From Hyphomicrobiales bacterium (GTDB lineage Bacteria > Pseudomonadota > Alphaproteobacteria > Rhizobiales > Beijerinckiaceae): DNA of 64,000 nucleotides. The notes beneath the pieces were generated by a model, which was not told the origin of the DNA, did no database searches, and was given only the letters and a program-made list of their open reading frames with translations. The position numbers were made by a program, and so were the translations under genes. Location of the stretch: assembly GCA_930633525.1 (NCBI GenBank), contig CAKNFP010000001.1, positions 1,776,001 to 1,840,000 on the forward strand, in the 5' to 3' direction. Positions 1 to 64,000 of this stretch are shown here, piece by piece; positions within the stretch are counted from its first letter, which is position 1; each line of letters begins with the position of its first letter.

Positions 1-1208
1 TCGAGGCGGGCCTTCTCGCGCTCCAGCGCCGACTGGCGGGTCTTCGGGACGAGGCCCTTGAGGGCGAGTTCGCGGATGCCGACGAGTTCGTCGTTGATGA
101 AGTAGAGCTGCTGCTCGGCGGATTTGCGTTCGCGGTCGAGGCCGTCGATCTCGGCCTTGAGCTGGTCGACGCGGCCGTTGATGATATTGAGCTGGCCGGT
201 GATGGAGGCGCGGCGGTCGGTGAACTGGGCGGTCTCGTCGGTGATGACGCGCTTGACCACCGGGTCGTCGGGATGGCTGGCGAGGAGGGGAGGGAAGGTG
301 ATCTTCGGAGCGTCGTCGCGCTCGGCGACGAGGCGGGCCTCGAGCGCCAGGCCGGCATAGACCTGGTTGCGGACCGCGTCGCGGTTGGCGAGCGCTGTGG
401 TGTCCTCGAGGCGGAACAGGAGGTCGCCCTCCTCGACCTTCTGGCCTTCGCGGACCTTGATCTCCTTGATGATGCCGCCTTCCAGATGCTGCACGACCTG
501 GCGCTTGCTCTCCACGGAGATGACGCCCGGCGCCACGACGCCGGCGTCGATATTGGCGAGCGCCGCCCAGCCGCCCATGACACCGAAGGTGAAGATGATG
601 ATGGCATAGCCGGTCAGCGCGATGCGGCGGAAGTCGCTGTCGGGCTTGCCGGGGGAGCTGGTGCCGCCGTTGCCGCCTTCCGCCTTGTCGCGCTTGCCCC
701 TGCCCAGGCTGAGGGCGGCATCGAGGGCCTTTTCGAGGAAGGGCAGCCTGCGCCCGGCCTTGTCCGGCTGGGCGTTGGCGAGGGCGCCGGCTCCACCCTG
801 TCCGGGGTTGCCTTGTCCTGGATTACCTTGGATGGCCTCATGCGCCGGCACCTTCACCGGGGTGATGGCGGCGAAGGGGACCGAGCCGCTGGCACCGGAA
901 CCGCTCGTCTGTGGATCCCTTGCCAATCCCCCTTCTGGCGCGTGGCTGGCGGCGGGTTGCGCGCCGGCCGCAAGGGGAGGGGCCGGCTGGCTCATCGCGG
1001 GCTGGCTCATCATGGGCTGGTTCATCGCTGGCTGGCTTGCAGCCTGGCCCGGCGGAATGGGCTTGCCGAAGGTCAGCGGCCGTGGAAAGCGGGCGCTCTC
1101 GCTGTCGGCGCCGGCCGGGACGCCGCCGGGGGCGGGCTGATGGGGAGCCTGCCCTGTCTGGGCATTGACCGGCTGGGCATTCACCGGGGGGATCTTCTGC
1201 TCGGACAT
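1..1208 (-). CDS. HlyD-family type I secretion membrane fusion protein (partial, C-terminus beyond window)
   Basis: This is the periplasmic adaptor that links an inner-membrane ABC exporter to an outer-membrane TolC-type channel. The ATG at 1208 reads MSEQKIPPVNAQ, and 402 codons remain open to the window edge, so the C-terminus is missing. Residues 1 to about 190 form a Pro/Gln/Ala/Gly-rich, low-complexity cytoplasmic tail with repeated MSQPA/MNQPM-like units. One membrane helix follows at about 197-217 (ALTGYAIIIFTFGVMGG). Next comes the biotinyl-lipoyl-like hairpin typical of HlyD (GVISVESKRQVVQHLEGGII) and the start of a coiled coil. The ABC exporter gene lies 245 bp upstream on the same strand, so the two probably form one exporter. 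The N-terminal tail is much longer than the few dozen residues usual in the family. The family call is firm; the role of the tail is unknown. Confidence 0.93.
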   Translation of the reverse strand, partial: MSEQKIPPVNAQPVNAQTGQAPHQPAPGGVPAGADSESARFPRPLTFGKPIPPGQAASQPAMNQPMMSQPAMSQPAPPLAAGAQPAASHAPEGGLARDPQTSGSGASGSVPFAAITPVKVPAHEAIQGNPGQGNPGQGGAGALANAQPDKAGRRLPFLEKALDAALSLGRGKRDKAEGGNGGTSSPGKPDSDFRRIALTGYAIIIFTFGVMGGWAALANIDAGVVAPGVISVESKRQVVQHLEGGIIKEIKVREGQKVEEGDLLFRLEDTTALANRDAVRNQVYAGLALEARLVAERDDAPKITFPPLLASHPDDPVVKRVITDETAQFTDRRASITGQLNIINGRVDQLKAEIDGLDRERKSAEQQLYFINDELVGIRELALKGLVPKTRQSALEREKARL

Positions 1209-1452
1209 CAACCACGCTCCAGCGTCACACACAGGCTCCGGCCGGGAGACAGCGCCGGAGAAACAACAGGGACCACAGCTGTACGGACCACGATGGCGGC
1301 CGGGACAGCGATCAAATAGACACCGGCGCCGCCGCTCGCCAGAGGAAGCCCGCCGGCTCCGATCACATCGGTGTTAGTCTCGGGCATCCGCTACCGGCTT
1401 TCGGCTTCGACGACCGGCTTCGGCATCGATGCGGTATCGCCGTTCTGTCGTC

Positions 1453-3234
1453 TCAGCCCGGCGCGGCCGCCGCGGCGATGCCGGGCTGGCCGGGAGCCGC
1501 CGTCATCGGTCCTGCGCCCTGCGGCCCGACGATGCGCGGCCCGAGTACCTTGGCCAGCACCTCGTCGCGCGGCCCGAAGGCCTGCACGCCGCCTTCCGCC
1601 AGCACCAGGATGGCATCGCACAAGGCCAGCGAATTGGTCTTGTGGCTGATCAGGATGACCGTGCATCCGGCCATCTTCAACTGCCGGATCGCCGCCATCA
1701 GCGCCTGCTCGCCGGCCGCGTCGAGGCTCGCGTTCGGCTCGTCCAGCACCAGGATCGGCGGCGAACCGTAAAGCGCCCGCGCCAGACCGACGCGCTGGCG
1801 CTGGCCGCCCGACAGGGCCTGCCCACCTTCGCCGATCTGCGTGTTGTAGCCATCCGGCAGCCGCTGGATCATCTCATGCACGCCGGCCAGCTGCGCCGCC
1901 CCCACGATTCCCGCCTCGTCCATGTCGCCGAAGCGCGCGATGTTCTCGGCGATCGAGCCGGAGAACAGCTCCACGTCCTGCGGCAGATAGCCGAGGAAGC
2001 GCCCGAGCTGCTCGGGATCCCAATGGGTCAGGTCCGACCCGTCGAGCCGCACGCAGCCCGCCGCCGCCGGCCAGACCCCGACAAGCGCCCGCGCCAGGCT
2101 CGATTTGCCCGCCGCACTCGGCCCGATGACACCCAGCACCGTGCCCGCCGTGACCGAGAAGGAAACGCCCTTCAGGACCGGCATGTCCCGCGTCGGCACC
2201 CGCACGATCAGGTTCTCGACCGCGATGTCGCCCTTCGGATCCGGCAGCCGCATGCGCGCGCCAGGGGGCGGCAGGGCCCGCAGCAGGCCCTGCACACGCT
2301 CATAGGCCGAGCGCATGTTGACCAGCGACTTCCAGTTGCTGATCGCCATCTCGATCGGCTGCACGCAGCGCCCCACGATGATCGACGCCGCGATCATCAT
2401 GCCCGGCGAGATCTCCCGCTTGATCGCCAGATACGCCCCGACCCCCAGGATCAGGCTCTGCATGAAGGCGCGGTTGAACTTGATGCCGGCCATCAGCCCG
2501 CCGGCCCGGTCGGACGCCTGTGCCTGGTGGCCGAGCGCGTCGTAGTGGTGCTTCACCCACTTCTCGCGCAGCCGTCCCACCATCCCCATCGCCTGCAGCA
2601 CCTCCGCGTTGCGGAAGGTGGTCAGCGCCTGGTTCTGCGCCGTGATATTGGCCTTCGTCGCCTGGTCCAGCACCGGCCGCGTCGCCCGGTCGTTGGCGAA
2701 AGCCAGCGCCGCCGAGATCAAGGCCGTGATGATCGCCAAAACCCCGTACCACGGATGCAGCAGTGTCGCCGCGATGATGTAGATCGGCACCCACGGCACG
2801 TCGCAGAAGGTGATCAGCCCCTGGCCCGTGAAAAACTCCCGGATGCTGTCGACGTCGCGCAGGGCCTGGACATGGCCAGGCCCGGGCTGGCGCAGCGAGG
2901 CGCGCTGCACCGCGTTGAACGCATCCGCGTTCACCTCCTCGTCAAACCGCACCCCCGCCCGCACCAGAAGCCGCGTCCGCAGACTCTCCAGCGAGGCCGA
3001 AACAAGATACAAAATCGCGATCAGGATCGTCAGCACGACAAGCGTCGTCAGGTTCCGGCTCGACAGGACGCGGTCATAGACCTGCATCATGTACAACGAA
3101 CCCGTCAAACCCAGAAGATTGATGAAAAACGAAAAAATGATCGCCGTCACAAAGGCAGGACGCGTCGCTCGGATCGCCGCGTTCAGCGCCGTCGGCGCCT
3201 TCTTACCCCCACCCATCATCCCCGCCTGCGACAT
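1453..3234 (-). CDS. Type I secretion system permease/ATPase, PrtD family
   Basis: This 593-aa half-transporter would energise export of unfolded proteins carrying C-terminal signals. The N-terminal half has the ABC type-1 membrane domain, with helices near residues 25-50 and 60-85 and more before 300. The C-terminal ATPase shows Walker A (GPSAAGKSS), the ABC signature (LSGGQRQR), Walker B (ILVLDEPNASLD) and the switch His (LISHKT). Length and layout match PrtD/RsaD-type exporters, with no N-terminal C39 peptidase-like domain. The ATG at 3234 was chosen over an in-frame TTG one codon upstream; a GGAG lies about 9 nt before it. The HlyD adaptor follows on the same strand and the putative cargo genes precede it, so it probably exports the bluetail-like protein and the DUF4214 protein. 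Confidence 0.96.
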   Translation of the reverse strand: MSQAGMMGGGKKAPTALNAAIRATRPAFVTAIIFSFFINLLGLTGSLYMMQVYDRVLSSRNLTTLVVLTILIAILYLVSASLESLRTRLLVRAGVRFDEEVNADAFNAVQRASLRQPGPGHVQALRDVDSIREFFTGQGLITFCDVPWVPIYIIAATLLHPWYGVLAIITALISAALAFANDRATRPVLDQATKANITAQNQALTTFRNAEVLQAMGMVGRLREKWVKHHYDALGHQAQASDRAGGLMAGIKFNRAFMQSLILGVGAYLAIKREISPGMMIAASIIVGRCVQPIEMAISNWKSLVNMRSAYERVQGLLRALPPPGARMRLPDPKGDIAVENLIVRVPTRDMPVLKGVSFSVTAGTVLGVIGPSAAGKSSLARALVGVWPAAAGCVRLDGSDLTHWDPEQLGRFLGYLPQDVELFSGSIAENIARFGDMDEAGIVGAAQLAGVHEMIQRLPDGYNTQIGEGGQALSGGQRQRVGLARALYGSPPILVLDEPNASLDAAGEQALMAAIRQLKMAGCTVILISHKTNSLALCDAILVLAEGGVQAFGPRDEVLAKVLGPRIVGPQGAGPMTAAPGQPGIAAAAAPG

Positions 3235-3353
3235 CAATCAAAGCTCCAATCCCGATAGGTCATCATACGGGGTTTCATAAGCACTGTATATTGTGACAAC
3301 CCAACTTATAGAGGCAATTACCACAACAGAGGCGGCTTATGAGAGGCGGTGCG

Positions 3354-3385
3354 CGAATGCGGCGGAGCATTCTCCGCCGCATTCG
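3354..3385 (-). terminator. Perfect 13-bp inverted repeat after the bluetail-like gene
   Basis: The arms 3354-3366 and 3373-3385 are perfectly complementary around a 6-nt loop. The structure sits about 60 nt past the stop of the minus-strand gene at 3445 and before the exporter gene. No T-tract follows on the minus strand, so it may be a 3'-end stabilising stem or partial terminator rather than a classical intrinsic one. Confidence 0.6.
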
Positions 3386-3444
3386 TAATCGCATGCCGGA
3401 TCAGGAAAATCCCGGCACGTCTGGACTTGTCCGGGTGTGGGACG

Positions 3445-5211
<1,767 letters not shown>

Positions 5212-5339
5212 TCAGTGCGTTAAGACTGTCGTATCGATTTTGTGCAAAAAGTATTGCGTACTTATGCAGTTTTTTGCTGATTGATATACTACGGAATGGA
5301 ATTGCGGGTTGCATGGGGCCGGAGATGGGGCGGCCGCCT

Positions 5340-6863
5340 TCAGCCGACGCGCAGGCGCGCCAGCGTCGGCAACAACTCGTCATGGAAGGTCGACAGACGC
5401 GCTTCGATCTCGGCGCGATTGGCGGCTTCATCCTGCAAGGGCGCGCCGTCCTTCATGAGACGTTGGCCCTGCGCCGCGAAGACCGACCAGATGAAGCCGA
5501 CCAGGTTTTCGGCCTTCTGGCGACGGGCCAGAAGCGCGAGCTGGCTGATGCGGTCGACCGCGATGGCGCTGCCCGTGACGGGCGAGGCGAGATACGACAA
5601 CTGGCCGCCGTGCCGCGCGGCATTGAGGACGGCATCGTTGAAATGGGCCGTGCCGACCGCGCGCGCTTCCTCGCCCTCTGAGGGAAGCGCCGGGCTCACG
5701 GCTCCCTGGCCGACGAGGATCAGCAGAGCCTGATGGATACGGGGCCAGCCGATGGTGGAGAGCGATGGCCTGTTCAGCAGGTCCCGGACGGTGCTGGGCC
5801 GCTCGGCGAGCGCCTCGACCAACGGATCGTAGATCGCTTCCTGCAAGCCGATCGTGCCGACCGGGGTGGTGATGGACCGCGCGATGGCCCGCGGCGCCGT
5901 CGACAGCACGAAGCGCTGCCCGGCCCAGGCCTCGAACAGCTGCGCGCCTTCCAGGGGCAGGCGCCCCCGCACGAAGAGATCGCGACGGAACGGGCGGTTC
6001 AGGATCATGTCACCGGCGAGATCGCGAAAGGCCGCGTCCTTGATCTCCGCGAGAAGCGCCCGCTGCGGCTCGGTGAAGTTGATGACATCGACCTGATCGG
6101 AGAGCTGGACCTGGCCAACATAGCTCAGCTTGGCGCCTTCGAAGTCGCGGCGCACGTCCGTGCAGTAGAACGGCGTCCAATCGGCATTGAGATATTCGTG
6201 GGCGATATAAGCCTTCTGTTGCTTGACCAGTCCGTCGAGCCGGCTGCCGACCGGAGGAGACTGGGTGAAGTAGCGGGCCTGGACGGTCTCCAGCCGCTTC
6301 GCGAAGTCAAGGCTCGCTTCGATCCGATCGAACAACGGGCCGGATTGCTGGTCGGCCGCGTCGATGAGCAGACGGCGCAGAGGCGCGGCGGCGGCCCAGC
6401 CGGGCAGGGCATTGTAGGAGACGTAAAGCAGGCCGCCGGTTTTTAGGCGTTTGCGCGCGATCTCACGAATGAGGGCGCGGTTCTCCGCCGACACCCAGCT
6501 ATAGACGCCGTGGAGCGCGATGATGTCGAAATCGCCGAGATCGGGATCGGCCGCGAGATCCGCGAAGCTTGCCTCGCGCAGGTCGATGCGCTCGCTGCGC
6601 GCGAGCCGCGCCAGGTCACAGGCACCCGCGATATGGGCGGGGTTGAAGTCGATGGCGGTCACCGAGACGTCGGGATTGGCGGCGGCGATGATATTGGCCG
6701 ACATGCCCTGGCCGCAGCCGAGTTCGAGATAGCGCAGCCGCCCGGACGGCGGCTTGACACCGGCGGTCAATGCCGCGAGCTGCAGGCTGATCGGCACGAG
6801 CTCGCGATAGAAGCCGTGCGTGTAGCCGACTTCCGTGACGTAGCCATCGCTCCAATCCGCCAT
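5340..6863 (-). CDS. Class I SAM-dependent methyltransferase with methyltransferase regulatory domain (PKMT-like)
   Basis: The 507-aa product has an N-terminal Rossmann methyltransferase fold. Motif I reads LELGCGQGMSANII (about residues 46-59), followed by an acidic VTAIDFNP and a FDIIALHGVYSWV motif near 135-150. A long middle and C-terminal section resembles the methyltransferase regulatory domain, then a winged-helix-like tail. In rickettsiae this architecture belongs to protein-lysine methyltransferases that modify the surface protein OmpB. Here it sits between the SapC/DUF4214 genes and the bluetail-like protein plus exporter, on the same strand, so methylation of a secreted surface protein before export is a reasonable inference. 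The target is not shown by the sequence. Confidence 0.88.
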   Translation of the reverse strand: MADWSDGYVTEVGYTHGFYRELVPISLQLAALTAGVKPPSGRLRYLELGCGQGMSANIIAAANPDVSVTAIDFNPAHIAGACDLARLARSERIDLREASFADLAADPDLGDFDIIALHGVYSWVSAENRALIREIARKRLKTGGLLYVSYNALPGWAAAAPLRRLLIDAADQQSGPLFDRIEASLDFAKRLETVQARYFTQSPPVGSRLDGLVKQQKAYIAHEYLNADWTPFYCTDVRRDFEGAKLSYVGQVQLSDQVDVINFTEPQRALLAEIKDAAFRDLAGDMILNRPFRRDLFVRGRLPLEGAQLFEAWAGQRFVLSTAPRAIARSITTPVGTIGLQEAIYDPLVEALAERPSTVRDLLNRPSLSTIGWPRIHQALLILVGQGAVSPALPSEGEEARAVGTAHFNDAVLNAARHGGQLSYLASPVTGSAIAVDRISQLALLARRQKAENLVGFIWSVFAAQGQRLMKDGAPLQDEAANRAEIEARLSTFHDELLPTLARLRVG

Positions 6864-6965
6864 GCGTCATTCCCCGCCTTTTCGTCTTGCCCGGGGAATT
6901 GTGATCAGCGGCGCTTGCAATGCAAGCGGCATGGAAAAGAACCTCCTGCATTTCCGCTGATACGA

Positions 6966-6992
6966 AAAAGCCCCGGCCTGACGGGCCGGGGC
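6966..6992 (-). terminator. Rho-independent terminator downstream of the SapC-family gene
   Basis: A perfect 9-bp GC stem (arms 6970-6978 and 6984-6992, 5-nt loop) is followed on the minus strand by TTTTT. It lies about 58 nt after the stop at 7050 and before the methyltransferase gene. It suggests that the DUF4214-SapC pair is one transcript and the methyltransferase starts another. Confidence 0.85.
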
Positions 6993-7049
6993 GAAAGCCT
7001 CGAAACGAACAATCGTTCCGGGGGAAAGGGCGGCGGGCCGCGCCTGCTG

Positions 7050-7838
7050 CTAGCTCAGATGCGAAAGGTCGAGCACGTCGCTCTCGAACTGGAACGGCGC
7101 GTTGTTGCCGCCGGCCTTGGCGGCCAGATCCGGGTATTTGCCGCCGATCGGCCCCTGCCGGAAATTGGCCCATGACAGGAGGTGGGCGTAGATCAGGGGG
7201 AGCGCGCCGGATTTGCGCAGGGCGTTGAAATCGGCGTCGGGGAGCTGATTGAGCTTCTTCTCGTCGACGACGCGAAGGCCCTGGATCTGGTGGCCGGTCC
7301 CATCCGGCTTGCGGATGACGATGCTGCGCTCCGCGAAAAGTCCACGCTCGCTGATTGCGAGGACGATGGCGCGGGTCGCGGCAATCTTTTTCTGGATATG
7401 CTCCAGAAGCTGCATGCGCCGCTGCATGTGGGGCGTCAACTGGCCGTCGGTGGTGAAAACGGGATGTCCGCTCGGGTTCTTCAGATGCGGTGCGTCGGGA
7501 TCGAAGAAAACCAGCATGCGCTTTTGCTCGCCCTCCGGTTGCTCAACGCTTCCGAACACGAAGGGATAACGACGGACATGCGCGGGAATATAAGTCGCCA
7601 GCCAACGGCCGTCGTCCGCGACATAGGCATTTTTGCCGGGCTCAACCCCGAGAAGGGCAGAAGGGAGGTCGCTCTTGTTGTCGGGAAAGATGATGGGATA
7701 TTCGCGCGCAATATCGCTCATCTCGTCGAAGACGAACGGGGCAAGCGTCTCAGCTTTGGCGTGGCTGTAGTCGTTGCTTTCGAAGACCCGCAGATCGCGG
7801 TGTTGCGCGAAGGTCAGGGGAATCTGCGTCTTGAACAT
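7050..7838 (-). CDS. SapC family protein
   Basis: This 262-aa soluble protein starts MFKTQIPLTFAQHRDLRV, the typical beginning of the SapC family, named after a gene in the Campylobacter surface-layer protein region. Family landmarks visible are FAQHRDLRV, FVFDEMSDIAREYPIIFPD, PAHVRRYPFVFG and a terminal FQFESDVLDLS. There is no signal peptide or membrane helix. The biochemical role of the family is not established. GGGAG lies 6 nt before the ATG. It follows the DUF4214 gene with 72 bp between them, which contains a perfect hairpin. Because SapC relatives often neighbour secreted or S-layer genes, an accessory role for the upstream secreted protein is inferred. Confidence 0.92.
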   Translation of the reverse strand: MFKTQIPLTFAQHRDLRVFESNDYSHAKAETLAPFVFDEMSDIAREYPIIFPDNKSDLPSALLGVEPGKNAYVADDGRWLATYIPAHVRRYPFVFGSVEQPEGEQKRMLVFFDPDAPHLKNPSGHPVFTTDGQLTPHMQRRMQLLEHIQKKIAATRAIVLAISERGLFAERSIVIRKPDGTGHQIQGLRVVDEKKLNQLPDADFNALRKSGALPLIYAHLLSWANFRQGPIGGKYPDLAAKAGGNNAPFQFESDVLDLSHLS

Positions 7839-7855
7839 GGCTGTCTCCCAAGCAG

Positions 7856-7880
7856 AACGGGGGGCGTAATGCCCCCCGTT
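7856..7880 (-). promoter_or_regulatory. Perfect 10-bp stem-loop between the DUF4214 and SapC genes
   Basis: The arms 7856-7865 and 7871-7880 pair perfectly around the 5-nt loop GTAAT. It lies 30 nt past the stop of the abundant-looking secreted protein gene and just before the SapC Shine-Dalgarno. On the minus strand no T-run follows, so read-through is expected. It probably stabilises the upstream mRNA or lowers downstream expression. Confidence 0.6.
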
Positions 7881-7910
7881 CCCTTTTCACGCTGTATAAG
7901 CCGGTAAGAC

Positions 7911-10900
7911 TTAGGCGTAAATGATGTTGAACTGCGACACGTCGTTCGCGTCCGCGCCGAGACCGACGAGCGTGATGTGGCCATCGAACGCGCCGGTGAT
8001 CGAGGAGATCTCCAGGTTGCCGGCATTGTCCACGAAGGACAGCTGGCCAGCGCTGGTGACACCGAAGTGCGAGAGGTCAATACGGTCGGAGGTGGTGGTG
8101 TTGCCGCCTTCGAAGTGATCGATCCTGACAGCGCCGACATCATCACCGATGAAGGTGAACAGCTCGCGGGTGTCGAAGCTGATCTCCGCCTGGAAGTCCA
8201 CCGTGGTCGTTGCGCCGATCAGGTAGGAAACGGCCACCAAACCATAGTCAGCATCCGAAGCGTCGACGGTGAGCTTGGCGACAACGCCAGACACGTCGAG
8301 CGTTGTGAAGCTGGCGAGGTTGTCGACCAGCTCAACGTTGGCGTCGTGACCAGCAACAACAGTCAGCGAGACCAGAGAGGCGTTGCCAGAAGTATCGCCG
8401 AACACGTCAACATCGACGTCGTTGCCCGCTGTAATGGCGGCGGTCACAACACCGGTGTTGATGAACTGAACGTCCGAGTCGACGCCAGCGGTCGCTGTGA
8501 AGTTGAAGGAACCCACAACGTCATGGAAGTGGGCGTCAGCATCCTGGCCGCCTTCGACGTTGACGGTCTCGAGGTTGTCGAAGCCCTCTGGGAGAACCAG
8601 CGGAATCTCCGGCGTACCATCAACCGTGTTGATGACCGGATTTGTCCAGGTTCCGAGCGAAACCGCCAGCGGGAAGCTGGTGATAGCGCCCTGGTCACCG
8701 ACGTCGTTCCACACGATCTCAACATCCGATCCGTTCCGAGTAGCGGTCAGAAGGGAGCTGAGGTTAGTGTTGAGATAGTCCACGATATCCTGGGCAACGC
8801 CCTGATCGTGCAGCGGGTTGTTCGGACCAATACCGATGCCGAAGGGGTAAGCAAACGACGTCGCGTACGGCACGATGATCGAGCCGCCAGGGAAGCCCTG
8901 GCTCGACAAGACAATCTGACCGGCGGTCTGAGTCGTCTGGCCAAACCCAGCTCCGACGCTCTGTGCAACTACGTTAACGGTGAAAGTTGCAACTTCCTGC
9001 GTACCAGGATCGTACGGCACGCCTGCAACGCCTTCGAACTCGACGTAAGCGTCGCCGCCGGCCACGACGTTGACGTTCCGAAGAGCGTTCAGGTCGTCGC
9101 TGGGAGCAGATGCATCGAACTCAACCGCTGCATTGGCAGCTGCCGCGACATCAACGTTCTGAAGGGCAGCGATGTCGTCAGCGCCGTCGACGTCCAGCCA
9201 CACATTGCCGTTGACCAGATCGGATGTCTCGATCTTGAGGGTGGTCAGAGCTGCGCCGGCGAGGGAGTCGAGGTCGATGGTGCCATCGAAGGACTTGACG
9301 GTCAGCTCAGTGACATTGCCCGCGTCAAGCCTGAGATCTTCGATGCCAAATTCGGCGTCGATTGTCAGGACGTCAACGGTGTTCGCCAGCGTCAGCCAGC
9401 TGCCATTGCCATCGACGAACGTGAAGTCGAGCGTCTCAACCTGCTCGCCGATGCCGTCAAGGTCGAGCGTGGCGTTGCCGCCGAGGCTAATGTTGTCGAC
9501 GAACTCGAGGTTGCCGTCAAAGCCGACCAGCGTGGTGCCGGTGAAGTCGAGGTCGTTGATGTCGCCGTGGTTGTAGACCTTAGCGAGCGCGAATTCATTG
9601 TCGCCCGCACCGAGGTCGACGAGGATGTCCGCGCCGTCGAAGTTGGCGCCGTTCACGACAACACGGTCGTCGCCAGAGCCGGTTTCGACGCTCTCGAGAA
9701 CTTCAGAACCGCGCAGGTCGATATTGAGGTCGCCCGTCATGGCGCTCGCGTCGAGCGTCTTGAGGCTGTCCCACTGCTGCTGGAACCAGTTGCCGCGCAC
9801 GTTGAGATCGCCGTCACCATCGATGGTGAGGTTCTCGACGGTGCCGTGCAGGCCGTAGTTCACCTGCAAAAAGTTGTCGCCGGTGACCGTCAGCGCGAGA
9901 TCGGTGATGACATCAGCGCCGTTCGCGTAGACCCTCAGTTCCGCGCGGTTGTTCACGTCCTTGCCGACGCTGTTGAGCTCGACGTCCTGCGAGGCATGAT
10001 CGCTGCCAAGGGCATCGGCCGCGTAGGAGGCCGTGAATGTGGTGTTGCCGGACACCTTGTCCATGCCAAGCAGAACTGAGTTCTGAATGTTGTACACATT
10101 CAGATCGCGCGTCGAATTGACGTTGCGGACTTCCTCGACACCTTCAACACGGGTCATGTCGAGCTGGGCGCTGTTCCCACGCGAGGTGAGCTGGAACTCT
10201 TCGATGTTCTTGATCGACGGATCGTGCGAACCGGCAATCCCGACGAAGCCGTTGAGCTCGGCCTTGAGGATATCACGGCCGTCGCCGCCGTCGAGCGTGT
10301 CAACGCCCTGCAGCGTCTGCGTGGCGAAAGCGCCGTCGAGGCCCGTCGCGAGCGGAGCGGAGAAGATCTCGTCGCTGCCCGTGCCCACGATGTGGTCGGC
10401 ATTGACGGTCAGGTCGTAGGTCGTCGTGAGAACGTCGAACAGCGAGCCCGTGTAGATGCCTTCGCCATCGGCAGCGGCCAGGAGGAAGCCCTCGATATAG
10501 GGCTCAGTCGACGTGATGAACTCCGGCGACTGCGAGAAGCCAACGATGACCTCGGCGAGCGTGCCGCCGTTGTTGAGGACTTCGGTCCAGAAGGCGATGC
10601 CGGCGGCGTCGCCCGGACGACCGAGGACGTTGGCATAGAGACGGCCAACGATTTCGGAGTTGGACAGGCCACCATACTGGGCCTCGAATTCGCCGGAATC
10701 GCCGAAGGCGCTGGCGAGCACGGGCAGGGACATGCCCTGGCCACCGTCATAGGCGGCGACCCAGAAATTGAGGCCATCGGAATCCGGCACGCGGCCGAAG
10801 ACGGCCTGATAGAGGCGTACCACCGGGTCGACGGTGACGGTCGCGGCAGCCAGCAGAGCGTTGTCGAGAGCTTCGACGCTGGGGCTGTCCGAATAGGCGG

Positions 10901-10976
10901 CAACCTGTGCCTCGGAAGGAGTGGACCGGAGGATCCCCTCGTAGCGCTGAATGACGATATCAGCAGGAATTGTCAT
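7911..10976 (-). CDS. Large DUF4214-containing secreted protein, candidate surface-layer/type I secretion substrate
   Basis: This 1021-aa acidic, Val/Asp/Thr/Asn-rich protein is almost free of Cys and Lys. Two DUF4214 modules lie near residues 50-90 and 90-150 (VRLYQAVFGRVPDSDGLNFW, VGRLYANVLGRPGDAAGIAFW). A long beta-rich section with many short LxVxNxxxL-like strands follows, reminiscent of S-layer-type or RTX-like solenoids but without clear GGXGXDXXX nonapeptides. The C-terminus (VSQFNIIYA) has the hydrophobic end typical of type I secretion signals, and there is no N-terminal signal peptide. AAGAGG lies 5 nt before the ATG. The all-minus neighbourhood with SapC, methyltransferase, PrtD and HlyD genes supports secretion through that exporter. 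S-layer identity is inferred from size, composition and context. Confidence 0.9.
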   Translation of the reverse strand: MTIPADIVIQRYEGILRSTPSEAQVAAYSDSPSVEALDNALLAAATVTVDPVVRLYQAVFGRVPDSDGLNFWVAAYDGGQGMSLPVLASAFGDSGEFEAQYGGLSNSEIVGRLYANVLGRPGDAAGIAFWTEVLNNGGTLAEVIVGFSQSPEFITSTEPYIEGFLLAAADGEGIYTGSLFDVLTTTYDLTVNADHIVGTGSDEIFSAPLATGLDGAFATQTLQGVDTLDGGDGRDILKAELNGFVGIAGSHDPSIKNIEEFQLTSRGNSAQLDMTRVEGVEEVRNVNSTRDLNVYNIQNSVLLGMDKVSGNTTFTASYAADALGSDHASQDVELNSVGKDVNNRAELRVYANGADVITDLALTVTGDNFLQVNYGLHGTVENLTIDGDGDLNVRGNWFQQQWDSLKTLDASAMTGDLNIDLRGSEVLESVETGSGDDRVVVNGANFDGADILVDLGAGDNEFALAKVYNHGDINDLDFTGTTLVGFDGNLEFVDNISLGGNATLDLDGIGEQVETLDFTFVDGNGSWLTLANTVDVLTIDAEFGIEDLRLDAGNVTELTVKSFDGTIDLDSLAGAALTTLKIETSDLVNGNVWLDVDGADDIAALQNVDVAAAANAAVEFDASAPSDDLNALRNVNVVAGGDAYVEFEGVAGVPYDPGTQEVATFTVNVVAQSVGAGFGQTTQTAGQIVLSSQGFPGGSIIVPYATSFAYPFGIGIGPNNPLHDQGVAQDIVDYLNTNLSSLLTATRNGSDVEIVWNDVGDQGAITSFPLAVSLGTWTNPVINTVDGTPEIPLVLPEGFDNLETVNVEGGQDADAHFHDVVGSFNFTATAGVDSDVQFINTGVVTAAITAGNDVDVDVFGDTSGNASLVSLTVVAGHDANVELVDNLASFTTLDVSGVVAKLTVDASDADYGLVAVSYLIGATTTVDFQAEISFDTRELFTFIGDDVGAVRIDHFEGGNTTTSDRIDLSHFGVTSAGQLSFVDNAGNLEISSITGAFDGHITLVGLGADANDVSQFNIIYA

Positions 10977-11468
10977 GGTAACCTCTTGATCAAAAAGGCG
11001 TTAAGCCAACTGCTGCCAGAATCGTCAGCGCAGCCTGCAAGAGGCTATACAGTGATTACCATACTGCTGTAAATGTCTTTTATATGCAGAGCTTAAGCGC
11101 TGTCTGAGGGCGCGAGGGGGCGGGAAGCTGCAAAAAGCGAGGCAAATCAGCGGGGTATGACGTCGTTTTGGTGGGCATTAAAAGAGGCGGTTTCCTCTGA
11201 AATAGATGGTGAACAGGAGGTTTATGGCGTGCTCTCCACGCGCGCCGTGTCCGCCGGCACGGTTTAGCGAGAGGTGTTCTTGCTGAACTGGGTCAGCCTA
11301 CCTGTCGTTTCTGATCGGGGATGAATGGCCAAGTTGCCGATCCGATGGCGTGGTCGTTCGCGCGGCGGCGAAATCTGTAGATGAGGGGTAATGTTCTTGA
11401 TCTTGATGTTGCAAAGACTTAGAATGCGAAATGGTGATCACAAGCTGAGCTGATGTCTGGGAAGCCTG
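10977..11468. other. Divergent intergenic region (492 bp)
   Basis: No convincing gene is present. It separates the DUF4214 gene (minus) from the XRE regulator gene (plus) and must hold both promoters. The part next to the DUF4214 start is AT-rich. A short 5-bp stem lies at 11183-11198. I see no clear operator palindrome. Confidence 0.6.
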
Positions 11469-11768
11469 ATGTATGGAAATCCGCAAAGGCGTAGCGCCAA
11501 TGACGTGCAGGAGCTTCGCCGCGCAGCCGGCCGTTGGCTGAAACAGCGACGGGAAGCATGCAATCTGTCGCAGCGTGATCTCTCTACGCTTGTGGGCACG
11601 GATTACTACACCTTCATTTCCCAGCTTGAGACCGGCCGCGGACGTATTCCCCCGGATCGATACCGTGTGTGGGCCGAGGCCCTGCAGATGGAGCCGAAGG
11701 AGTTCGTCCGGCAGATCCTGCAGTTCTATGATCCCGCCACCTACGAAATCCTCTTCGAAGACACCTGA
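11469..11768 (+). CDS. XRE-family helix-turn-helix regulator
   Basis: The 99-aa product is a single lambda-repressor-like HTH domain: LKQRREACNLSQRDLSTLVG (about residues 24-43) then YYTFISQLETGRGRIPPDRY as recognition helix and scaffold, with a short acidic tail. No ligand or peptidase domain is present. It is transcribed away from the large secreted protein gene and the next gene starts about 90 bp later. It is therefore the natural candidate to control the divergent surface-protein operon or its partner gene. Target sites cannot be seen. Confidence 0.87.
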   Translation: MYGNPQRRSANDVQELRRAAGRWLKQRREACNLSQRDLSTLVGTDYYTFISQLETGRGRIPPDRYRVWAEALQMEPKEFVRQILQFYDPATYEILFEDT

Positions 11769-11861
11769 TGGCTGTCCGGGGCATGTGTGCCCTGGTGCAT
11801 TCTTATTGTTTGCCGGGGCCTGTTCGGCCCTCCCGCGGCGCGCAGTTATCTTGGGATCGGT

Positions 11862-13403
11862 ATGGCATCCAACGTCGCCCAGCTTTTCTCATTTCGTCCC
11901 CGTTCGAACGACTGGAGCAACCAGGAGCTCGCGGAGTTCTACCGGGTGGAGGCCTCGCTTGTGCAGGCAGGGCTCCTGATCGACACGGATCGCGGCATCA
12001 CGGATGAGAACGAACCCTGGTTCGTCTTCTGCAATTCCGAGACTGGCGACGTCATTATTCATTTCGCACGCATCGATGGGGCCTATATGGCGGCCAGCGC
12101 CGCTTTCGACGGCGTGCTGCGCGGCCGGGATTTCCGCTCGGTCGTCGAGGCGCTTCTGAGCCGGCATCCCCTCGTCATTCCGCAGGCCCGGGACAACATC
12201 CGGCTGCATCCGAGTTCCTTGCTCGTCGCGCTCGTCGCCACCGCATTCTTCAAGCTGTCGGATGTGGACGCCCAGGCGAGTGAGGCCGACGGGAAGGGCA
12301 CGGATGGTGTTTCTGCGCGGGAGATCTGGATCAAGTCCGAAGGGGACGTGAAACAGGCGAGCATCCAGCTTGACCGTCGCCATGTCGCCGTTGTCCTGGC
12401 CGCGATGACATTCGCGGTGACGCATGATTTCAACGGCGACTGGACACACTGGCTGAGCAAGGCGGCGGATTGGCTCGACCAGGATTCCAGCCCCTCGAAC
12501 GTCGCGGAGGCCCCAAGGCTGGCAAGCGACCTGATCGAGTTCGCGAATTTGGCGGACACAGCGTCGGATGTCTCGCCAGCGCGCGTGGAGCATGTCAGCA
12601 TTCTGCCGCTCGATGGCGGGCATCTTGAGCAACTGGCGGCATTGTTCGGCGATAAGCTGTCCTTGCTTAGCCTGCTGACCAGTCTGATGAACGGAACGCA
12701 GCCGGCCGAGAAGGCTGGCGGCTCAGGGGTTGAAGTGCCGGGCGCCGTCGCGGTGGTTGAGGATCTGAGCACCTATCGCCAGGAAGCGACCCACAGTGGC
12801 TCATCCGGTCCCGCCGAAACGGCTCCGGAGCTGCTGGCGGGGCATGAGCGTGGAGCAACGACCGAGCAGAAGGCCGAAAGCGCTGAAGTGGTGACGGTGG
12901 TGCTCAGCCAGTCTTCGGAGCGGTCGTCATTGCCGGTCGTCGAAGCGGTCCGCTATGTCGAGAACAGCGTACTGGCCTCTGTGGATACCCGGGAGATCCT
13001 GAAAGTCGGTGACGGCTTGCTGGCGTCCTTGACGAGCAGTGATGGCGCGTTGGTTTTCGTAGCTGATGTGGCCCCTGAAACGGGGCTGACCACGCAATCC
13101 GGGCAGACCGGCAACGAACAGGTCAGCGGCCTGGCGGCGAAGATCGAGGCGCTGTTCGGGGACAATCGCCCTCTCCACGCTTTTCACGACAATGCTGACG
13201 ACTACAAGAGTGTCATGGCGACCTTCAAGGAGAGGAACGCCGATTTCGAGTTGGCCCTGTCAGGAAAAGACATCGTGTTGTACGACCTGACGCCGGATGT
13301 GCACACCGGGGACGCCTTGAGCTTTGTCACCTGGACATTCGGGGATGGTTCGACGCTAAGCCTCATAGGGGTTTTGCCGCACGAGTTCGCCATCGCGGCC
13401 TGA
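11862..13403 (+). CDS. Protein of unknown function downstream of XRE regulator
   Basis: This 513-aa product has no recognised domain. The N-terminal 130 residues (FYRVEASLVQAGLLIDTDRG, PWFVFCNSETGDVIIHFARI, YMAASAAFDGVLRGRDFR) form a compact, probably conserved module. A hydrophobic stretch HPSSLLVALVATAFFKL follows at about 118-134 and could be one membrane helix. The remaining residues are Ser/Ala/Glu-rich, then a second folded part ends the protein. The ATG at 11862 is preferred to an upstream in-frame ATG at 11787 because the added residues look non-coding. It shares strand and spacing with the XRE gene and is divergent from the secretion locus. I cannot assign a function; a sensor or anti-regulator partner for the XRE protein is only a guess. 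Confidence 0.75.
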   Translation: MASNVAQLFSFRPRSNDWSNQELAEFYRVEASLVQAGLLIDTDRGITDENEPWFVFCNSETGDVIIHFARIDGAYMAASAAFDGVLRGRDFRSVVEALLSRHPLVIPQARDNIRLHPSSLLVALVATAFFKLSDVDAQASEADGKGTDGVSAREIWIKSEGDVKQASIQLDRRHVAVVLAAMTFAVTHDFNGDWTHWLSKAADWLDQDSSPSNVAEAPRLASDLIEFANLADTASDVSPARVEHVSILPLDGGHLEQLAALFGDKLSLLSLLTSLMNGTQPAEKAGGSGVEVPGAVAVVEDLSTYRQEATHSGSSGPAETAPELLAGHERGATTEQKAESAEVVTVVLSQSSERSSLPVVEAVRYVENSVLASVDTREILKVGDGLLASLTSSDGALVFVADVAPETGLTTQSGQTGNEQVSGLAAKIEALFGDNRPLHAFHDNADDYKSVMATFKERNADFELALSGKDIVLYDLTPDVHTGDALSFVTWTFGDGSTLSLIGVLPHEFAIAA

Positions 13404-13430
13404 CAAGCGGCATCCATGATCGTGGATCCG

Positions 13431-13463
13431 AACCCGGGCCATTCCTGGCTCGGGTTTTGTTTT
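13431..13463 (+). terminator. Intrinsic terminator after the 513-aa protein gene
   Basis: A 10-bp stem with one G-T pair (arms 13431-13440 and 13447-13456, 6-nt loop) is followed by TTGTTTT on the plus strand. It lies about 28 nt after the stop codon at 13403. Confidence 0.8.
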
Positions 13464-13633
13464 GACTGATGGGTCCTGTTCATCGCGGCAGCGTTCATCC
13501 GATCAAGCGGAAACAGATCGGATGGGGGCTGAGCGCGGCTGCTTCTGGTGAAGCGCGCATCACCTCGGGCCAAGAAAAGGTGACGAATCATGAAGTGGAG
13601 CGAAGGCTCGCTTCGCTCAGATCGGCCGGCGCG

Positions 13634-14155
13634 TCAGATATCGATGCTGTCGTCCAGGCGGCGATCCGGCGTCCTCTGCACGGGCGGCGCGGTTTTCTCC
13701 ACAAGGATGGAGACGGTGTAGCGCTCGACGGTCTTTCCCAAAACGACTTCGTATTCGATCTGATCCTGGCCGCTGAAACCGTCACGCGACTGGTAGAAAA
13801 TGGCCTGCGCGGGCGCGGGGATGGCGGCGCAGGGGCCGCTGGCGCGCTTTGAAGATCCGCGGCGGACAACGAGAGTGCCGTACCCTGGCATCTTCTTGAC
13901 GCGAATTTCAGCCAGCGGGCCGCGGCTGCAATCGGGTTTCAGGCTCTGGTAGACAGCGACGCGGTTGGGCTTGCCGGTCTGCACCCGCAGCGTACGGTAG
14001 AGAACGGCTTCGGCGAGCGCCGTCGAGAGGGGTGTCGAGCACACGAGCGCGCCAGCCGTGGCGAAAGTGCAAAGCGCCCTCAAGCCTCGAGCGGCAGGGG
14101 ACCGTACGACATGACGGCTGTCCAGTTCATTCAAGCGGCGAGCAACCCTATGCAT
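13634..14155 (-). CDS. Secreted protein of unknown function with cadherin-like motif
   Basis: The 173-aa product has a basic N-terminus and a hydrophobic segment (LRALCTFATAGALVCSTPL, about residues 26-44) ending near ALA, so an uncleaved or long signal peptide is likely. The mature part contains RDGFSGQDQIEYEVVLG, which resembles the GFSGTDSFTYTV motif of bacterial cadherin/Ig-like strands, and ends in a Pro/Arg/Asp-rich tail. It is a single gene, convergent with the 513-aa protein gene. No function can be assigned. The Cys pair in the mature part could form a disulfide. Confidence 0.7.
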   Translation of the reverse strand: MHRVARRLNELDSRHVVRSPAARGLRALCTFATAGALVCSTPLSTALAEAVLYRTLRVQTGKPNRVAVYQSLKPDCSRGPLAEIRVKKMPGYGTLVVRRGSSKRASGPCAAIPAPAQAIFYQSRDGFSGQDQIEYEVVLGKTVERYTVSILVEKTAPPVQRTPDRRLDDSIDI

Positions 14156-14494
14156 TTCTTCTCACTCTTCGTCGCTTCCTGCTGATCGATCGATGTGAAG
14201 CTGCAAGCTGGCCAAGTTTATAAGATCTTGCGGCGATGCGAAACAGAGGAACCTTCCGTGGCGGAGAGCTTGTGTCGAAGTTAGTCCTGTCGTGCGAAAA
14301 GTGTTAAATGCCAAATAGATATTGCGTGATCTTGATTCATTGTGAGAGTCAGGATTTACATTTTTGCTCGTGAATCCGGTGCGGGCCGGTATGCGCGGCG
14401 TGAGAAAGCGCCTGGCGTCAGGATTGCTCGCCGCCTCTTCGCGGATCTTTTGCTTTTCACGAATCACGCGCTCAGCCGGGATGCCCGAGAGCCG
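14156..14494. other. Intergenic stretch of 339 bp without a gene
   Basis: It lies between the 3' end of the amidase gene and the start of the secreted protein gene, both on the minus strand. The part near 14290-14360 is AT-rich and is the likely promoter area of the downstream gene. No open frame in it has a plausible start and composition. Confidence 0.6.
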
Positions 14495-15913
14495 CTAGCG
14501 TGGGTCTATGGGGGCCGTCGGCAAGCCGAGTTCTCGTTCGATCCATGCCCCGAAGGCGATCAGTGCAGCCTCGCGGCGCGGGTGCGCCAGAATTTGGATG
14601 CCGATGGGCAGTCCATCCGGGGAGAAGCCGATAGGCAGGGCAATCGCCGGACAGGCTGTCATCGACAGGATGGCGGTGATCGCGATCCAGTCGAGATAGG
14701 TGTGCATCGCCACACCGTCGACTGATGCCGGATAGAGCGTCTCGACCGGGAAAGGCATGGCTTGGGTCGCCGGGCAGATCAGGAATTCGTGGCGATCCAG
14801 CAGGTCGATCGTGCGGCGATAGAAATCCGCGCGATAGCGCTCGGCGGCGGCCAGCGCGGCGCCGGATTGCGCGGCGCCGCGTTCGATATCCTGCATGACA
14901 CCCGCCGGAAAGAGCGCGCGATGCGTGGGAAGGAAGGGCTCCCAAGCCGCGAGGAAGCTCGCGCCACGCAGCGCAAGGAAAGCATCGAGAGCGCCGGTAA
15001 TGTCCGGCGTGGCAACTTCCGTCTTCACGCCGGCACGCGCGAGCGTCGTGACAAAGGCGTCGAAAGCGGCGCGGATGGGTTGTGCAACGGGAAGCTGCCC
15101 AAGATCGACACTGACCGCGACATGGCCGGGTCTTGATGGTGCGCGGGCAGCGTCCAGGAAGGGTGGTTCGGTTAAGGGAGCGGTGAGCACGTCGCCGGGA
15201 TCATAGCCGACCATCGCATCGAAGAGGAGCGCGAGGTCCGCGACGTCACGAGCCATCGGACCTTCGACTGCGAGGGTGTCGAAAGGTGCGGCCAAGCGCT
15301 TGCGCGGCACGCGCCCGGGCGTCGGCCGGAGACCGGTGATGTTGCAGAACGCGGCGGGAATGCGCAGGCTGCCGCCGAGATCATTGCCATGGGCGAGCCA
15401 GGCCTCGCCCGTCGCGAGCGCGACAGCCGCGCCACCGGAGGAGCCGCCGCAGGTCAGCCGGACGTCGTAGGGATTGCGCGTCGCCCCGAAGACAGCGTTG
15501 GTGGTCTGCGCGCCGCCGAGCTCCGACAGATTGGACTTCGCGACAGGGATCGCACCACGGCGCTCGAGAAGAGCGATGGTGCGGTCCGATGTATCGGCGA
15601 TCCGGTCTCGAAAGAGGGGGGTGCCGCTCGTGGTGCGCACGCCAGCGACGTCGTTGTTGTCCTTCACGAGGACAGGCAGTCCGGCAAGCAGCGGGAGGGG
15701 CTCTCCGCGCTTGCGGGTCGCATCGATGGCGGCCGCCTGCTCGCGTCCGCGTTCCAGGCACAGCGTCGGCAAGGCGTTCACGGCGGGCTCGATAGCGGCA
15801 ATGCGCCTAGCCGCGATGTCGACAAGTTCGAGCGCGGTTATCTCGCCGGTCCGCAGCAGGGCAACCACGTGGTTCGCGCTGGCTCCGATCAATTCGTCAG
15901 ACATGGTTTTCAT
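14495..15913 (-). CDS. Amidase signature family hydrolase
   Basis: This 472-aa enzyme should hydrolyse an amide bond. The Ser-cisSer-Lys triad is visible: Lys in LPVLVKDNND (about residue 84), the cis-Ser in TCGGSSGGAAVALA (about 155) and the nucleophile Ser in GNDLGGSLRIPA (about 180). Its ATG overlaps the stop of the upstream LacI-type gene (ATGA, 15910-15913), so translation is probably coupled; an in-frame ATG at 15904 is an alternative start. With the divergent oligopeptide-type ABC genes it suggests uptake and hydrolysis of an amide or short peptide-like compound, controlled by the LacI protein. Substrate cannot be predicted from the sequence. Confidence 0.93.
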   Translation of the reverse strand: MKTMSDELIGASANHVVALLRTGEITALELVDIAARRIAAIEPAVNALPTLCLERGREQAAAIDATRKRGEPLPLLAGLPVLVKDNNDVAGVRTTSGTPLFRDRIADTSDRTIALLERRGAIPVAKSNLSELGGAQTTNAVFGATRNPYDVRLTCGGSSGGAAVALATGEAWLAHGNDLGGSLRIPAAFCNITGLRPTPGRVPRKRLAAPFDTLAVEGPMARDVADLALLFDAMVGYDPGDVLTAPLTEPPFLDAARAPSRPGHVAVSVDLGQLPVAQPIRAAFDAFVTTLARAGVKTEVATPDITGALDAFLALRGASFLAAWEPFLPTHRALFPAGVMQDIERGAAQSGAALAAAERYRADFYRRTIDLLDRHEFLICPATQAMPFPVETLYPASVDGVAMHTYLDWIAITAILSMTACPAIALPIGFSPDGLPIGIQILAHPRREAALIAFGAWIERELGLPTAPIDPR

Positions 15914-17010
15914 CCAGCATGGCTTCGGTCGATTGGGCTTCGGTCGGTGGGGGCTGGGTCAGCAGGACGCGGGCCGGCATGAACGGTTTCGGTCCGCGAA
16001 CGGCGATTTGGCTTGGCGGTCGATTCACGCACGACCAGACTGGGCGCCAGCACGCGAATTTCGCCGGGACCGGTCCGGACGCCCTGGATCCGGTCTATCA
16101 GAAGATTGAGCACCTGCTTGCCCATGGCCGCGACGGGCTGCGCGACTGTGGTCAGCCGGGGCGTGAAGGCCCCGGCCCAGGGAAAATCGTCGATACCGAT
16201 GACTGAGACATCGCGTGGGCAGGCGAGGCCGAGATCGGCAAGCGCCCGCATGACACCGATGGTCATGACGTTGTTGGTTGCAAAGATCGCGGTGGGCGCA
16301 TCCTCGCGTCGCAGCATCTGGATCGCCGCCGTGTAAGCTTCATTCTCGCGATAGCCCGCATCGCATATCAAGGAAGGGTCGAAGGCGATGCCCGCCGCCA
16401 GAAGTGTCTCCCGGTAACCCTGCAGGCGATCGGCGGCAGTGCGCAACACCTCGGGTCCGTTGATGAGGCCTATGCGCCGATGGCCGGCCTCGATGAGATG
16501 CGACGTGGCAAGCGCACCGGCGCGGTGATTGTCAAGGACGACAGCATCGTAGCCGAGTTCGACCATGCCACGGTCGACGAGGGCCACCGGCACGGCCAGA
16601 TCTGCAAGGATCGCGGCCCGGTTGATGGTAATCGCTCCCGTCGGGGCCAGGATAAGGCCATCGATCCGTTGGGCGCGCAGCATCTGCATATGCCGCTCTT
16701 CCCGCGTGAAGGCCTCGCCGGAGTTGCACAGCACCATTGAGAAGCCAGCCTTGGCGGCGGCGTTCTCCACGGCCTCGAACAACTCGCTGAAGAAGGGGTT
16801 TGTGATGTCGGCGACGACCATGCCGATGAGGCCGCTTGTGCGCATGCGCAAGCTGCGGGCTGCGGCGTGGGGAGAATAGCCGAGTTTTTCGACCGCGGCA
16901 TGAACCCGCGCGCTGAGTTCGGCACTCACACGTCCTGGACGGTTTAATGCATTGGACACGGTGGTGACGGACACACCGGCCAGCCGCGCGACATCGCGAA
17001 TGGTCGCCAT
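15910..17010 (-). CDS. LacI-family transcriptional regulator
   Basis: The 366-aa product has the N-terminal LacI HTH (TIRDVARLAGVSVTTVSNAL) with hinge (YSPHAAARSLR) and a periplasmic-binding-protein-like effector domain (GLIGMVVADITNPFFSELFE at about 61-80; DVSVIGIDDFPWA near 275). About 25 C-terminal residues rich in Arg/Pro/Asp go beyond the usual end of the family. It is divergent from the DppB-like gene and overlaps the amidase start by 4 nt. CG-centred palindromes lie in the divergent region (17021-17030 and 17132-17141), as expected for LacI operators. It probably controls both arms in response to the transported compound. Confidence 0.95.
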   Translation of the reverse strand: MATIRDVARLAGVSVTTVSNALNRPGRVSAELSARVHAAVEKLGYSPHAAARSLRMRTSGLIGMVVADITNPFFSELFEAVENAAAKAGFSMVLCNSGEAFTREERHMQMLRAQRIDGLILAPTGAITINRAAILADLAVPVALVDRGMVELGYDAVVLDNHRAGALATSHLIEAGHRRIGLINGPEVLRTAADRLQGYRETLLAAGIAFDPSLICDAGYRENEAYTAAIQMLRREDAPTAIFATNNVMTIGVMRALADLGLACPRDVSVIGIDDFPWAGAFTPRLTTVAQPVAAMGKQVLNLLIDRIQGVRTGPGEIRVLAPSLVVRESTAKPNRRSRTETVHAGPRPADPAPTDRSPIDRSHAG

Positions 17011-17020
17011 CTTGATCCAA

Positions 17021-17030
17021 AAAACGTTTT
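17021..17030. promoter_or_regulatory. Putative LacI-type operator 1
   Basis: The perfect palindrome AAAACGTTTT, with the central CG step typical of LacI-family operators, lies 11 bp upstream of the regulator's own start codon. This position suggests autoregulation. Confidence 0.6.
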
Positions 17031-17061
17031 ACAGGGATCGCCTTCATCTCACGGCTGATGC

Positions 17062-17094
17062 GAAATTTAAACAGAAAAATTGTTTCAAAATTTC
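17062..17094. promoter_or_regulatory. AT-rich inverted repeat in the divergent promoter region
   Basis: GAAATTTAAAC (17062-17072) faces GTTTCAAAATTTC (17082-17094) around an A-rich centre. It lies midway between the LacI gene and the permease gene and probably overlaps promoter elements. Confidence 0.4.
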
Positions 17095-17131
17095 ACTTGC
17101 CCGGAGGTGTGACGCCGTGAGAGCTTTATGC

Positions 17132-17141
17132 GAAACGTTAC
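17132..17141. promoter_or_regulatory. Putative LacI-type operator 2
   Basis: GAAACGTTAC shares the AACGTT core with the site at 17021 and lies about 55 bp before the permease start at 17197. Its position fits repression of the transporter operon. Confidence 0.5.
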
Positions 17142-17196
17142 AAAAGAGGGGGGCGCCGTGTCCGGTCGCGTGGTGATGCTGCGAGGAGCAGGGTAG

Positions 17197-18138
17197 ATGG
17201 GGCGCTATGTCTTGCGGCGGCTGGTCGGCACCCTGCCGGTTTTCCTCTTTGTCGCTCTGTTCACCTTTTGCCTGCTTCGGCTGACACCCGGCGATCCGGC
17301 CGCGTTGCTCGCTGGCGATCAAGCCACGACCGCAGAAGTGGAAGCCGTTCGGCTGAAGCTCGGCCTCGACAGGCCCATTCCGGAGCAGCTCGTCGGTTGG
17401 GCGGCGCAGCTTGCATCGGGCGATCTTGGGCAGTCCGTGTTTTCAAATATGCCGGTCACGCGGCTGATCGGGCAGCGCGCGGAGGCGACGGCCATGCTGG
17501 CGCTCGTCGCCATCGTGTTGTCGCTCGTCTTCGCCCTGCCGATGGGCATCCTCGCGGCCGTCCGAGCCGGAGGCGTCGTCGACCGGCTGACCATGGCCTT
17601 CGCGGTGCTCGGTTTCTCGGCGCCGGTGTTCGTCGTCGGCTTCTTCCTGGTCTATGTCTTCTCGCTCTCGCTCGGCTGGTTTCCGACACAGGGCTATGCG
17701 CCGTTGTCAGCGGGCCTCTGGCCATGCCTGCGCAGCTTGTTTCTGCCAGGCCTCACGCTGGCATTGCTCTATACGTCGCTGATCGCGCGGGTTACCCGCG
17801 CCAGCCTGCTCGACGTCCTGTCGGAAGACTACATCCGCACGGCCAACGCCAAGGGCGTGCGGCCACGCGCCATATTGATCGCCCATGCGTTGCGCAATGC
17901 GGCGGTTCCCATCGTCACCGTGGTGGGCGTTGGCATGGCGGCTTTGCTGGGTGGCGTGGTGGTCACGGAAACGGTCTTCAACATTCCGGGGCTCGGGCGG
18001 CTGACCACCGATGCGATCCTCCGGCGCGACTACCCCGTCGTCCAGGGGCTGATCCTTTTGTTCTCGACGATCTACGTCTTCATCAATCTCCTGGTCGACC
18101 TCAGCTACGGGCTGTTCGACCCGCGCGTGCGTTATTGA
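17197..18138 (+). CDS. ABC transporter permease, DppB/OppB type
   Basis: This 313-aa inner-membrane permease has the classical first helix (VLRRLVGTLPVFLFVALFTFCLLRL), the LTPGDPA segment, about six helices, and the EAA-like loop (DYIRTANAKGVRPRAILIAHALRNAAVP) that docks an ATPase. GAGGAG lies upstream of the ATG. It starts an operon with the OppC-type permease 7 bp later and the binding protein. No ATPase gene follows. The divergent LacI gene and its operator-like sites suggest substrate-induced expression. Confidence 0.95.
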   Translation: MGRYVLRRLVGTLPVFLFVALFTFCLLRLTPGDPAALLAGDQATTAEVEAVRLKLGLDRPIPEQLVGWAAQLASGDLGQSVFSNMPVTRLIGQRAEATAMLALVAIVLSLVFALPMGILAAVRAGGVVDRLTMAFAVLGFSAPVFVVGFFLVYVFSLSLGWFPTQGYAPLSAGLWPCLRSLFLPGLTLALLYTSLIARVTRASLLDVLSEDYIRTANAKGVRPRAILIAHALRNAAVPIVTVVGVGMAALLGGVVVTETVFNIPGLGRLTTDAILRRDYPVVQGLILLFSTIYVFINLLVDLSYGLFDPRVRY

Positions 18139-18145
18139 GGCGGCC

Positions 18146-19105
18146 ATGGCGATGATCGAAGTCAAGGCCGTCGAGCCCCAAGTCGCCGAGCCCAAAGTAG
18201 CTGGGCCCAAGGGCATCGGGACCAAGACCATCGAGCCCAAGCAGGCAGGTTCAGCCCTGTCGGAAGGGCACCGGGCCGGGCTCCGTCACTTCCTCAGACG
18301 GCATCCCGTCATCCTGGCGGGAATCAGCGTCCTCTTGCTTTTCATGATGATCGCCGCTGCCGCTCCCTATCTCCTGCCGGATCCGTCGCGGCTCGATCCG
18401 TCGCAGCGCCTGCGGCCTCCAAGCCTGCAGAACTGGTTCGGAACCGATCATCTCGGCCGCTCGGTGTTGTCACGCACGCTGAACGGCACCAGCATTTCTC
18501 TGGCCGCCGGCACCTTGGTGATGGTGCTGACGACGGTGTTCGGCGTGCTCTTTGGTCTCCTGTCCGGGTTCTTCCGCAAGCTCGACGGCATCCTCATGCG
18601 CTTCATGGATGGCGTCATGGCGATACCGGGTATCCTGTTGGCCATCGCGTTGATGTCGCTGTTCGGGTCGAGCCTGCAGAACGTGGTGGTTGCCATCACG
18701 ATCGTGGAAGTGCCGCGCATGGCGCGTGTGGTCCGGAGCTGCGTGCTTGTGTTGCGCGACCAGCCCTATGTGGAAGCATCGATCACGCTCGGCACGCGCG
18801 TTCCACGCCTGCTGTTCCGCGATATCCTACCGAATATTGCCGCTCCCGTGCTGGTCCAGGCGACCTACGTCTTCGCGGCTGCGATGGTCGTCGAGTCGGT
18901 GCTGTCATTCCTTGGCGCCGGCACCCCGCCGACCATTCCAAGCTGGGGCAACATGCTGGCCGAGGGGCGCCAATATCTGCAGCGCGCGCCCTGGATCGCG
19001 GCCTTTCCAGGGGTGTTCCTGGCGCTGCTCATTCTGACCGTGAACGTCCTCGGCGATGCCCTGCGGGACGCGCTCGATCCGAAGCTCAGCCGGCGCCGAA
19101 ACTAG
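18146..19105 (+). CDS. ABC transporter permease, DppC/OppC type
   Basis: The 319-aa product pairs with the upstream DppB-type permease. The first 45 residues hold a low-complexity tract of repeated EPKVAGPK-like units before the first helix (HPVILAGISVLLLFMMIAAA). The FGTDHLGRSVLSRTL signature and the docking loop (YVEASITLGTRVPRLLFRDILPN) are clear. The N-terminal tract comes from near-identical GCCCAAG codon repeats at about 18175-18245 and is unusual for the family. Substrate specificity is unknown. Confidence 0.95.
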   Translation: MAMIEVKAVEPQVAEPKVAGPKGIGTKTIEPKQAGSALSEGHRAGLRHFLRRHPVILAGISVLLLFMMIAAAAPYLLPDPSRLDPSQRLRPPSLQNWFGTDHLGRSVLSRTLNGTSISLAAGTLVMVLTTVFGVLFGLLSGFFRKLDGILMRFMDGVMAIPGILLAIALMSLFGSSLQNVVVAITIVEVPRMARVVRSCVLVLRDQPYVEASITLGTRVPRLLFRDILPNIAAPVLVQATYVFAAAMVVESVLSFLGAGTPPTIPSWGNMLAEGRQYLQRAPWIAAFPGVFLALLILTVNVLGDALRDALDPKLSRRRN

Positions 19106-19235
19106 AGCGGTTCCAGGACAGTGCGTAGCGCTTCGCCATTCAGAATTGACGAAGACAATCAAAGAAACAGAACATCTTTGCGACTGGGAGCAAGGCGGAG
19201 ATGTCTAGAGGTCAAGCTCAAGGAAGGGGAGAAAA

Positions 19236-20795
19236 ATGAAGCCAAGACAGGGATGGGGGCTCACGGTCGCAGCGGCGATCGTCGGCCTGTGGGCACTGCC
19301 GGCATCAGCGGAGACCACGTTGAAGGTTCGTCCCTTCGGCGATCTCAAGACCATCGATCCGATCACGACATCGGACTATATGGTCCGCAATCACGGCTAC
19401 ATGGTCTACGACGTTCTCTTCGCGCAGAACGCCAAGGGTGAGATCGTGCCGCAAATGGCTGCGAGCTACGATCGCTCGCAGGACGGCCTCACCTGGACCT
19501 TCGTATTGCGCGATGGGCTCAAGTTCAGCGACGGCGCGCCCGTCACGGCAGCTGATGTGGTCGCCTCGCTCAAGCGCTGGGGCGAGCGTGATGGTCTCGG
19601 CCAGCAGCTCATGGCGAATACAGCGAGTCTGGAGGCCGTCGATCCCAAGACGGTCAAGCTGACACTCAAGAACAAATGGGGGTTGGTGCTGGAAGCGCTC
19701 GGCAAGCCGAGCTCCAACGTTCCCTTCATCATGCCGGAACGCATCGCCAAGACCCCGTCCAACGAGAATATCAAGGATCCGGTCGGCTCTGGCCCCTTCG
19801 TCATGAAGCTTGACGAATGGGCACCCGGTTCGAAGGTGGTTTACGTGAAATCCCCGACCTATAGCCCGCGTGGCGAAGCGGCCGATGGTCTGGCCGGAGG
19901 CAAGCCGGTGAAGGTCGATCGCGTGGAATGGCAGATCATTCCCGATGCCCAGACGGCCCTGAACGCGCTGCAGGCGGGCGAGATCGATATCTTCGAGGAA
20001 GTTCCGCCGGACATGATTCCCCTTGTGAAGGGCAATGCGGATGTGGGCGTCGCCAAGCTCGCGGCCCTGCAGGGCGTGATGCGTTTCAACCAGTCACAGC
20101 CGCCTTTCAACAATGCCAAGCTGCGGCAGGCGATCCTGACGCTCGTGGACCAGGATCCGGCCCTGCGCGCCTATGTCGATGATCCCAGCCTCTATACCAA
20201 TTGTCCCTCTTTCTACATGTGCGATTCGCCGTATTTCACGAAGGCCGGATGGCCGAAGCCCGATGTGGAAAAGGCCAAGCAACTGGTGAAGGAAAGCGGC
20301 TACGACGGCACGCCGATCGTGCTTCTGGATGCGACCGAAACAGCCCTTCATCCTGCGAGCCTCGTGGTGGCACAGGCCATGCGCGACATCGGCCTCAAGG
20401 TTGACTACCAGGCGATGGATTGGGGCACCCTGTCGAGCCGTCGTACGAGCAAGAACCCGGTCGGACAGGGTGGCTGGTCGATCTTCCTGTCAGGGCCCGC
20501 GGCGCCTGACATGAGCGAGCCGGTCGGCCATATGGCGCTGCGCTCGAACTGCGAGAAAGCTTGGTTCGGCTGGCCTTGCGACGATGAGATCGAGAAGCTT
20601 CGCGCCGATTTCACGACGGCGCCCGATCTCGCGGCGCGAAAGAACATTGCCGAGAAGATCCAGATTCGCGCCGTCGAGACGGTGCCTTATGTGCCCGTCG
20701 GACAGTTTTTTCTGGTTCGCGGCGTTCGCAAGAATGTCGATGGGCTCCTGGCCGCCGGCGTTCCCGTCTACTGGAATGTGAGCAAGGGTCAGTAA
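19236..20795 (+). CDS. ABC transporter substrate-binding protein, family 5 (oligopeptide/nickel-type)
   Basis: This 519-aa periplasmic protein has a Sec signal peptide of about 26 residues ending ASA. Family-5 landmarks include FADSLKTIDP-like GDLKTIDPITTSD, the MAASYDRSQDGLTWTFVLRDGLKFSDG block and VGSGPFVMKLDEW. It lies 130 bp after the DppC-type gene, with AAGGGGAG before the ATG, and is followed by a strong terminator. Together with the two permeases it forms an uptake system without its own ATPase. The nearby amidase suggests an amide or peptide-like ligand. Confidence 0.95.
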   Translation: MKPRQGWGLTVAAAIVGLWALPASAETTLKVRPFGDLKTIDPITTSDYMVRNHGYMVYDVLFAQNAKGEIVPQMAASYDRSQDGLTWTFVLRDGLKFSDGAPVTAADVVASLKRWGERDGLGQQLMANTASLEAVDPKTVKLTLKNKWGLVLEALGKPSSNVPFIMPERIAKTPSNENIKDPVGSGPFVMKLDEWAPGSKVVYVKSPTYSPRGEAADGLAGGKPVKVDRVEWQIIPDAQTALNALQAGEIDIFEEVPPDMIPLVKGNADVGVAKLAALQGVMRFNQSQPPFNNAKLRQAILTLVDQDPALRAYVDDPSLYTNCPSFYMCDSPYFTKAGWPKPDVEKAKQLVKESGYDGTPIVLLDATETALHPASLVVAQAMRDIGLKVDYQAMDWGTLSSRRTSKNPVGQGGWSIFLSGPAAPDMSEPVGHMALRSNCEKAWFGWPCDDEIEKLRADFTTAPDLAARKNIAEKIQIRAVETVPYVPVGQFFLVRGVRKNVDGLLAAGVPVYWNVSKGQ

Positions 20796-20853
20796 TTCTT
20801 ATAAAAAGATCTGAAAGCGCAGGGGGTTAGTGCAAGGTCTTCATGATGGGGGG

Positions 20854-20900
20854 AGTGTGCCGGTGCTGCTCTAGGGTAGCTGCCGGCACACTGCTTTTTT
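20854..20900 (+). terminator. Intrinsic terminator of the DppB-DppC-binding protein operon
   Basis: A perfect 10-bp stem (20854-20863 with 20883-20892) and a structured 19-nt loop are followed by GCTTTTTT. It is about 60 nt past the binding protein stop. Confidence 0.9.
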
Positions 20901-20994
20901 GGATCCGTGATGGGCAAATCTGATCGTTGGTAGGGAAAAATTTGCCATCTCCGGCGCATCACTGTGATGACAACGCGATCACAGGGATTCGCTC

Positions 20995-21207
20995 ATGACG
21001 GTACTCCGCTTCCCCAATCGGCCCTCTCGGCGGACCTATGAGGAAGAGTTTCTTCGCCTCTGCGCCTTGCGCCGCGAGATTGATGCGCAGCTCGACCAGC
21101 TTGTCGAGATGGTGAGCGCATTGGGCGATGAGGAGAGCGATGGCGGCGGCCCGCTTGTCACCATGAGCGTGCCGGGCCGTGGCCGGCATGGACTTCGCGT
21201 GGTCTGA
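20995..21207 (+). CDS. Small protein of unknown function
   Basis: The 70-aa product has an Arg-rich beginning (VLRFPNRPSRRTYEEEF) and an amphipathic helix rich in Leu/Arg/Asp (ALRREIDAQLDQLVEMVSAL), then a Gly/Arg tail. AGGGA lies 8 nt before the ATG, which supports translation. It sits alone between a terminator and a convergent gene. No domain is recognised; a short coiled coil is possible. Confidence 0.55.
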   Translation: MTVLRFPNRPSRRTYEEEFLRLCALRREIDAQLDQLVEMVSALGDEESDGGGPLVTMSVPGRGRHGLRVV

Positions 21208-21340
21208 TTCGACGCGGGCTGATCAATACTCGCTCGCAATCGATCGTTGAGAGCGAGCCATCACCCGCAGTCCCCATGCCAATCGCCCATTCACAGGGAT
21301 GGGATGGGGGCTGCGGCAAGGCCCTGGGTTGGCGAGTGTT

Positions 21341-22657
21341 CTACAACCCGTACTGTTCGCGCGCGTATTCGCCGAGGCCTGCGGCATCCAGCCGGCTGAG
21401 AGGGGCGAGGAACGTGACCTGGATCACGCCCGGGGCGCGCCCGATCTCGATAGCGCCGTTGACCGTCGCGCGGTTGCGGATTTCCGGGACCGTCAGGCCA
21501 AGGAGATCCGCTGCGCGCTGGAGCCCGTTATCAATCGCGGCGTTCATGTTGGCCGCGGTGCCGATGACGGAGATCGGCGCCAGTTCCTCGATCGCACTCA
21601 CACCCCACTGGCTGGCGAGTTTCTGCGCCGCTGACTTCTCGGCGGGCGAGAGCGGCCGTGCCAATGGCGGTAGATCCTCCAGCAGCGGGAAGAGGACCGG
21701 CCCGTCGATGCGGTAGTTCTTCACCACCTCGACCTGCAGGGTAACGCTGCCCGCCACGTCCATCGTATGGCCGGCGATCTCGCCGTCGCCCTGGGCAGCA
21801 TGCATGTCGCCCATGTAAACACCGGCGCCCTTCACCTTCACCGGCGCGACCAGGATCGCGCCTGGGCGCACCGCGTCGATATCCATATGCCCGTCCGTCT
21901 TATGCGCGGCCAGCTGCTCCGCTGTCACCGCATAGGGATGGGGAGCGCCGACGAGAAAGGCGCCGAAATCGCCCGCATTGTGCGAATCCGGCAGGGCCAT
22001 CGACGGCGTTGTGCCGAGTTGGCCGAGGAACGGCCTGATGCGCACGGGTACTCCAGCCATGTCGGCCGGCGCGAAGGTGAGGATAGAGTGTTGCACCGAA
22101 TGATCGGGCAGGGCTGCATAGTGCTTGGCTTCATGGGCAATCTTGTCAGCGGCCGATCGCGGCATGGTCAGGCCGACGCCATGGGCATGGTCGAACACGA
22201 CGGTATAGCCGTGGACGATTTCGAAGGGTTTGACGGCATTGCCGCATTTGTCGCAGCGTACGGCGTCCTGACCAATGCCCTCAACGTGGGTCTCCGGCCA
22301 GATCTCGTCGCAGACCGGGCAGCGCGCCGCGACATAGGGATCGCCGAGGCAGAAGCCGTCAGGCGAGCTGTCATGGCCTGATGCGGTCGCGAGCGAGGTG
22401 ACGGTGATGTCGCGGATGCGGATCGCGACCGCGTCGCCCGGCTCCGCACCTTCGATATACACGGGTTGGGTCACTTCATGCCCGCCACGCAGCCGCGGCG
22501 TGATCATCGGGCCCCAGCACCCCGGCGCGGTATTGGCGATGATGGTTCCGCCATTCTCCAGCGGCCCGAGCATGGGCTCCTTCGGGTCAAGGACGCTGTT
22601 CGTAAAGCCCTGCACGATCACGCTGCGCTGGGTGGTTGCTGAATGTCCGTCCGTCAT
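21341..22657 (-). CDS. Acetamidase/formamidase family protein
   Basis: This 438-aa protein belongs to the FmdA/AmdA family, which hydrolyses formamide or short amides to ammonia and acid. Characteristic parts are GPLENGGTIIANTAPGCWGP, EPGDAVAIRIRDI, the conserved acidic GDMHAAQGDGEIAGHTMD (metal/substrate site) and GCSAI-like VSAIEELAPISVIG near the end. An insertion around residues 110-150 holds two CXXC pairs (CPVCDEIW, CDKCGNAV), a probable zinc ribbon that is not universal in the family. It is a single gene on the minus strand. Confidence 0.93.
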   Translation of the reverse strand: MTDGHSATTQRSVIVQGFTNSVLDPKEPMLGPLENGGTIIANTAPGCWGPMITPRLRGGHEVTQPVYIEGAEPGDAVAIRIRDITVTSLATASGHDSSPDGFCLGDPYVAARCPVCDEIWPETHVEGIGQDAVRCDKCGNAVKPFEIVHGYTVVFDHAHGVGLTMPRSAADKIAHEAKHYAALPDHSVQHSILTFAPADMAGVPVRIRPFLGQLGTTPSMALPDSHNAGDFGAFLVGAPHPYAVTAEQLAAHKTDGHMDIDAVRPGAILVAPVKVKGAGVYMGDMHAAQGDGEIAGHTMDVAGSVTLQVEVVKNYRIDGPVLFPLLEDLPPLARPLSPAEKSAAQKLASQWGVSAIEELAPISVIGTAANMNAAIDNGLQRAADLLGLTVPEIRNRATVNGAIEIGRAPGVIQVTFLAPLSRLDAAGLGEYAREQYGL

Positions 22658-22888
22658 GGCGCCACGGCCCTCCCTCTTTCATAGCTGCATAGGAGCCTAC
22701 CACACGGGTGGGTGCATTGATCTGAATCCGGCGGTAGTCGCAGGGCTTGATTTGTTCTTGATATGTTCTATGCTGCGCGCGGCGTTTCCGGATCGTCTCA
22801 GGGGCTCAAGCGTTTTGGCATGAGGTTCTCGCAGCTGGCCGTGAAACGTTGGATCGGGCTGCGGTTGTTGCGTAGGGGAGCGCCCGCC

Positions 22889-23485
22889 ATGCAATATCAT
22901 TTTGATTTCCTCCGGGATCTGCCGTGGCGGCCGAAGTTGCCCGAAAGGTTGTTTTTCTGCCTGTTCCCGGACCGTGGAGCCGCGACGAGGATCGCGCGCG
23001 TCAGTGCCGACTTTCGGCGTGAGAATGCTATCCAGGGAGACATTCTGAAACCAGCGCGCCTGCATGTCTCCCTGCACCACGTCGGCGACTACAAACGACT
23101 ACCCTCGCAGAAGGTTTATGCGTCGGAGCGTGCGGCTGGCGCCATTGCAGGGCAAACGTTCGAGGTCATCTTCTCGTCGGTGGGGAGTTTTCGGCCAGCA
23201 CCCGCGCGCGCCGGCCGGGAGCGCAAACATCCTCTGGTGCTGCTGGCGGAAGCCGACTCCCTCCAGCCTCTGCACAGGGCGCTCACCGAAGCCTTGCGGG
23301 GCCAGGGAGTGCGAGCGGCAGACAATTTCAAGCCGCATATGACGCTAGCTTACTGCCCGGAGCCTGTCCCCTTTCAGCCGATCGGTCCGATCCGTTTCAA
23401 GGCCGCCGCCTTCACCCTCATTCACAGCGAACGCGGACTTGAACGTTACCATGAGAAGGGCCGCTGGCCGCTTGGCGTCGCATGA
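22889..23485 (+). CDS. 2'-5' RNA ligase/cyclic phosphodiesterase family protein
   Basis: The 198-aa product is a LigT-like member of the 2H phosphoesterase superfamily. The two catalytic motifs are visible: LHVSLHHVG (H-x-S) at about residues 63-71 and FKPHMTLAY (H-x-T) at about 150-158. The N-terminus has RLFFCLFPD as the first strand. The ATG at 22889, with GGGGAG upstream, is chosen over an in-frame ATG at 22763 because the extra 42 residues look non-coding. The family acts on 2'-5' or cyclic RNA phosphate bonds; the cellular substrate here is unknown. Confidence 0.9.
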   Translation: MQYHFDFLRDLPWRPKLPERLFFCLFPDRGAATRIARVSADFRRENAIQGDILKPARLHVSLHHVGDYKRLPSQKVYASERAAGAIAGQTFEVIFSSVGSFRPAPARAGRERKHPLVLLAEADSLQPLHRALTEALRGQGVRAADNFKPHMTLAYCPEPVPFQPIGPIRFKAAAFTLIHSERGLERYHEKGRWPLGVA

Positions 23486-23645
23486 ACCTTGGCGATGCCG
23501 CTTGAACTGCGAAGAAGGGAACTTTCCAGCCGTGTCAGGCATCTCCATTTTTGACATCGGACAACTAAGTTGATATCAACATAATATGAAGTGTCGGGCC
23601 CACGCCCTTTTCAAACAATCACCATTCCATAAGGAGGATACGGAC

Positions 23646-23999
23646 ATGAAATACGTGGAAGGATTTGTCGGAGCCGTCCCAGCGGCGAACAAGGAGGCTT
23701 TCCGCAAACACGCTGCTGATGCGGTGCCCTTGTTCAAGGAATTCGGGGTGACGCGTGTCGTCGAATGCTGGGGCGATGACGTGCCGGATGGCAAGGTCAC
23801 GGATTTCCGCCGCGCCGTAAAGGCCGAGGAGGGAGAGGTCGTTATCTTCAGCTGGTTCGAATATCCGTCGAAGGAAGTGCGTGACGCGGCGCATGCCAAG
23901 ATGATGGCCGACCCGCGCATGAAGGAGATGGGCGCCACCATGCCTTTTGACGGAAAGCGCATGATCTTTGGCGGCTTCGCGCCAATCGTGGACATGTAG
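23646..23999 (+). CDS. DUF1428 domain-containing protein
   Basis: This 117-aa protein matches the DUF1428 family from end to end: YVEGFVGAVPAANKEAFRKHA, WGDDVPDGKVTDFRRAVKA, EGEVVIFSWFEYPSKEVRDA, MPFDGKRMIFGGFAPIVD. The fold is a dimeric alpha/beta barrel of the ABM/EthD kind and the function is not established. AAGGAGG lies 8 nt before the ATG, a very strong site that fixes the start and suggests high expression. It is a single gene, convergent with the ketopantoate reductase-like gene. Confidence 0.95.
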   Translation: MKYVEGFVGAVPAANKEAFRKHAADAVPLFKEFGVTRVVECWGDDVPDGKVTDFRRAVKAEEGEVVIFSWFEYPSKEVRDAAHAKMMADPRMKEMGATMPFDGKRMIFGGFAPIVDM

Positions 24000-24111
24000 G
24001 GACGCGAGTGTTCTGCAGCGCCTGGCGCTGGACAATTCGTCCAGATTTGCGACTGCGGTCGGAGCCGACGCTCTGTCGTTCCGATCACTCGTATATCCGG
24101 CCGTCGCGGCC

Positions 24112-25119
24112 TCACGCAGGAGCTTTGGGCTTTGTCCCGACGATCATCGCATGGTTGAGCCCGCGCAGCAGTGCGAGCACAATCTTGAGGGTCGGGGCCG
24201 CCACGCCGACTTCATCGGCGAACAGCGCGGGTTGGCCGAGTTGGCTCTCGACCTCCATCGGCCGGCCCTGCAGCAGGTCCTGCAGCATTGAGGGGCGGGC
24301 GGCCGCAAGGGCCTGGGCTCGCGGTCCCTGGCCCCTCTCGGCCGCTTCGGCGCTGATGTCGTAGCCCTGTGTGTCCGCGATGGCGACGAGCTCGGCCATG
24401 ATTGCCTGGCCAACCGCGTCGAGTTCGGGAAAAGCGCTGCGTTCAGCGCCGACGAGGCGTGTCAGCGCGGCGAGCGGTCCGTTGGAGGCATTGCGGAGAA
24501 GCTTCGCCCAGACATCGCGGCGGATATCCCGCGAGCGGATAGCGTCGATGCCGGCCGATTGCAGAAGCGCCAGGCTGCCTTCGAGGCGAGGGCTTGCGCT
24601 GCCGTCCGGCTCGCCCAGTAGGAAGTGATTGCTGTTGCTGGCATTCTCGACGATGCCCGGCGCGACGATCTCGTTCGGCGACTGGACGATCACGCCGATC
24701 GCGCGTTCCGCGCCGACCTCCTTCCAGAGCACGCCATCGGGGTCGATGAGCGGAAGGGGCCCGGCCTTTCCGGGCATTCCGTAGTTCCACCACCATGGAA
24801 TGCCGTTGAGGCAGAAGAGCGCGACCCCGTCCGGCGCGATGAGCCGGCCGAGTGCCGCGGCAGCCGGCGGCAGGCTGTGGGACTTCAATCCGACGATCAC
24901 GATGTCCTGCGGCGGCAGGCTGCCGGGATCGTCGGTCGCTGTCGAGACGGGGACAGTGAAGCTCTCCTCCACGCCACGCAGCGTCAGGCCGTTATCCCGC
25001 AGGGCCGCGAGATGGGCGCCACGCGCGACGAGTGAAACATCCGCCCTGCCAGAGCGGAGGAGCTTGGCGGCGAGGTGGCTGCCCACGGCGCCCGCCCCGA
25101 AAACACATAGCCTCGTCAT
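24112..25119 (-). CDS. 2-dehydropantoate 2-reductase (ApbA/PanE) family oxidoreductase
   Basis: The 335-aa NADP-dependent enzyme opens with the Rossmann motif LCVFGAGAVGSHLAAKL, followed by VSLVARGAHLAALRDNGL. The catalytic region has the family Lys in WAKLLRNASNGPLAAL, with the usual N/S-rich helix, and a C-terminal dimer domain (RPSMLQDLLQGRPMEVE). Housekeeping PanE makes pantoate, but many paralogues act on other 2-oxo acids. Its place 30 bp after an SfnB-like monooxygenase in a putative sulfur-scavenging arm suggests a specialised oxo-acid or hydroxy-acid substrate. The ATG at 25119 is used; an in-frame TTG lies 24 bp upstream. Confidence 0.9.
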   Translation of the reverse strand: MTRLCVFGAGAVGSHLAAKLLRSGRADVSLVARGAHLAALRDNGLTLRGVEESFTVPVSTATDDPGSLPPQDIVIVGLKSHSLPPAAAALGRLIAPDGVALFCLNGIPWWWNYGMPGKAGPLPLIDPDGVLWKEVGAERAIGVIVQSPNEIVAPGIVENASNSNHFLLGEPDGSASPRLEGSLALLQSAGIDAIRSRDIRRDVWAKLLRNASNGPLAALTRLVGAERSAFPELDAVGQAIMAELVAIADTQGYDISAEAAERGQGPRAQALAAARPSMLQDLLQGRPMEVESQLGQPALFADEVGVAAPTLKIVLALLRGLNHAMIVGTKPKAPA

Positions 25120-25152
25120 CCGCGCTACTCCCACCGGCTTCAAGAGCGGCGA

Positions 25153-26376
25153 TCATATCTTGGTGTTGATGGGAGGCAACGCGCCATTAAGGTAGAAATT
25201 GCCGACCGCGCGCGCCTTGTAGGCAACCGGATCGTGGGTGGTGTGGGTGCGCGCGTTTCGCCAATGCCGGTCGAGATTGCGCTGGCGCGACGTGGCGGAG
25301 GCGCCGCCGATACGGAAGATCATCTCGCTGACTTTGATAGAAGCTTCGCTCGACATGTATTTGGCTTCGGCGACGGCGATGGAGGCCTCGCCAAGCAGTC
25401 TGTCGGCGTCCCGTCCGCCGTAGAAGGCCTCGACAGCCCGATCCAGCAGCGCCGCGCCGCGCTCCACCAGGGCCACAGCCGCATGGGTCTGGATCGCCAT
25501 CTCGCCGACCGTGTGCAGCACGTAAGGATCGTCCGCGGCGCGTTCCACGCCGGCCTCGGGGAGAGGACGGGCGCCGTCGCGGCCATAACGGATACCATCG
25601 TCGAGCGCGGCCAGCGCGATGCCCGCATCGAGCGCCGCATGCATCAGCTGGGCATAGGCACCCTCGTAGGTGCGGCGCTGGCCATAGGCGGGGATCGGCA
25701 TGATCTCGTCGGGATCGAGCCGCACATTATCGAAGATCGCGCTGCCGCTCGCCGTGGTGCGCTGGCCCATCCCGTCCCAGTCGTCGGTGACGGTGACACC
25801 CTCACGATCGGTCGGGATGATGACCGCCGCGCGGCTGTCGTCGCCGAGATGGGAGGTCACCAGCACGTAGTCCGCGAAGAGCGTGCCGGTCGCGTAATAT
25901 TTGCGCCCGTCGAGGCGGTAGACGCCGTCGTCGCGCGTCACGCGGGTCGTCATGTCGCCGATGCGCTTGCCGCCACGCTCCGCCGCGGCATTGCCGGTGA
26001 ACAGACGGCCGTCCAGCACGAGGCCGAAGTAGCGGCGCTTCTGGGCTTCGCTGCCGTAGATCCGGATCTTCTCCACATTGGGAAAGACGGGCGCGGCCGC
26101 CTGGGCGACATTGGGGTCGCCCTTGGCGAGGTTGAGAATGATGCGGGCGTAGTCGACCATCGACACCTCCGGCCCGCCGTATTCCGCCGGCACGCGGGCA
26201 GCGAGCAGGCCAGAGGCTGCCAGCTCGCGAATTTCCGCGAAGGGCAGGCGGCGTTCGCTGTCGCGCGCGGCCGCCCCGGCCGCGAGTTTCTCGCCGAAAG
26301 CGGCCGACAGCGCGACGAGCGCCTGGCCATCGTGAGGGCTTGATGAGGGGATGCGGGCCAGGGATGGCTGCGCCAT
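25153..26376 (-). CDS. SfnB/DszC-like acyl-CoA dehydrogenase-fold flavin monooxygenase
   Basis: The 407-aa product has the acyl-CoA dehydrogenase fold as used by SfnB and DszC: N-terminal helices with PAEYGGPEVSMVDYARI, a middle beta domain (GNAAAERGGKRIGDM, DGRKYYATGTLFADYVLV, DDWDGMGQRTTASG) and a C-terminal helical domain ending RQRNLDRHWRNARTHTTHDP. In this subgroup FMNH2 supplied by a reductase allows oxygenation of sulfur compounds. It is related to the 32895-34190 gene of the opposite arm. The ATG at 26376 has a weak AGGAC upstream. Confidence 0.92.
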   Translation of the reverse strand: MAQPSLARIPSSSPHDGQALVALSAAFGEKLAAGAAARDSERRLPFAEIRELAASGLLAARVPAEYGGPEVSMVDYARIILNLAKGDPNVAQAAAPVFPNVEKIRIYGSEAQKRRYFGLVLDGRLFTGNAAAERGGKRIGDMTTRVTRDDGVYRLDGRKYYATGTLFADYVLVTSHLGDDSRAAVIIPTDREGVTVTDDWDGMGQRTTASGSAIFDNVRLDPDEIMPIPAYGQRRTYEGAYAQLMHAALDAGIALAALDDGIRYGRDGARPLPEAGVERAADDPYVLHTVGEMAIQTHAAVALVERGAALLDRAVEAFYGGRDADRLLGEASIAVAEAKYMSSEASIKVSEMIFRIGGASATSRQRNLDRHWRNARTHTTHDPVAYKARAVGNFYLNGALPPINTKI

Positions 26377-26407
26377 TGGTGCTGTCCTGTTCAATCGGTC
26401 ACGGCTC

Positions 26408-26434
26408 GGACGCCGGCGTAACAGGCCGGCGTCC
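26408..26434 (-). promoter_or_regulatory. Perfect 10-bp intercistronic stem-loop
   Basis: The arms 26408-26417 and 26425-26434 pair perfectly around a 7-nt loop, between the binding protein gene and the SfnB-like gene. No T-run follows on the minus strand, so it probably stabilises the binding protein mRNA instead of ending transcription. Confidence 0.6.
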
Positions 26435-26462
26435 TTACCGGATCAGGCGAGGGGTGGCCGCT

Positions 26463-28139
26463 TCAGCGCTCCAGCCAGACGTTCTTGAGGGACGAGATCG
26501 CGCCGTCCGGTGTTGTGTTCACGCCATGCACCTTCTTGTTGTAGAAGGTGAAATGCTGCATCTCGAACAGCGGCACGAGCGGCAGGTCCGATGTCACTGC
26601 CCGTTGCAGGTCATGAAACAGCTTCACGCGTTTCTCGGGATCACCCTCGATGCGGATCGCCTCGATGATGCGGTCCGTTGTCGGGCTCGCATAGCTCGAC
26701 GCATTGACATAGGGCACACCCGGCGCCTGCGCCTTCGACCAATACAGGCGGAACAGCCCCATCTGCGGATCGATCAAGGGTGAGATCTGCAACAGGTTGA
26801 GATCGTAATCGTAGTCTTTGTAGACCTTCTTCAAATAGGACGGATCATCGAGGTTGTTGAGCTTGAGATTGATGCCGACGCGCTTCAGGCTTTGGCGGAT
26901 ATATTCGGCGGAATTTGCCGTCACATCGCCGACTGACGTGAAGTCGATATTGATGTCGAAGCGCGAGCCGTCCGCCTTGCGCGGATAGCCTGCTTCGTCG
27001 AGCAGTTTCTCCGCGGCTGCCGGATCGAAGTCGTACTGTTGGACATCCGGCGTATAGTAGGTCTTGACGCTGGACGGGATGGGGCCGGTGGAGGGCTTGC
27101 CGAGCCCATACCACACCGTGTCGATCAGCCCCTGCTTGTTGATGGCGCGGGCGATGGCCTGGCGGACCTTCACATTGGCGAGAACGGGCTTCCGCAGGTT
27201 GTAGTCCAGCAGATAGAACTGTGAGTGATAATCGTAGCCGCGCGTCTCGAAGCGTAGATTGGGATCCTTGCGCAGGCGCGCGACATCGCCGAAGGGCACG
27301 GCATCATAAGGCGCAAACAGTAATTCACCCGTCTCCAGGGCGGCCGCGCGGCTCGCTGTATCCGGAATGACCTTGAAGATCACACGGTCGAGGTAAGGCT
27401 TGCCTTCATCCCAGTAGTCTGGGTTGCGCTCAAGCTCGATATACTGGCCCTTCTTCCAATCCTTGAAGCGGAATGGGCCCGTGCCTATCGGTTTGGCATT
27501 GGCGGGATTGGTCGGGATGGCCGAGCCTGCGAAGATATGCTTTGGAATGATCTGCGATTCTGCAGAATTCAAGGCGTTCAAGATAACAAGAGCGGGCGTC
27601 TCGAGGCGGAATACTGCCGTATGTTTGTCAGGCGTCTCGACATCCCGGAGGGCGGCGAAGGTGATCCTGCCGCGCGTATGGGTTTTCTTCCAGGCCTCAA
27701 GCGCGCTGAACTTCACGTCCTCCGACGTAAATTCTTCGCCATCATGCCATTTCACGCCCTTGCGCAGGTGGAAGGTGATTGACTTGCCATCCGGCGCTAC
27801 CTCCCAGCTCTCAGCAAGGCTCGGCTGCGGCGCCAGGTTTTCATCGTAGCGGAGAAGGCCGTCGAAGATATTCGTCGACAGCACCGCGTTCGCATATTGA
27901 TTATTGAACACCGTCGTCAGCACGGATGGCTGCGGCTCGATTGCCGCGATCAGCGTGCCACCGCGCACCGGCGTACGGACCGGGCTCTCCTGTGCCGCTG
28001 ACGTTGCCGATCCAATTGCAGCCAGACCGAGCGATAGCGAGAGACAGGCGAGCGCGCTCCGCAGGTGCCGGATCAAGTGGCGTCGGTTGCGGGGCGGGTG
28101 GCCGATGGGGAGGCGGATGCCGCCAATTCTCGCGGACAT
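26463..28139 (-). CDS. ABC transporter substrate-binding protein, family 5 (paralogue A)
   Basis: This 558-aa periplasmic protein has a basic N-terminus and a hydrophobic signal core (ALACLSLSLGLAAIGSATSA, about residues 29-48). Family-5 landmarks are LRYDENLAPQPSLAESWEV, ITFHLRKGVKWHDGEEFTSEDVKF and IGTGPFRFKDWKKGQYIELE. It is clearly paralogous to the divergent 28403-30031 protein across most of its length. The ATG at 28139 has AAGGA 7 nt upstream; the open frame goes on upstream but overlaps the divergent promoter region. It is the first gene of the minus arm, followed by the SfnB-like and reductase-like genes. It probably delivers a second ligand to the permeases of the plus arm. Confidence 0.93.
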   Translation of the reverse strand: MSARIGGIRLPIGHPPRNRRHLIRHLRSALACLSLSLGLAAIGSATSAAQESPVRTPVRGGTLIAAIEPQPSVLTTVFNNQYANAVLSTNIFDGLLRYDENLAPQPSLAESWEVAPDGKSITFHLRKGVKWHDGEEFTSEDVKFSALEAWKKTHTRGRITFAALRDVETPDKHTAVFRLETPALVILNALNSAESQIIPKHIFAGSAIPTNPANAKPIGTGPFRFKDWKKGQYIELERNPDYWDEGKPYLDRVIFKVIPDTASRAAALETGELLFAPYDAVPFGDVARLRKDPNLRFETRGYDYHSQFYLLDYNLRKPVLANVKVRQAIARAINKQGLIDTVWYGLGKPSTGPIPSSVKTYYTPDVQQYDFDPAAAEKLLDEAGYPRKADGSRFDINIDFTSVGDVTANSAEYIRQSLKRVGINLKLNNLDDPSYLKKVYKDYDYDLNLLQISPLIDPQMGLFRLYWSKAQAPGVPYVNASSYASPTTDRIIEAIRIEGDPEKRVKLFHDLQRAVTSDLPLVPLFEMQHFTFYNKKVHGVNTTPDGAISSLKNVWLER

Positions 28140-28253
28140 GGTCGTTCCTTGTAAAATTTCCTGGAAAACAATGAGTTGTGGTCGAGGAGCGCGCCGCGCG
28201 AGGCGCCGCAGCAGGTCCGGACGATTTGAAGTTCGCATGGCCTGATTTTTTTG

Positions 28254-28270
28254 TCTATAAAATCTATAGA
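28254..28270. promoter_or_regulatory. 17-bp palindrome in the divergent promoter of the two binding protein genes
   Basis: TCTATA and TATAGA flank the 5-bp spacer AAATC, within an AT-rich island (28240-28300) in otherwise GC-rich DNA. The geometry suits a dimeric regulator, for instance a LysR- or FCD/GntR-type factor. It lies about 115 bp from the 28139 start and 135 bp from the 28403 start. Confidence 0.5.
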
Positions 28271-28402
28271 AAAAATGAAAATATGTGATATTGATGAATC
28301 CTGGCTGCGGCCCGGTGCTGCCGCCAGCACCCCTTTCAATCGCAATTATCCGCTCGCGTGCCGCGAGCGGCGTCCACGGCTCGCCAATCGCCGGAGGTTC
28401 AC

Positions 28403-30031
28403 GTGTCATCAGTGTCGGGAAGCGTTTCATCACGGTCATCGGGGCTAACGCGCCGTGGGCTTCTGCAGGCGACGGCCGGGGTTGGCGCAGCGCTGGCCGC
28501 GACCCCGCTTCTCGCCGAGACTCAAGCCCGTGGCGGAACGCTCGTGACGGTGATCCAGCCCGAGCCGACCTCACTCAACAGCGTCGTCAACAACAACTAT
28601 GCCAACGGATCCGTGAGTGCGAATGTCTATGACGGCTTGCTGCGCTATGACGAAAGCATGGGCCCCCAACCTGGCCTGGCCGAGCGCTGGGACGTGCCGG
28701 CTGATGGCAAGTCCATCACCTTCCACCTGCGCAAGGGGGTGAAGTGGCATGATGGCGAGGAGTTCACGTCGGAGGATGTGAAGTTCAGCGCTCTTGAGCT
28801 CTGGAAGAAGCTGCATGCGCGCGGACGCATCACTTTCGCGTCGCTGGACGATGTCGAGACGCCGGATGCCCATACCGCGATTTTCCGCCTGAAGGCGCCG
28901 GCGCCTGTGATCCTGAGCGCGCTCAATGCCGCGGAATCGCAGGTCTTGCCGAAGCATCTCTATGAGAACACGGATATTCTCAAGAACCCGCACAATAACG
29001 CGCCTGTCGGAACGGGACCGTTCCGCTTCAAGGAATGGAAGAAGGGGCAATACGTCCTCCTCGAGAGGAACCCCGATTACTGGGAGGCGGGCAAACCCTA
29101 TCTCGACCGCGTCATCTTCCGTGTGATCCCCGACGCGGCCTCGCGCGCCGCGGCGTTGGAGACGGGCGAAGTCCAGTATGCGCCCTTCACGGCCGTGCCA
29201 CTCGCGGACGTCAAGCGCCTTGAGGCCAGCGCCGAACTCGCTGTCGAGACGCGGGGTTATGCCTTCCAATCACACGTTTTCCTGCTCGATCTCAACCTCA
29301 GTAACCCCGTCCTGGCCGATGTGCGTGTGCGGCGCGCGATTGCCCACGCCATCAACCGGCAGGGTTTGATCGATACGGTTTGGTACGGATTCGGTAAGCC
29401 GGCTATCAGTCCGGTGCCGTCACACCTGACGCTGTTTCATAACCCGGAAGTCCCCAGCTACGACTACGATCCGGCCGCGGCGGAAAAGCTTCTCGATGAG
29501 GCCGGCTACCCCCGCAAGGACAACGGCGTGCGTTTCTCGCTCACGCATGATTATTTGCCGTTCGGAGAAACCTATAAATACGCAGGCGACTATATCCGAG
29601 ACAATCTGAAGCGTGTCGGGATCGATTTCGTACTGCGTGGACAGGATTATCCCGCCTGGACGAAACGGGTCTATTCGGACTGGGACTTCGATACAGACAG
29701 CAATACGATCGCCGTCATGATGGACCCGGAGATGGGCCTGCCGCGCCTCGTCATCTCCACCAATCACGTGCGCGGCGTCCCGGCCTCCAACAATTCAGGA
29801 TACAACAATCCCGAGGCGGACAGAGTCATCAGGGCCTTTCAGGTCGAGCCGGATCCCGTCAAGCGCAAGGCGCTGTTCGACGAACTGCAGGCCCTCGTCA
29901 TGAGGGACCTCCCCATTCTGCCGCTGAGCGAGATGCGGCATGTCACCCTCTACAACCGCAAGGTCCATGGCCTTGGCACGGGACCGGACGCCGCGCTCGC
30001 CGCGCTGTCGAACGTCTGGATCAAGCCGTAG
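28403..30031 (+). CDS. ABC transporter substrate-binding protein, family 5, with Tat signal (paralogue B)
   Basis: This 542-aa binding protein has a twin-arginine signal (SGLTRRGLLQATAGVGAALAA), whereas its divergent paralogue has a Sec-type leader. The family blocks ITFHLRKGVKWHDGEEFTSEDVKF and VGTGPFRFKEWKKGQYVLLE are almost shared with the paralogue. The GTG at 28403 is chosen because GGAGG ends 5 nt before it; an in-frame ATG at 28358 has no such site. It heads the long plus-strand operon with flavin monooxygenases, permeases, aldolase and rhodanese, so its ligand is probably their substrate. Confidence 0.93.
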   Translation: MSSVSGSVSSRSSGLTRRGLLQATAGVGAALAATPLLAETQARGGTLVTVIQPEPTSLNSVVNNNYANGSVSANVYDGLLRYDESMGPQPGLAERWDVPADGKSITFHLRKGVKWHDGEEFTSEDVKFSALELWKKLHARGRITFASLDDVETPDAHTAIFRLKAPAPVILSALNAAESQVLPKHLYENTDILKNPHNNAPVGTGPFRFKEWKKGQYVLLERNPDYWEAGKPYLDRVIFRVIPDAASRAAALETGEVQYAPFTAVPLADVKRLEASAELAVETRGYAFQSHVFLLDLNLSNPVLADVRVRRAIAHAINRQGLIDTVWYGFGKPAISPVPSHLTLFHNPEVPSYDYDPAAAEKLLDEAGYPRKDNGVRFSLTHDYLPFGETYKYAGDYIRDNLKRVGIDFVLRGQDYPAWTKRVYSDWDFDTDSNTIAVMMDPEMGLPRLVISTNHVRGVPASNNSGYNNPEADRVIRAFQVEPDPVKRKALFDELQALVMRDLPILPLSEMRHVTLYNRKVHGLGTGPDAALAALSNVWIKP

Positions 30032-30048
30032 GATCGGGAGGCCGCCCC

Positions 30049-31425
30049 ATGGCCAGGGAAATTCGTTTCAATGCCTTCGTCGTCGGCCGCCCGGTGCACC
30101 AGTCGCCGGGGCTCTGGCGGCATCCGCGGGATCGCTCCACCGCTTACAAGGATCTCGACTATTGGGTCGATCTCGCCCGTACGCTGGAGCGCGGGTTGTT
30201 CGACGCCATCTTTCTCGCCGACGGCATCGGGCCGAACGACGTCTATGGCGGCAATCTCGATGCGGCGCTCACGCATGGCTCGCAGGTACCGACCAACGAT
30301 CCCGCGCTGCTGATCCCGGCGATGGCGCATGCCACCCGCAACCTCGGCTTCGCGGTCACCGGCAATCTCTCCTTCGAGCCGCCTTATCTTTTCGCGCGTC
30401 GTTTCTCGACCCTTGACCAGCTCACGCGTGGACGCGTCGGCTGGAACATCGTCACCGGCAAGTCATCGGCGGGCGCGAAGGGCATGGGGCGGGACGCGAT
30501 CGTCCCGCACGACCAGCGCTACGACATCGCCGACGAGTTCATGGAGGTGGTCTACAAGCTCTGGGAAGGCAGCTGGGAGGATGACGCCGTCTTGTGGGAT
30601 CGGGAGCAGGGCATCTTCGCCCGCCCGGAGAAAGTCCACCGCGTCAACCATCAGGGCGTGCATTACAAGCTGGACGCCATCCACCTGACGGAGCCGTCGC
30701 CCCAGCGCACCCCCGTGCTGTTCCAGGCCGGCGGCTCCACGCGCGGGCGTGCCTTCGCGGCGCGCCATGCGGAGGGGGTGTTTCTCGCCGCGCCGACGAA
30801 GACGGTCGCCGCCAAGGTCATCAGCGACGTGCGCCGCCGCGCGGCCGAGAACGGTCGCCACCCGGATGATCTCCTGTTCTTTCCCCTCATGACGGTGATC
30901 GTCGGCGAGAATGAGCGCGCCGCCCAGGCTAAGCTCGAGGAATACAGGTCCTACATCAGCCACGAGGGTGCCCTCGTGCTGTTCTCCGGCTGGACGGGCA
31001 TAGACTTGGCCGGCCGTGATCTCGATGAGGTGTTGCGCTACGAAGATCGCGACAACGGCGTGGTCTCAACGATCGAGGCCTTCACGGTCGCCGATCCGAA
31101 CCGGCAATGGACTTTGCGCGACATTGCCCGCCACGCCGGCATCGGCGGGCAGGGACCGGTGATCGTCGGCTCGCCGGTTGAGGTCGCCGACGAGATCGAG
31201 GCCTGGGTCGAGGAAACGGGCGCCGACGGTTTCAATCTCGCCTATGCGGTCGCGCCGGAGACCTACGTCGATTTTATCGACCTTGTCGTGCCCGAGTTGC
31301 AGAAGCGCGGGGTCTACAAGCGCCAATACGCCGCCGGCACCTATCGCGAGAAGCTGTTCGGCCCGGGTCACGCGCGCCTCGCCGCGCCGCATCCGGGCGC
31401 GGGCTTCCGCTACGACGCGGCCTGA
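30049..31425 (+). CDS. NtaA/DmoA-family FMN-dependent monooxygenase (copy 1)
   Basis: The 458-aa product belongs to the bacterial luciferase-like class related to NtaA, SnaA, SoxA/DszA and DmoA. Visible are LWRHPRDRS, RGLFDAIFLADG, RRFSTLDQLTRGRVGWNIVTG, HDQRYDIADEFMEVVYKLWEGSW and SPQRTPVLFQAGGSTRGRAFAARHAEGVF. These enzymes use FMNH2 from a partner reductase to cleave C-S or C-N bonds. It follows the binding protein by 17 bp, and a paralogue follows next. No flavin reductase gene is visible in the operon. Confidence 0.95.
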   Translation: MAREIRFNAFVVGRPVHQSPGLWRHPRDRSTAYKDLDYWVDLARTLERGLFDAIFLADGIGPNDVYGGNLDAALTHGSQVPTNDPALLIPAMAHATRNLGFAVTGNLSFEPPYLFARRFSTLDQLTRGRVGWNIVTGKSSAGAKGMGRDAIVPHDQRYDIADEFMEVVYKLWEGSWEDDAVLWDREQGIFARPEKVHRVNHQGVHYKLDAIHLTEPSPQRTPVLFQAGGSTRGRAFAARHAEGVFLAAPTKTVAAKVISDVRRRAAENGRHPDDLLFFPLMTVIVGENERAAQAKLEEYRSYISHEGALVLFSGWTGIDLAGRDLDEVLRYEDRDNGVVSTIEAFTVADPNRQWTLRDIARHAGIGGQGPVIVGSPVEVADEIEAWVEETGADGFNLAYAVAPETYVDFIDLVVPELQKRGVYKRQYAAGTYREKLFGPGHARLAAPHPGAGFRYDAA

Positions 31426-31458
31426 CGGGCCGCCCTTTTTATCCCTGTGGAGATCGGC

Positions 31459-32853
31459 ATGCCGAAGGAAATTGCGATCAACGCCTTCCACATGAATGCG
31501 CCCGGCCACAGCTGGGCCGGCCTGTGGAGCCATCCCGCCGATCGCGCGATCGATTATACCGACCTCGATTTCTGGATCACCATCGCCCGGACCGCCGAGC
31601 GCGGCTTGCTCGACGGTATTTTTTTGGCCGATGTCTCCGGCGTCTACGACGTCTACAACGGCTCGCCCGACGCGGCACTCGCGGCCGGCGCGCAGATCCC
31701 GAGCAATGATCCGTCCGTGCTGATTTCCGCGATGGCGGCCGCCACGCAGAACCTCGGTTTCGGGGTTACCGCCTCGGTCGGTTATGAGCAGCCCTATTAC
31801 CTCGCGCGCCGCTTCTCGACCCTCGACCATCTCACCAAGGGCCGCGTCGCCTGGAACATCGTCACCGGCTATCTCGAAAGCGGCGTGAAGGCGCTCGGCG
31901 ACACGGCGGTGCGGGACCATGACCAGCGCTATGACCGGGCCGACGAGTTCCTGGACCTCGTCTACAAGCTCTGGGAAGGCTCGTGGGAGGATGACGCGGC
32001 GGCGCGTGACAAGGTGGGCCGCGTTTTCGCGCGGCCGGAGAAGGTGCATCGTATCAGCCATCACGGCACCTATTTCGACCTAGACGCCATCCACCTGAGC
32101 GAGCCATCGCCCCAGCGCACGCCGCTTCTCTACCAGGCGGGCACCTCGGCGCGCGGCCGCGCCTTCGCGGCGCGCCATGCCGAATGCGTGTTTACAAACC
32201 AGGGCAAGAAGCAATTGGCCGAGAGCGCGGCCGATATCAGGCGTCGCGCCATCGGCTTCGGCCGGCATCCCGACGATATCCGCATCTTCGTCGGCGCCAC
32301 GGTGATCGTTGCGCCGACAGAAGCCGAGGCCCGCGACAAATATGAGGAGTACCGCAGCCATCTCGATGTGAAGGGCGCGCTCGCGCTGCTGTCCGGCTGG
32401 ACCGGCATCGATTTCGGCGACTACGGGCCCGACGACCCGGTGCGCTTCGTCAAGAACAACAACAGCGTGCAATCGAAGCTTGAGGCGATGACCATCCGCA
32501 GCCCCGACAGGGTGTGGCGGGTAAGGGACCTCGCGGATTTCGGCGAGGTCGGCGGACGCGGCCCCTTTATCGTCGGCACGCCTTCGCAGGTCGCCGACGA
32601 ACTCCTTGCCTGGGTCGACGAGGCGGGGGTCGATGGCTTCAACCTCACCCGGGTGGTCGAGCCGCGCAATCTCGAGGATTTCGTGGATCTCGTTGTGCCC
32701 GAACTGCAGAACCGGGGCGTCTTCAAGACCGCCTATCGGCCGGGGCCCTTGCGCGAGAAGTTCTTCGGCCATGCCCGGCTTGGCCCGCGTCATCCCGGCC
32801 GTGCCTTCCGTTACGACGCCCATCCGGCAACCGTCGGCATTCCCGCCGAATGA
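31459..32853 (+). CDS. NtaA/DmoA-family FMN-dependent monooxygenase (copy 2)
   Basis: This 464-aa protein is a close paralogue of the preceding gene (shared HDQRYDRADEFLDLVYKLWEGSW and SPQRTPLLYQAGTSARGRAFAARHAE blocks). It keeps the luciferase-like barrel with RRFSTLDHLTKGRVAWNIVTG for flavin binding. The ATG at 31459 has GGAG 6 nt upstream; an in-frame GTG 12 bp earlier is less likely. Two monooxygenases of this class in tandem could act on related substrates or on successive steps. Confidence 0.95.
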   Translation: MPKEIAINAFHMNAPGHSWAGLWSHPADRAIDYTDLDFWITIARTAERGLLDGIFLADVSGVYDVYNGSPDAALAAGAQIPSNDPSVLISAMAAATQNLGFGVTASVGYEQPYYLARRFSTLDHLTKGRVAWNIVTGYLESGVKALGDTAVRDHDQRYDRADEFLDLVYKLWEGSWEDDAAARDKVGRVFARPEKVHRISHHGTYFDLDAIHLSEPSPQRTPLLYQAGTSARGRAFAARHAECVFTNQGKKQLAESAADIRRRAIGFGRHPDDIRIFVGATVIVAPTEAEARDKYEEYRSHLDVKGALALLSGWTGIDFGDYGPDDPVRFVKNNNSVQSKLEAMTIRSPDRVWRVRDLADFGEVGGRGPFIVGTPSQVADELLAWVDEAGVDGFNLTRVVEPRNLEDFVDLVVPELQNRGVFKTAYRPGPLREKFFGHARLGPRHPGRAFRYDAHPATVGIPAE

Positions 32854-32894
32854 CGACGCCCGGACCCGTTTCCATCCCAGTTCAGGACCGGTGA

Positions 32895-34190
32895 ATGTCC
32901 AGCGTAGAGCTCTCCCTCGTTACCGACGCGACAGATGACGTGCCCGCCTTGGGGCGTTATCGCGATCCCATCGTCTCACCACACCAGACGGCTTCCGATT
33001 TTATCGCGGCGGCGAAGAGTGTCGGCCAGGAGCTCGCGGCTGGCGCCTCCGAGCGCGATCGGGAGAACCGTCACCCGCATGCCGAGCTTGAAGCCGTGCG
33101 CAAGGCCGGCCTCAGCGCCATCCGCCTGCCGCGTGACTATGGCGGTCCGCATCTTTCCTATGCCAACACCGTCAAGGTGCTGATCCTGCTCGCCAAGGGG
33201 GATTCCAGCGTTGCCCAGGTGCTGCTGCCGCATTTCACGACGGTCGAACGCATCCGCCTCATGGCGACCGAGCCGCAGCGCCGGCGCTGGCTCCGGGCCA
33301 TCCGCCATGGCGCCATCGTCAGCGGCGCCACCACCGAGCGCGGCAGCAAGGTCCGCACCGAGATCGCGACCACGCTGACGCGTGACGGCGTGGGCTTCCG
33401 ACTCAACGGCACGAAATTTTACAGCACCGGCGGGCTGATGGCCGATATCCTGCGTGTGACGGCGAGGGACGAGGACGGCCGGACCGTGTCGGTGCTCTTT
33501 CCGAAGACGCGCGAGGGTGTGCACCAGATCGACGACTGGCGCGCCATGGGCCAGCGCGGCACGGCGAGCGGCACCACAGAGTTCCATGACGTCGCGGTGT
33601 CGGCCGACGAGATCATGCACTTCGACGCCAAGGAGGGCAGCACCCGCAACTACCAGGCTGCCGGTACCCAGCTTCTCCATTCCACCATCGAGGTGGGCAT
33701 CGCGCTCGCCGCGTTGGACGACACCACCCGCTTCGTGCGCGAGAATGCCCGCGTGCAGGCCGAAAGCGGCGTGACGCGCGCCGGTGACGACCCTTATGTG
33801 CTCTACACCGTCGGCGATATCGCAGCGCGCGCGCATACCGCCCGCGCGGCCCTTCTCTGGGCGGCGGAGGCGGTCGATCTTGCCCATGACATCTGGCACC
33901 AGCGCTGGCTGACCGGATCGGCGCCCTGGTCGGAGGTGGAGCCGGCCCTGATCGAGGCCTCCATCGCGGTGGCCGAGGCGAAGATCGTCTGCAACGAAGC
34001 CGCGCTCAAAGCCGGTGAACTGCTCTACGAGGTCGGCGGCGCCTCCGCGACGCTCAGCCATCGCAACCTGGACCGCCACTGGCGCAATGCGCGGACGCAC
34101 ACGACCCATGATGCCACATCCTACAAATACAAGGTCGTTGGGAATTACTACACCAACGATACGCCGCCACCGATCACGATGTACTATTGA
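32895..34190 (+). CDS. SfnB/DszC-like acyl-CoA dehydrogenase-fold flavin monooxygenase (second copy)
   Basis: This 431-aa product resembles the 25153-26376 enzyme: SAIRLPRDYGGPHLSYANTVKVL, SGATTERGSKVRTEIATTL, FRLNGTKFYSTGGLMADIL, DDWRAMGQRGTASGTTEF and the conserved C-terminal LDRHWRNARTHTTHDATSYKYKVVGNYY. This last motif is typical of SfnB/DszC relatives. It lies 41 bp after the second FMN monooxygenase. Presence of one copy in each arm points to two related substrates or to differently regulated copies. Confidence 0.94.
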   Translation: MSSVELSLVTDATDDVPALGRYRDPIVSPHQTASDFIAAAKSVGQELAAGASERDRENRHPHAELEAVRKAGLSAIRLPRDYGGPHLSYANTVKVLILLAKGDSSVAQVLLPHFTTVERIRLMATEPQRRRWLRAIRHGAIVSGATTERGSKVRTEIATTLTRDGVGFRLNGTKFYSTGGLMADILRVTARDEDGRTVSVLFPKTREGVHQIDDWRAMGQRGTASGTTEFHDVAVSADEIMHFDAKEGSTRNYQAAGTQLLHSTIEVGIALAALDDTTRFVRENARVQAESGVTRAGDDPYVLYTVGDIAARAHTARAALLWAAEAVDLAHDIWHQRWLTGSAPWSEVEPALIEASIAVAEAKIVCNEAALKAGELLYEVGGASATLSHRNLDRHWRNARTHTTHDATSYKYKVVGNYYTNDTPPPITMYY

Positions 34191-34230
34191 ATGCATCGAT
34201 CAACATACGGGCTGATGGTGAGGATAGGTC

Positions 34231-35049
34231 ATGGATCTCGGTTTGACAGGTAAAGTCGTGCTGGTCACGGGCGGCAGCAAGGGCCTCGGGTTAGCCGCGG
34301 CCGAGGGCTTCGCCCGCGAGGGGGCGCGTGTCGCCATCGCTTCGCGTGATCCCGCCAATCTGGCGCGCGGTAAGGACCTGCTCGCCGGCAAAGGGTACAG
34401 CGTCGATGCAATCACCGCCGATTTCGGTGATGCGGCTCAGGCGTCGCGCGCCATCGATGAGGTCGAGGCCCGGCTCGGCCCGATCGCGGTGCTCGTCAAC
34501 AGCGCGGGCGCGGCACGGCGCACGCCGGCGGAGGAGCTCGATGCCGCCGCATGGCGCGCCGGGCTGGAGGCGAAGTTCTTTCCCTATATCCACGCCCAGG
34601 ACGCCGTCCTGAAGCGCCTGCGCGCCCGCGCGGAAACGGACGGCACGGCGCCACCGCCCCGGCAGATCGGCGCCATCGTCAATATTGTCGGAACGGGCGG
34701 ACGCTTTCCCGCCGACAATCATCTCCCGGGTGGTTCCGCCAACGCCGCCCTGCTGCTCTCGACGCTCGGGCTCGCAAAATATTACGCGCGCTACGGCATT
34801 CGCATCAACGCCATCAACCCGGGGATCACACTGACCGACCGGGTGGAGCAGAGCCTCAGGTTCGAACAGGAACGGCTCGGCATCAGCCGCGAGGAAGCCC
34901 TGGCGCGCGGCCAAGCGGAGACGCCGCTGCGCCGCTATGGCGAGGCCCACGAGATCGCCGATGTCGCGGTTTTCCTCGCGAGCGAACGCGCCAGCTATGT
35001 GGTCGGCGCGCTGTTGGCCGTCGACGGCGGCCAGGCGGCCGTCTTCTAG
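34231..35049 (+). CDS. SDR-family protein lacking the catalytic Tyr and Lys
   Basis: The 272-aa product has the SDR Rossmann start LVTGGSKGLGLAAAEGFAREG and VLVNSAGAARRTPAEEL (NNAG equivalent NSAG). At the YxxxK position it reads LPGGSANAALLLSTLGLAKYYA, so Tyr is replaced by Gly and Lys by Asn, while the following IRINAINPGITLTDR strand is normal. A classical reductase mechanism is therefore unlikely. It could bind NAD(P) as a scaffold or use other residues. It sits within the putative organosulfur operon, before the permeases. The end has the usual VVGALLAVDGG. Confidence 0.9.
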   Translation: MDLGLTGKVVLVTGGSKGLGLAAAEGFAREGARVAIASRDPANLARGKDLLAGKGYSVDAITADFGDAAQASRAIDEVEARLGPIAVLVNSAGAARRTPAEELDAAAWRAGLEAKFFPYIHAQDAVLKRLRARAETDGTAPPPRQIGAIVNIVGTGGRFPADNHLPGGSANAALLLSTLGLAKYYARYGIRINAINPGITLTDRVEQSLRFEQERLGISREEALARGQAETPLRRYGEAHEIADVAVFLASERASYVVGALLAVDGGQAAVF

Positions 35050-35098
35050 GGTAAGTCCAGCGAAATCCGCTTCGCCGGAAATGCTCTATCTCTTTTTT

Positions 35099-35142
35099 GC
35101 AATTCCGGACGCGGAACCGCCGCACGGTTCCGCAGGAATTGC
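35099..35142 (+). promoter_or_regulatory. Long intercistronic stem-loop before the DppB gene
   Basis: An inner perfect 9-bp stem (35111-35119 with 35125-35133, loop CCGCA) is extended by an outer perfect 8-bp stem (35099-35106 with 35135-35142) across a small internal bulge. No T-run follows it on the plus strand. It lies between the SDR-like and permease genes and probably is an mRNA processing or stability element. Confidence 0.65.
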
Positions 35143-35158
35143 TCCTGGGGCAAGTCCT

Positions 35159-36142
35159 ATGTCATCCTCGCTTGTCTATGTCCTGCGCCGGCTGATCCAG
35201 GCCATTCCGATGGCCTTTGCGATCATCCTCGTCAATTTCGTGCTATTGAAGCTGACGCCGGGCGACCTTGTTGACGTGATGGCGGGAGAATCTGGTTCGG
35301 CGACGCCCGAATACATGGACAACCTGCGCCAGCTCTACGGTCTCGACATTCCGGTCCATGAACAGTTCTTCAATTATATTTACAACATCCTGCATTTCGA
35401 CCTCGGCTATTCGTTCCGGCAGAACATGGCGGTGATCGATCTGATCAGCGAGCGTCTGCCGGCGACGATCCTGCTCTCGATGACAGCCATCGTCTTCGCA
35501 CTCATCGTCGGCGTCACGTTTGGCGCGATCGCCGCGCGCTACCGCGGCAGCCTTCTCGACGAGGCGATTTCGGTCATCTCGACCATGGGCTTCGCGACCC
35601 CGCTTTTCTGGGTCGGGCTGATGCTCATCGTCCTGTTCTCGATCGAGTTGCGCTGGTTACCCTCGGCCGGGCTCGTCACCATCGGCGCGAGCTATGCGGG
35701 CTATTGGGACGAGATACGCGACGTGGCGGTGCATCTCGTGCTGCCCGCGCTCACGCTCAGCCTGTTTTTCCTGTCGATCTACGTGCGCATTACGCGCTCG
35801 GCGATGCTCGAAGTCTATGGGCTCGATTTCGTCCGCACGGCGCGGGCCAAGGGGGTAGGGGGCCTGCGCCTCATCATGCGCCATGTGTTGCGCAATGCTC
35901 TGTTGCCGATCGTCACCATCACGGGATTGCAGATCGGTGCCATTTTTGGCGGCACGATCGTCACCGAAACCGTCTTCGGCTGGCCCGGCGTCGGCCGGCT
36001 GGCACACGAAGCCGTCTTCTCCCGCGACGTCAATCTCCTGCTCGGGATTTTCCTATGTTCATCGATGATCGTGATCGTGGTCAATTTGCTCGTGGACCTG
36101 CTCTACGCGGTGCTGGACCCGCGGGTGGAGGTTCGGCGCTGA
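35159..36142 (+). CDS. ABC transporter permease, DppB/OppB type
   Basis: The 327-aa permease starts VLRRLIQAIPMAFAIILVNF and has the LTPGDLVDVMAGES segment, about six helices and the ATPase-docking loop (DFVRTARAKGVGGLRLIMRHVLRNALLP). The ATG at 35159 is used; upstream codons belong to the hairpin-containing spacer. Together with the DppC-type protein and binding proteins A and B it forms an importer whose ATPase subunits are not encoded in this operon. Confidence 0.94.
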   Translation: MSSSLVYVLRRLIQAIPMAFAIILVNFVLLKLTPGDLVDVMAGESGSATPEYMDNLRQLYGLDIPVHEQFFNYIYNILHFDLGYSFRQNMAVIDLISERLPATILLSMTAIVFALIVGVTFGAIAARYRGSLLDEAISVISTMGFATPLFWVGLMLIVLFSIELRWLPSAGLVTIGASYAGYWDEIRDVAVHLVLPALTLSLFFLSIYVRITRSAMLEVYGLDFVRTARAKGVGGLRLIMRHVLRNALLPIVTITGLQIGAIFGGTIVTETVFGWPGVGRLAHEAVFSRDVNLLLGIFLCSSMIVIVVNLLVDLLYAVLDPRVEVRR

Positions 36143-36999
36143 CGGCGGTCGCTCTCGCCCTGCCACGGCTCGTCGGGCTCGGGCGTTTCAAGACATCGCG
36201 CGCCCTCCTCGTCGGTTGCCTGCTACTCGCGGTGATTGTCTTCATCGCGCTGACGGCAGGGGTGCTCTATCCCGGCGACCCTCGTGACATGGTGGGACCA
36301 GCCAACCTCTGGCCGGGCGTCGATCCGCGCTTTCCGCTCGGCACCGACATGATGGGCCGCGACATGGCGGCGGCTATGGCGCATTCGGCGAGCATTTCGC
36401 TGATCGTCGGCGTTGCCGCGACAGCAGTCGCGCTGATCGTCGGCATCACCTTCGGCGCGCTGGCGGGCTATTGCGGCGGCGTGGTGGACGACATCCTGAT
36501 GCGCATCAGCGAGTTGTTCCAGACCATGCCGGGGCTCCTTTTCACCATCATCATCGTGGTGATCCTCGGCCCATCGATCGCCAGCATCACCTTTGCCATC
36601 GGCATCACGTCCTGGCCGCAGATCGCCCGGCTCGTGCGCGCCGAGGCGCTGCGCGTGCGGCAGCTCGATTTCGTGCTGGCGGCGGTCGCCGTGGGCATGA
36701 GCCCCGCGCGTGTCATCCTGCGCCATGTGCTGCCCAACAGCCTCGCGCCCGTCGTCGTGGCGGCCTCGATCCTCGTCGCACAGGCGATCCTGTCGGATGC
36801 CTCACTGTCTTTCCTCGGGCTCGGCGATCCGAATGTCATGAGCTGGGGCAGCATGGTGGGCGCCGGCCGCCCGATGCTCCGCACCGCCTGGTACATGACC
36901 GCTCTGCCCGGCGGCGCGATCTTCCTCACCGTGATGAGCTTCATGCTCATCGGCAATGGCCTCAACGACCTCTTGAACCCCCGCACATCTGTGGAATGA
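36139..36999 (+). CDS. ABC transporter permease, DppC/OppC type (probable CTG start)
   Basis: The product has the first helix SRALLVGCLLLAVIVFIALTAG, the FPLGTDMMGRDMAAAM signature and the docking loop (LDFVLAAVAVGMSPARVILRHVLPNS). No ATG or GTG suits the start: the nearest in-frame ATG (36055) would overlap the upstream gene by 88 bp. A CTG at 36139 overlaps the DppB stop (CTGA) and has GGAGG 7 nt upstream, so a rare CTG start with translational coupling is proposed, giving 286 aa. The aldolase gene follows 42 bp after the stop. Confidence 0.85.
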   Translation: MTAVALALPRLVGLGRFKTSRALLVGCLLLAVIVFIALTAGVLYPGDPRDMVGPANLWPGVDPRFPLGTDMMGRDMAAAMAHSASISLIVGVAATAVALIVGITFGALAGYCGGVVDDILMRISELFQTMPGLLFTIIIVVILGPSIASITFAIGITSWPQIARLVRAEALRVRQLDFVLAAVAVGMSPARVILRHVLPNSLAPVVVAASILVAQAILSDASLSFLGLGDPNVMSWGSMVGAGRPMLRTAWYMTALPGGAIFLTVMSFMLIGNGLNDLLNPRTSVE

Positions 37000-37041
37000 G
37001 CCGCCTCGGTGCTCTCCCGCACCTCTTCAGGAACCTGTCCG

Positions 37042-37836
37042 ATGAATGCTGTGACCCAGAACCTCGCCCCTGCCCATGACCGTCGGCAGGAAACCGCCGA
37101 GCAGCGCCAGGCACGGATCGATCTCGCCGCCTCCCAGCGTCTCGCTGTCATCCAGGAGATGAGCGAGGGCATCTACAACCACTTCACCCTCGCGGTTCCC
37201 GGCACCGACGACCGCTTCTATGTCAGCCCGCTCGGTCTGCACTGGTCCGAGGTGACCGCGGGTGGCCTCCTGACGGTGGATTACGATGGCCGCGTGCTGG
37301 ATGGTGAGGGTGCCTTGCAGCGCTCGGCCTTCTGCATTCATGCGCCGATCCACCGGCGCAAGCCCCAGCATGCGGCGCTCCTGCACACGCACATGCCCTA
37401 TACGAGCGCCCTGACGCGCCTCAAGGACCAGCGGCTTCTGCCGGTCGGTCACACCGAGGCGCAGCTCATCGAGCAGATCGCCTACGACGAGGATTACACC
37501 GGCCTCGCGCGCGACCCGGCGGAAGGCGAGCGCCTTGCCGACATTCTCGGCGACAAGACCATCCTGTTCATGGCCCATCACGGCGTTCTCGTCGCCGGGC
37601 GCACGGTGGCCGAGGCATATGACCGACTCTACCAGCTCGAGCGCTCAGCCCGCGTCCAGCTCTTCGCCCAGTGGACCGGCCAGCCTCTGCGCTATCTCAC
37701 CGACGAGATGGTCAAGCATGTGCATACGCAGATCACCGGCACACCCCTGACCAATCGCGCCAAGTCCGGTTTCGACCTGCATTTCGACGCGCTCAAACGC
37801 CTGCTCGATCGCCAGAATCCCGGTTATCGCGACTGA
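37042..37836 (+). CDS. Class II aldolase/adducin family protein
   Basis: The 264-aa product belongs to the zinc-dependent class II aldolase/adducin family (fuculose/ribulose phosphate aldolase relatives). Metal-binding His residues are seen in LLHTHMPYTSALTRL and FMAHHGVLVAGRTVAEAYDRLYQLE. YNHFTLAVPGTDDRFYVSPLG near the N-terminus matches the substrate-binding loop. Activity could be aldol cleavage, decarboxylation or hydroxy-acid chemistry. Within this operon it probably acts on the carbon skeleton released by the flavin monooxygenases. Confidence 0.92.
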   Translation: MNAVTQNLAPAHDRRQETAEQRQARIDLAASQRLAVIQEMSEGIYNHFTLAVPGTDDRFYVSPLGLHWSEVTAGGLLTVDYDGRVLDGEGALQRSAFCIHAPIHRRKPQHAALLHTHMPYTSALTRLKDQRLLPVGHTEAQLIEQIAYDEDYTGLARDPAEGERLADILGDKTILFMAHHGVLVAGRTVAEAYDRLYQLERSARVQLFAQWTGQPLRYLTDEMVKHVHTQITGTPLTNRAKSGFDLHFDALKRLLDRQNPGYRD

Positions 37837-37881
37837 TCGGGACAGCTATTCGGAATTGCCAGCAAAGCCAAGGAGAGTGCC

Positions 37882-39501
37882 ATGAATGCTCCCACGACCG
37901 TGATCCTGCGCGGGAGGCCGCAAGGCACGCCCTTGATCGATGTAGCGACCCTGCGCGCGTGGCTCGCGGGCGGGGGGGAAATCGCTTTCGTTGATGTGCG
38001 CGAAGAAGGGCTCCACGGCGAAGGGCATCCGCTGCTCGCAGTCAATGTGCCTTATAGCCGGCTTGAGATCGATTTTCCCCGCCTGGTACCACGGCCCGCG
38101 ACACGCGTCGTTCTTCTCGCGGAGGAGGGGATCGGCCCACCGGCCGCGCGGCGGCTGGCGGATCTCGGCTATGGAGATGTTCATCTGCTCCTGGGTGGTC
38201 TCGCGGCCTGGGAGGCCGCGGGCGAGCCGCTGTTCACAAGTGTCAACGTACCGAGCAAGGCTTTCGCCGAATGCGTCGAGCACGCCTACCGCACACCGGA
38301 TATCACCGCCGAGGCGCTCGACCAGTTGATCAAGACGAAGGCCGATGTGGTCATCCTCGACAGCCGGACGACTGAGGAATTCGTGCGCTTCCATGTGCCC
38401 GGCGCCATCAGCGCGCCAGGAGCCGAACTCGTGCATCGCTTCGCCGAACTCGTGCCGTCGCCCGACACCTATGTCGTCGTTTCCTGCGCGGGGCGGACAC
38501 GCGGCATCATCGGGGCGCAGGCCCTGATCAACGCGGGCGTGCCGAACCGGGTGGCGGCCCTCTCCGGCGGCACCCAGGGCTGGCGGCTTGCGGGGCTCGA
38601 TCTCGAACGCGATGCGCCGCCCCCACCACGCCAGCCGCTGGGCCTCAGGGCGCGGGAAGAGGCGCGCCGACGCGCGGATGCGCTCGCCGTCCGTTTCGGC
38701 GTTTCCGTGATCACCCCGCTTCGGCTCGCTGAGTGGCGGGACGACCCGGTCCGCACGACCTATCTGTTCGACGTCCGCCAACCCGAGGACTACGCGGCAG
38801 GCCATGCCGAAGGGAGCGTTTCCGCCCAGGGCGGGCAACTCGTTCAGGCGCTCGACAAATGGGTCGGTACGCGCGGCGCACGGATCGTACTCACCGACGA
38901 TGACGGTGTCAGGGCCATCGTCACGGCCCATTGGCTGCGCCAGCTCGGATGGGACGTGTCTGTCCTGCCCGGTCTGATCAGCGGCACCGTACCGGCCGCC
39001 GGACATGGCACGGTTGCGTCCTTCCCCCGACCGCCGCGCCTTTCACCCACCGAGGCCAAGGCATGGCTCGACTCGGGTGCCGCGCTCATTTTGACCGATG
39101 CAAGCGAGACCTACCGGCGCGGCCATCCCGGCGGGGCGATCTGGACCAACCGCTCGCGGCTGCCACAGCTGCCGCCGGAGGTCTTCGGCACGCCACGGCT
39201 TGTCGTGACGGGCGCTGATGCCGATCTCGCGGAGCTCGTCGCTCGCGATCTGCGTGACGACGGTCTGGACGCCGCGGTCCTTGCCGGCGGCGAGACCGCC
39301 TGGCGAGAAGCCTGCCTGGAGGTCGTGGAGACGCCCGGGGAACCGGCCGACGCCGAGCGGATCGACTATATCTTCTGGCTGCACGACCGTCACGGCGGCA
39401 ATCTGGCCGCGTCCCGCGCCTATCTCGACTGGGAACTCGGCCTGCCGGCGGCGGTCGAGCAGAGCGGCACAACCGGTTTCAGGATCGGCGCCGTCGCCTG
39501 A
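37882..39501 (+). CDS. Four-domain rhodanese-like sulfurtransferase
   Basis: The 539-aa product contains four rhodanese-like domains, roughly residues 15-115, 130-245, 268-370 and 390-480. Starts are IAFVDVREEGLHGEGHPL, VVILDSRTTEEFVRFHVPGA, TYLFDVRQPEDYAAGHAEG and LILTDASETYRRGHPGGA. Only domain 2 keeps the active-site Cys loop (SCAGRTRG); the others have Glu/Asp/Gly-rich loops without Cys. The C-terminus (YIFWLHDRHGGNLAASRAYLDWELGL) is a conserved tail of such multidomain rhodaneses. As last gene of the operon it suggests that a sulfane or persulfide intermediate is handled. Confidence 0.93.
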   Translation: MNAPTTVILRGRPQGTPLIDVATLRAWLAGGGEIAFVDVREEGLHGEGHPLLAVNVPYSRLEIDFPRLVPRPATRVVLLAEEGIGPPAARRLADLGYGDVHLLLGGLAAWEAAGEPLFTSVNVPSKAFAECVEHAYRTPDITAEALDQLIKTKADVVILDSRTTEEFVRFHVPGAISAPGAELVHRFAELVPSPDTYVVVSCAGRTRGIIGAQALINAGVPNRVAALSGGTQGWRLAGLDLERDAPPPPRQPLGLRAREEARRRADALAVRFGVSVITPLRLAEWRDDPVRTTYLFDVRQPEDYAAGHAEGSVSAQGGQLVQALDKWVGTRGARIVLTDDDGVRAIVTAHWLRQLGWDVSVLPGLISGTVPAAGHGTVASFPRPPRLSPTEAKAWLDSGAALILTDASETYRRGHPGGAIWTNRSRLPQLPPEVFGTPRLVVTGADADLAELVARDLRDDGLDAAVLAGGETAWREACLEVVETPGEPADAERIDYIFWLHDRHGGNLAASRAYLDWELGLPAAVEQSGTTGFRIGAVA

Positions 39502-39503
39502 AT

Positions 39504-40718
39504 TCACAACGCTGGCTGCGCCTTGATCCGGGCGGGAAGATCAAGGCGCGAGGAGATCAGGGTCAGCACGAGCGCGACGAGCGCCAGCGCCGATCCCATC
39601 CAGGGCAGCATCTGATAGGGCAGGCCAAGGGCGATGCCCACCCCGCCGAACCAGGCGCCGATGGCATTGCCGAAATTGAAGGCGCCCTGGTTGAGCGTCG
39701 ATGCCAGGTTGGGCGCACCCGCGGCCTCGGTGACGACGCGTGTCTGCAGGGGCGGCACAAGTGCGAAGGCCACAAGCCCCCAGATTACGAGCGTGACGCC
39801 GGTCAGCACCGGCGACAGGCTGGTGACCGTGAACAGGGCAAGCACCGGAATGAGCACCACCAGCGCGCCGATGATGGAACCCATGAGCCGCCAATCGGCC
39901 AGACGTCCGCCGATGAGATTGCCGACGGTCAGCCCAATGCCGAACAACAGAAGCATCAGGGTGACGCCGCGGGGCGTGATCTGGGTGACGTTCTGCAGGA
40001 TCGGCGCGATGTAGGTGAAAACGCTGAACATGCTCGCCGACACCGCGATGCTGATTGCCATCGCGAGAATGACCTGGGCGCTGCGCAGGGAGCCCGCCTC
40101 ACGCCTGAGATTCATGGGCGGCACGGGAACATTGCGCGGCAGCCAGAGCTGGAGCGCGCCGGCGGCCGCGACACCGATGATGACTACGGCGAAGAAGGCA
40201 TTGCGCCAGCCGAGCTGCTCGCCGAGCGCGGTGCCGAAGGGCACCCCGAGCACATTGGCGAGGGTGAGACCGGCAAACATCATGGCGATCGCCTGTGCCC
40301 TCTTGCGGGGCTCCACCAGTGCTGCCGCAACGACGGCGCCAAGGCCGAAGAAGGCGCCATGGCAGAGTGCTGTGACCACACGGGCTACCATGAGCAGCGA
40401 GTAGTTTGGGGCCAGGGCGCAGAGCAGATTGCCGACGATGAAGACGGCCATCAGCAGCATCAATGCCCAGCGACGATCCATCTTGGCCGTCGCGATGGCG
40501 AGGAACGGCGAACCGAACGTGACGCTAAGCGCATAGCCGGTCACGAGGAGCCCCGCTTGCGGGATGGTAACGCCGAGATCTGTCGCGACATCGGGGAGGA
40601 GGCCCATGATGACGAACTCGGTGGTGCCTATACCGAAAGACGCTGCTGCAAGTGCGAAAAGCGGAAGGCGTGACGAAGGCGCGGCCATCGGAGCCACGGT
40701 GTCGGATTGTACGGTCAT
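39504..40718 (-). CDS. Major facilitator superfamily transporter (AraJ/DHA1-like efflux)
   Basis: The 404-aa integral membrane protein has about 12 helices. GIGTTEFVIMGLLPDVATDLGV in helix 1 and the loop ATAKMDRRWALMLLM are typical of the AraJ/YdhP-like drug:H+ antiporter group. GLTLANVLGVPFGTALGEQLGWRNAFF is the motif C-like segment of exporters. The ATG at 40718 is used, as the frame before it is unlike the family. It is convergent with the rhodanese gene (3 bp between stops) and divergent from an SDR gene, which may indicate co-regulation of these two. Confidence 0.94.
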   Translation of the reverse strand: MTVQSDTVAPMAAPSSRLPLFALAAASFGIGTTEFVIMGLLPDVATDLGVTIPQAGLLVTGYALSVTFGSPFLAIATAKMDRRWALMLLMAVFIVGNLLCALAPNYSLLMVARVVTALCHGAFFGLGAVVAAALVEPRKRAQAIAMMFAGLTLANVLGVPFGTALGEQLGWRNAFFAVVIIGVAAAGALQLWLPRNVPVPPMNLRREAGSLRSAQVILAMAISIAVSASMFSVFTYIAPILQNVTQITPRGVTLMLLLFGIGLTVGNLIGGRLADWRLMGSIIGALVVLIPVLALFTVTSLSPVLTGVTLVIWGLVAFALVPPLQTRVVTEAAGAPNLASTLNQGAFNFGNAIGAWFGGVGIALGLPYQMLPWMGSALALVALVLTLISSRLDLPARIKAQPAL

Positions 40719-40991
40719 GAAGGTACCGGCGTGATGAAAGCGTTGCAGCTCATGCGAGTTCAGGCCGACGGAAGGACCCCCACCCCTGTGACCAAGACCG
40801 AAGCTCAATCCCTCCTGTTTATACTGCGCTGCAATATTACCGCATTGAATTCTCTGCATGAGCTACCGGCGAAAAATGCATTCGCGTCTGCTGTAAGTTT
40901 AAGCGCGGGCGTTGTTCGGGATGGCAGCGAAGCCTATGTGCTGGACAGCCTGTATGGGTATTGCGCGCAACCGTCTTTCGGAGTGAGCAGC

Positions 40992-41783
40992 ATGAAGATC
41001 GATCTTTCCGACAAAACAGCCATCATCACGGGATCCTCGGCCGGCATTGGTCTGGCGTCAGCCAAGGGGCTTGCGGAGGCCGGCGCGCGCGTTGTCATCA
41101 ATGGCCGTCAGGCCGATGCTGTCGATCACGCGATTGCCGCCATCAAGGCCGCGGTGCCGGGGGCTGAAATCCGTGCTTTCGTGGGCGATCTCGGAACAGC
41201 GGAAGGCTGCGCCGCCCTGGTGAAGGCCGAGCCGTCCTGCGACATTCTCGTGAACAATCTCGGCATCTTCGGCCCCCAGGATTTCTTTGAAACACCGGAT
41301 GCCGAATGGCAGCGGTTCTTCGACGTCAACATCATGTCGGGCGTGCGCCTGTCGCGCGCCTATCTGCCTGGCATGGAAAAGCACGGGTGGGGGAGGGTGG
41401 TGTTCCTGTCCTCCGAATCCGGGCTCAATATTCCCGCTGACATGATCCATTACGGGTTCACCAAGACGGCGGTTCTGTCGATCGCGCGGGGGCTCGCCAA
41501 GCGCATGGCGGGCACGGGCGTCACCGTCAATTCCGTCCTCCCCGGACCGACCCTCTCGGAGGGCGTGGCGGACATGTTGCAGCCCGCGATTGAGAAGACC
41601 GGCAAGTCGTTGGAGGAGGCAGCCGCGGATTTCGTCATGGCGAACCGCCCATCTTCGATTATCCGGCGCGCCGCAACCACTGAAGAGGTTGCCAATATGA
41701 TCGTCTACGTCTGTTCGAAACAGGCCTCCGCCACCACAGGCGCCGCGCTCCGTGTCGACGGCGGGGTGGTGGACAGCCTCTGA
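40992..41783 (+). CDS. SDR-family oxidoreductase
   Basis: This 263-aa NAD(P)-dependent reductase has TAIITGSSAGIGLASAKGLAEAG, the VNNLGIFGPQDF motif (NNLG for NNAG), the catalytic Ser in VVFLSSESG and the Tyr/Lys in HYGFTKTAVL. The end TTGAALRVDGGVV is standard. GGAG lies 9 nt before the ATG at 40992. It is followed by an aldo/keto reductase gene after 59 bp. The pair may reduce a common carbonyl compound, with the divergent MFS protein exporting it. Confidence 0.93.
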   Translation: MKIDLSDKTAIITGSSAGIGLASAKGLAEAGARVVINGRQADAVDHAIAAIKAAVPGAEIRAFVGDLGTAEGCAALVKAEPSCDILVNNLGIFGPQDFFETPDAEWQRFFDVNIMSGVRLSRAYLPGMEKHGWGRVVFLSSESGLNIPADMIHYGFTKTAVLSIARGLAKRMAGTGVTVNSVLPGPTLSEGVADMLQPAIEKTGKSLEEAAADFVMANRPSSIIRRAATTEEVANMIVYVCSKQASATTGAALRVDGGVVDSL

Positions 41784-41842
41784 ACTTGCATCCGGCCGGT
41801 CGTGGAGACTGGCTTCCGACATTATCGATCAGGGAGAATTCC

Positions 41843-42796
41843 ATGGATAAGCGGCCGCTGGGCAAGACCGGCATCGATATCGCGCCCATCGTCTTCGGGG
41901 GCAATGTCTTCGGCTGGACGATCGACGAGGCCAAGAGCTTCGCCGTTCTCGACGCCTTCGTCGATCACGGCTTCAACGCCATCGACACCGCCGACGTCTA
42001 TTCGCGCTGGGCGCCGGGCAACACGGGCGGTGAGTCGGAGGCGATCATCGGACGATGGCTCAAGGCGCGGCCAAGCATACGCGACAAGGTCGTAATCTTC
42101 ACCAAGGTGGGCTCGGATCTTGGAGAGCCCGGCAAGAAGGGCCTCGGCGAGGCGTGGATTCTCCAGGCTGTCGACGACTCGCTGGCGCGGCTCGGCGTCG
42201 AGCGCATCGATCTCTATTTCTCCCACTGGCCCGATCCTGAGACGCCTTATGAGGTCACGCTTGGCGCCTATGAGAAGCTTCTGAAGGCCGGCAAGATCCG
42301 GGCTATCGGGGCCTCCAACCTGAACGCCGACCAACTCGGCGAGGCCTTGTCCACGGCGAAGGCCAGGGGCCTTCCCGCCTATCAGGTGCTGCAGCCGGAA
42401 TATAACCTCTATGCACGGCCGTCGTTCGATGGCCCGCTGCGGGACCTTTGCATCAGTGAGGGGCTCGGCGTGGTGACCTATTACAGCCTGGCCTCCGGCT
42501 TCCTGACCGGCAAATATCGCTCGAAGGACGATCTCGGCCAGAGCCAGCGCGGCGGCGGGATTGCGAAATATCTCGATACGCGTGGCTTGGCCATCCTCGC
42601 GGCGCTGGACACCGTGGCGGCCAACCATGCGGCGAAGCCGGCGGAGATTGCCCTCGCCTGGTTGATCGCCCGCAAGGGCGTCACGGCGCCCATCGCCAGT
42701 GCGACGAGCGTGGCGCAGGTGGAGAGCTTCGCCAAAGCCGCCGCCATCAAACTGTCGCCAGCCGATGTCGCGACACTCGACGAGGCGAGCGCGTAA
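41843..42796 (+). CDS. Aldo/keto reductase
   Basis: The 317-aa TIM-barrel NADPH reductase shows LGKTGIDIAPIVFGGNVFGW, the catalytic Asp/Tyr block (AIDTADVYSRWAPGNTGGESE), Lys in VIFTKVG and His in YFSHWPDPETP. The C-terminal cofactor region reads PIASATSVAQVESFAKAA. AGGGAG lies 8 nt before the ATG. It follows the SDR gene on the same strand and probably forms a two-gene operon with it. Confidence 0.94.
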   Translation: MDKRPLGKTGIDIAPIVFGGNVFGWTIDEAKSFAVLDAFVDHGFNAIDTADVYSRWAPGNTGGESEAIIGRWLKARPSIRDKVVIFTKVGSDLGEPGKKGLGEAWILQAVDDSLARLGVERIDLYFSHWPDPETPYEVTLGAYEKLLKAGKIRAIGASNLNADQLGEALSTAKARGLPAYQVLQPEYNLYARPSFDGPLRDLCISEGLGVVTYYSLASGFLTGKYRSKDDLGQSQRGGGIAKYLDTRGLAILAALDTVAANHAAKPAEIALAWLIARKGVTAPIASATSVAQVESFAKAAAIKLSPADVATLDEASA

Positions 42797-42808
42797 TCCC
42801 GCGTCTCC

Positions 42809-42844
42809 TGGAACCGAGTGGATTGTTGGAACCGGGTGGATCGT
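42809..42844. repeat. Tandem 18-bp imperfect duplication
   Basis: Positions 42809-42826 and 42827-42844 are two adjacent 18-bp copies that differ at two positions. They lie 13 bp past the aldo/keto reductase stop, in non-coding DNA. This looks like a small slippage duplication. Confidence 0.6.
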
Positions 42845-42942
42845 CGGGGGTGTCGAAAACCCACCCTGTTCCAAAGCCTCAGTTAAGAGGTGCGCTGAGA
42901 GGGCGGAGAGTGTTCCTCCCCACTATAAGAGCGTCGGCGAGC

Positions 42943-44163
42943 CTACTGGCTCGCCGCGATTTTCGTCAAGAACGGGGCTGGCTGCAGTCGATTGTCCTTG
43001 AGAAAGCGGACGTACTTCGCCGCAGCCTTGGCGCGATGCCGATCATAGGCCACGGGATCAAACTGCACGAGCTTCTTGAGCCTGAAGCGCGTGATCGGCC
43101 CCGTGAGCGACGCTGCCTCCACATGGGGGACGCCGGTATTCTCACACAGCTCCTTCGTGCGGGAATCGATCGTCAGCGTCAGCCCCATCCGCTCCGCCTG
43201 CAAAGCGAGCGCGACGCCGTGATAGCGCGTTCCAACCGTCAGATCATAGCGCCGAAGAGAATCCATCCACGCCGGCACATCGTAGAACGACCGCACGTAA
43301 TTACGGCACCAGACCTTGAACTCGTCAAATGAGTAGTGAGGAACGGTATGGTTGTGCAATCCCTTCAGGCCGTTCTCGCTGATGCCGTCAAAGACGCCGC
43401 GCGATATCTTGATCATCTCACCCATGGACTGCACGACATACTGGCCGGGAGCGAGCGGATCCATCATCAGGCCGATGAGCTGATGTTCGATATCGCGCGT
43501 ATTCATCCAGGCCTGGTGACCGGCCGCGACCGAAATGGAGCGGGGCAGATTGATCTCGGACCAGTTGGCATGGATCCTGGCGCCGAGGCCCGGTTCCCTG
43601 TTGGTGAAATACGACGGGCATCCGCCCGGAATGCTGCCCTCGATGCCGAGTTTGTCGAGCTGGCTGGTCGTATACGCCCCACGCGTATAGATATTGGCTT
43701 GCTGCGTTGAGCCGGCGATCGTCTTGGCCCAGCGAAGGGTTCCTTCCTGCAACTCTATATCGTGGTCATAGTCGCTCGCCTGGGCGCCGAGGCCGATCGC
43801 CACGACCGGAAGCCCTGATTTCTCCAAACTGATGGCCATGTCGCCGTAATTGGTATGTTTGCCCAACTGATTGGCGCAGGGAATGACGATGATGTCCGCA
43901 TTATCCCGGAGGACTTCGGGTGAGGTGCTCCAGCCGAAGAACTTGACCGGATTCTCGATTTGGTTGGCAATCGCATAGACAAAGGCCAAGTTACCGTTGT
44001 TATGACCGATGCCGTTATAAAGAAAGTCGAAATCCGCGTTTGAATAAAGACCAAGGCTTGGATATTTCCAAAGAACTGCAACGCGCGGGAGCGGCTTTTC
44101 GGCCGAGACGGTGGTCTCTGCGTTCATAGGGGCGCTCGCCTCTGGCTTCACATTGTCATGCAT
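42943..44163 (-). CDS. Polysaccharide pyruvyl transferase family protein
   Basis: The product (406 aa from the ATG at 44163) belongs to the pyruvyl transferase/CsaB-like family, which adds ketal-linked pyruvate to sugars of envelope polysaccharides. Diagnostic parts are an early SNADFDFLYNGIGHNNGN strand-loop, IIVIPCANQLGKHTNYGD, GLGAQASDYDHD, IYTRGAYTTSQL and the late RYDLTVGTRYHGVALALQ (TGxRxHG-like motif). The start is uncertain: an in-frame TTG at 44232 has GGAG 4 nt before it, and ATG at 44127 is a third choice. The small gene 44331-44735 lies upstream on the same strand. A role in modifying surface glycan is inferred from the family only. Confidence 0.85.
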   Translation of the reverse strand: MHDNVKPEASAPMNAETTVSAEKPLPRVAVLWKYPSLGLYSNADFDFLYNGIGHNNGNLAFVYAIANQIENPVKFFGWSTSPEVLRDNADIIVIPCANQLGKHTNYGDMAISLEKSGLPVVAIGLGAQASDYDHDIELQEGTLRWAKTIAGSTQQANIYTRGAYTTSQLDKLGIEGSIPGGCPSYFTNREPGLGARIHANWSEINLPRSISVAAGHQAWMNTRDIEHQLIGLMMDPLAPGQYVVQSMGEMIKISRGVFDGISENGLKGLHNHTVPHYSFDEFKVWCRNYVRSFYDVPAWMDSLRRYDLTVGTRYHGVALALQAERMGLTLTIDSRTKELCENTGVPHVEAASLTGPITRFRLKKLVQFDPVAYDRHRAKAAAKYVRFLKDNRLQPAPFLTKIAASQ

Positions 44164-44330
44164 ATCGTCTGTCACAGGGGTAGGGGCAATCGGATACACT
44201 TTTAGCGTAGCAGTGCGATCAATCAGTGACAAACAACTCCATCAAGCCTCGAGTTGCCATTTTGCCCTCAGGCTGATGGTGCATTCTCGCTAGGGGACCG
44301 CAAGCGGTCGAGCGACGGCTTCAGTCCCCG

Positions 44331-44735
44331 CTATCGGAACTCGATTGTTTCCGGCAAGGCCTCAGCCTGTTCCGCCATCCAGCCGAGCGTCTGGCTCATC
44401 GGCCGAAGCGCGTGCAGCGGGACCCGGAAGGACTGATACACGCCTTCCTGCAGCATGAAGCTAAGGACGGCGTGACTGGCACCGGGGGGGAGCTCAAATG
44501 CCCACTTCTCGGACGGCATGGCAAAACGCACATTCGTGCTCGACATCTCGAGCTGGGCCATTCTGGACACAAGGCCCGACAAGACCTGTATGAGCATTGT
44601 CGCTGTATCCCGATCAACAGCAATATTTAAGTTTTCGCTGCCGAAATTGCACAGTAACAGCCCGACCTTCCCGTCATTAGAGACCTGGGCTCCAATATTT
44701 TTACTCAAACGCCGCGCTTGGATTTTCTCTGACAT
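44331..44735 (-). CDS. Small protein of unknown function upstream of the pyruvyl transferase-like gene
   Basis: This 134-aa soluble protein starts MSEKIQARRLSKNIGAQV. It has alternating strands (VGLLLCNFGSENLNIAVDRD) and a helix (ATMLIQVLSGLVSRMAQLE), with no signal peptide or membrane helix. No family is recognised. It lies about 100 bp upstream of the pyruvyl transferase-like gene on the same strand and may be co-transcribed. Confidence 0.72.
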   Translation of the reverse strand: MSEKIQARRLSKNIGAQVSNDGKVGLLLCNFGSENLNIAVDRDTATMLIQVLSGLVSRMAQLEMSSTNVRFAMPSEKWAFELPPGASHAVLSFMLQEGVYQSFRVPLHALRPMSQTLGWMAEQAEALPETIEFR

Positions 44736-45115
44736 TCCGAAACCTCACCCACCTTTGTCCGCCAATCTGACGCGCACAAAGGCAAAAGTCGAATCACGTA
44801 CCGCGGACAATGCCGGAACGCTGAATTTAGCCGGCAGCGCGGCCCGCCAGCATCGGTCGATGACACCCCTGCTTCGCGGGAGGGGATCATACCATTAGGT
44901 CCAGCTGCTCGCCGCTCCGATCCTCAGCTGCGTCGATTTCCGTGGGACGCCGCTCCGACAGCACCACTTGGGATGGCGATGTGAGCGATGTCGGGAGGTT
45001 GAGAAGGACAAGTGGATAACGTCCCATTTTTCTGGTCAAGCTTCCGGCCTCTCGGCTTGAACCGGTAGTTTGTTACCCCCATAGTGCGGCGCACCCCTTC
45101 ATACGAGGTTTTTCC
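44736..45115. other. Divergent intergenic region of 380 bp
   Basis: No gene with plausible composition is seen. It separates the minus-strand 134-aa protein gene from the plus-strand repeat protein gene and must hold both promoters. No clear operator was found. Confidence 0.55.
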
Positions 45116-45451
45116 ATGCGTAGACTGTGGTTGGGTTTGGTCGCGGGCGCAGCTTTGGCCGCTCCCGCGCTGACACCGGCGCACGCCTTGCCGGCGATGC
45201 CGGCTCTTGAGCGCGTGCAGGATGTGACGCCTGTTGCGGAAGGTTGCGGTTGGGGACGTTGGCGCGGCCCTTGGGGCGGTTGCCGCGATACCCCTTATCA
45301 CGGTCCACTTCCGGGCGGTGGCTGGGTCGGTCCAGGTGGCGGCGTGGTTCTCGGCGGGAATGGCTGCCCGCCCGGCTTCTGGCGTGGGCCATGGGGCCAT
45401 TGCCGCGATACGCCCTACCACGGGCCTCTGCCCGGCGGCGGTTGGAGATAG
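45116..45451 (+). CDS. Secreted GCG_CRPN-type repeat protein
   Basis: The 111-aa product has a signal peptide (LWLGLVAGAALAAPALTPAHA). The mature part starts with a GCGWGRWRGPWGGC prefix and contains two Gly/Pro/Arg/Cys-rich units CRDTPYHGPLPGGGW separated by GGNGCPPGFWRGPWGH. This fits the GCG_CRPN prefix-to-repeats family of small exported proteins found in Hyphomicrobiales. The paired Cys could form disulfides or bind metal. Function is unknown. It is 74 bp upstream of the Spy-like gene on the same strand. Confidence 0.8.
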   Translation: MRRLWLGLVAGAALAAPALTPAHALPAMPALERVQDVTPVAEGCGWGRWRGPWGGCRDTPYHGPLPGGGWVGPGGGVVLGGNGCPPGFWRGPWGHCRDTPYHGPLPGGGWR

Positions 45452-45525
45452 GCACCTCGAGATCATGATTGGCGTTGCGCGGACGCCGCCGAGGCCCGCG
45501 CTCATTTTGCCGTTAGGATATCCTG

Positions 45526-46029
45526 ATGAAGCGTTTCGTCCCCACCTTAGCAACTGCTGTCGCTCTTGGTCTGGCCGCCGTGAGCGTGGCGCAGGCACAG
45601 CAGCCGAGTTCTCCTCCCGTCTCCACCACGGTCATTCCGGGCTATTCCGATGCTGATTCGAAAGCCGTCCTGAACGCGAGGCTCGCGGCCTTGAAGGCGG
45701 TTATCGAATTGACTCCCGAGCAGGAAAAGCTCTGGCCCGCCGTGGAGAATGCTATTCGCGATATCGCGAAGTCATCGGCCGAACGGCGCAAGGCGCGTAT
45801 CACCTCCGCACCGCCGAGCCATTTCCTCGATATTCTCAGCGCAATCGCCGATTCAGAAGAGGCGCGCGCGAAGGACATTAGGGCCCTCGTTGCAGCCGCC
45901 AAGCCGCTCGTCGCGTCGCTCAGCGACGCCCAGAAGCGCCGCATTCCCGCCTTTCTCGGCCTGACGGACAGCGACGGTCCCAGCCAGCCCAGCGGCCAGA
46001 TCTGGATATTCGAGGAAGAAGAGGGCTGA
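45526..46029 (+). CDS. Spy/CpxP-like periplasmic protein (LTXXQ motif)
   Basis: The 167-aa product has a signal peptide (TLATAVALGLAAVSVAQAQ) and a helical mature part with the LTPEQEKLWPAVENAIRDIA motif of LTXXQ proteins, followed by KSSAERRKAR and a second helical section with ISAIADSEEARAKDIR. Spy and CpxP relatives are periplasmic chaperones or stress sensors. A short acidic tail (IFEEEEG) ends the protein. It is close behind the repeat protein gene and may be co-expressed in envelope stress. Confidence 0.88.
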   Translation: MKRFVPTLATAVALGLAAVSVAQAQQPSSPPVSTTVIPGYSDADSKAVLNARLAALKAVIELTPEQEKLWPAVENAIRDIAKSSAERRKARITSAPPSHFLDILSAIADSEEARAKDIRALVAAAKPLVASLSDAQKRRIPAFLGLTDSDGPSQPSGQIWIFEEEEG

Positions 46030-46196
46030 GCCCACCGGCTTTCGCCTTGCAACACATAATGCCGCGGCCCTCGCGGGTCGCGGCCATGCCGGCCGCTTGG
46101 CATGCCGTTCACTGAAGAGAATGGCGCCAGAGGGGGAAATCAGGCTTTTATATCGGATGCTTCCGCCACTGGCGTGGAATGAAGCTCGCGTTCCGT

Positions 46197-47207
46197 CTAT
46201 TTCACGTTCGAGCGATACTCCCGCGGCCCGGTACCGGTCGCGTTTCGGAAAGCGCGGGCGAAGTTGGCTGGCGACGAATAGCCCAACTCCGCTGAAACGC
46301 GAGTTATCGAGCCATTGGTGTGCCGCAATAGCTCAATAGCTCGCCTGGTCCTTGCCGTGTTGGCCAGGCTACGGAAATCGGTGCCAGCCCTGTTCAGCTC
46401 ACGTTGGAGTGTCCGGACGCTGGTGTCCATCGATTGCGCGGCACTGTCGATCGAGACGCTGCCGGTGAGAACCTGGGCGCGGACATGCTCCACGAGGACG
46501 TTGATCAAACCGCGTGGAGCATGACCGCGCCGGTCTTGCGCCACGTCCTCGATCGTGACCATCGGCGATGCGGCGCCCCTTCGACCCGCGGACAGATGAT
46601 GGCGTTCCGTGACAATCGTAACCGCGGGCGCGTTGAAAACGACCGGACATTGGAAGACGTCTTCGAAGAGCCCCGTCTGGCTAGGCCTGCTGGTGTCAAG
46701 CTCGACGCGCAGCGGCCGCCAATCAGGGGGCAGATAGGCCCTGAAGAGGCTCAGCAGCACGCCGGCGGCGGCGGCGCATACGGCATTGGCGTATCCAGAA
46801 CGGCCGGCTAGCGCAAAGATATAGCTATATCGGACCTCGTCGCCGACGATAGCGACCGACATCTTGTCGTCCGTACTATGAAAACACAGACCGAAGATGG
46901 CGCGCTCGATGGCCTGCCCCAGGGTGTCGGCACCAAACATATAGCGTCCATAGCTGCCGTAGTTGGCGACGTTCATCATCGGGGCAATCAGGACTCCAAT
47001 ATTGGCCCCTCCGACGGCGCGTCCTGCCTCCTCGACAAAGCCGATCACCGCCGCGTGCGGAATAAAACAGTGCGCGCCCTCGATCAGCTCGAGATCAAGG
47101 CCGACTGCGCGATTGGCCTGCAGCAGCGTCTTCTCCCCCATTTCACGGCGTATGAAGGCCGGCAGGCCATGCAGGATGTGGCTGGAGATGACCGGGATAT
47201 CAGCCAT
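46197..47207 (-). CDS. AraC-family transcriptional regulator (arabinose-binding-domain type)
   Basis: The 336-aa product has an N-terminal ligand domain as in OruR/ArgR-like regulators (IRREMGEKTLLQANRAVGLDL, IGVLIAPMMNVANYGSYGRY) and a C-terminal double HTH (SIDSAAQSMDTSVRTLQREL and TRVSAELGYSSPANFARAFR, ending GTGPREYRSNVK). The ATG at 47207 is used; the upstream extension lacks family features. It stands between two unrelated genes, so its targets cannot be told. Confidence 0.92.
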   Translation of the reverse strand: MADIPVISSHILHGLPAFIRREMGEKTLLQANRAVGLDLELIEGAHCFIPHAAVIGFVEEAGRAVGGANIGVLIAPMMNVANYGSYGRYMFGADTLGQAIERAIFGLCFHSTDDKMSVAIVGDEVRYSYIFALAGRSGYANAVCAAAAGVLLSLFRAYLPPDWRPLRVELDTSRPSQTGLFEDVFQCPVVFNAPAVTIVTERHHLSAGRRGAASPMVTIEDVAQDRRGHAPRGLINVLVEHVRAQVLTGSVSIDSAAQSMDTSVRTLQRELNRAGTDFRSLANTARTRRAIELLRHTNGSITRVSAELGYSSPANFARAFRNATGTGPREYRSNVK

Positions 47208-47378
47208 GTGCGCAACACTCCGGAAGGGCACGGCCCTTGGTGCGAAATGAGAAGAATTCCGATTACTGCTTAGTGCCGTAAGGTATGAGTGGCGCACAGG
47301 CGGGAGCGCTGCTTGCGGCAGCGGTCCTATAACCCGAATAGATTCGCTAACGCATCGCGTGACAAAGGGGAACGGTAA

Positions 47379-47460
47379 ATGTTGACCAAACGCGACCTGC
47401 TCGCTTTGCGGCAATAGCCGCGCTCGCCGTGCCGAAGATCGAGTTCCTTCCTGCCACCAC
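47379..47460 (+). pseudogene. Possible remnant of a secretion-signal coding start
   Basis: An ATG at 47379 gives MLTKRDLLALRQ then a stop; shifting one base after DLLA continues with AAIAALAVPK, which together look like a broken signal peptide. No further homologous body is visible. This may be a decayed gene start or chance. Confidence 0.25.
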
Positions 47461-47633
47461 GGCCGGAATTAAGGACAACGTCTTCCCATATCTGGTTAAT
47501 GCGGGCAGGCGCCGCTACGCGACCTCCGATCCTGCCGCCGGGCGAAGGGACACGGCAGCCACCCGGAATCCAGGTGGCGCAATAAGGGTCCCTCGCTCCT
47601 GCGGGGCGGCGGGTTTCCCGCGGACCGGTACGA

Positions 47634-48551
47634 TCAGCGCCCCTTGCCGAGGAAGGCACGCACCAGAGCGACGGTCGCCGTGGGGTTCTCCTCCATAATC
47701 CAATGGCCGGAGTCTGGAATGATACCCGCGGTCACGTCGGTTGCCGCGTCGCGCATTGTGGCCGCCATCGTCGTGCCGAACGACTTCTCGCCGCCGACCG
47801 CCAGCACCGGCATGGTGAGCTTGCCGCCGGCTGCCATATAGGCGCGGTTATCGATGGCGTCCTGATCGAAGGCGGCGAATTGTGCGAAGCCCGAATGCAT
47901 GGCGCCGGGCAACGCGTAGAGCTTGGCATAGTGTTCGCGCGATGCCTCCGTAAAGCGGCTCGGCGTCGCCGAGAACTCGTTCCAGAAGCGGTCGAGATAG
48001 ATGCGCTCGCGGCCCGCAACAAGCCGCTCCATGTCCGGCCCGCCGAAGCGGAAATGCCAGAGCAACGGGTTCTTGAGGATCTCCTCCCATGGGCCAACGC
48101 CGGGTACCGGGGCATCGATAAGAGTAAAGCTGCGGACGCGCTGCGGATGCTGTGTCGCGAAAGCGAAGCCGACCATGTTGCCGATGTCATGTGTCACCAG
48201 ATCGACGCGCTCGATCTTGAGGGCGTCGAGCACGCCCGCCACGTCCCCGGCCTGGGTCTTCTTGTCGAAGCCGGCGTCCGGCTTGGACGATAGCCCTAGC
48301 CCGCGCAGATCGGGCACAACCACCGTATGGTCGCGCGCCAGATCGGCCGCCATCGGTGCCCACATGTCGCCCGTCTCGCCATAGCCGTGCAGCAGGACGA
48401 CCGCCGGCCCCTGTCCGCCGATGCGGACATGGATATTGGCGCCGTTGGTCGCGATCTCCTGCGTCTTGAAGGAGGCGGGAAAGTCTGGGACCTGAGCGAG
48501 CGCCGGGGCGGTCAAGGCAAGCGCGCCAAACGCCAAAGCGAATTTCAACAT
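47634..48551 (-). CDS. Alpha/beta hydrolase with Asp nucleophile (epoxide hydrolase/haloalkane dehalogenase-like), exported
   Basis: This 305-aa protein has a signal peptide (FALAFGALALTAPALAQ). The alpha/beta hydrolase core shows the oxyanion loop LLHGYGETGDMW, VVPDLRGLGLSSKP and a nucleophile elbow VTHDIGNMVG, where Asp stands at the nucleophile position as in epoxide hydrolases and dehalogenases. The catalytic His is in IIPDSGHWIMEENP. ATG 48551 fits the signal peptide; the open frame extends to 48629. It is divergent from a LysR regulator gene with about 137 bp between, and is the likely target of that regulator. Confidence 0.9.
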   Translation of the reverse strand: MLKFALAFGALALTAPALAQVPDFPASFKTQEIATNGANIHVRIGGQGPAVVLLHGYGETGDMWAPMAADLARDHTVVVPDLRGLGLSSKPDAGFDKKTQAGDVAGVLDALKIERVDLVTHDIGNMVGFAFATQHPQRVRSFTLIDAPVPGVGPWEEILKNPLLWHFRFGGPDMERLVAGRERIYLDRFWNEFSATPSRFTEASREHYAKLYALPGAMHSGFAQFAAFDQDAIDNRAYMAAGGKLTMPVLAVGGEKSFGTTMAATMRDAATDVTAGIIPDSGHWIMEENPTATVALVRAFLGKGR

Positions 48552-48688
48552 CGTGGATCTCCCGCCTGTCGGGATGCCGGTCGCTGCGACCATCGCTGTC
48601 AGCCCCGCTGGCAATGCGGAAGATAGCATTTCGCCTGCGTTCGGATTAGCTTCGTATCAGCGAAACTGATGTCCGGAAAATCCGAACG

Positions 48689-49588
48689 ATGCTGAAGCTC
48701 GATGGCATCGCGACCTTCGTCGCGATCGCGGAGGCCGGCTCGCTGAGCGAGGCGGCGCGCCGGCTGCGTCTGTCCAAATCGGTGGTGAGCGACCGTCTTG
48801 CCGAGCTGGAGCGTGGCTTGGGGGCAAACCTCGTTCATCGCAGCGCTCGCCGGCTCACGCTCACCGAGGATGGGGCCGCCTTCCTCACGCGCGCTACGCG
48901 CATCGCGCGCGAGGTCGAGGAGGCGGCGTCCGATATGGCGGAGCGGCGGGGTGCCCTCGTTGGGCCGTTGCGGATTTCGGCGCCCGTCACCTTCGGTCGC
49001 ATGCATCTCGGTCCGGCGATCTACCCTTTTCTTGCCCGGCATCCCGAGATCGAATTGACGCTCGATCTCGACGACCGCCGTGTCGATGCCGCCTCCGATA
49101 GCTACGACGCGGCATTGCGCCATGGGCCGATCGCCGATTCGCGCCTCGTCGCTTGGACACTCGCACCGAGCCGTCGGGTTCTCGTCGCGTCTCCGGAATA
49201 CCTCACCCGTCATGGAACCCCCGGCTCCATGACGGAGCTGGATGGGCATGGCGGCATCTTCTACACCAACCGCGGCGCCGGCGACTGGCGGTTCCGCGGA
49301 CCGCAGGGCATGACCACAGTGCGCGGGCGTCCCACGCTGCGCGTCAATAATGGTGATATGATGCGGGACGCCGCGCTGGCCGGACTCGGCATTGCCCTGC
49401 TGCCGCTGTTTATCGCCAACGCCGAGATCCGGAGTGGCCGTCTCGCCGTCATCGATATCGGCGTTCAGCCTGAAACCGAGTTCATTCATCTGGCTCATCC
49501 TGAAGGTCGCCGCCCCTCGGCGAAGCTGCGCGCGTTCGCCGATTGTCTTCGTCACGCCTTCGGAGACCCCCCCTATTGGGAGCGCTGA
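48689..49588 (+). CDS. LysR-family transcriptional regulator
   Basis: The 299-aa product has the N-terminal winged HTH (FVAIAEAGSLSEAARRLRLSKSVVSDRLAELERGL) and LTEDGAAFLTRATRIAREVEEA linker helix, then the periplasmic-binding-like effector domain (GRMHLGPAIYPFLARHPEIEL). The layout follows the CrgA/AaeR-like LysR group. It is divergent from the exported hydrolase gene, as is usual for LysR regulators and their targets. The inducer is unknown. Confidence 0.94.
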   Translation: MLKLDGIATFVAIAEAGSLSEAARRLRLSKSVVSDRLAELERGLGANLVHRSARRLTLTEDGAAFLTRATRIAREVEEAASDMAERRGALVGPLRISAPVTFGRMHLGPAIYPFLARHPEIELTLDLDDRRVDAASDSYDAALRHGPIADSRLVAWTLAPSRRVLVASPEYLTRHGTPGSMTELDGHGGIFYTNRGAGDWRFRGPQGMTTVRGRPTLRVNNGDMMRDAALAGLGIALLPLFIANAEIRSGRLAVIDIGVQPETEFIHLAHPEGRRPSAKLRAFADCLRHAFGDPPYWER

Positions 49589-50099
49589 GCACCGGTCATC
49601 GGCTCAGGCCGAGTGGCGTCGTCGCACAGATGGGATGCGTCCCAACTAGACATTTCCTCTTTGGCTCCAAGCCGGAGAGCGGCGTGTCATTGCGCTCGAC
49701 GCGGACGCCGCCGCTCACCATCGACGGTCTTGTCATGGTCAGGGTTTTGGAAAGCTTCCTGGACAGAGAGGCCGAGCAGACTATGAGGGCGGCCCCACGC
49801 CCTGCGCAGGATGCCGCCTCACATCAGCTCTCGTCGAGATCGGGCAGTTGCGTGATCTCGGGGCAGCTTAGACTGGGATCATTATTGGCGATTACCTTCT
49901 CGGCCATCGCCACGACCAGAAGCCGCTTGTGCTCATCCCGCATGTTTGACCATGTGCTCGAGCACTGTCTCCGTGCAATCTTTAGATCGACCGGCTGCGC
50001 GAAACTCGCAAATCAGGCTCGGCCGGGTTGAGTGGCTGCACGGTCTTTGAGGACATGGCGGCGCGCCATTTCGAATTCAGGCAGGCACCCCTGCGGTTG
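49589..50099. other. Gene-poor stretch of 511 bp
   Basis: No confident gene. Base composition is less biased than in its surroundings, and open frames on the plus strand look non-coding. A short minus-strand frame at 49824-49943 is listed separately. Confidence 0.55.
49824..49943 (-). CDS. Possible 39-aa small protein
   Basis: ATG at 49943 opens a 39-codon frame with a coding-like composition: a helix MRDEHKRLLVVAMAEKVI and an acidic tail with PDLDES. No Shine-Dalgarno is obvious. It could be a short real gene or the end of a decayed one. Confidence 0.3.
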   Translation of the reverse strand: MRDEHKRLLVVAMAEKVIANNDPSLSCPEITQLPDLDES

Positions 50100-50321
50100 T
50101 CATGCTTTCCTGAGAAACTCGGTCTTCAGAACAAGTCCCTTGACCTGCTTGGTGTTGCATTCGATCTCGCCAGACTTGCCTGTCAGCCGAATACCCTTCA
50201 CCAGCGTGCCCCGCTTGATTGTCTCGGATGTCCCCTTGACCTTGAGATCCTTGATCAGCGTCACAGAGTCGCCGTCCTGGAGCTCGTTGCCATTACTATC
50301 ACGCACCGCCTCATCACTCAT
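50100..50321 (-). CDS. PhnA/YjdM C-terminal domain protein without zinc ribbon
   Basis: The 73-aa product corresponds to the C-terminal domain of PhnA/YjdM proteins: VRDSNGNELQDGDSVTLIKDLKVKG and VKGIRLTGKSGEIECN, ending LVLKTEF. The N-terminal zinc ribbon of full-length PhnA is missing. The family name comes from the phosphonate locus, but a role there is not proved. It overlaps the preceding 65-aa frame by 8 bp and is the last gene of a compact three-gene operon led by an XRE regulator. Confidence 0.85.
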   Translation of the reverse strand: MSDEAVRDSNGNELQDGDSVTLIKDLKVKGTSETIKRGTLVKGIRLTGKSGEIECNTKQVKGLVLKTEFLRKA

Positions 50322-50511
50322 CAGTCTTCCCTTTTGACTTGATCGCGCCTTCGCTGTTCTGCTTGGCTCGCTTTACAAATGCCGGCTCGCACAGCAGCCG
50401 TTCTTGCCGTATCTGCTTCACTTGATCTGGAACATCAATAGCCTCCAGGATCGGCTGAAGCGCCTTTGCTGCATGCTCCTTCGATGTGAGTCGTGCCTTC
50501 CCCCACTTCAT
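50314..50511 (-). CDS. Small basic protein of unknown function
   Basis: The 65-aa Lys/Arg-rich helical product reads MKWGKARLTSKEHAAKALQP at the start. No domain is recognised. Support comes from its tight packing: its start overlaps the XRE gene stop (50508-50511, ATGA) and its stop overlaps the PhnA-like start. Translational coupling of all three is likely. Confidence 0.6.
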   Translation of the reverse strand: MKWGKARLTSKEHAAKALQPILEAIDVPDQVKQIRQERLLCEPAFVKRAKQNSEGAIKSKGKTDE

Positions 50512-50792
50512 CCGTCGTTCTCCGCATCGAGCTGATCGGGTCTCAAGCCATCATCGGCGGGGTGGCGCCGGCTGACGCCGCTGCCGATGGCAGTCTGACC
50601 ATCCTCAAGGAAGACGATCCCGGCCGCCTCCAGGGCGGCACGGATGGCGCGCAGGTTATTCTTGACGGGAACGCGCTTGCTGATCTCGAAGTCCCGTAAG
50701 GTCGAGACACCAATGTCCGCCTTCTCTGCGAGTTCGTTCTGGTTCCAATCCAGGAGCGCCCTGGCGGCACGGCATTGCGCAGGTGTGATCAT
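50508..50792 (-). CDS. XRE-family regulator
   Basis: The 94-aa product starts MITPAQCRAARALLDWNQNELAEKADIGVSTLRDFE, a common short HTH regulator form in alphaproteobacteria, followed by NNLRAIRAALEAAGIVFLED. The ATG at 50792 is used because family members start MITPAQ. It heads the operon with the 65-aa and PhnA-like genes and is likely to autoregulate it. Confidence 0.88.
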   Translation of the reverse strand: MITPAQCRAARALLDWNQNELAEKADIGVSTLRDFEISKRVPVKNNLRAIRAALEAAGIVFLEDGQTAIGSGVSRRHPADDGLRPDQLDAENDG

Positions 50793-51097
50793 TTCCAACC
50801 GTAGCGCGATCATGGCAAAAAATCAATGTCATATTTTCTAGTTGATCCATCGCAGCCTGAGATCGTCAACTTTTTCCGCTGGCTCCCAAACCTATCAATC
50901 AGTCTTCCGCCAGCCCGCCGTTGACGATGCGCAACTGGACCATCCCTGCGGGGATGTCAGGAGGTCGTTGACAGTGTCCTGCCTGACGCTGGGCTCAGCA
51001 GCCAAGCAAGCTGGACGCCTCACTCGGTTCTGATTTGTCGTCCAGCACGGTCTCGACAGCCCGCCCCACCGGTTCCTTCTTTTCGCGCGCTGCGGAA

Positions 51098-51931
51098 TTA
51101 ACTCTCTGCGAAGTCGGTTGAGATGGAGACGCTCCGCCAGTTGGCCAAGATCGCTTGGTCCGAGGCATGCTTGGCCTCTATTGCGGCAACTGTATCGCTA
51201 CCAAGCGGCAGTCGCACCGGCGGGTTGTCCGTGTCGGTGAAGCCGATCAGCACCGTTGCCAACTTGTCGGGGTCGCCCGGCTGCGCGTGGTTGAGTTCCT
51301 TCGCCACACCGCGCACATTGCCCGCTGTCGAGTGATAGTCGGCGATGACGCCCTTACTCGTCGCCAGTGAAGTCGAGTCGAGAAAGTCGGTGCGGAAATA
51401 ACCCGGCTCGATCACCGTCACGTGGATACCGAGCGGCGCGAGTTCATGGTGGAGTGCCTCTGACAGGCCTTCCACTGCGAACTTGGTCGAGCAGTAGACG
51501 CCGAAACCGGCTGCCGAGCGATACCCACCTATCGACGAGATGTTGAGGATACGGCCCGAACGCTGCGTCCGCATTGTCGGCAGCACAGCGCGAGTCACGG
51601 CGAGCAGCCCGAACACATTGGTACGATAGAGCGCCTCGACCTCCGTGCCTGTCGCTTCCTCGATCGCGCCGAGTAGGCCGTAGCCGGCGTTGTTCAACAG
51701 CACGTCGATCCGGCCGAAACGTTCCACCGTCGCGGCGACGGCCGCCTTCGCCTGCTCTTCGTCCGTCACGTCGAGCGCGGCGGCAAGAAGACTGGGGCGT
51801 TCGCCGAAACGTTCCGACACGGTCTTCGGGTTGCGTGCCGTAGCCACGACGTTGTCGCCTCTGTCGAGCGCCAGTTCGGCGATCCGTGCGCCAAAGCCGC
51901 GCGAGGCTCCAGTGATGAACCAGGTTTTCAT
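51098..51931 (-). CDS. SDR-family oxidoreductase
   Basis: This 277-aa classical SDR has TWFITGASRGFGARIAELALDRG, VLLNNAGYGLLGAIEEA, catalytic Ser in ILNISSIGGYRSAAG and the YxxxK motif in VYCSTKFAVEGL. The C-terminal part (VTVIEPGYFRTDFLDSTSL) is typical of the subgroup annotated as oxidoreductase/SDR with unknown substrate. It is the last of a minus-strand run of two SDR genes, a SnoaL-like gene and a GlcG-like gene. Confidence 0.93.
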   Translation of the reverse strand: MKTWFITGASRGFGARIAELALDRGDNVVATARNPKTVSERFGERPSLLAAALDVTDEEQAKAAVAATVERFGRIDVLLNNAGYGLLGAIEEATGTEVEALYRTNVFGLLAVTRAVLPTMRTQRSGRILNISSIGGYRSAAGFGVYCSTKFAVEGLSEALHHELAPLGIHVTVIEPGYFRTDFLDSTSLATSKGVIADYHSTAGNVRGVAKELNHAQPGDPDKLATVLIGFTDTDNPPVRLPLGSDTVAAIEAKHASDQAILANWRSVSISTDFAES

Positions 51932-52033
51932 GGTCCTGTTCCTTTGCGTGTACGGTCGACCTCGCCGACAGGTTGATCATCGCATCAGGGGCGCGCCGCT
52001 GTCCGCGGTTGCGCCCCTGCTTTGGGATGAGAG

Positions 52034-52528
52034 CTACTGGTTAAGCTTGACGCGGGTCCACAGATCGTTGAACGCGATGCTATCGTAGAACGCCGTCGCC
52101 TTGACGATCTTGCCGTCTTTCAGGTCGAGGAACCAAGCATAGGTGTTCACATAGGGCTTGCCGTCTTTCGCCGTACCAGCCGCGTCGAAATGGATGATGA
52201 CGGTGGTGCCATCAGAATAGATGTCGCGAATTGCCGGCTTCAGTCCGACACTCATGCGCTCAACGAAGGGCCGAATAACCTGGCCGAGGAATGCTTCGCG
52301 GCTAGGATAGGTCTTCGACGCTAGCGAGTTACCTGTAATGGTCCATACGGCGTCATCGGCAAGCAGGTCGTAGGGGCTGCCGGTGCCGGCCGCCCAGGCG
52401 TCGAACGAACGCTGGACGATCGCCTTATTCTCCGCGCCCGACGATTTGTTCGCCTGCGCGACAGGAATGAAGGCGGCCATGGCAAGACTTGCTGCGGCGA
52501 TTGCGATTAGAGGGCTCGAGCTGGTCAT
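52034..52528 (-). CDS. Exported SnoaL/NTF2-like protein
   Basis: The 164-aa product has a signal peptide (LIAIAAASLAMAAFIPVAQA) and an NTF2-like cone fold: AENKAIVQRSFDAWAAG, LLADDAVWTITGNSLASKTY, FLGQVIRPFVERM, IIHFDAAGTAKDGKPYVNTYAWFLDLKDGKI. Such proteins are either enzymes or ligand binders. ATG 52528 is chosen because it places the signal peptide at the N-terminus; the frame extends to 52633. Confidence 0.88.
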   Translation of the reverse strand: MTSSSPLIAIAAASLAMAAFIPVAQANKSSGAENKAIVQRSFDAWAAGTGSPYDLLADDAVWTITGNSLASKTYPSREAFLGQVIRPFVERMSVGLKPAIRDIYSDGTTVIIHFDAAGTAKDGKPYVNTYAWFLDLKDGKIVKATAFYDSIAFNDLWTRVKLNQ

Positions 52529-52645
52529 TTTCGTCACCGTTCCTTTCGTTGCAATAGCGCACAGAGGACTACGGAGGGCGCTATACCCGCATGGGGAGGG
52601 GCGGAGTGGTGGTGGGAGCCACCGCCGCTTCAAGGACTTCCATGC

Positions 52646-53455
52646 TCAGATCTGGTTTTCCCAGGCGGCGATCTGGTGCTGTTTCAGCATATCCTCGATC
52701 ACCTTCGGGACCACGTTCCGAAACTTCCCGGTGTCGGCCGGCACGACCTCGATCATGCGGTCGATCATCTCTTTCGGATCCATCTTGCCTTCCGGCGAGG
52801 CGAAGAAGTCGTCAAAGCCCTTGCGCAGTTCCGCACGCTTGGTGAAGTTCTTCTTGTCATCCAGCCAGCGGAAAGGGTTGTCCGCCATAGTCTCGTTGTA
52901 GCCGGTATAGTAGGCGCCCGGATTGACCGTCTGGATCTTGATACCGTAGATGGCTAGCTCTTGCTGCAGGGCTTCGGCGATCGATTCCAGAGCGTGCTTG
53001 GTCGAGACGTAAGTGCCCCAGTTGGCCGGCGTGAATAGGCCGCCCATGGACGAGGTGAAGACGACTTTCTTGCCTTCGCTCCTGCCCTCCCGCACCCACC
53101 GCTGGATCACACCTTGGGTAAGGACGAGCGGCAGGAAGACATTGATCTCGAAGTTGCGACGCACGAGATCGATCGGGATCTCCCAGACCGGGCCGGCTTC
53201 GCCCTGGCCGGCATTGTTCCAGAGGATGTCGAAGTCCCAAGACTGCGCCTGCCTGATATCATAGGGATCGGTAAGGTCGAGGCGCTCGACGCGGAAATTC
53301 TTCAGGCCGAGTTGCTCCGCTTCCTCGCGCAGCGGCGTCACCTGTGGCGAGACCTGAACGGTGGCGATGATGTTGTGGCCATTCTTGGCCATCCCGATGG
53401 CGGCACCCTTGCCGAAGCCGGAACCTGCGCCTGTGATGAGAATGGTCTTGGACAT
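52646..53455 (-). CDS. SDR-family oxidoreductase
   Basis: The 269-aa product has ILITGAGSGFGKGAAIGMAKNG, ILWNNAGQGEAGPVWEI, catalytic Ser in VVFTSSMGGLFTPAN and YxxxK in TYVSTKHALESI. The order and spacing resemble the 51098-51931 SDR, but sequence is clearly different. It lies between the GlcG-like and SnoaL-like genes on the same strand. Confidence 0.93.
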   Translation of the reverse strand: MSKTILITGAGSGFGKGAAIGMAKNGHNIIATVQVSPQVTPLREEAEQLGLKNFRVERLDLTDPYDIRQAQSWDFDILWNNAGQGEAGPVWEIPIDLVRRNFEINVFLPLVLTQGVIQRWVREGRSEGKKVVFTSSMGGLFTPANWGTYVSTKHALESIAEALQQELAIYGIKIQTVNPGAYYTGYNETMADNPFRWLDDKKNFTKRAELRKGFDDFFASPEGKMDPKEMIDRMIEVVPADTGKFRNVVPKVIEDMLKQHQIAAWENQI

Positions 53456-53511
53456 GGTCGTTCCTTTCTTTGAGTTGGGACGTGGTCGGGAAGAGGGTGG
53501 ATTCTCAGGGA

Positions 53512-53925
53512 TTAGCGGGTGAGATTCTCGAAAGCAGCGAGCGCGGCCTGTGCGACCTCGGCATCCTGAGACACCGCACCGCCGGATACGCCGACTGCGC
53601 CGATGACGCTGCCTTCCGGGCAGCGCAACGGGATGCCCCCGCCAAAGGGAGCGAGGCCACCATTGGTCAGCTCCAAGGCGTGAGCCGGGGCGCCGGGCTT
53701 GCAGTAGTCCCAGACCGCTTCGCTGTTCGCCTGGAACAGTACGGCGGTCTTCGCCTTGCTCATCGCTATGTCGATTGACGCGAGGACCGCGCCGTCCATC
53801 CGTCGGAAGGCCTTGAGGTGGGCGCCGGCGTCAAGCACCGCGATGATCACCGGTAGCCCGATTTCTCGAGCCCTGGCTTCCGCGCCATCGATGGCGGCCT
53901 GGGCCTGGTGAGAGGTGATTTGCAT
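53512..53925 (-). CDS. GlcG/HbpS family heme-binding-like protein
   Basis: The 137-aa product matches the GlcG/HbpS/PduO-C family: ISHQAQAAIDGAEARAREIGLPVIIAVLDAGAHLKAF, MDGAVLASIDIAMSKAKTA, GGGIPLR and VIGAVGVSGG. The family fold can bind heme or cobalamin, and relatives are often next to oxidoreductases. No signal peptide is seen. It starts the run GlcG-like, SDR, SnoaL-like, SDR, divergent in function from but on the same strand as the large regulator upstream. Confidence 0.93.
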   Translation of the reverse strand: MQITSHQAQAAIDGAEARAREIGLPVIIAVLDAGAHLKAFRRMDGAVLASIDIAMSKAKTAVLFQANSEAVWDYCKPGAPAHALELTNGGLAPFGGGIPLRCPEGSVIGAVGVSGGAVSQDAEVAQAALAAFENLTR

Positions 53926-54074
53926 GACGTTCTCCTGTCTGCGTCGTCTTGACGAGGAGAAGATCGCTGGAAGGCCGGTGCTGCGCGAGTTCGGTGTTGT
54001 TAAGCGGCGTGAAGCTTTGTGAATGCAATGAAATCGCGGAAGATAACAATCCCATGCGAGATTGCGGCTATCGA

Positions 54075-56906
54075 TCAGGCGGCCTCTGGTGGGTGGCCGA
54101 GAGCTTCCAGCAGCGCCTTCGCAGCCACGAGGTCAGCGCTCCCGAAACCTTCGTCGAAGCGCGCGTAGGTCGCTCCAAGCAGTTCGCCTGCCGCATCGCT
54201 TCGGCCTTGGCTCCGCCATAGCCGGGCGAGGCTGGTCACGGCCCGTAGCCGCCAGGATAGCGCGCCCTGTCCCTCGGCCATCGCTATCGCATCCTCCAGC
54301 GAACGTTCAGCTGCTTTCTCGTCGCCGGCCTGTGCCAACAGGTCGCCGCGAACGCGTAGCAGCTCCGGCATGTTGTAGACCGCCGTGTTCGCCGACGGCG
54401 CCGTTAGTTCCCTTATGAGCGCGAGCGCCTGGTCGTAGTGGCGCCGAGCCGCGAGGCCTTCGGCCAGCGTGCAGCTTAGCCAAGCCGAATAGTTCTCGTA
54501 ACGCGCGGCACGCAGCCTGCTCAGTGCGTCTCTGACGAGATTTACACCGGCCTCAACCTCGCCGCGCCGGAACATCACCTCCCCCCTGAAGCCGAGGCCC
54601 ACCGATTGGTAGGGGGCGAGCGAGTGCTCGCCCGCATGTTGGATCAGATGGTCTACATAGTCCTCGACAGCTTCCCATTCTCCCGTCAGGTGGAACACGC
54701 TGGCCGCGCCGATGAGCGCCACGCAGCCTGTAACCGGATCGAGGTTTGCGATGTCGCCGGCCTTGAGCGCGGCCTTTGCGGCCTGATCTGGAAACCCCAT
54801 TTGCCAGAGCGTCCTCGGGATGAGGATCGGCGCGTCGCGATCCGCGCCGAAGAACTTCGTTGTTACCCGGCGCGCGTCAGTCGGCTGCTGTATCGATTCC
54901 CACAGCGCGTCGCGCGCCGGAGCCAAGTTGCCGTTCAGATGGTGCGAGACGCCGAGCATGGAATGAGCGGCGGCGACGGCGTCCGGATCGACGAAGTCGG
55001 TGGCGATCGACGCGGCTTTCTCGGCCATCGACACGAGTGCGGCGAAGTCCCCCCTGCGCCGATGGTACATATGCATGCCGCAGAGCAGACGGAACTGCCC
55101 CAAACTGTCGTCAAGCGACTCGGCGATCTCCAGCGCACGCGCTAGAGAAGCATGGGCCTCTTCACTGTTGCCCTGAGAAAACATCAGAGCCTGACCCAAC
55201 GCCAGCCGCAACGCCATTTCGCTCGATGTACCGCGCAGGGAATCGTCGAGTGCCGACAGAGCGCGCTGCGTCCATAGTCGGCATTCGCCAAGCAGCGACA
55301 GATCGAGGAAAGGTTGCGCCGAGCGGGCGGCGAGTTCGGTGCCGAGCCGAGTGTCTCCCAGATCGGAGAAGGCCCATTCCAGAGCCGCGCGCACATTGCT
55401 CAGCCGTTCGCGAGCGGGCCTTGCGGGCTGCACAGATCTATTCGTGTCCGATATATCGAGAATATCGCAATAAAACTCTGCGTGTTTTCGCGAAATATCA
55501 GCTAGTTCGCCGGACTCTATGAGCTTGAGCCGTGCATAGGCGCGCGTCGTGTCAAGAATGCGGTAACGAGTACGGCCATCGCCCGGGTCGGATACCACGA
55601 GAGATTTGGAAACGAGCTGCGCCAGTGCCTCGGCAACCTGCGCATCATCGATGTCATTGCCGGCGGCCACGACCTGCGTCTCCTCGAGCATGAACTGTCC
55701 AATGAAGACGGATAGACGCCTCAGCACGGTTCGCTCGCGATTGTCCAGCAGCTCATAGCTCCAGTCGAGCGTCGCGCTGAGCGTCTGGTGCCGCGGTAGC
55801 GCAGTACGCCGACCCTGCCAGAGTAAGTTTAATCGTCCACCCAGCAGCGCGGTCGTCTCGTGTAATCCCTGCACCGTCACGCGCGCGGCCGTCAGTTCCA
55901 CGGCAAGCGCGATGCCATCCACTTTGCGGCAAATGTCTGCGACGATTTCGGCGTCAGCATCACTGAACGCGGCGCGATAGCCGGCAGCCATTGCTCGCTC
56001 AAGGAAAAGCCGGGTAGCAGGATAGTTGGCGATAGTCTCGGCGGAGATCACGGCGTCGTCGGGCGGAAACGCCAGCGATGCGAGCGGATAGACGTGCTCG
56101 CCGTCGGCGCGCAACGCTTCACGGCTCGTTGTAAGGATCGCCACCCCCGGGGCCTCCTGGCAGATGATCTCTGCCAGCTCAGCCGCCGAATCCACGACAT
56201 GCTCACAACAATCGAGGACGATCAGCATCTGCCGCTCGCGCAGATAGTTGACCACATTGCTCGTCGCGTTGCCCGATTGAAGCAGGTTGAGCACGCACGC
56301 AAGCGACTCGACTACCGGTACGTCCGACTTGCGCATGCTCAGTTCCATGAACTGCACGCCGTCGGGGAAAGCGCCGGCCAGCTGGCTTGCCACGGATAAG
56401 GCGACCGTCGTCTTGCCGATGCCGCCGGGGCCGTGAATGGTGACAAAGCGCCGCGACCGCAAGATGTTGGCGATCTCGCTGACTTCGCTCTCGCGCCCCA
56501 CCACTGGGTTCGACCGTCGCGGCAGATTTGCCAAAATGTCAGGCTGGCAAAGCGGCGTCGCGATCGCGTCCCGCTGATTGGTCCTGCGATCGACGGCGGC
56601 GACGAAGCAATAGCCGCGTCCCGCGACGTTCGTCACATAGCGCGCGCCCTCCTGTCCGTCGCCCAACGCCTTGCGCAGCCCGGCGATGTTCACGCGCAGG
56701 CTGCTCTCCTCGACGGTCACACCGGGCCAGACATGGTCAATGAGCTGTTGTTTGGTGACGACATTGCCGGCGTTCTCCACCAGCATGATCAGTATGTCGA
56801 GGGCGCGACTGCCGAGCTGCACCGGCGCGCCCTGCTTCGTCAGGCGTCGCTCCTGAACGAACAAGGCGAATGGACCGAATTCCGAAGCATGTACTGAAGA
56901 TGACAT
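54075..56906 (-). CDS. Winged-helix regulator with NTPase and TPR domains
   Basis: The 943-aa cytoplasmic regulator has an OmpR/CadC-type winged helix (about residues 10-105, LGSRALDILIMLVENAGNVVTKQQLIDHVWPG and RGYCFVA), then a STAND-type ATPase with Walker A GPGGIGKTTVAL (about 160) and Walker B MLIVLDCCEHVVD (about 233-245). TPR-like helical repeats fill the C-terminal half. This layout is shared with AfsR/SARP-like and LuxR-MalT-like signal integrators. The run of small oxidoreductase-type genes downstream on the same strand (from 53925) is a likely target. Confidence 0.92.
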   Translation of the reverse strand: MSSSVHASEFGPFALFVQERRLTKQGAPVQLGSRALDILIMLVENAGNVVTKQQLIDHVWPGVTVEESSLRVNIAGLRKALGDGQEGARYVTNVAGRGYCFVAAVDRRTNQRDAIATPLCQPDILANLPRRSNPVVGRESEVSEIANILRSRRFVTIHGPGGIGKTTVALSVASQLAGAFPDGVQFMELSMRKSDVPVVESLACVLNLLQSGNATSNVVNYLRERQMLIVLDCCEHVVDSAAELAEIICQEAPGVAILTTSREALRADGEHVYPLASLAFPPDDAVISAETIANYPATRLFLERAMAAGYRAAFSDADAEIVADICRKVDGIALAVELTAARVTVQGLHETTALLGGRLNLLWQGRRTALPRHQTLSATLDWSYELLDNRERTVLRRLSVFIGQFMLEETQVVAAGNDIDDAQVAEALAQLVSKSLVVSDPGDGRTRYRILDTTRAYARLKLIESGELADISRKHAEFYCDILDISDTNRSVQPARPARERLSNVRAALEWAFSDLGDTRLGTELAARSAQPFLDLSLLGECRLWTQRALSALDDSLRGTSSEMALRLALGQALMFSQGNSEEAHASLARALEIAESLDDSLGQFRLLCGMHMYHRRRGDFAALVSMAEKAASIATDFVDPDAVAAAHSMLGVSHHLNGNLAPARDALWESIQQPTDARRVTTKFFGADRDAPILIPRTLWQMGFPDQAAKAALKAGDIANLDPVTGCVALIGAASVFHLTGEWEAVEDYVDHLIQHAGEHSLAPYQSVGLGFRGEVMFRRGEVEAGVNLVRDALSRLRAARYENYSAWLSCTLAEGLAARRHYDQALALIRELTAPSANTAVYNMPELLRVRGDLLAQAGDEKAAERSLEDAIAMAEGQGALSWRLRAVTSLARLWRSQGRSDAAGELLGATYARFDEGFGSADLVAAKALLEALGHPPEAA

Positions 56907-57098
56907 CGGGTCCCCTCAACCTTCGAAATTGCACTCCGGCCTGCGGCGAAGCTACGTGTCCTCGCTAAACGAGCCAGTGCGCCCAGTGCTCTTTTTGTAC
57001 GTCCGTGCTTTTGCGGGAAAACCGATCTAAAGGCTTAGCTCACATTCTCGATAGACCGAGCATGCAAGAAGGGCCGCTGGCCGCCGTCACGACAGCTT

Positions 57099-58004
57099 CT
57101 AGAATTTGCGGCTGCGCCGCCAGGCTCCCGGCGTGTCGCCCACAGCGCCGCCAAAGGCGCGGGTGAAATGGCTTTGGTCGGAGAAGCCGCAATAATGAGC
57201 GATCTCGTCTATCGGCAACGTCGAATTCAGCAGCAAGCTCTTGGCACGCTCGATTCGCTGGGCTAGCAGCCAACGCATCGGCGACAGGCCTGTCGTCGCC
57301 TTAAATGCGCGAGCGAAATGAGCGCGCGAAAGGCCGCAGTTCCGCGCCAGTTCCTCAAGACCAATCTTGCCGTCCATGTTTGCCAGCAGCATGTCCTTGG
57401 CGCGGCGTTCCTGCCGCACTGTAAGCATGGCCCCGCGCGGCGCCGGCCAAGCAGGGGCGTCTCCATATTTGGCTGCCAAATGTGTGGCCATCGCGAGGCT
57501 TACATGGTCGATGAAAAGCCGGTTGTTTGCCGGCACCTGATGGAGGGTGGGTAGGAGGCATTCTCCGAGATGCCATATCACGGGGTCGTCGATCGGATCT
57601 CCATACGAGGCACGCAACGTGGTCGGCCGCCGTGTTTCGTTCTCCTCGGCGATGAGGTCTATCGAGGCGCGCGGCACGTAAAAGGCCAAGCAATCGACGG
57701 CGGCCCGTACGATTGACCGGTGCTCTTGATGGAGATCGAGCAGCAGGAACTGTCCGCGGTCGAGAGGTTTCATATCGACAGGCTTACCGTCGATCCAATA
57801 GGGATTGGCTGGGATTGCGCGCCTCTGTAGAAAAATGAGAAACGCATCCTCCTTTCCGATCCGTGTGGCGGCCTCGCTGTCGCGTTCCTCCCAGGCGAGA
57901 TGCGTTGTCACGAAATCAGCTGTCTGCAGCAACCGCGCCTCGATCGTCGGCGGGGACTTGACCCCCACTGAGTCTCCAAGTTTGTCGCCATAGGCGCCCG
58001 ACAT
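57099..58004 (-). CDS. AraC-family transcriptional regulator
   Basis: The 301-aa product has an N-terminal sensor part and a C-terminal AraC HTH pair: IGLEELARNCGLSRAHFARAFKATTGLSP and IDEIAHYCGFSDQSHFTRAFGGAVGDTPGAWRR. It belongs to the group with a divergent cupin-like sensor (FLLLDLHQEHRSIVRAAVDCLAFYVP). It is 190 bp upstream of the large regulator gene on the same strand. No operator can be named. Confidence 0.93.
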   Translation of the reverse strand: MSGAYGDKLGDSVGVKSPPTIEARLLQTADFVTTHLAWEERDSEAATRIGKEDAFLIFLQRRAIPANPYWIDGKPVDMKPLDRGQFLLLDLHQEHRSIVRAAVDCLAFYVPRASIDLIAEENETRRPTTLRASYGDPIDDPVIWHLGECLLPTLHQVPANNRLFIDHVSLAMATHLAAKYGDAPAWPAPRGAMLTVRQERRAKDMLLANMDGKIGLEELARNCGLSRAHFARAFKATTGLSPMRWLLAQRIERAKSLLLNSTLPIDEIAHYCGFSDQSHFTRAFGGAVGDTPGAWRRSRKF

Positions 58005-58313
58005 GACCTACCGCCAATAGTTGGATGGATGCCCTCGGCGCTGAAACCGAAACGGCGAAGAATGCAGATAGAAAAGGCACAGCACATCGCTTCTGTCCAG
58101 CGCATCCCGTCGGAACAACGACGGGGATGCGCCCGCACATAAATATGAGGATAGCCCCACCTTCAGACGCAAGAAAGCCGCTCCATCCCGAAGGGCAGGG
58201 CGGCGCGATTTCAGAATGGAACGTCTGTGCCAGAAACAATCGCGCTGTTGGAGGCCTAGACGTGCTAGCCTGGCAAACGAGGAGATTTCTCTTCGGTACC
58301 TAAGGATACCGAC
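58005..58313. other. Intergenic stretch of 309 bp
   Basis: It separates the AraC-type gene (minus) from the 113-aa membrane protein gene (plus). Frames here have no plausible starts or family features. Divergent promoters are expected. Confidence 0.5.
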
Positions 58314-58655
58314 ATGCAGATTCCGACCCAAATAAAGCCCGCAGCATTGGGGGCCGTGGTTGGCGCTATCATCCTCGCGGTCGTCGGCTTCGGTTGGGGT
58401 GGTTGGAAAACTCAGTCCGCCGCCAACCAAATGGCCAATCAGGCCATCCTGGCCGTTCTTACTCCGATCTGCGTACAGAATTTCTCCCATCAGGCAGGTG
58501 CGACAGAGAAACTTGCTGAATTTATGAAGACCAGTACTTGGCAACGCGACGAGTTCATCAGCAAAGGGGGGTGGGCAACTATCCCTGGTCAGGAGGCGCC
58601 TCGCATCGGCGCAGCCAGAGCATGCGCTGACGCTCTATCAGCTTCCAAGACCTAG
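58314..58655 (+). CDS. Small membrane-anchored protein of unknown function
   Basis: The 113-aa product has one N-terminal membrane helix (ALGAVVGAIILAVVGFGWGGW, about residues 12-32) and a periplasmic part with two Cys (PICVQNFSH, ARACADAL) and Trp residues. AAGGA lies 7 nt before the ATG. No family is recognised, but the start signal and composition support a real gene. Confidence 0.72.
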   Translation: MQIPTQIKPAALGAVVGAIILAVVGFGWGGWKTQSAANQMANQAILAVLTPICVQNFSHQAGATEKLAEFMKTSTWQRDEFISKGGWATIPGQEAPRIGAARACADALSASKT

Positions 58656-58889
58656 CAAACTCTTTCCCTCCGCCTCGGCGGAGGGCTTCAACGGCGCTTG
58701 AGGGCGGGAATGCACACGCTTGCGGAAGGATGGCAGGCCAGCTTTGGCGCGGTCGAAAATGCTCGCAGAGGCAGAGTTGCAGCTGAAAATCTCCGGGCTG
58801 TGTGGTGAACAGATCCACCACTGCGTTGCGGTAGCTGATACAAGAGGTTGTGCGATCCTGGCCTCTTGCCATAAGAAGGAAGAACGCCG

Positions 58890-59111
58890 ATGCCTTCTAC
58901 GCCCCAGCGCCTTGGGTCCAAATTGACGCTATCTCCCACTGAGAGGCGACACGAAACCACAACAAAGGTGGCGCGAGAAATCATCAACCAGGAAGAGGCC
59001 TCCCGCGATGTCCGGACAGCGCGATTGAAGGCCGCCAGGTTGGCGCAGCAGTTGCTGGAACCTCCTGCGAAGGCTGCGAAGAAGCGAGGCGCTACTGGAG
59101 GCGCCTCCTAG
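58890..59111 (+). CDS. Small basic protein of unknown function
   Basis: The 73-aa product is Arg/Lys/Ala-rich and helical (ERRHETTTKVAREIINQEEASRDVRTARLKAARLAQQLLE). AAGGAAG lies 7 nt before the ATG. No family is recognised; a nucleic-acid binding role would fit the charge but is a guess. Confidence 0.55.
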   Translation: MPSTPQRLGSKLTLSPTERRHETTTKVAREIINQEEASRDVRTARLKAARLAQQLLEPPAKAAKKRGATGGAS

Positions 59112-59279
59112 TATTCATCTTCGGATGGACAGCGATCTATACAGGACTGCCGAGAAAATTTGCGTGTTCGCAGGATACATCCGGCTCGACGCTCTGCCTT
59201 AGTCACGTGGTAAGCTTTTGGACGCTCTCCCACAACATGAGGCTGCCCGATGGCGAGGCGACAATGATGGCGTCAGTAT

Positions 59280-59597
59280 CTATTGCAGGCTGAACGCCCG
59301 GAAGCCGAGAGTCAGCAGAGTGATAAGCCCGCCGACCAGCGCGAGGATAATCGCCGTGCCGATCTTACTGGCGGTACTGTCTACCGTCTTGCGGAACCGG
59401 CGCATAGAGCGGAAGTCTTCCCCTTTCACGCCGAACTCATCGCGGACAGCTTCGTAGCTACCGGCCGCCAGCGCGCGGCATCCCTCGCAGACGACCAGCG
59501 CGTGGCGGTGCTGCACGACAGCGATCTTCGGATTGCGATCGATGCCAGGGTCAGGACAAGACCTCGATGCCTCGCTATCGAGCAGCGGGATCGGCAC
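59280..59597 (-). CDS. Possible small phage-like membrane protein (start uncertain)
   Basis: The frame encodes a possible 105-aa protein. The first 30 residues look like out-of-frame sequence. The part from HALVVCEGCRALAAG onward is plausible: a CxxC pair, an acidic-basic linker (VRDEFGVKGEDFRSMRRFRKTVD) and a C-terminal membrane helix (IGTAIILALVGGLITLLTLGF). It follows the truncated phage-like frame above it. It may be a holin-like or small envelope gene of a decayed prophage. Confidence 0.45.
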   Translation of the reverse strand: MPIPLLDSEASRSCPDPGIDRNPKIAVVQHRHALVVCEGCRALAAGSYEAVRDEFGVKGEDFRSMRRFRKTVDSTASKIGTAIILALVGGLITLLTLGFRAFSLQ

Positions 59598-59599
59598 CC

Positions 59600-59992
59600 G
59601 GCCGATCGGGGTGTCTGACTGCAGCCGACGGCGCTGTTCCAGGCGTCGCCGGTATCGATCGCCTCGATCGGGGCTTTGAAGACCGTCATCGCTGACGAGA
59701 ACGGGGACGACACACTCGCGAGCTGCTTGATCTCGATACGCCGCCCGTCGAGGCCGTAGTCGAACCAGGCATCCAGCCCGCCGCCAGAATTGACGAGGAT
59801 CATGTCGCCATTGCCGACGTCGACATTCGTTTGCCCCACCCGAAACAGGTCGGTCGAGAACATCCCGGCATCTTGGATGCGTGGCTCATAGATGGTGTGG
59901 GCCGGGCTGTCTGACGGGCTGGCGACAAATGCCTCAGACGCGAAGCGATAAGTCAACAGCGCTGCCCCGGTAGGGCCGGGCGGAGGCTGCAA
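59600..59992 (-). pseudogene. Truncated phage structural protein-like gene
   Basis: From about 59992 (TTG, no clear site) the minus strand reads LLTYRFASEAFVASPSDSPAHTIYEPRI, GMFSTDLFRVGQTNVDVGNGDMILVNSGGGLDAWFDYGLDGR and IEIKQLASV. This resembles a protein found near tail genes of alphaproteobacterial prophages and gene transfer agents (VGNG..LVNADG..D...YGFDGR). After about 59610 the frame turns non-coding and the next frame starts. The gene seems cut after about 125 codons and the rest is lost. Confidence 0.5.
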
Positions 59993-60031
59993 CCTCTTGC
60001 TCGGCGCGAGCTTTTATGACGCCATTAAATC

Positions 60032-60346
60032 GTGATATCAATTGATGGCGCTAAGAAATCAAAAAGAGGCCGCCCCTCCGTCGATTCAGAGGCGGTAAAC
60101 GTTCGTATTGAGCGGGAGCTGTTAGAGCGGATCGACGATTGGCGCCGCTATGAGAGTGATCTCCCGTCCCGGCCGGAAGCCATCCGTCGTTTGCTCGATG
60201 CAGGAATTTCCGTTCCCCCGTCAGCCGATGCCCTCATTAGCGCCTTAAACGGGTACTCGCTCCTTGATGCCCCTTCTGCTGCGAGTGCTGCTGATCATCT
60301 TAAACGACTTCTAGACGCCCACTACGGGAGAAGGAAGGAGCGGTAG
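60032..60346 (+). CDS. Ribbon-helix-helix-like small DNA-binding protein
   Basis: The 104-aa product starts at GTG 60032 with a basic KKSKRGRPSVDSE arm, then a strand-helix-helix unit: AVNVRIERELLERIDDWRRYESDLPSRPEAIRRLLDAGI. This is the CopG/Arc-type RHH pattern, with a short tail. No Shine-Dalgarno is seen before the GTG. It may be an antitoxin-like or phage regulatory protein; its position among phage-like remnants supports this. Confidence 0.68.
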   Translation: MISIDGAKKSKRGRPSVDSEAVNVRIERELLERIDDWRRYESDLPSRPEAIRRLLDAGISVPPSADALISALNGYSLLDAPSAASAADHLKRLLDAHYGRRKER

Positions 60347-60777
60347 TCTCTTTCGGCGATGTTGCAAACGCTCGCTGATCGTAGCTACGGAGGTCGGGTT
60401 ATGTGCAGCGTTACACGTCGCCAGTGATTGACGGTGTCGCGTCCTGGATCGTTGGGCCGCTTGTTACAACATCCGTGCCGCCTAACTCTGGAGCAAGGTT
60501 TTTAGGGCTCGCGATCGTGTCAATCTGCCAAGTGGCACCCGTGGCCCACTGCGGAGCGACAGTCTCTTGGCGGACGAACGTGCACCCCTCACGAGCTCTG
60601 GATTTGGCAGGAAGCGTACATTTTCGCTTCGTGGCTTGGTACTGCACAACCTGCAACGCACAACGCCAGCGTCAGAACACTCAGAACCCGCATACCCGCG
60701 TCCCGAATTTTGCCGGGATCGTAGCGGTGCTGGGCTACGCCAACAAGACTCGACTCTGCCGGATCGCGCAGGGTGCG
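60347..60777. other. Stretch of 431 bp without a confident gene
   Basis: A minus-strand frame (60411-60656, TTG start) contains WATGATWQIDTIASPKNLAPELGG, which looks coding-like and could be a phage gene fragment, but no family or ribosome site is seen. Otherwise nothing recognisable. Confidence 0.4.
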
Positions 60778-61830
60778 TCACCGCTCCGCGAGCAGGACCT
60801 CACGATCTATCGGGCGGCCAATGAGCGCCAAACTCTGCCCCTTCTCGACAGGCGGAAGCGTCTTGAGACCCATGAGATAGCCGTTCATCGGTGACCTCAC
60901 ATCCACGGGCGGCAGCGTCGGGTCATCTGGCGACCAGATGCGGCCCACGGGCTGGCCTTCCACCACCGGGTTGCCGGGATCGATCAAGACTTCGAACAGC
61001 CCGGAGGCAGGCGCGACGATGGCGTCGTGGAGGCCGCTGCCAACATCGCCGACGTGGCCGTCGTCGAACCGGCAGTCGACGATTGTCGCCGGCGGAAGGC
61101 CAAGTGCGGCACGGGTCGCGACGTCCCCCTCAAGAGTCCCAACATGCCTGAGGACATTCGTGAGACCGCTCCAGGCAAGATCTTGCACGGCCACGGGAAT
61201 GCGAGTGGTCCCGCCAAGCTCGGTCGTGACGACAATCTTGCCTTGGCGCTCGGCCTCATTGGGCAGGTAATTCCCGTGCGAGGTGTAGAGGAAGTGGTAG
61301 TCCGAGTTCCAGGCTTCCATCGCCTCGACCATCAACTTGCGTTGCACCGGATCTTTGGGGACGCACATGTGCGAGCATGGCGTGATCCATCCCGTGGTAC
61401 CGGCAGAGTGCATATCAACGACAACGTCAGCCGCTGGAAAAAGCACGCTTGAGAAGAAATGGGCGAGCCGCTCGATCTGTGGTCCGTCCGGATTGCCCGG
61501 GAAAGAACGGTTGAAATTCTCGCCAGTCGGCCATAGCCGGGAACTCATCCTTGAGGCCGCAGTCGAGATGACCGGGACGACGATGATCCGGCCGGAGACC
61601 TGCGCCGGCGCAATGTCACGGATAAGCCGGAGGGCGGCAAGTTGGCCTTCGTATTCATTGCCGTGATTGCCACCGGAGACGAGGACCGTCGGCCCCGCGC
61701 CGTTGGCGATTGAGGCGATCGGCACCAGCGTGTCGTCTCCCCCCGTGCTGTTGTCGGCCGGCAGCCGAATATGGCCGACCTGGTGGCCGTTCCGGCCAAG
61801 ATCAATACTGCACTCCACGACACGGCTCAT
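60778..61830 (-). CDS. Succinylglutamate desuccinylase/aspartoacylase family (DoeB-like) deacylase
   Basis: The 350-aa zinc-dependent deacylase has the metal motif GGNHGNEYEG (H..E) near residue 60, NFNRSFPGNPDGP, VVDMHSAGTTGW with the third metal His, and the catalytic Glu in VVTTELGG. The C-terminal beta barrel (VVEGQPVGRIWSPDDP) is typical of the AstE/DoeB group that removes acyl groups from amino-acid derivatives such as N-acetyl-diaminobutyrate. The ATG at 61830 has a GGGGG upstream. It is a single gene, so its substrate is unknown. Confidence 0.92.
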   Translation of the reverse strand: MSRVVECSIDLGRNGHQVGHIRLPADNSTGGDDTLVPIASIANGAGPTVLVSGGNHGNEYEGQLAALRLIRDIAPAQVSGRIIVVPVISTAASRMSSRLWPTGENFNRSFPGNPDGPQIERLAHFFSSVLFPAADVVVDMHSAGTTGWITPCSHMCVPKDPVQRKLMVEAMEAWNSDYHFLYTSHGNYLPNEAERQGKIVVTTELGGTTRIPVAVQDLAWSGLTNVLRHVGTLEGDVATRAALGLPPATIVDCRFDDGHVGDVGSGLHDAIVAPASGLFEVLIDPGNPVVEGQPVGRIWSPDDPTLPPVDVRSPMNGYLMGLKTLPPVEKGQSLALIGRPIDREVLLAER

Positions 61831-61982
61831 ACACCGCCCCCTGCGCACGATGCTCAATTTTGTATACGATTATACGATTCAACATCGTGGTCAATAAGCT
61901 GTGGGCGTATCTCTGTTCGTAGTCCGCGCTTTAGCAATCATCGCGCTTTTGACTTTTTGTAGCCTATAAGCTACAAATACAC

Positions 61983-62280
61983 ATAGTCGAAGGTCGCCAG
62001 ACAACCGCTTTCAGCAGCTGGCACTCCAAGCTCCCAGACCGCGCGGTCAAGGCACGGATCGCTGCTCGCATCGACCGGCCTTGCGCTGGGCAATCCGGGC
62101 GATGTGAAGCCTGTTGGGGCCGGAATCAGCGAACTCAGGGTCAACTATGGGCCGGGCTTCCGTGTGTATTTCACGCGGGTCGGCAATATGGTCGTCATCC
62201 TTCTTTGTGGTGGTGACAAGAGCACACAGGACGAGGATATCCGCTCGGCTAAGGCCTTGGCCTCCGAACTCGGAGATTAG
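61983..62280 (+). pseudogene. Frameshifted HigB/RelE-type toxin gene
   Basis: Two frames together encode one HigB-like addiction toxin. The first frame gives FSSWHSKLPDRAVKARIAARIDR (to about 62079). An extra base within 62074-62083 shifts the frame, which continues as LALGNPGDVKPVGAGISELRVN, FRVYFTRVGNMVVILLCGGDKS and a stop at 62278-62280. The family reads LGNPGDVKPVG...YGPGYRVYF...LLCGGDKS. The start codon also appears lost (ATA at 61983). No ATG opens the second frame upstream of the shift. The antitoxin follows 2 bp later. Confidence 0.8.
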
Positions 62281-62282
62281 AC

Positions 62283-62576
62283 ATGGCACTTGAGACAACC
62301 CGTTGGGATTCCAGCAAGTATCTCGACAGCGAGGAAGCGATCGTCGCCTATATGGACGCCGTCCTTGAAGAAGGCGATCCAGCCCTTGTGACCCATGCCC
62401 TTGGCCAGATTGCGAAGGCCCGTGGAATGACACAGATCGCTCGTGAGACAGGCCTTTCACGCGAGAGTCTCTATCGGGCGCTAAGCGCTGAAGGACATCC
62501 CGAGTTCGCGACAGTGATGAAGGTCATGCGTGCGCTGGGGCTTCGTTTGTCGGCGTCGACGACCAAAGCCGCATAA
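62283..62576 (+). CDS. HigA-type antitoxin (addiction module antidote protein)
   Basis: The 97-aa product reads LETTRWDSSKYLDSEEAIVAYMDAVLEEGDPALVTHALGQIAKARGM, then the HTH TQIARETGLSRESLYRALSAEGHPEFATVMKVMRALGLRLS. This is the antidote paired with PF05973-like toxins. It starts 2 bp after the toxin stop, the usual toxin-first order. The gene seems intact although the toxin is broken. Confidence 0.92.
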   Translation: MALETTRWDSSKYLDSEEAIVAYMDAVLEEGDPALVTHALGQIAKARGMTQIARETGLSRESLYRALSAEGHPEFATVMKVMRALGLRLSASTTKAA

Positions 62577-62654
62577 CTTTTCGCTTTTCCTTTAGCGTCG
62601 TGATGCCGCGGCGAGTCGACGGTATCTCGGATCTTTTACCAACCGGGGAGCAAC

Positions 62655-62810
62655 ATCGTTCATGACGATTATATCGCCCTCAAGATGATCGAGCAGGCGC
62701 CAGCCCCCCTGGCGGATCTGGAGCGATCGGCCCGCTTCCTCTATCTGCAACGCCTGTCCTTCGGCGGCAACGTCGCGGGACGGATCCATGACAGCGCGGT
62801 GGGGCTCGGC
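62655..62810 (+). pseudogene. Fragment of a D12-class DNA adenine methylase
   Basis: An open stretch encodes MIEQAPAPLADLERSARF then LYLQRLSFGGNVAGR, close to the RFLYLQRLAFGGKVAG segment of phage-type Dam methylases. Neither the N-terminal FxGxG part nor the DPPY motif is present. It is a remnant with its ends lost. Confidence 0.6.
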
Positions 62811-62918
62811 CTGGAGGGACGTAGCGCGCCCAGATCAAGTACCAATCTGACCCTAAGGGATCACGCATGCGGCGAGTTCCGCGATGAACCGGGGACCTCA
62901 GATCATACCGCTTCGGGC

Positions 62919-62962
62919 GCTGACATTTGATGTTGCGCGCGCTGACATCTGATTTTGCGCGC
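62919..62962. repeat. Two tandem 22-bp imperfect repeats, IS-end-like
   Basis: Positions 62919-62940 and 62941-62962 are adjacent 22-bp copies differing at two bases. Repeats of this size with a GCTGACAT core are reminiscent of the terminal repeats of IS21-like elements. No transposase gene is adjacent. Confidence 0.5.
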
Positions 62963-63050
62963 TACACGAAAGCGGAACATTTGTCGGAATACGCAGCAGT
63001 ACCGTTGTCGGAATGGCTGCGCTGAATATTGCCTAAGTCATTGAAAACGC

Positions 63051-63127
63051 TGGCGACCCCGACAGGATTCGAACCTGTGACCCGCAGCTTAGAAGGCTGC
63101 TGCTCTATCCAGCTGAGCTACGGGGCC
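63051..63127 (-). tRNA. tRNA-Arg (UCU)
   Basis: The minus strand folds as a 77-nt tRNA: acceptor GGCCCCG with CGGGGTC, D arm, anticodon TCT (complement at 63091-63093), T arm GGTTCGAATCC and encoded CCA at 63051-63053. Its 3' end faces the phage/IS remnant region. Confidence 0.97.
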
Positions 63128-63144
63128 TTCAGTTTTTTGCCGCG

Positions 63145-63450
63145 TCAGTGAGTCCAGGGCTGGACGCGGTTGAACTTGAAATTATCGGAGTAGGAGGCCA
63201 GGCGCCGCTCCACAGGCTTCGGCTCCTCCACGCGATAGTGGATCCCGTTCTTGTCCGCATAGGCCACAGCTTCCTCGCGCGTCGCGAAGAAGAGGCGCAG
63301 TTGCTGCTTCATGTCGGTTGAGCTGGTCCAGCCCATCAGGGGCTCAACCTCGCGTGGGCGATCGGCATCATATTCCAGCACCCAGCGCTTGGTCTTGGCA
63401 ACGCCAGACTGCATGGCATTCCGGGCAGGCTTGTAGATGCGCGCGCTCAT
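63145..63450 (-). CDS. NDUFS4-type complex I accessory subunit
   Basis: The 101-aa product matches the NADH dehydrogenase Fe-S protein 4 homologue: [26 protein letters not shown], then [19 protein letters not shown] and [14 protein letters not shown], with a C-terminal [16 protein letters not shown]. This family is typical of alphaproteobacteria and mitochondria, where it stabilises complex I near the N-module. ATG 63450 is the usual MSARIYKP start. It lies between two tRNA genes on the same strand. Confidence 0.96.
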
Positions 63451-63508
63451 TCCAGGATTCCTGACGTACCTACGCCCCGCGAGGGGGTATATAGATCGCT
63501 TGCGAGGA

Positions 63509-63585
63509 TGGTCGGGGCAGCAGGATTTGAACCTGCGACCCTCTGCTCCCAAAGCAGATGCGCTACCGGACTGCGCTATGCCCCG
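63509..63585 (-). tRNA. tRNA-Pro (UGG)
   Basis: The minus strand folds as a 77-nt tRNA: acceptor CGGGGCA, anticodon TGG (complement at 63549-63551) in loop TTTGGGA, T arm GGTTCAAATCC, and CCA at the 3' end (63509-63511). Confidence 0.97.
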
Positions 63586-63764
63586 ATCAATCTCACTTGG
63601 CTGATTTCCTTAGAAAATCGGCCGGGGAAAGGCAAGTGCGGATTTGGGTTGAATGGAACATAAGGGGGTGGAAAGGCGCTGTCGGGGGCCAGAAGTCGCG
63701 AGAAAGTCCCGAACTGCGTTCGCCGTCCGTTCGGGACGGAGGCCCAGTCAGCGTGAGCGCTTGG

Positions 63765-64000
63765 TCACGGGCCGGACAAGGCGGCGGCTTCAGCGCTGCA
63801 ATCCGGCATCGGGCTCGCCTGCCTTGCCTTCGCCGCCTTCACTTCCGCCTGCGCGGCTTTGAGGTCGGCGAGAAAGGCCGGGTTGGTCTGCAGCCGCGCA
63901 GCGGTCGCGGCCCCCATGATACGTCCGGCATCGACATCGCTTTGCCAATGCGCATTGCAAATCACGCGGCTCTGTCCGAATTCGATGCCGCGCTTGAGCA
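63765..64000 (-). CDS. Class A acid phosphatase (PAP2 superfamily), partial
   Basis: The C-terminal 77 residues are in the window, and the gene runs beyond the edge. SRVICNAHWQSDVDAGR is the SRX5HX3D motif of class A non-specific acid phosphatases. It is followed by MGAATAARLQTNPAFLADLKAA and a short tail. These are usually periplasmic enzymes that release phosphate from organic esters. The signal peptide and PSGH motif would lie outside the window. Confidence 0.92.
   Translation of the reverse strand, partial: LKRGIEFGQSRVICNAHWQSDVDAGRIMGAATAARLQTNPAFLADLKAAQAEVKAAKARQASPMPDCSAEAAALSGP

Follow-up and report, generated by a model that had tools for sequence, protein, structure and literature searches.

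A Chelatococcus locus predicted to join type I secretion of an RsaA-type S-layer-like protein to a lysine methyltransferase

We have found in a Chelatococcus genome (7.16 Mb) a group of six genes that we are inclined to read as a locus for the type I secretion of an RsaA-type S-layer-like protein (SLP), with a predicted step of lysine modification added to it. The genes lie at the left end of the window, by which we mean the whole stretch of 64,000 nucleotides that was analyzed. An earlier note on the same DNA had proposed these six genes, and all of them were recovered on the minus strand and in the order that it gave. Its span of 1453..10976 does contain five of them, but the HlyD gene falls outside, starting at 1232 and crossing the left edge of the window. 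The features are as follows, in window positions.

7911..10976, minus strand: slp, coding for a 1021-aa S-layer-like protein, RsaA-type by predicted fold, with two DUF4214 stretches
7050..7838, minus strand: sapC-family gene, 262 aa; PF07277 at 210 bits (cut-off 28.9); model pLDDT 87.3
5340..6863, minus strand: MRD methyltransferase of the OM-PKMT family, 507 aa; PF10119 at 94.7 bits (cut-off 25.5)
3445..5187, minus strand: bluetail-like protein, 580 aa; NF041519 at 17.6 bits, below the cut-off of 21
1453..3237, minus strand: PrtD-type T1SS permease/ATPase, 594 aa; TIGR01842 at 731.5 bits (cut-off 510)
1..1232, minus strand: 5' part of the HlyD-type adaptor gene (whole gene L004:9352-11232); HlyD_3 match
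1..3253: portion, inside the window, of a perfect repeat of 3,922 bp (PrtD plus HlyD), with its second copy at G000:C1:4274372-4278293
11469..11768, plus strand: divergent HTH regulator, 99 aa; PF13560/PF01381; kept in the genus
11787..13403, plus strand: divergent 538-aa protein (R538), family-less, kept in the genus, with relatives in L089, L090 and L136
11043..11100, minus strand: 58-bp near-invariant block 5' of slp in a four-species alignment, likely the promoter or 5' region of this gene
6912..6928, minus strand: 17-bp inverted repeat CGCTTGCATTGCAAGCG, upstream of the methyltransferase gene
6970..6992, minus strand: terminator-like hairpin in the gap between sapC and the methyltransferase gene

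Organization and conservation of the locus

The PrtD and HlyD genes stand side by side, as in a type I exporter pair (TIGR01842 and HlyD_3). R538 had no Pfam or NCBIfam match at E <= 0.01, and an Rfam scan of window positions 1-14000 gave no RNA family. Terminator-like hairpins follow both slp and sapC, and the 17-bp inverted repeat that precedes the methyltransferase gene is perfect in two of the four species and carries a single change in either of the others. Hence the six genes are not necessarily transcribed together, as the single unit described before would imply, bearing in mind that terminator-like sites are no more frequent in the region than in shuffled sequence (9 versus 8.4).

All eight genes, i.e., the six plus the divergent HTH/R538 pair, appear in the same order in the host genome and in the genomes G002 and G003. 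In genome G001 six of the eight can be followed until the contig breaks off a short way into PrtD, and the PrtD-HlyD pair stands by itself on a separate contig of 4,109 bases. The ORF lengths of six genes are identical between G001 and the locus of C. asaccharovorans DSM 6462. Given this common order, the grouping within Chelatococcus is not due to chance.

The exporter is not confined to this locus. Its second copy, ca. 2.5 Mb away in the host genome, has as neighbors an SLP-like DUF4214 protein of 1173 aa, an HTH gene and a relative of R538 (537 aa), and neither SapC nor MRD is present there. This suggests that SapC and MRD are tied to the substrate side of the locus rather than to its exporter. 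Within a genome the copies are identical over 3,922 bp (host genome) and 4,186 bp (G002), or show a single mismatch and a single gap across 3,949 bp (G003). Between genomes, the host PrtD is 94, 94 and 91% identical to those of G003, G002 and G001, respectively. In G001 the two exporter loci break off at an identical stretch of 95 bases, with the repeat on a contig of its own, as is expected of a collapsed identical repeat. The sequences of the PrtD-HlyD copies look like the outcome of concerted evolution, most simply gene conversion. No TolC-type gene was found in the locus, although a channel gene inside the cluster is not required of all T1SS, and a genome-wide search for outer membrane efflux (OEP) domains gave three genes with two such domains plus a single weak match, all of them more than 100 kb from the locus. 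With the TolC-type gene absent and a perfect PrtD/HlyD copy elsewhere, the locus can hardly be called self-contained, as the earlier note had done.

The methyltransferase and its possible targets

The assignment of the MRD methyltransferase was borne out. Besides PF10119, it matched the rickettsial enzymes PKMT2 (5doo, E 1.3e-21) and PKMT1 (5dnk, E 8.9e-21) among PDB sequences, which places it in the outer-membrane protein lysine methyltransferase (OM-PKMT) family. Residues D72 and H118 are invariant among 13 homologues and correspond to D74 and H118 of PKMT2 (the PDB chain numbering of PKMT2 is, by our own count, one above that of the publication), which bind AdoMet (PMC11784438). In the same source L75 and I102 of PKMT2 are given as important for the recognition of OmpB; the Chelatococcus enzyme has F73 and F100 at these places and thus departs from the rickettsial type. 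KmtA of Acinetobacter Tol 5 is likewise described as being without the rickettsial residues (PMC11784438), so that F73 and F100 do not exclude membership of the family.

OmpB is itself a surface-layer protein of rickettsiae. Other substrates reported for the rickettsial enzymes are OmpA, Sca1 and a porin, and KmtA methylates the trimeric autotransporter AtaA, according to knockout, complementation and mass spectrometry (PMC11784438). There, a trimeric autotransporter adhesin accompanied the enzyme in 27 of 142 genomes, and for some enzyme-bearing species without such proteins other outer-membrane proteins were considered as substrates. The Chelatococcus locus resembles the KmtA-AtaA and PKMT1/PKMT2-OmpB systems in the enzyme family, in the kept AdoMet residues and in having a surface protein as the likely substrate. 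It differs in that the main substrates of those systems, OmpB and AtaA, are autotransporters, whereas the neighbors here are presumed type I-secreted proteins.

We have examined the lysines of both candidate substrates. The SLP has 9 among its 1021 residues, K256, K339, K406 and K466 being invariant across four species; the bluetail-like protein has 24 among 580. Over the four species the SLP has 7-10 lysines with K/(K+R) of 0.26-0.32, versus 22-28 and 0.61-0.74 in the bluetail-like protein, which also has more invariant lysine columns (7 versus 4). Taken with the terminator-like hairpin and conserved palindrome between sapC and MRD, these values are what would be expected if the enzyme acted on the bluetail-like protein and not on the SLP, the locus being then made of two sub-units, SLP with SapC and MRD with the bluetail-like gene, the latter under its own operator. 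We find this rather doubtful, because a high lysine content is not specific to the neighbors of MRD and because the bluetail-like gene was found in Chelatococcus only (9 matches in 160 loci, some being the same gene from overlapping loci), whereas elsewhere MRD pairs with SLP-type genes. The protein is made of about three similar segments (judged by eye), a PVD-repeat linker and a C-terminus that resembles the bluetail domain, at a score below the curated cut-off.

Lysine bias was considered as a sign of methylation and rejected. The SLP-type proteins near MRD have K/(K+R) of 0.53-0.90 in 15 of 16 hand-picked cases (the exception, from Roseibium, is 0.10), and the median for other DUF4214 proteins is 0.315 (42 entries, of which some are truncated at the ends of loci and some are the same protein entered twice where loci overlap). 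Among six SLP-like controls of the order, three from genomes with no MRD match (L232, L233 and L235) have values of 0.83-0.97, the other controls being 0.48 (L234), 0.24 (L236) and 0.33 (L237). The high values in these controls indicate that the bias belongs to the protein class. The proposal that the 1021-aa protein is the methylated one thus gains nothing from its nine lysines or from a bias that does not follow MRD.

The S-layer-like protein and SapC

The SLP has a helical N-terminal domain, at about residues 5-170, that includes the two DUF4214 stretches; the rest is beta-rich and its C-terminus is conserved across the four species. Reading the sequence by eye, no signal peptide was seen. 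With the predicted model, the best seven Foldseek matches were all RsaA (structures compared: 5n8p, 6p5t, 6t72 and 6z7p), and the N-terminal domain matched the LPS-binding domain of RsaA over 180 residues, consistent with a helical anchoring domain. Neither the window SLP alone nor a four-species SLP profile found RsaA in sequence searches, the similarity being too low for direct detection; a profile of 16 SLPs, with rows picked by hand, did find it at E 2.4e-63, with heavy composition bias. By its predicted fold the 1021-aa protein is RsaA-type and so probably a type I-secreted surface protein, in agreement with what had been proposed for it.

The type I exporter of RsaA in Caulobacter is RsaD/RsaE. 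The Chelatococcus locus is like the RsaA system in the predicted fold of the SLP, the anchoring-type N-terminal domain and the adjoining PrtD/HlyD exporter, and differs from it by the addition of SapC, the MRD methyltransferase and the bluetail-like protein. RsaA homologues with a T1SS operon have been described in methanotrophs (PMC13274458), and the words SapC and methyltransferase are absent from the available text of that paper. We found no paper in open-licence PubMed Central that joins DUF4214 with RsaA.

The same protein could instead come from an ordinary type I secretion locus for an RTX adhesin or for biofilm matrix, in which MRD would modify the adhesin as KmtA does. DUF4214 is common in the host genome (42 matches at about 25 places), the beta part of the SLP also matches alginate epimerase/lyase, serralysins and lipases in Foldseek, three SLP-type proteins near MRD in other genomes (L083, L143 and L159) have RTX repeats only and no DUF4214, and a crystalline layer is not something that a sequence can show. 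Against this, the top of the Foldseek list is occupied by RsaA and the N-terminal domain is of its LPS-binding type, and we consider a plain adhesin or matrix locus unlikely.

The SapC assignment covers the whole length of the family (residues 10-227 against profile positions 3-218 of 220), and a fold search with the SapC model found no match in the PDB. We take the Pfam family to be named after sapC of Campylobacter fetus, a name that comes from early S-layer work; of the transporter genes there, SapDEF are PrtD/HlyD/TolC-like, SapF being the TolC-like one. In print, sapCDEF is a conserved part of the C. fetus S-layer locus (PMC4943207), sapC is counted among the components of the Sap transporter (PMC3887049), and in Chromatium okenii a putative SapC gene was annotated apart from SapDEF-like genes (PMC6374484). 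The C. fetus locus (sapA/sapB plus sapCDEF) is thus similar in having a SapC-named gene together with a transporter in an S-layer locus; it differs in that SapF is inside the cluster and in that the available parts of PMC4943207 and PMC3887049 do not mention a methyltransferase. The novelty claimed for the Chelatococcus unit is reduced accordingly, since an S-layer locus with SapC and a type I exporter had been described, and stands for the addition of a methyltransferase, of which we found no description in open-licence PubMed Central.

A profile search over 249 genomes of the order found SapC in 37, MRD in 21 and both in seven. Only in one of the seven are the two genes within 10 kb, and this is the host, the only Chelatococcus of the sample (several of the assemblies are fragmented). 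At 20 SapC places of other genomes, sampled from 45 listed with the host genome excluded and a tandem SapC pair of G261 left out, MRD, SLP or a PrtD-type exporter appeared at none; one generic ABC gene (253 bits) was seen among them. A widespread pairing of SapC and MRD in the order is rejected on these counts, and SapC as a fixed helper partner is not supported by them. The host genome has a second SapC place, with two SapC genes, PrtD, HlyD and a DUF4214/RTX protein.

Methyltransferase neighborhoods outside the genus

Genome contigs were searched with a profile from the alignment of 13 MRDs and the best 80 of at least 592 loci were taken, which are therefore those nearest to the enzyme of the window. 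We excluded the C. asaccharovorans locus (L081) as belonging to the same genus, and MRD was called in 78 of the remaining 79 loci, five of these MRDs having no upstream neighbor on the contig. Gene calls come from our own selection of ORFs, and a gene was counted as SLP-type from 40 bits upward against an iterated profile. Among these best 80 of at least 592 loci, MRD has an SLP-type gene immediately upstream on its own strand in 10 of 73 cases, the figure for other genes being 9 of 1072 (Fisher p 3.5e-8), so that the grouping of SLP and MRD proposed for the window recurs outside Chelatococcus. Within 5 kb of MRD there were SLP genes in 22 loci, PrtD in 11, HlyD in 6 and SapC in 4; in 48 of the 78 none of the profiled genes was present. 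Of the ten proteins encoded immediately upstream, eight reach 209-474 bits with the SLP profile, and the other two 48 (L083) and 46 (L143). The SLP-type class is broader than DUF4214, matches to which were found in six of the ten genomes and were missing from four.

The exact SLP-SapC-MRD order was found in Bradyrhizobium MOS002 (L137) and the gammaproteobacterium LSUCC0112 (L159). The genes are arranged differently in L138 and L152, the remaining two loci where SapC is within 5 kb, and SLP is present in all four. In the 249 genomes sampled from the order, a distance of SapC and MRD below 10 kb was confined to the single genome mentioned above. In Tabrizicola the gene directly upstream of MRD has an RsaA_NTD domain (E 2.6e-45) and PrtD and HlyD come next. 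Rhodospirillales TMPK1 (L136) has a divergent 538-aa/HTH pair like that of the window, then SLP, MRD and a second SLP-like gene, with HlyD and PrtD on the opposite strand. Neighbors of more distant MRDs were a YadA-type trimeric-autotransporter stalk gene (L030), an autotransporter (L044) and, at L045, L048 and L051, the T6SS genes TssF, VipB or IcmF.

On an MRD tree of 105 rows (103 distinct, built by a quick method that issued a long-branch warning), the label "SLP near", carried by 19 rows of which four are Chelatococcus, needs 12 changes, at least six of them forced by well-supported branches, and none of 500 label shuffles was as low. The label was set by hand: it includes L089, which has no SLP match of its own and is kin of L090, and L086, L090, L137 and L159, where another gene separates SLP from MRD, and leaves out L152, L099, L117, L154 and L156.

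Whole SLP homologues above 200 bits were found in five of the 249 genomes of the order, the host included; three of the five have no MRD match and another, G169, has MRD on a different contig. That MRD and SapC are neighbors without a common task, the enzyme having another target such as an outer-membrane protein or an LPS sugar, would fit these genomes, the many loci without a profiled neighbor and the second MRD of the host, whose neighbors include genes for an engA-like GTPase and for LysR, but seems quite improbable against the strong SLP-type enrichment directly upstream of MRD, its recurrence on separate branches and the action of the studied family members on surface proteins (PMC11784438).

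Returning to type I secretion with an added lysine-modification step, the reading that we prefer, the SLP and the bluetail-like protein would be made in the cytoplasm, neither having a signal peptide that could be recognized by eye. From the enzyme family and the gene neighborhood, the methyltransferase would there use AdoMet to methylate lysines of one protein or of the two, and SapC, judging by its position, may aid the SLP, e.g., in chaperoning or assembly. PrtD/HlyD, with a TolC encoded elsewhere, would export the proteins in one step, as the family is known to do. If the predicted fold is a guide, the helical N-terminus would serve as an LPS anchor, as it does in RsaA, with the coat built by the beta part. 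Lysine methylation might then, as a guess, tune the surface charge of the coat, its assembly, its amount or its proteolysis.

The adjacency of SLP-type and MRD genes in other genera suggests that in some bacteria the coat may undergo methylation ahead of its export. Among titles and beginnings of abstracts in open-licence PubMed Central we recognized no report that ties an OM-PKMT to a type I-secreted S-layer protein. More broadly, and falling somewhat short of an even chance in our view, MRD/OM-PKMT could be a general step of surface-coat methylation, paired with whichever export route a bacterium has. With the same reserve, the type I/RsaA-type cases would be the window locus, Tabrizicola, Salinarimonas, Bradyrhizobium MOS002 and a gammaproteobacterium, next to autotransporters and perhaps T6SS. 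The pairing of MRD with RsaA- or RTX-type, presumably type I-secreted proteins makes the idea directly testable in free-living bacteria, and the locus offers a setting to test SapC, a fold unmatched in the PDB, next to a likely partner. If true, many free-living Pseudomonadota would methylate the lysines of their S-layer proteins in the cytoplasm, ahead of type I export.

The duplicated exporter

Two copies of the PrtD-HlyD exporter genes were found in the Chelatococcus genome studied here, as a perfect repeat of 3.9 kb:

window 1-3253, the part of the first copy inside the window
L261:12372-16293 (= G000:C1:4274372-4278293), second copy, in another locus of the same genome

Two same-genus genomes also carry the pair twice, with identical copies in G002 and near-identical ones in G003. 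PrtD differs by 6-9% between species, whereas the PrtD-HlyD copies within genomes are perfect or nearly so. Judging from these sequences, the exporter common to two S-layer-like loci is apparently under concerted evolution.

Conserved and variable elements of the locus

The 58 bp located 5' of slp, the gene for the 1021-aa RsaA-type S-layer-like protein, are near-unchanging across four species and probably form the promoter or leader of a gene with high expression. A 17-bp inverted repeat precedes the methyltransferase gene; two species have it unaltered, and two more have it with a single change each. Its sole other match within the window carries three mismatches. The linker of PVD tripeptide repeats in the bluetail-like protein varies in length and sequence from species to species. 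Divergent from slp lies an HTH regulator gene paired with one for a protein of about 538 aa, found again in S-layer-like/type I secretion loci of other genera and in a second Chelatococcus locus. Neither the window copy of the 538-aa family nor that of Rhodospirillales TMPK1 had any Pfam match.

window 11043-11100, block 5' of slp
window 6912-6928, inverted repeat
window 3859-4002, PVD linker
window 11469-13403 (+), HTH/538-aa pair
L136:4711-6939, the TMPK1 pair; others in L089, L090, L261, L274, L275 and L277

Related loci and possible further substrates

In related genomes (L030, L044, L045, L048, L051), MRD methyltransferases have a YadA-stalk protein, an autotransporter and T6SS genes nearby, and because of the latter T6SS components may be further substrates. 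The second SapC locus of G000 is without MRD:

L005:5576-12710, HlyD, PrtD and a tandem pair of SapC genes, all on the same strand, with a DUF4214/RTX protein gene divergent from them

DUF4214 gave 42 matches at about 25 places in G000, and many additional type I-secreted surface proteins are therefore likely.
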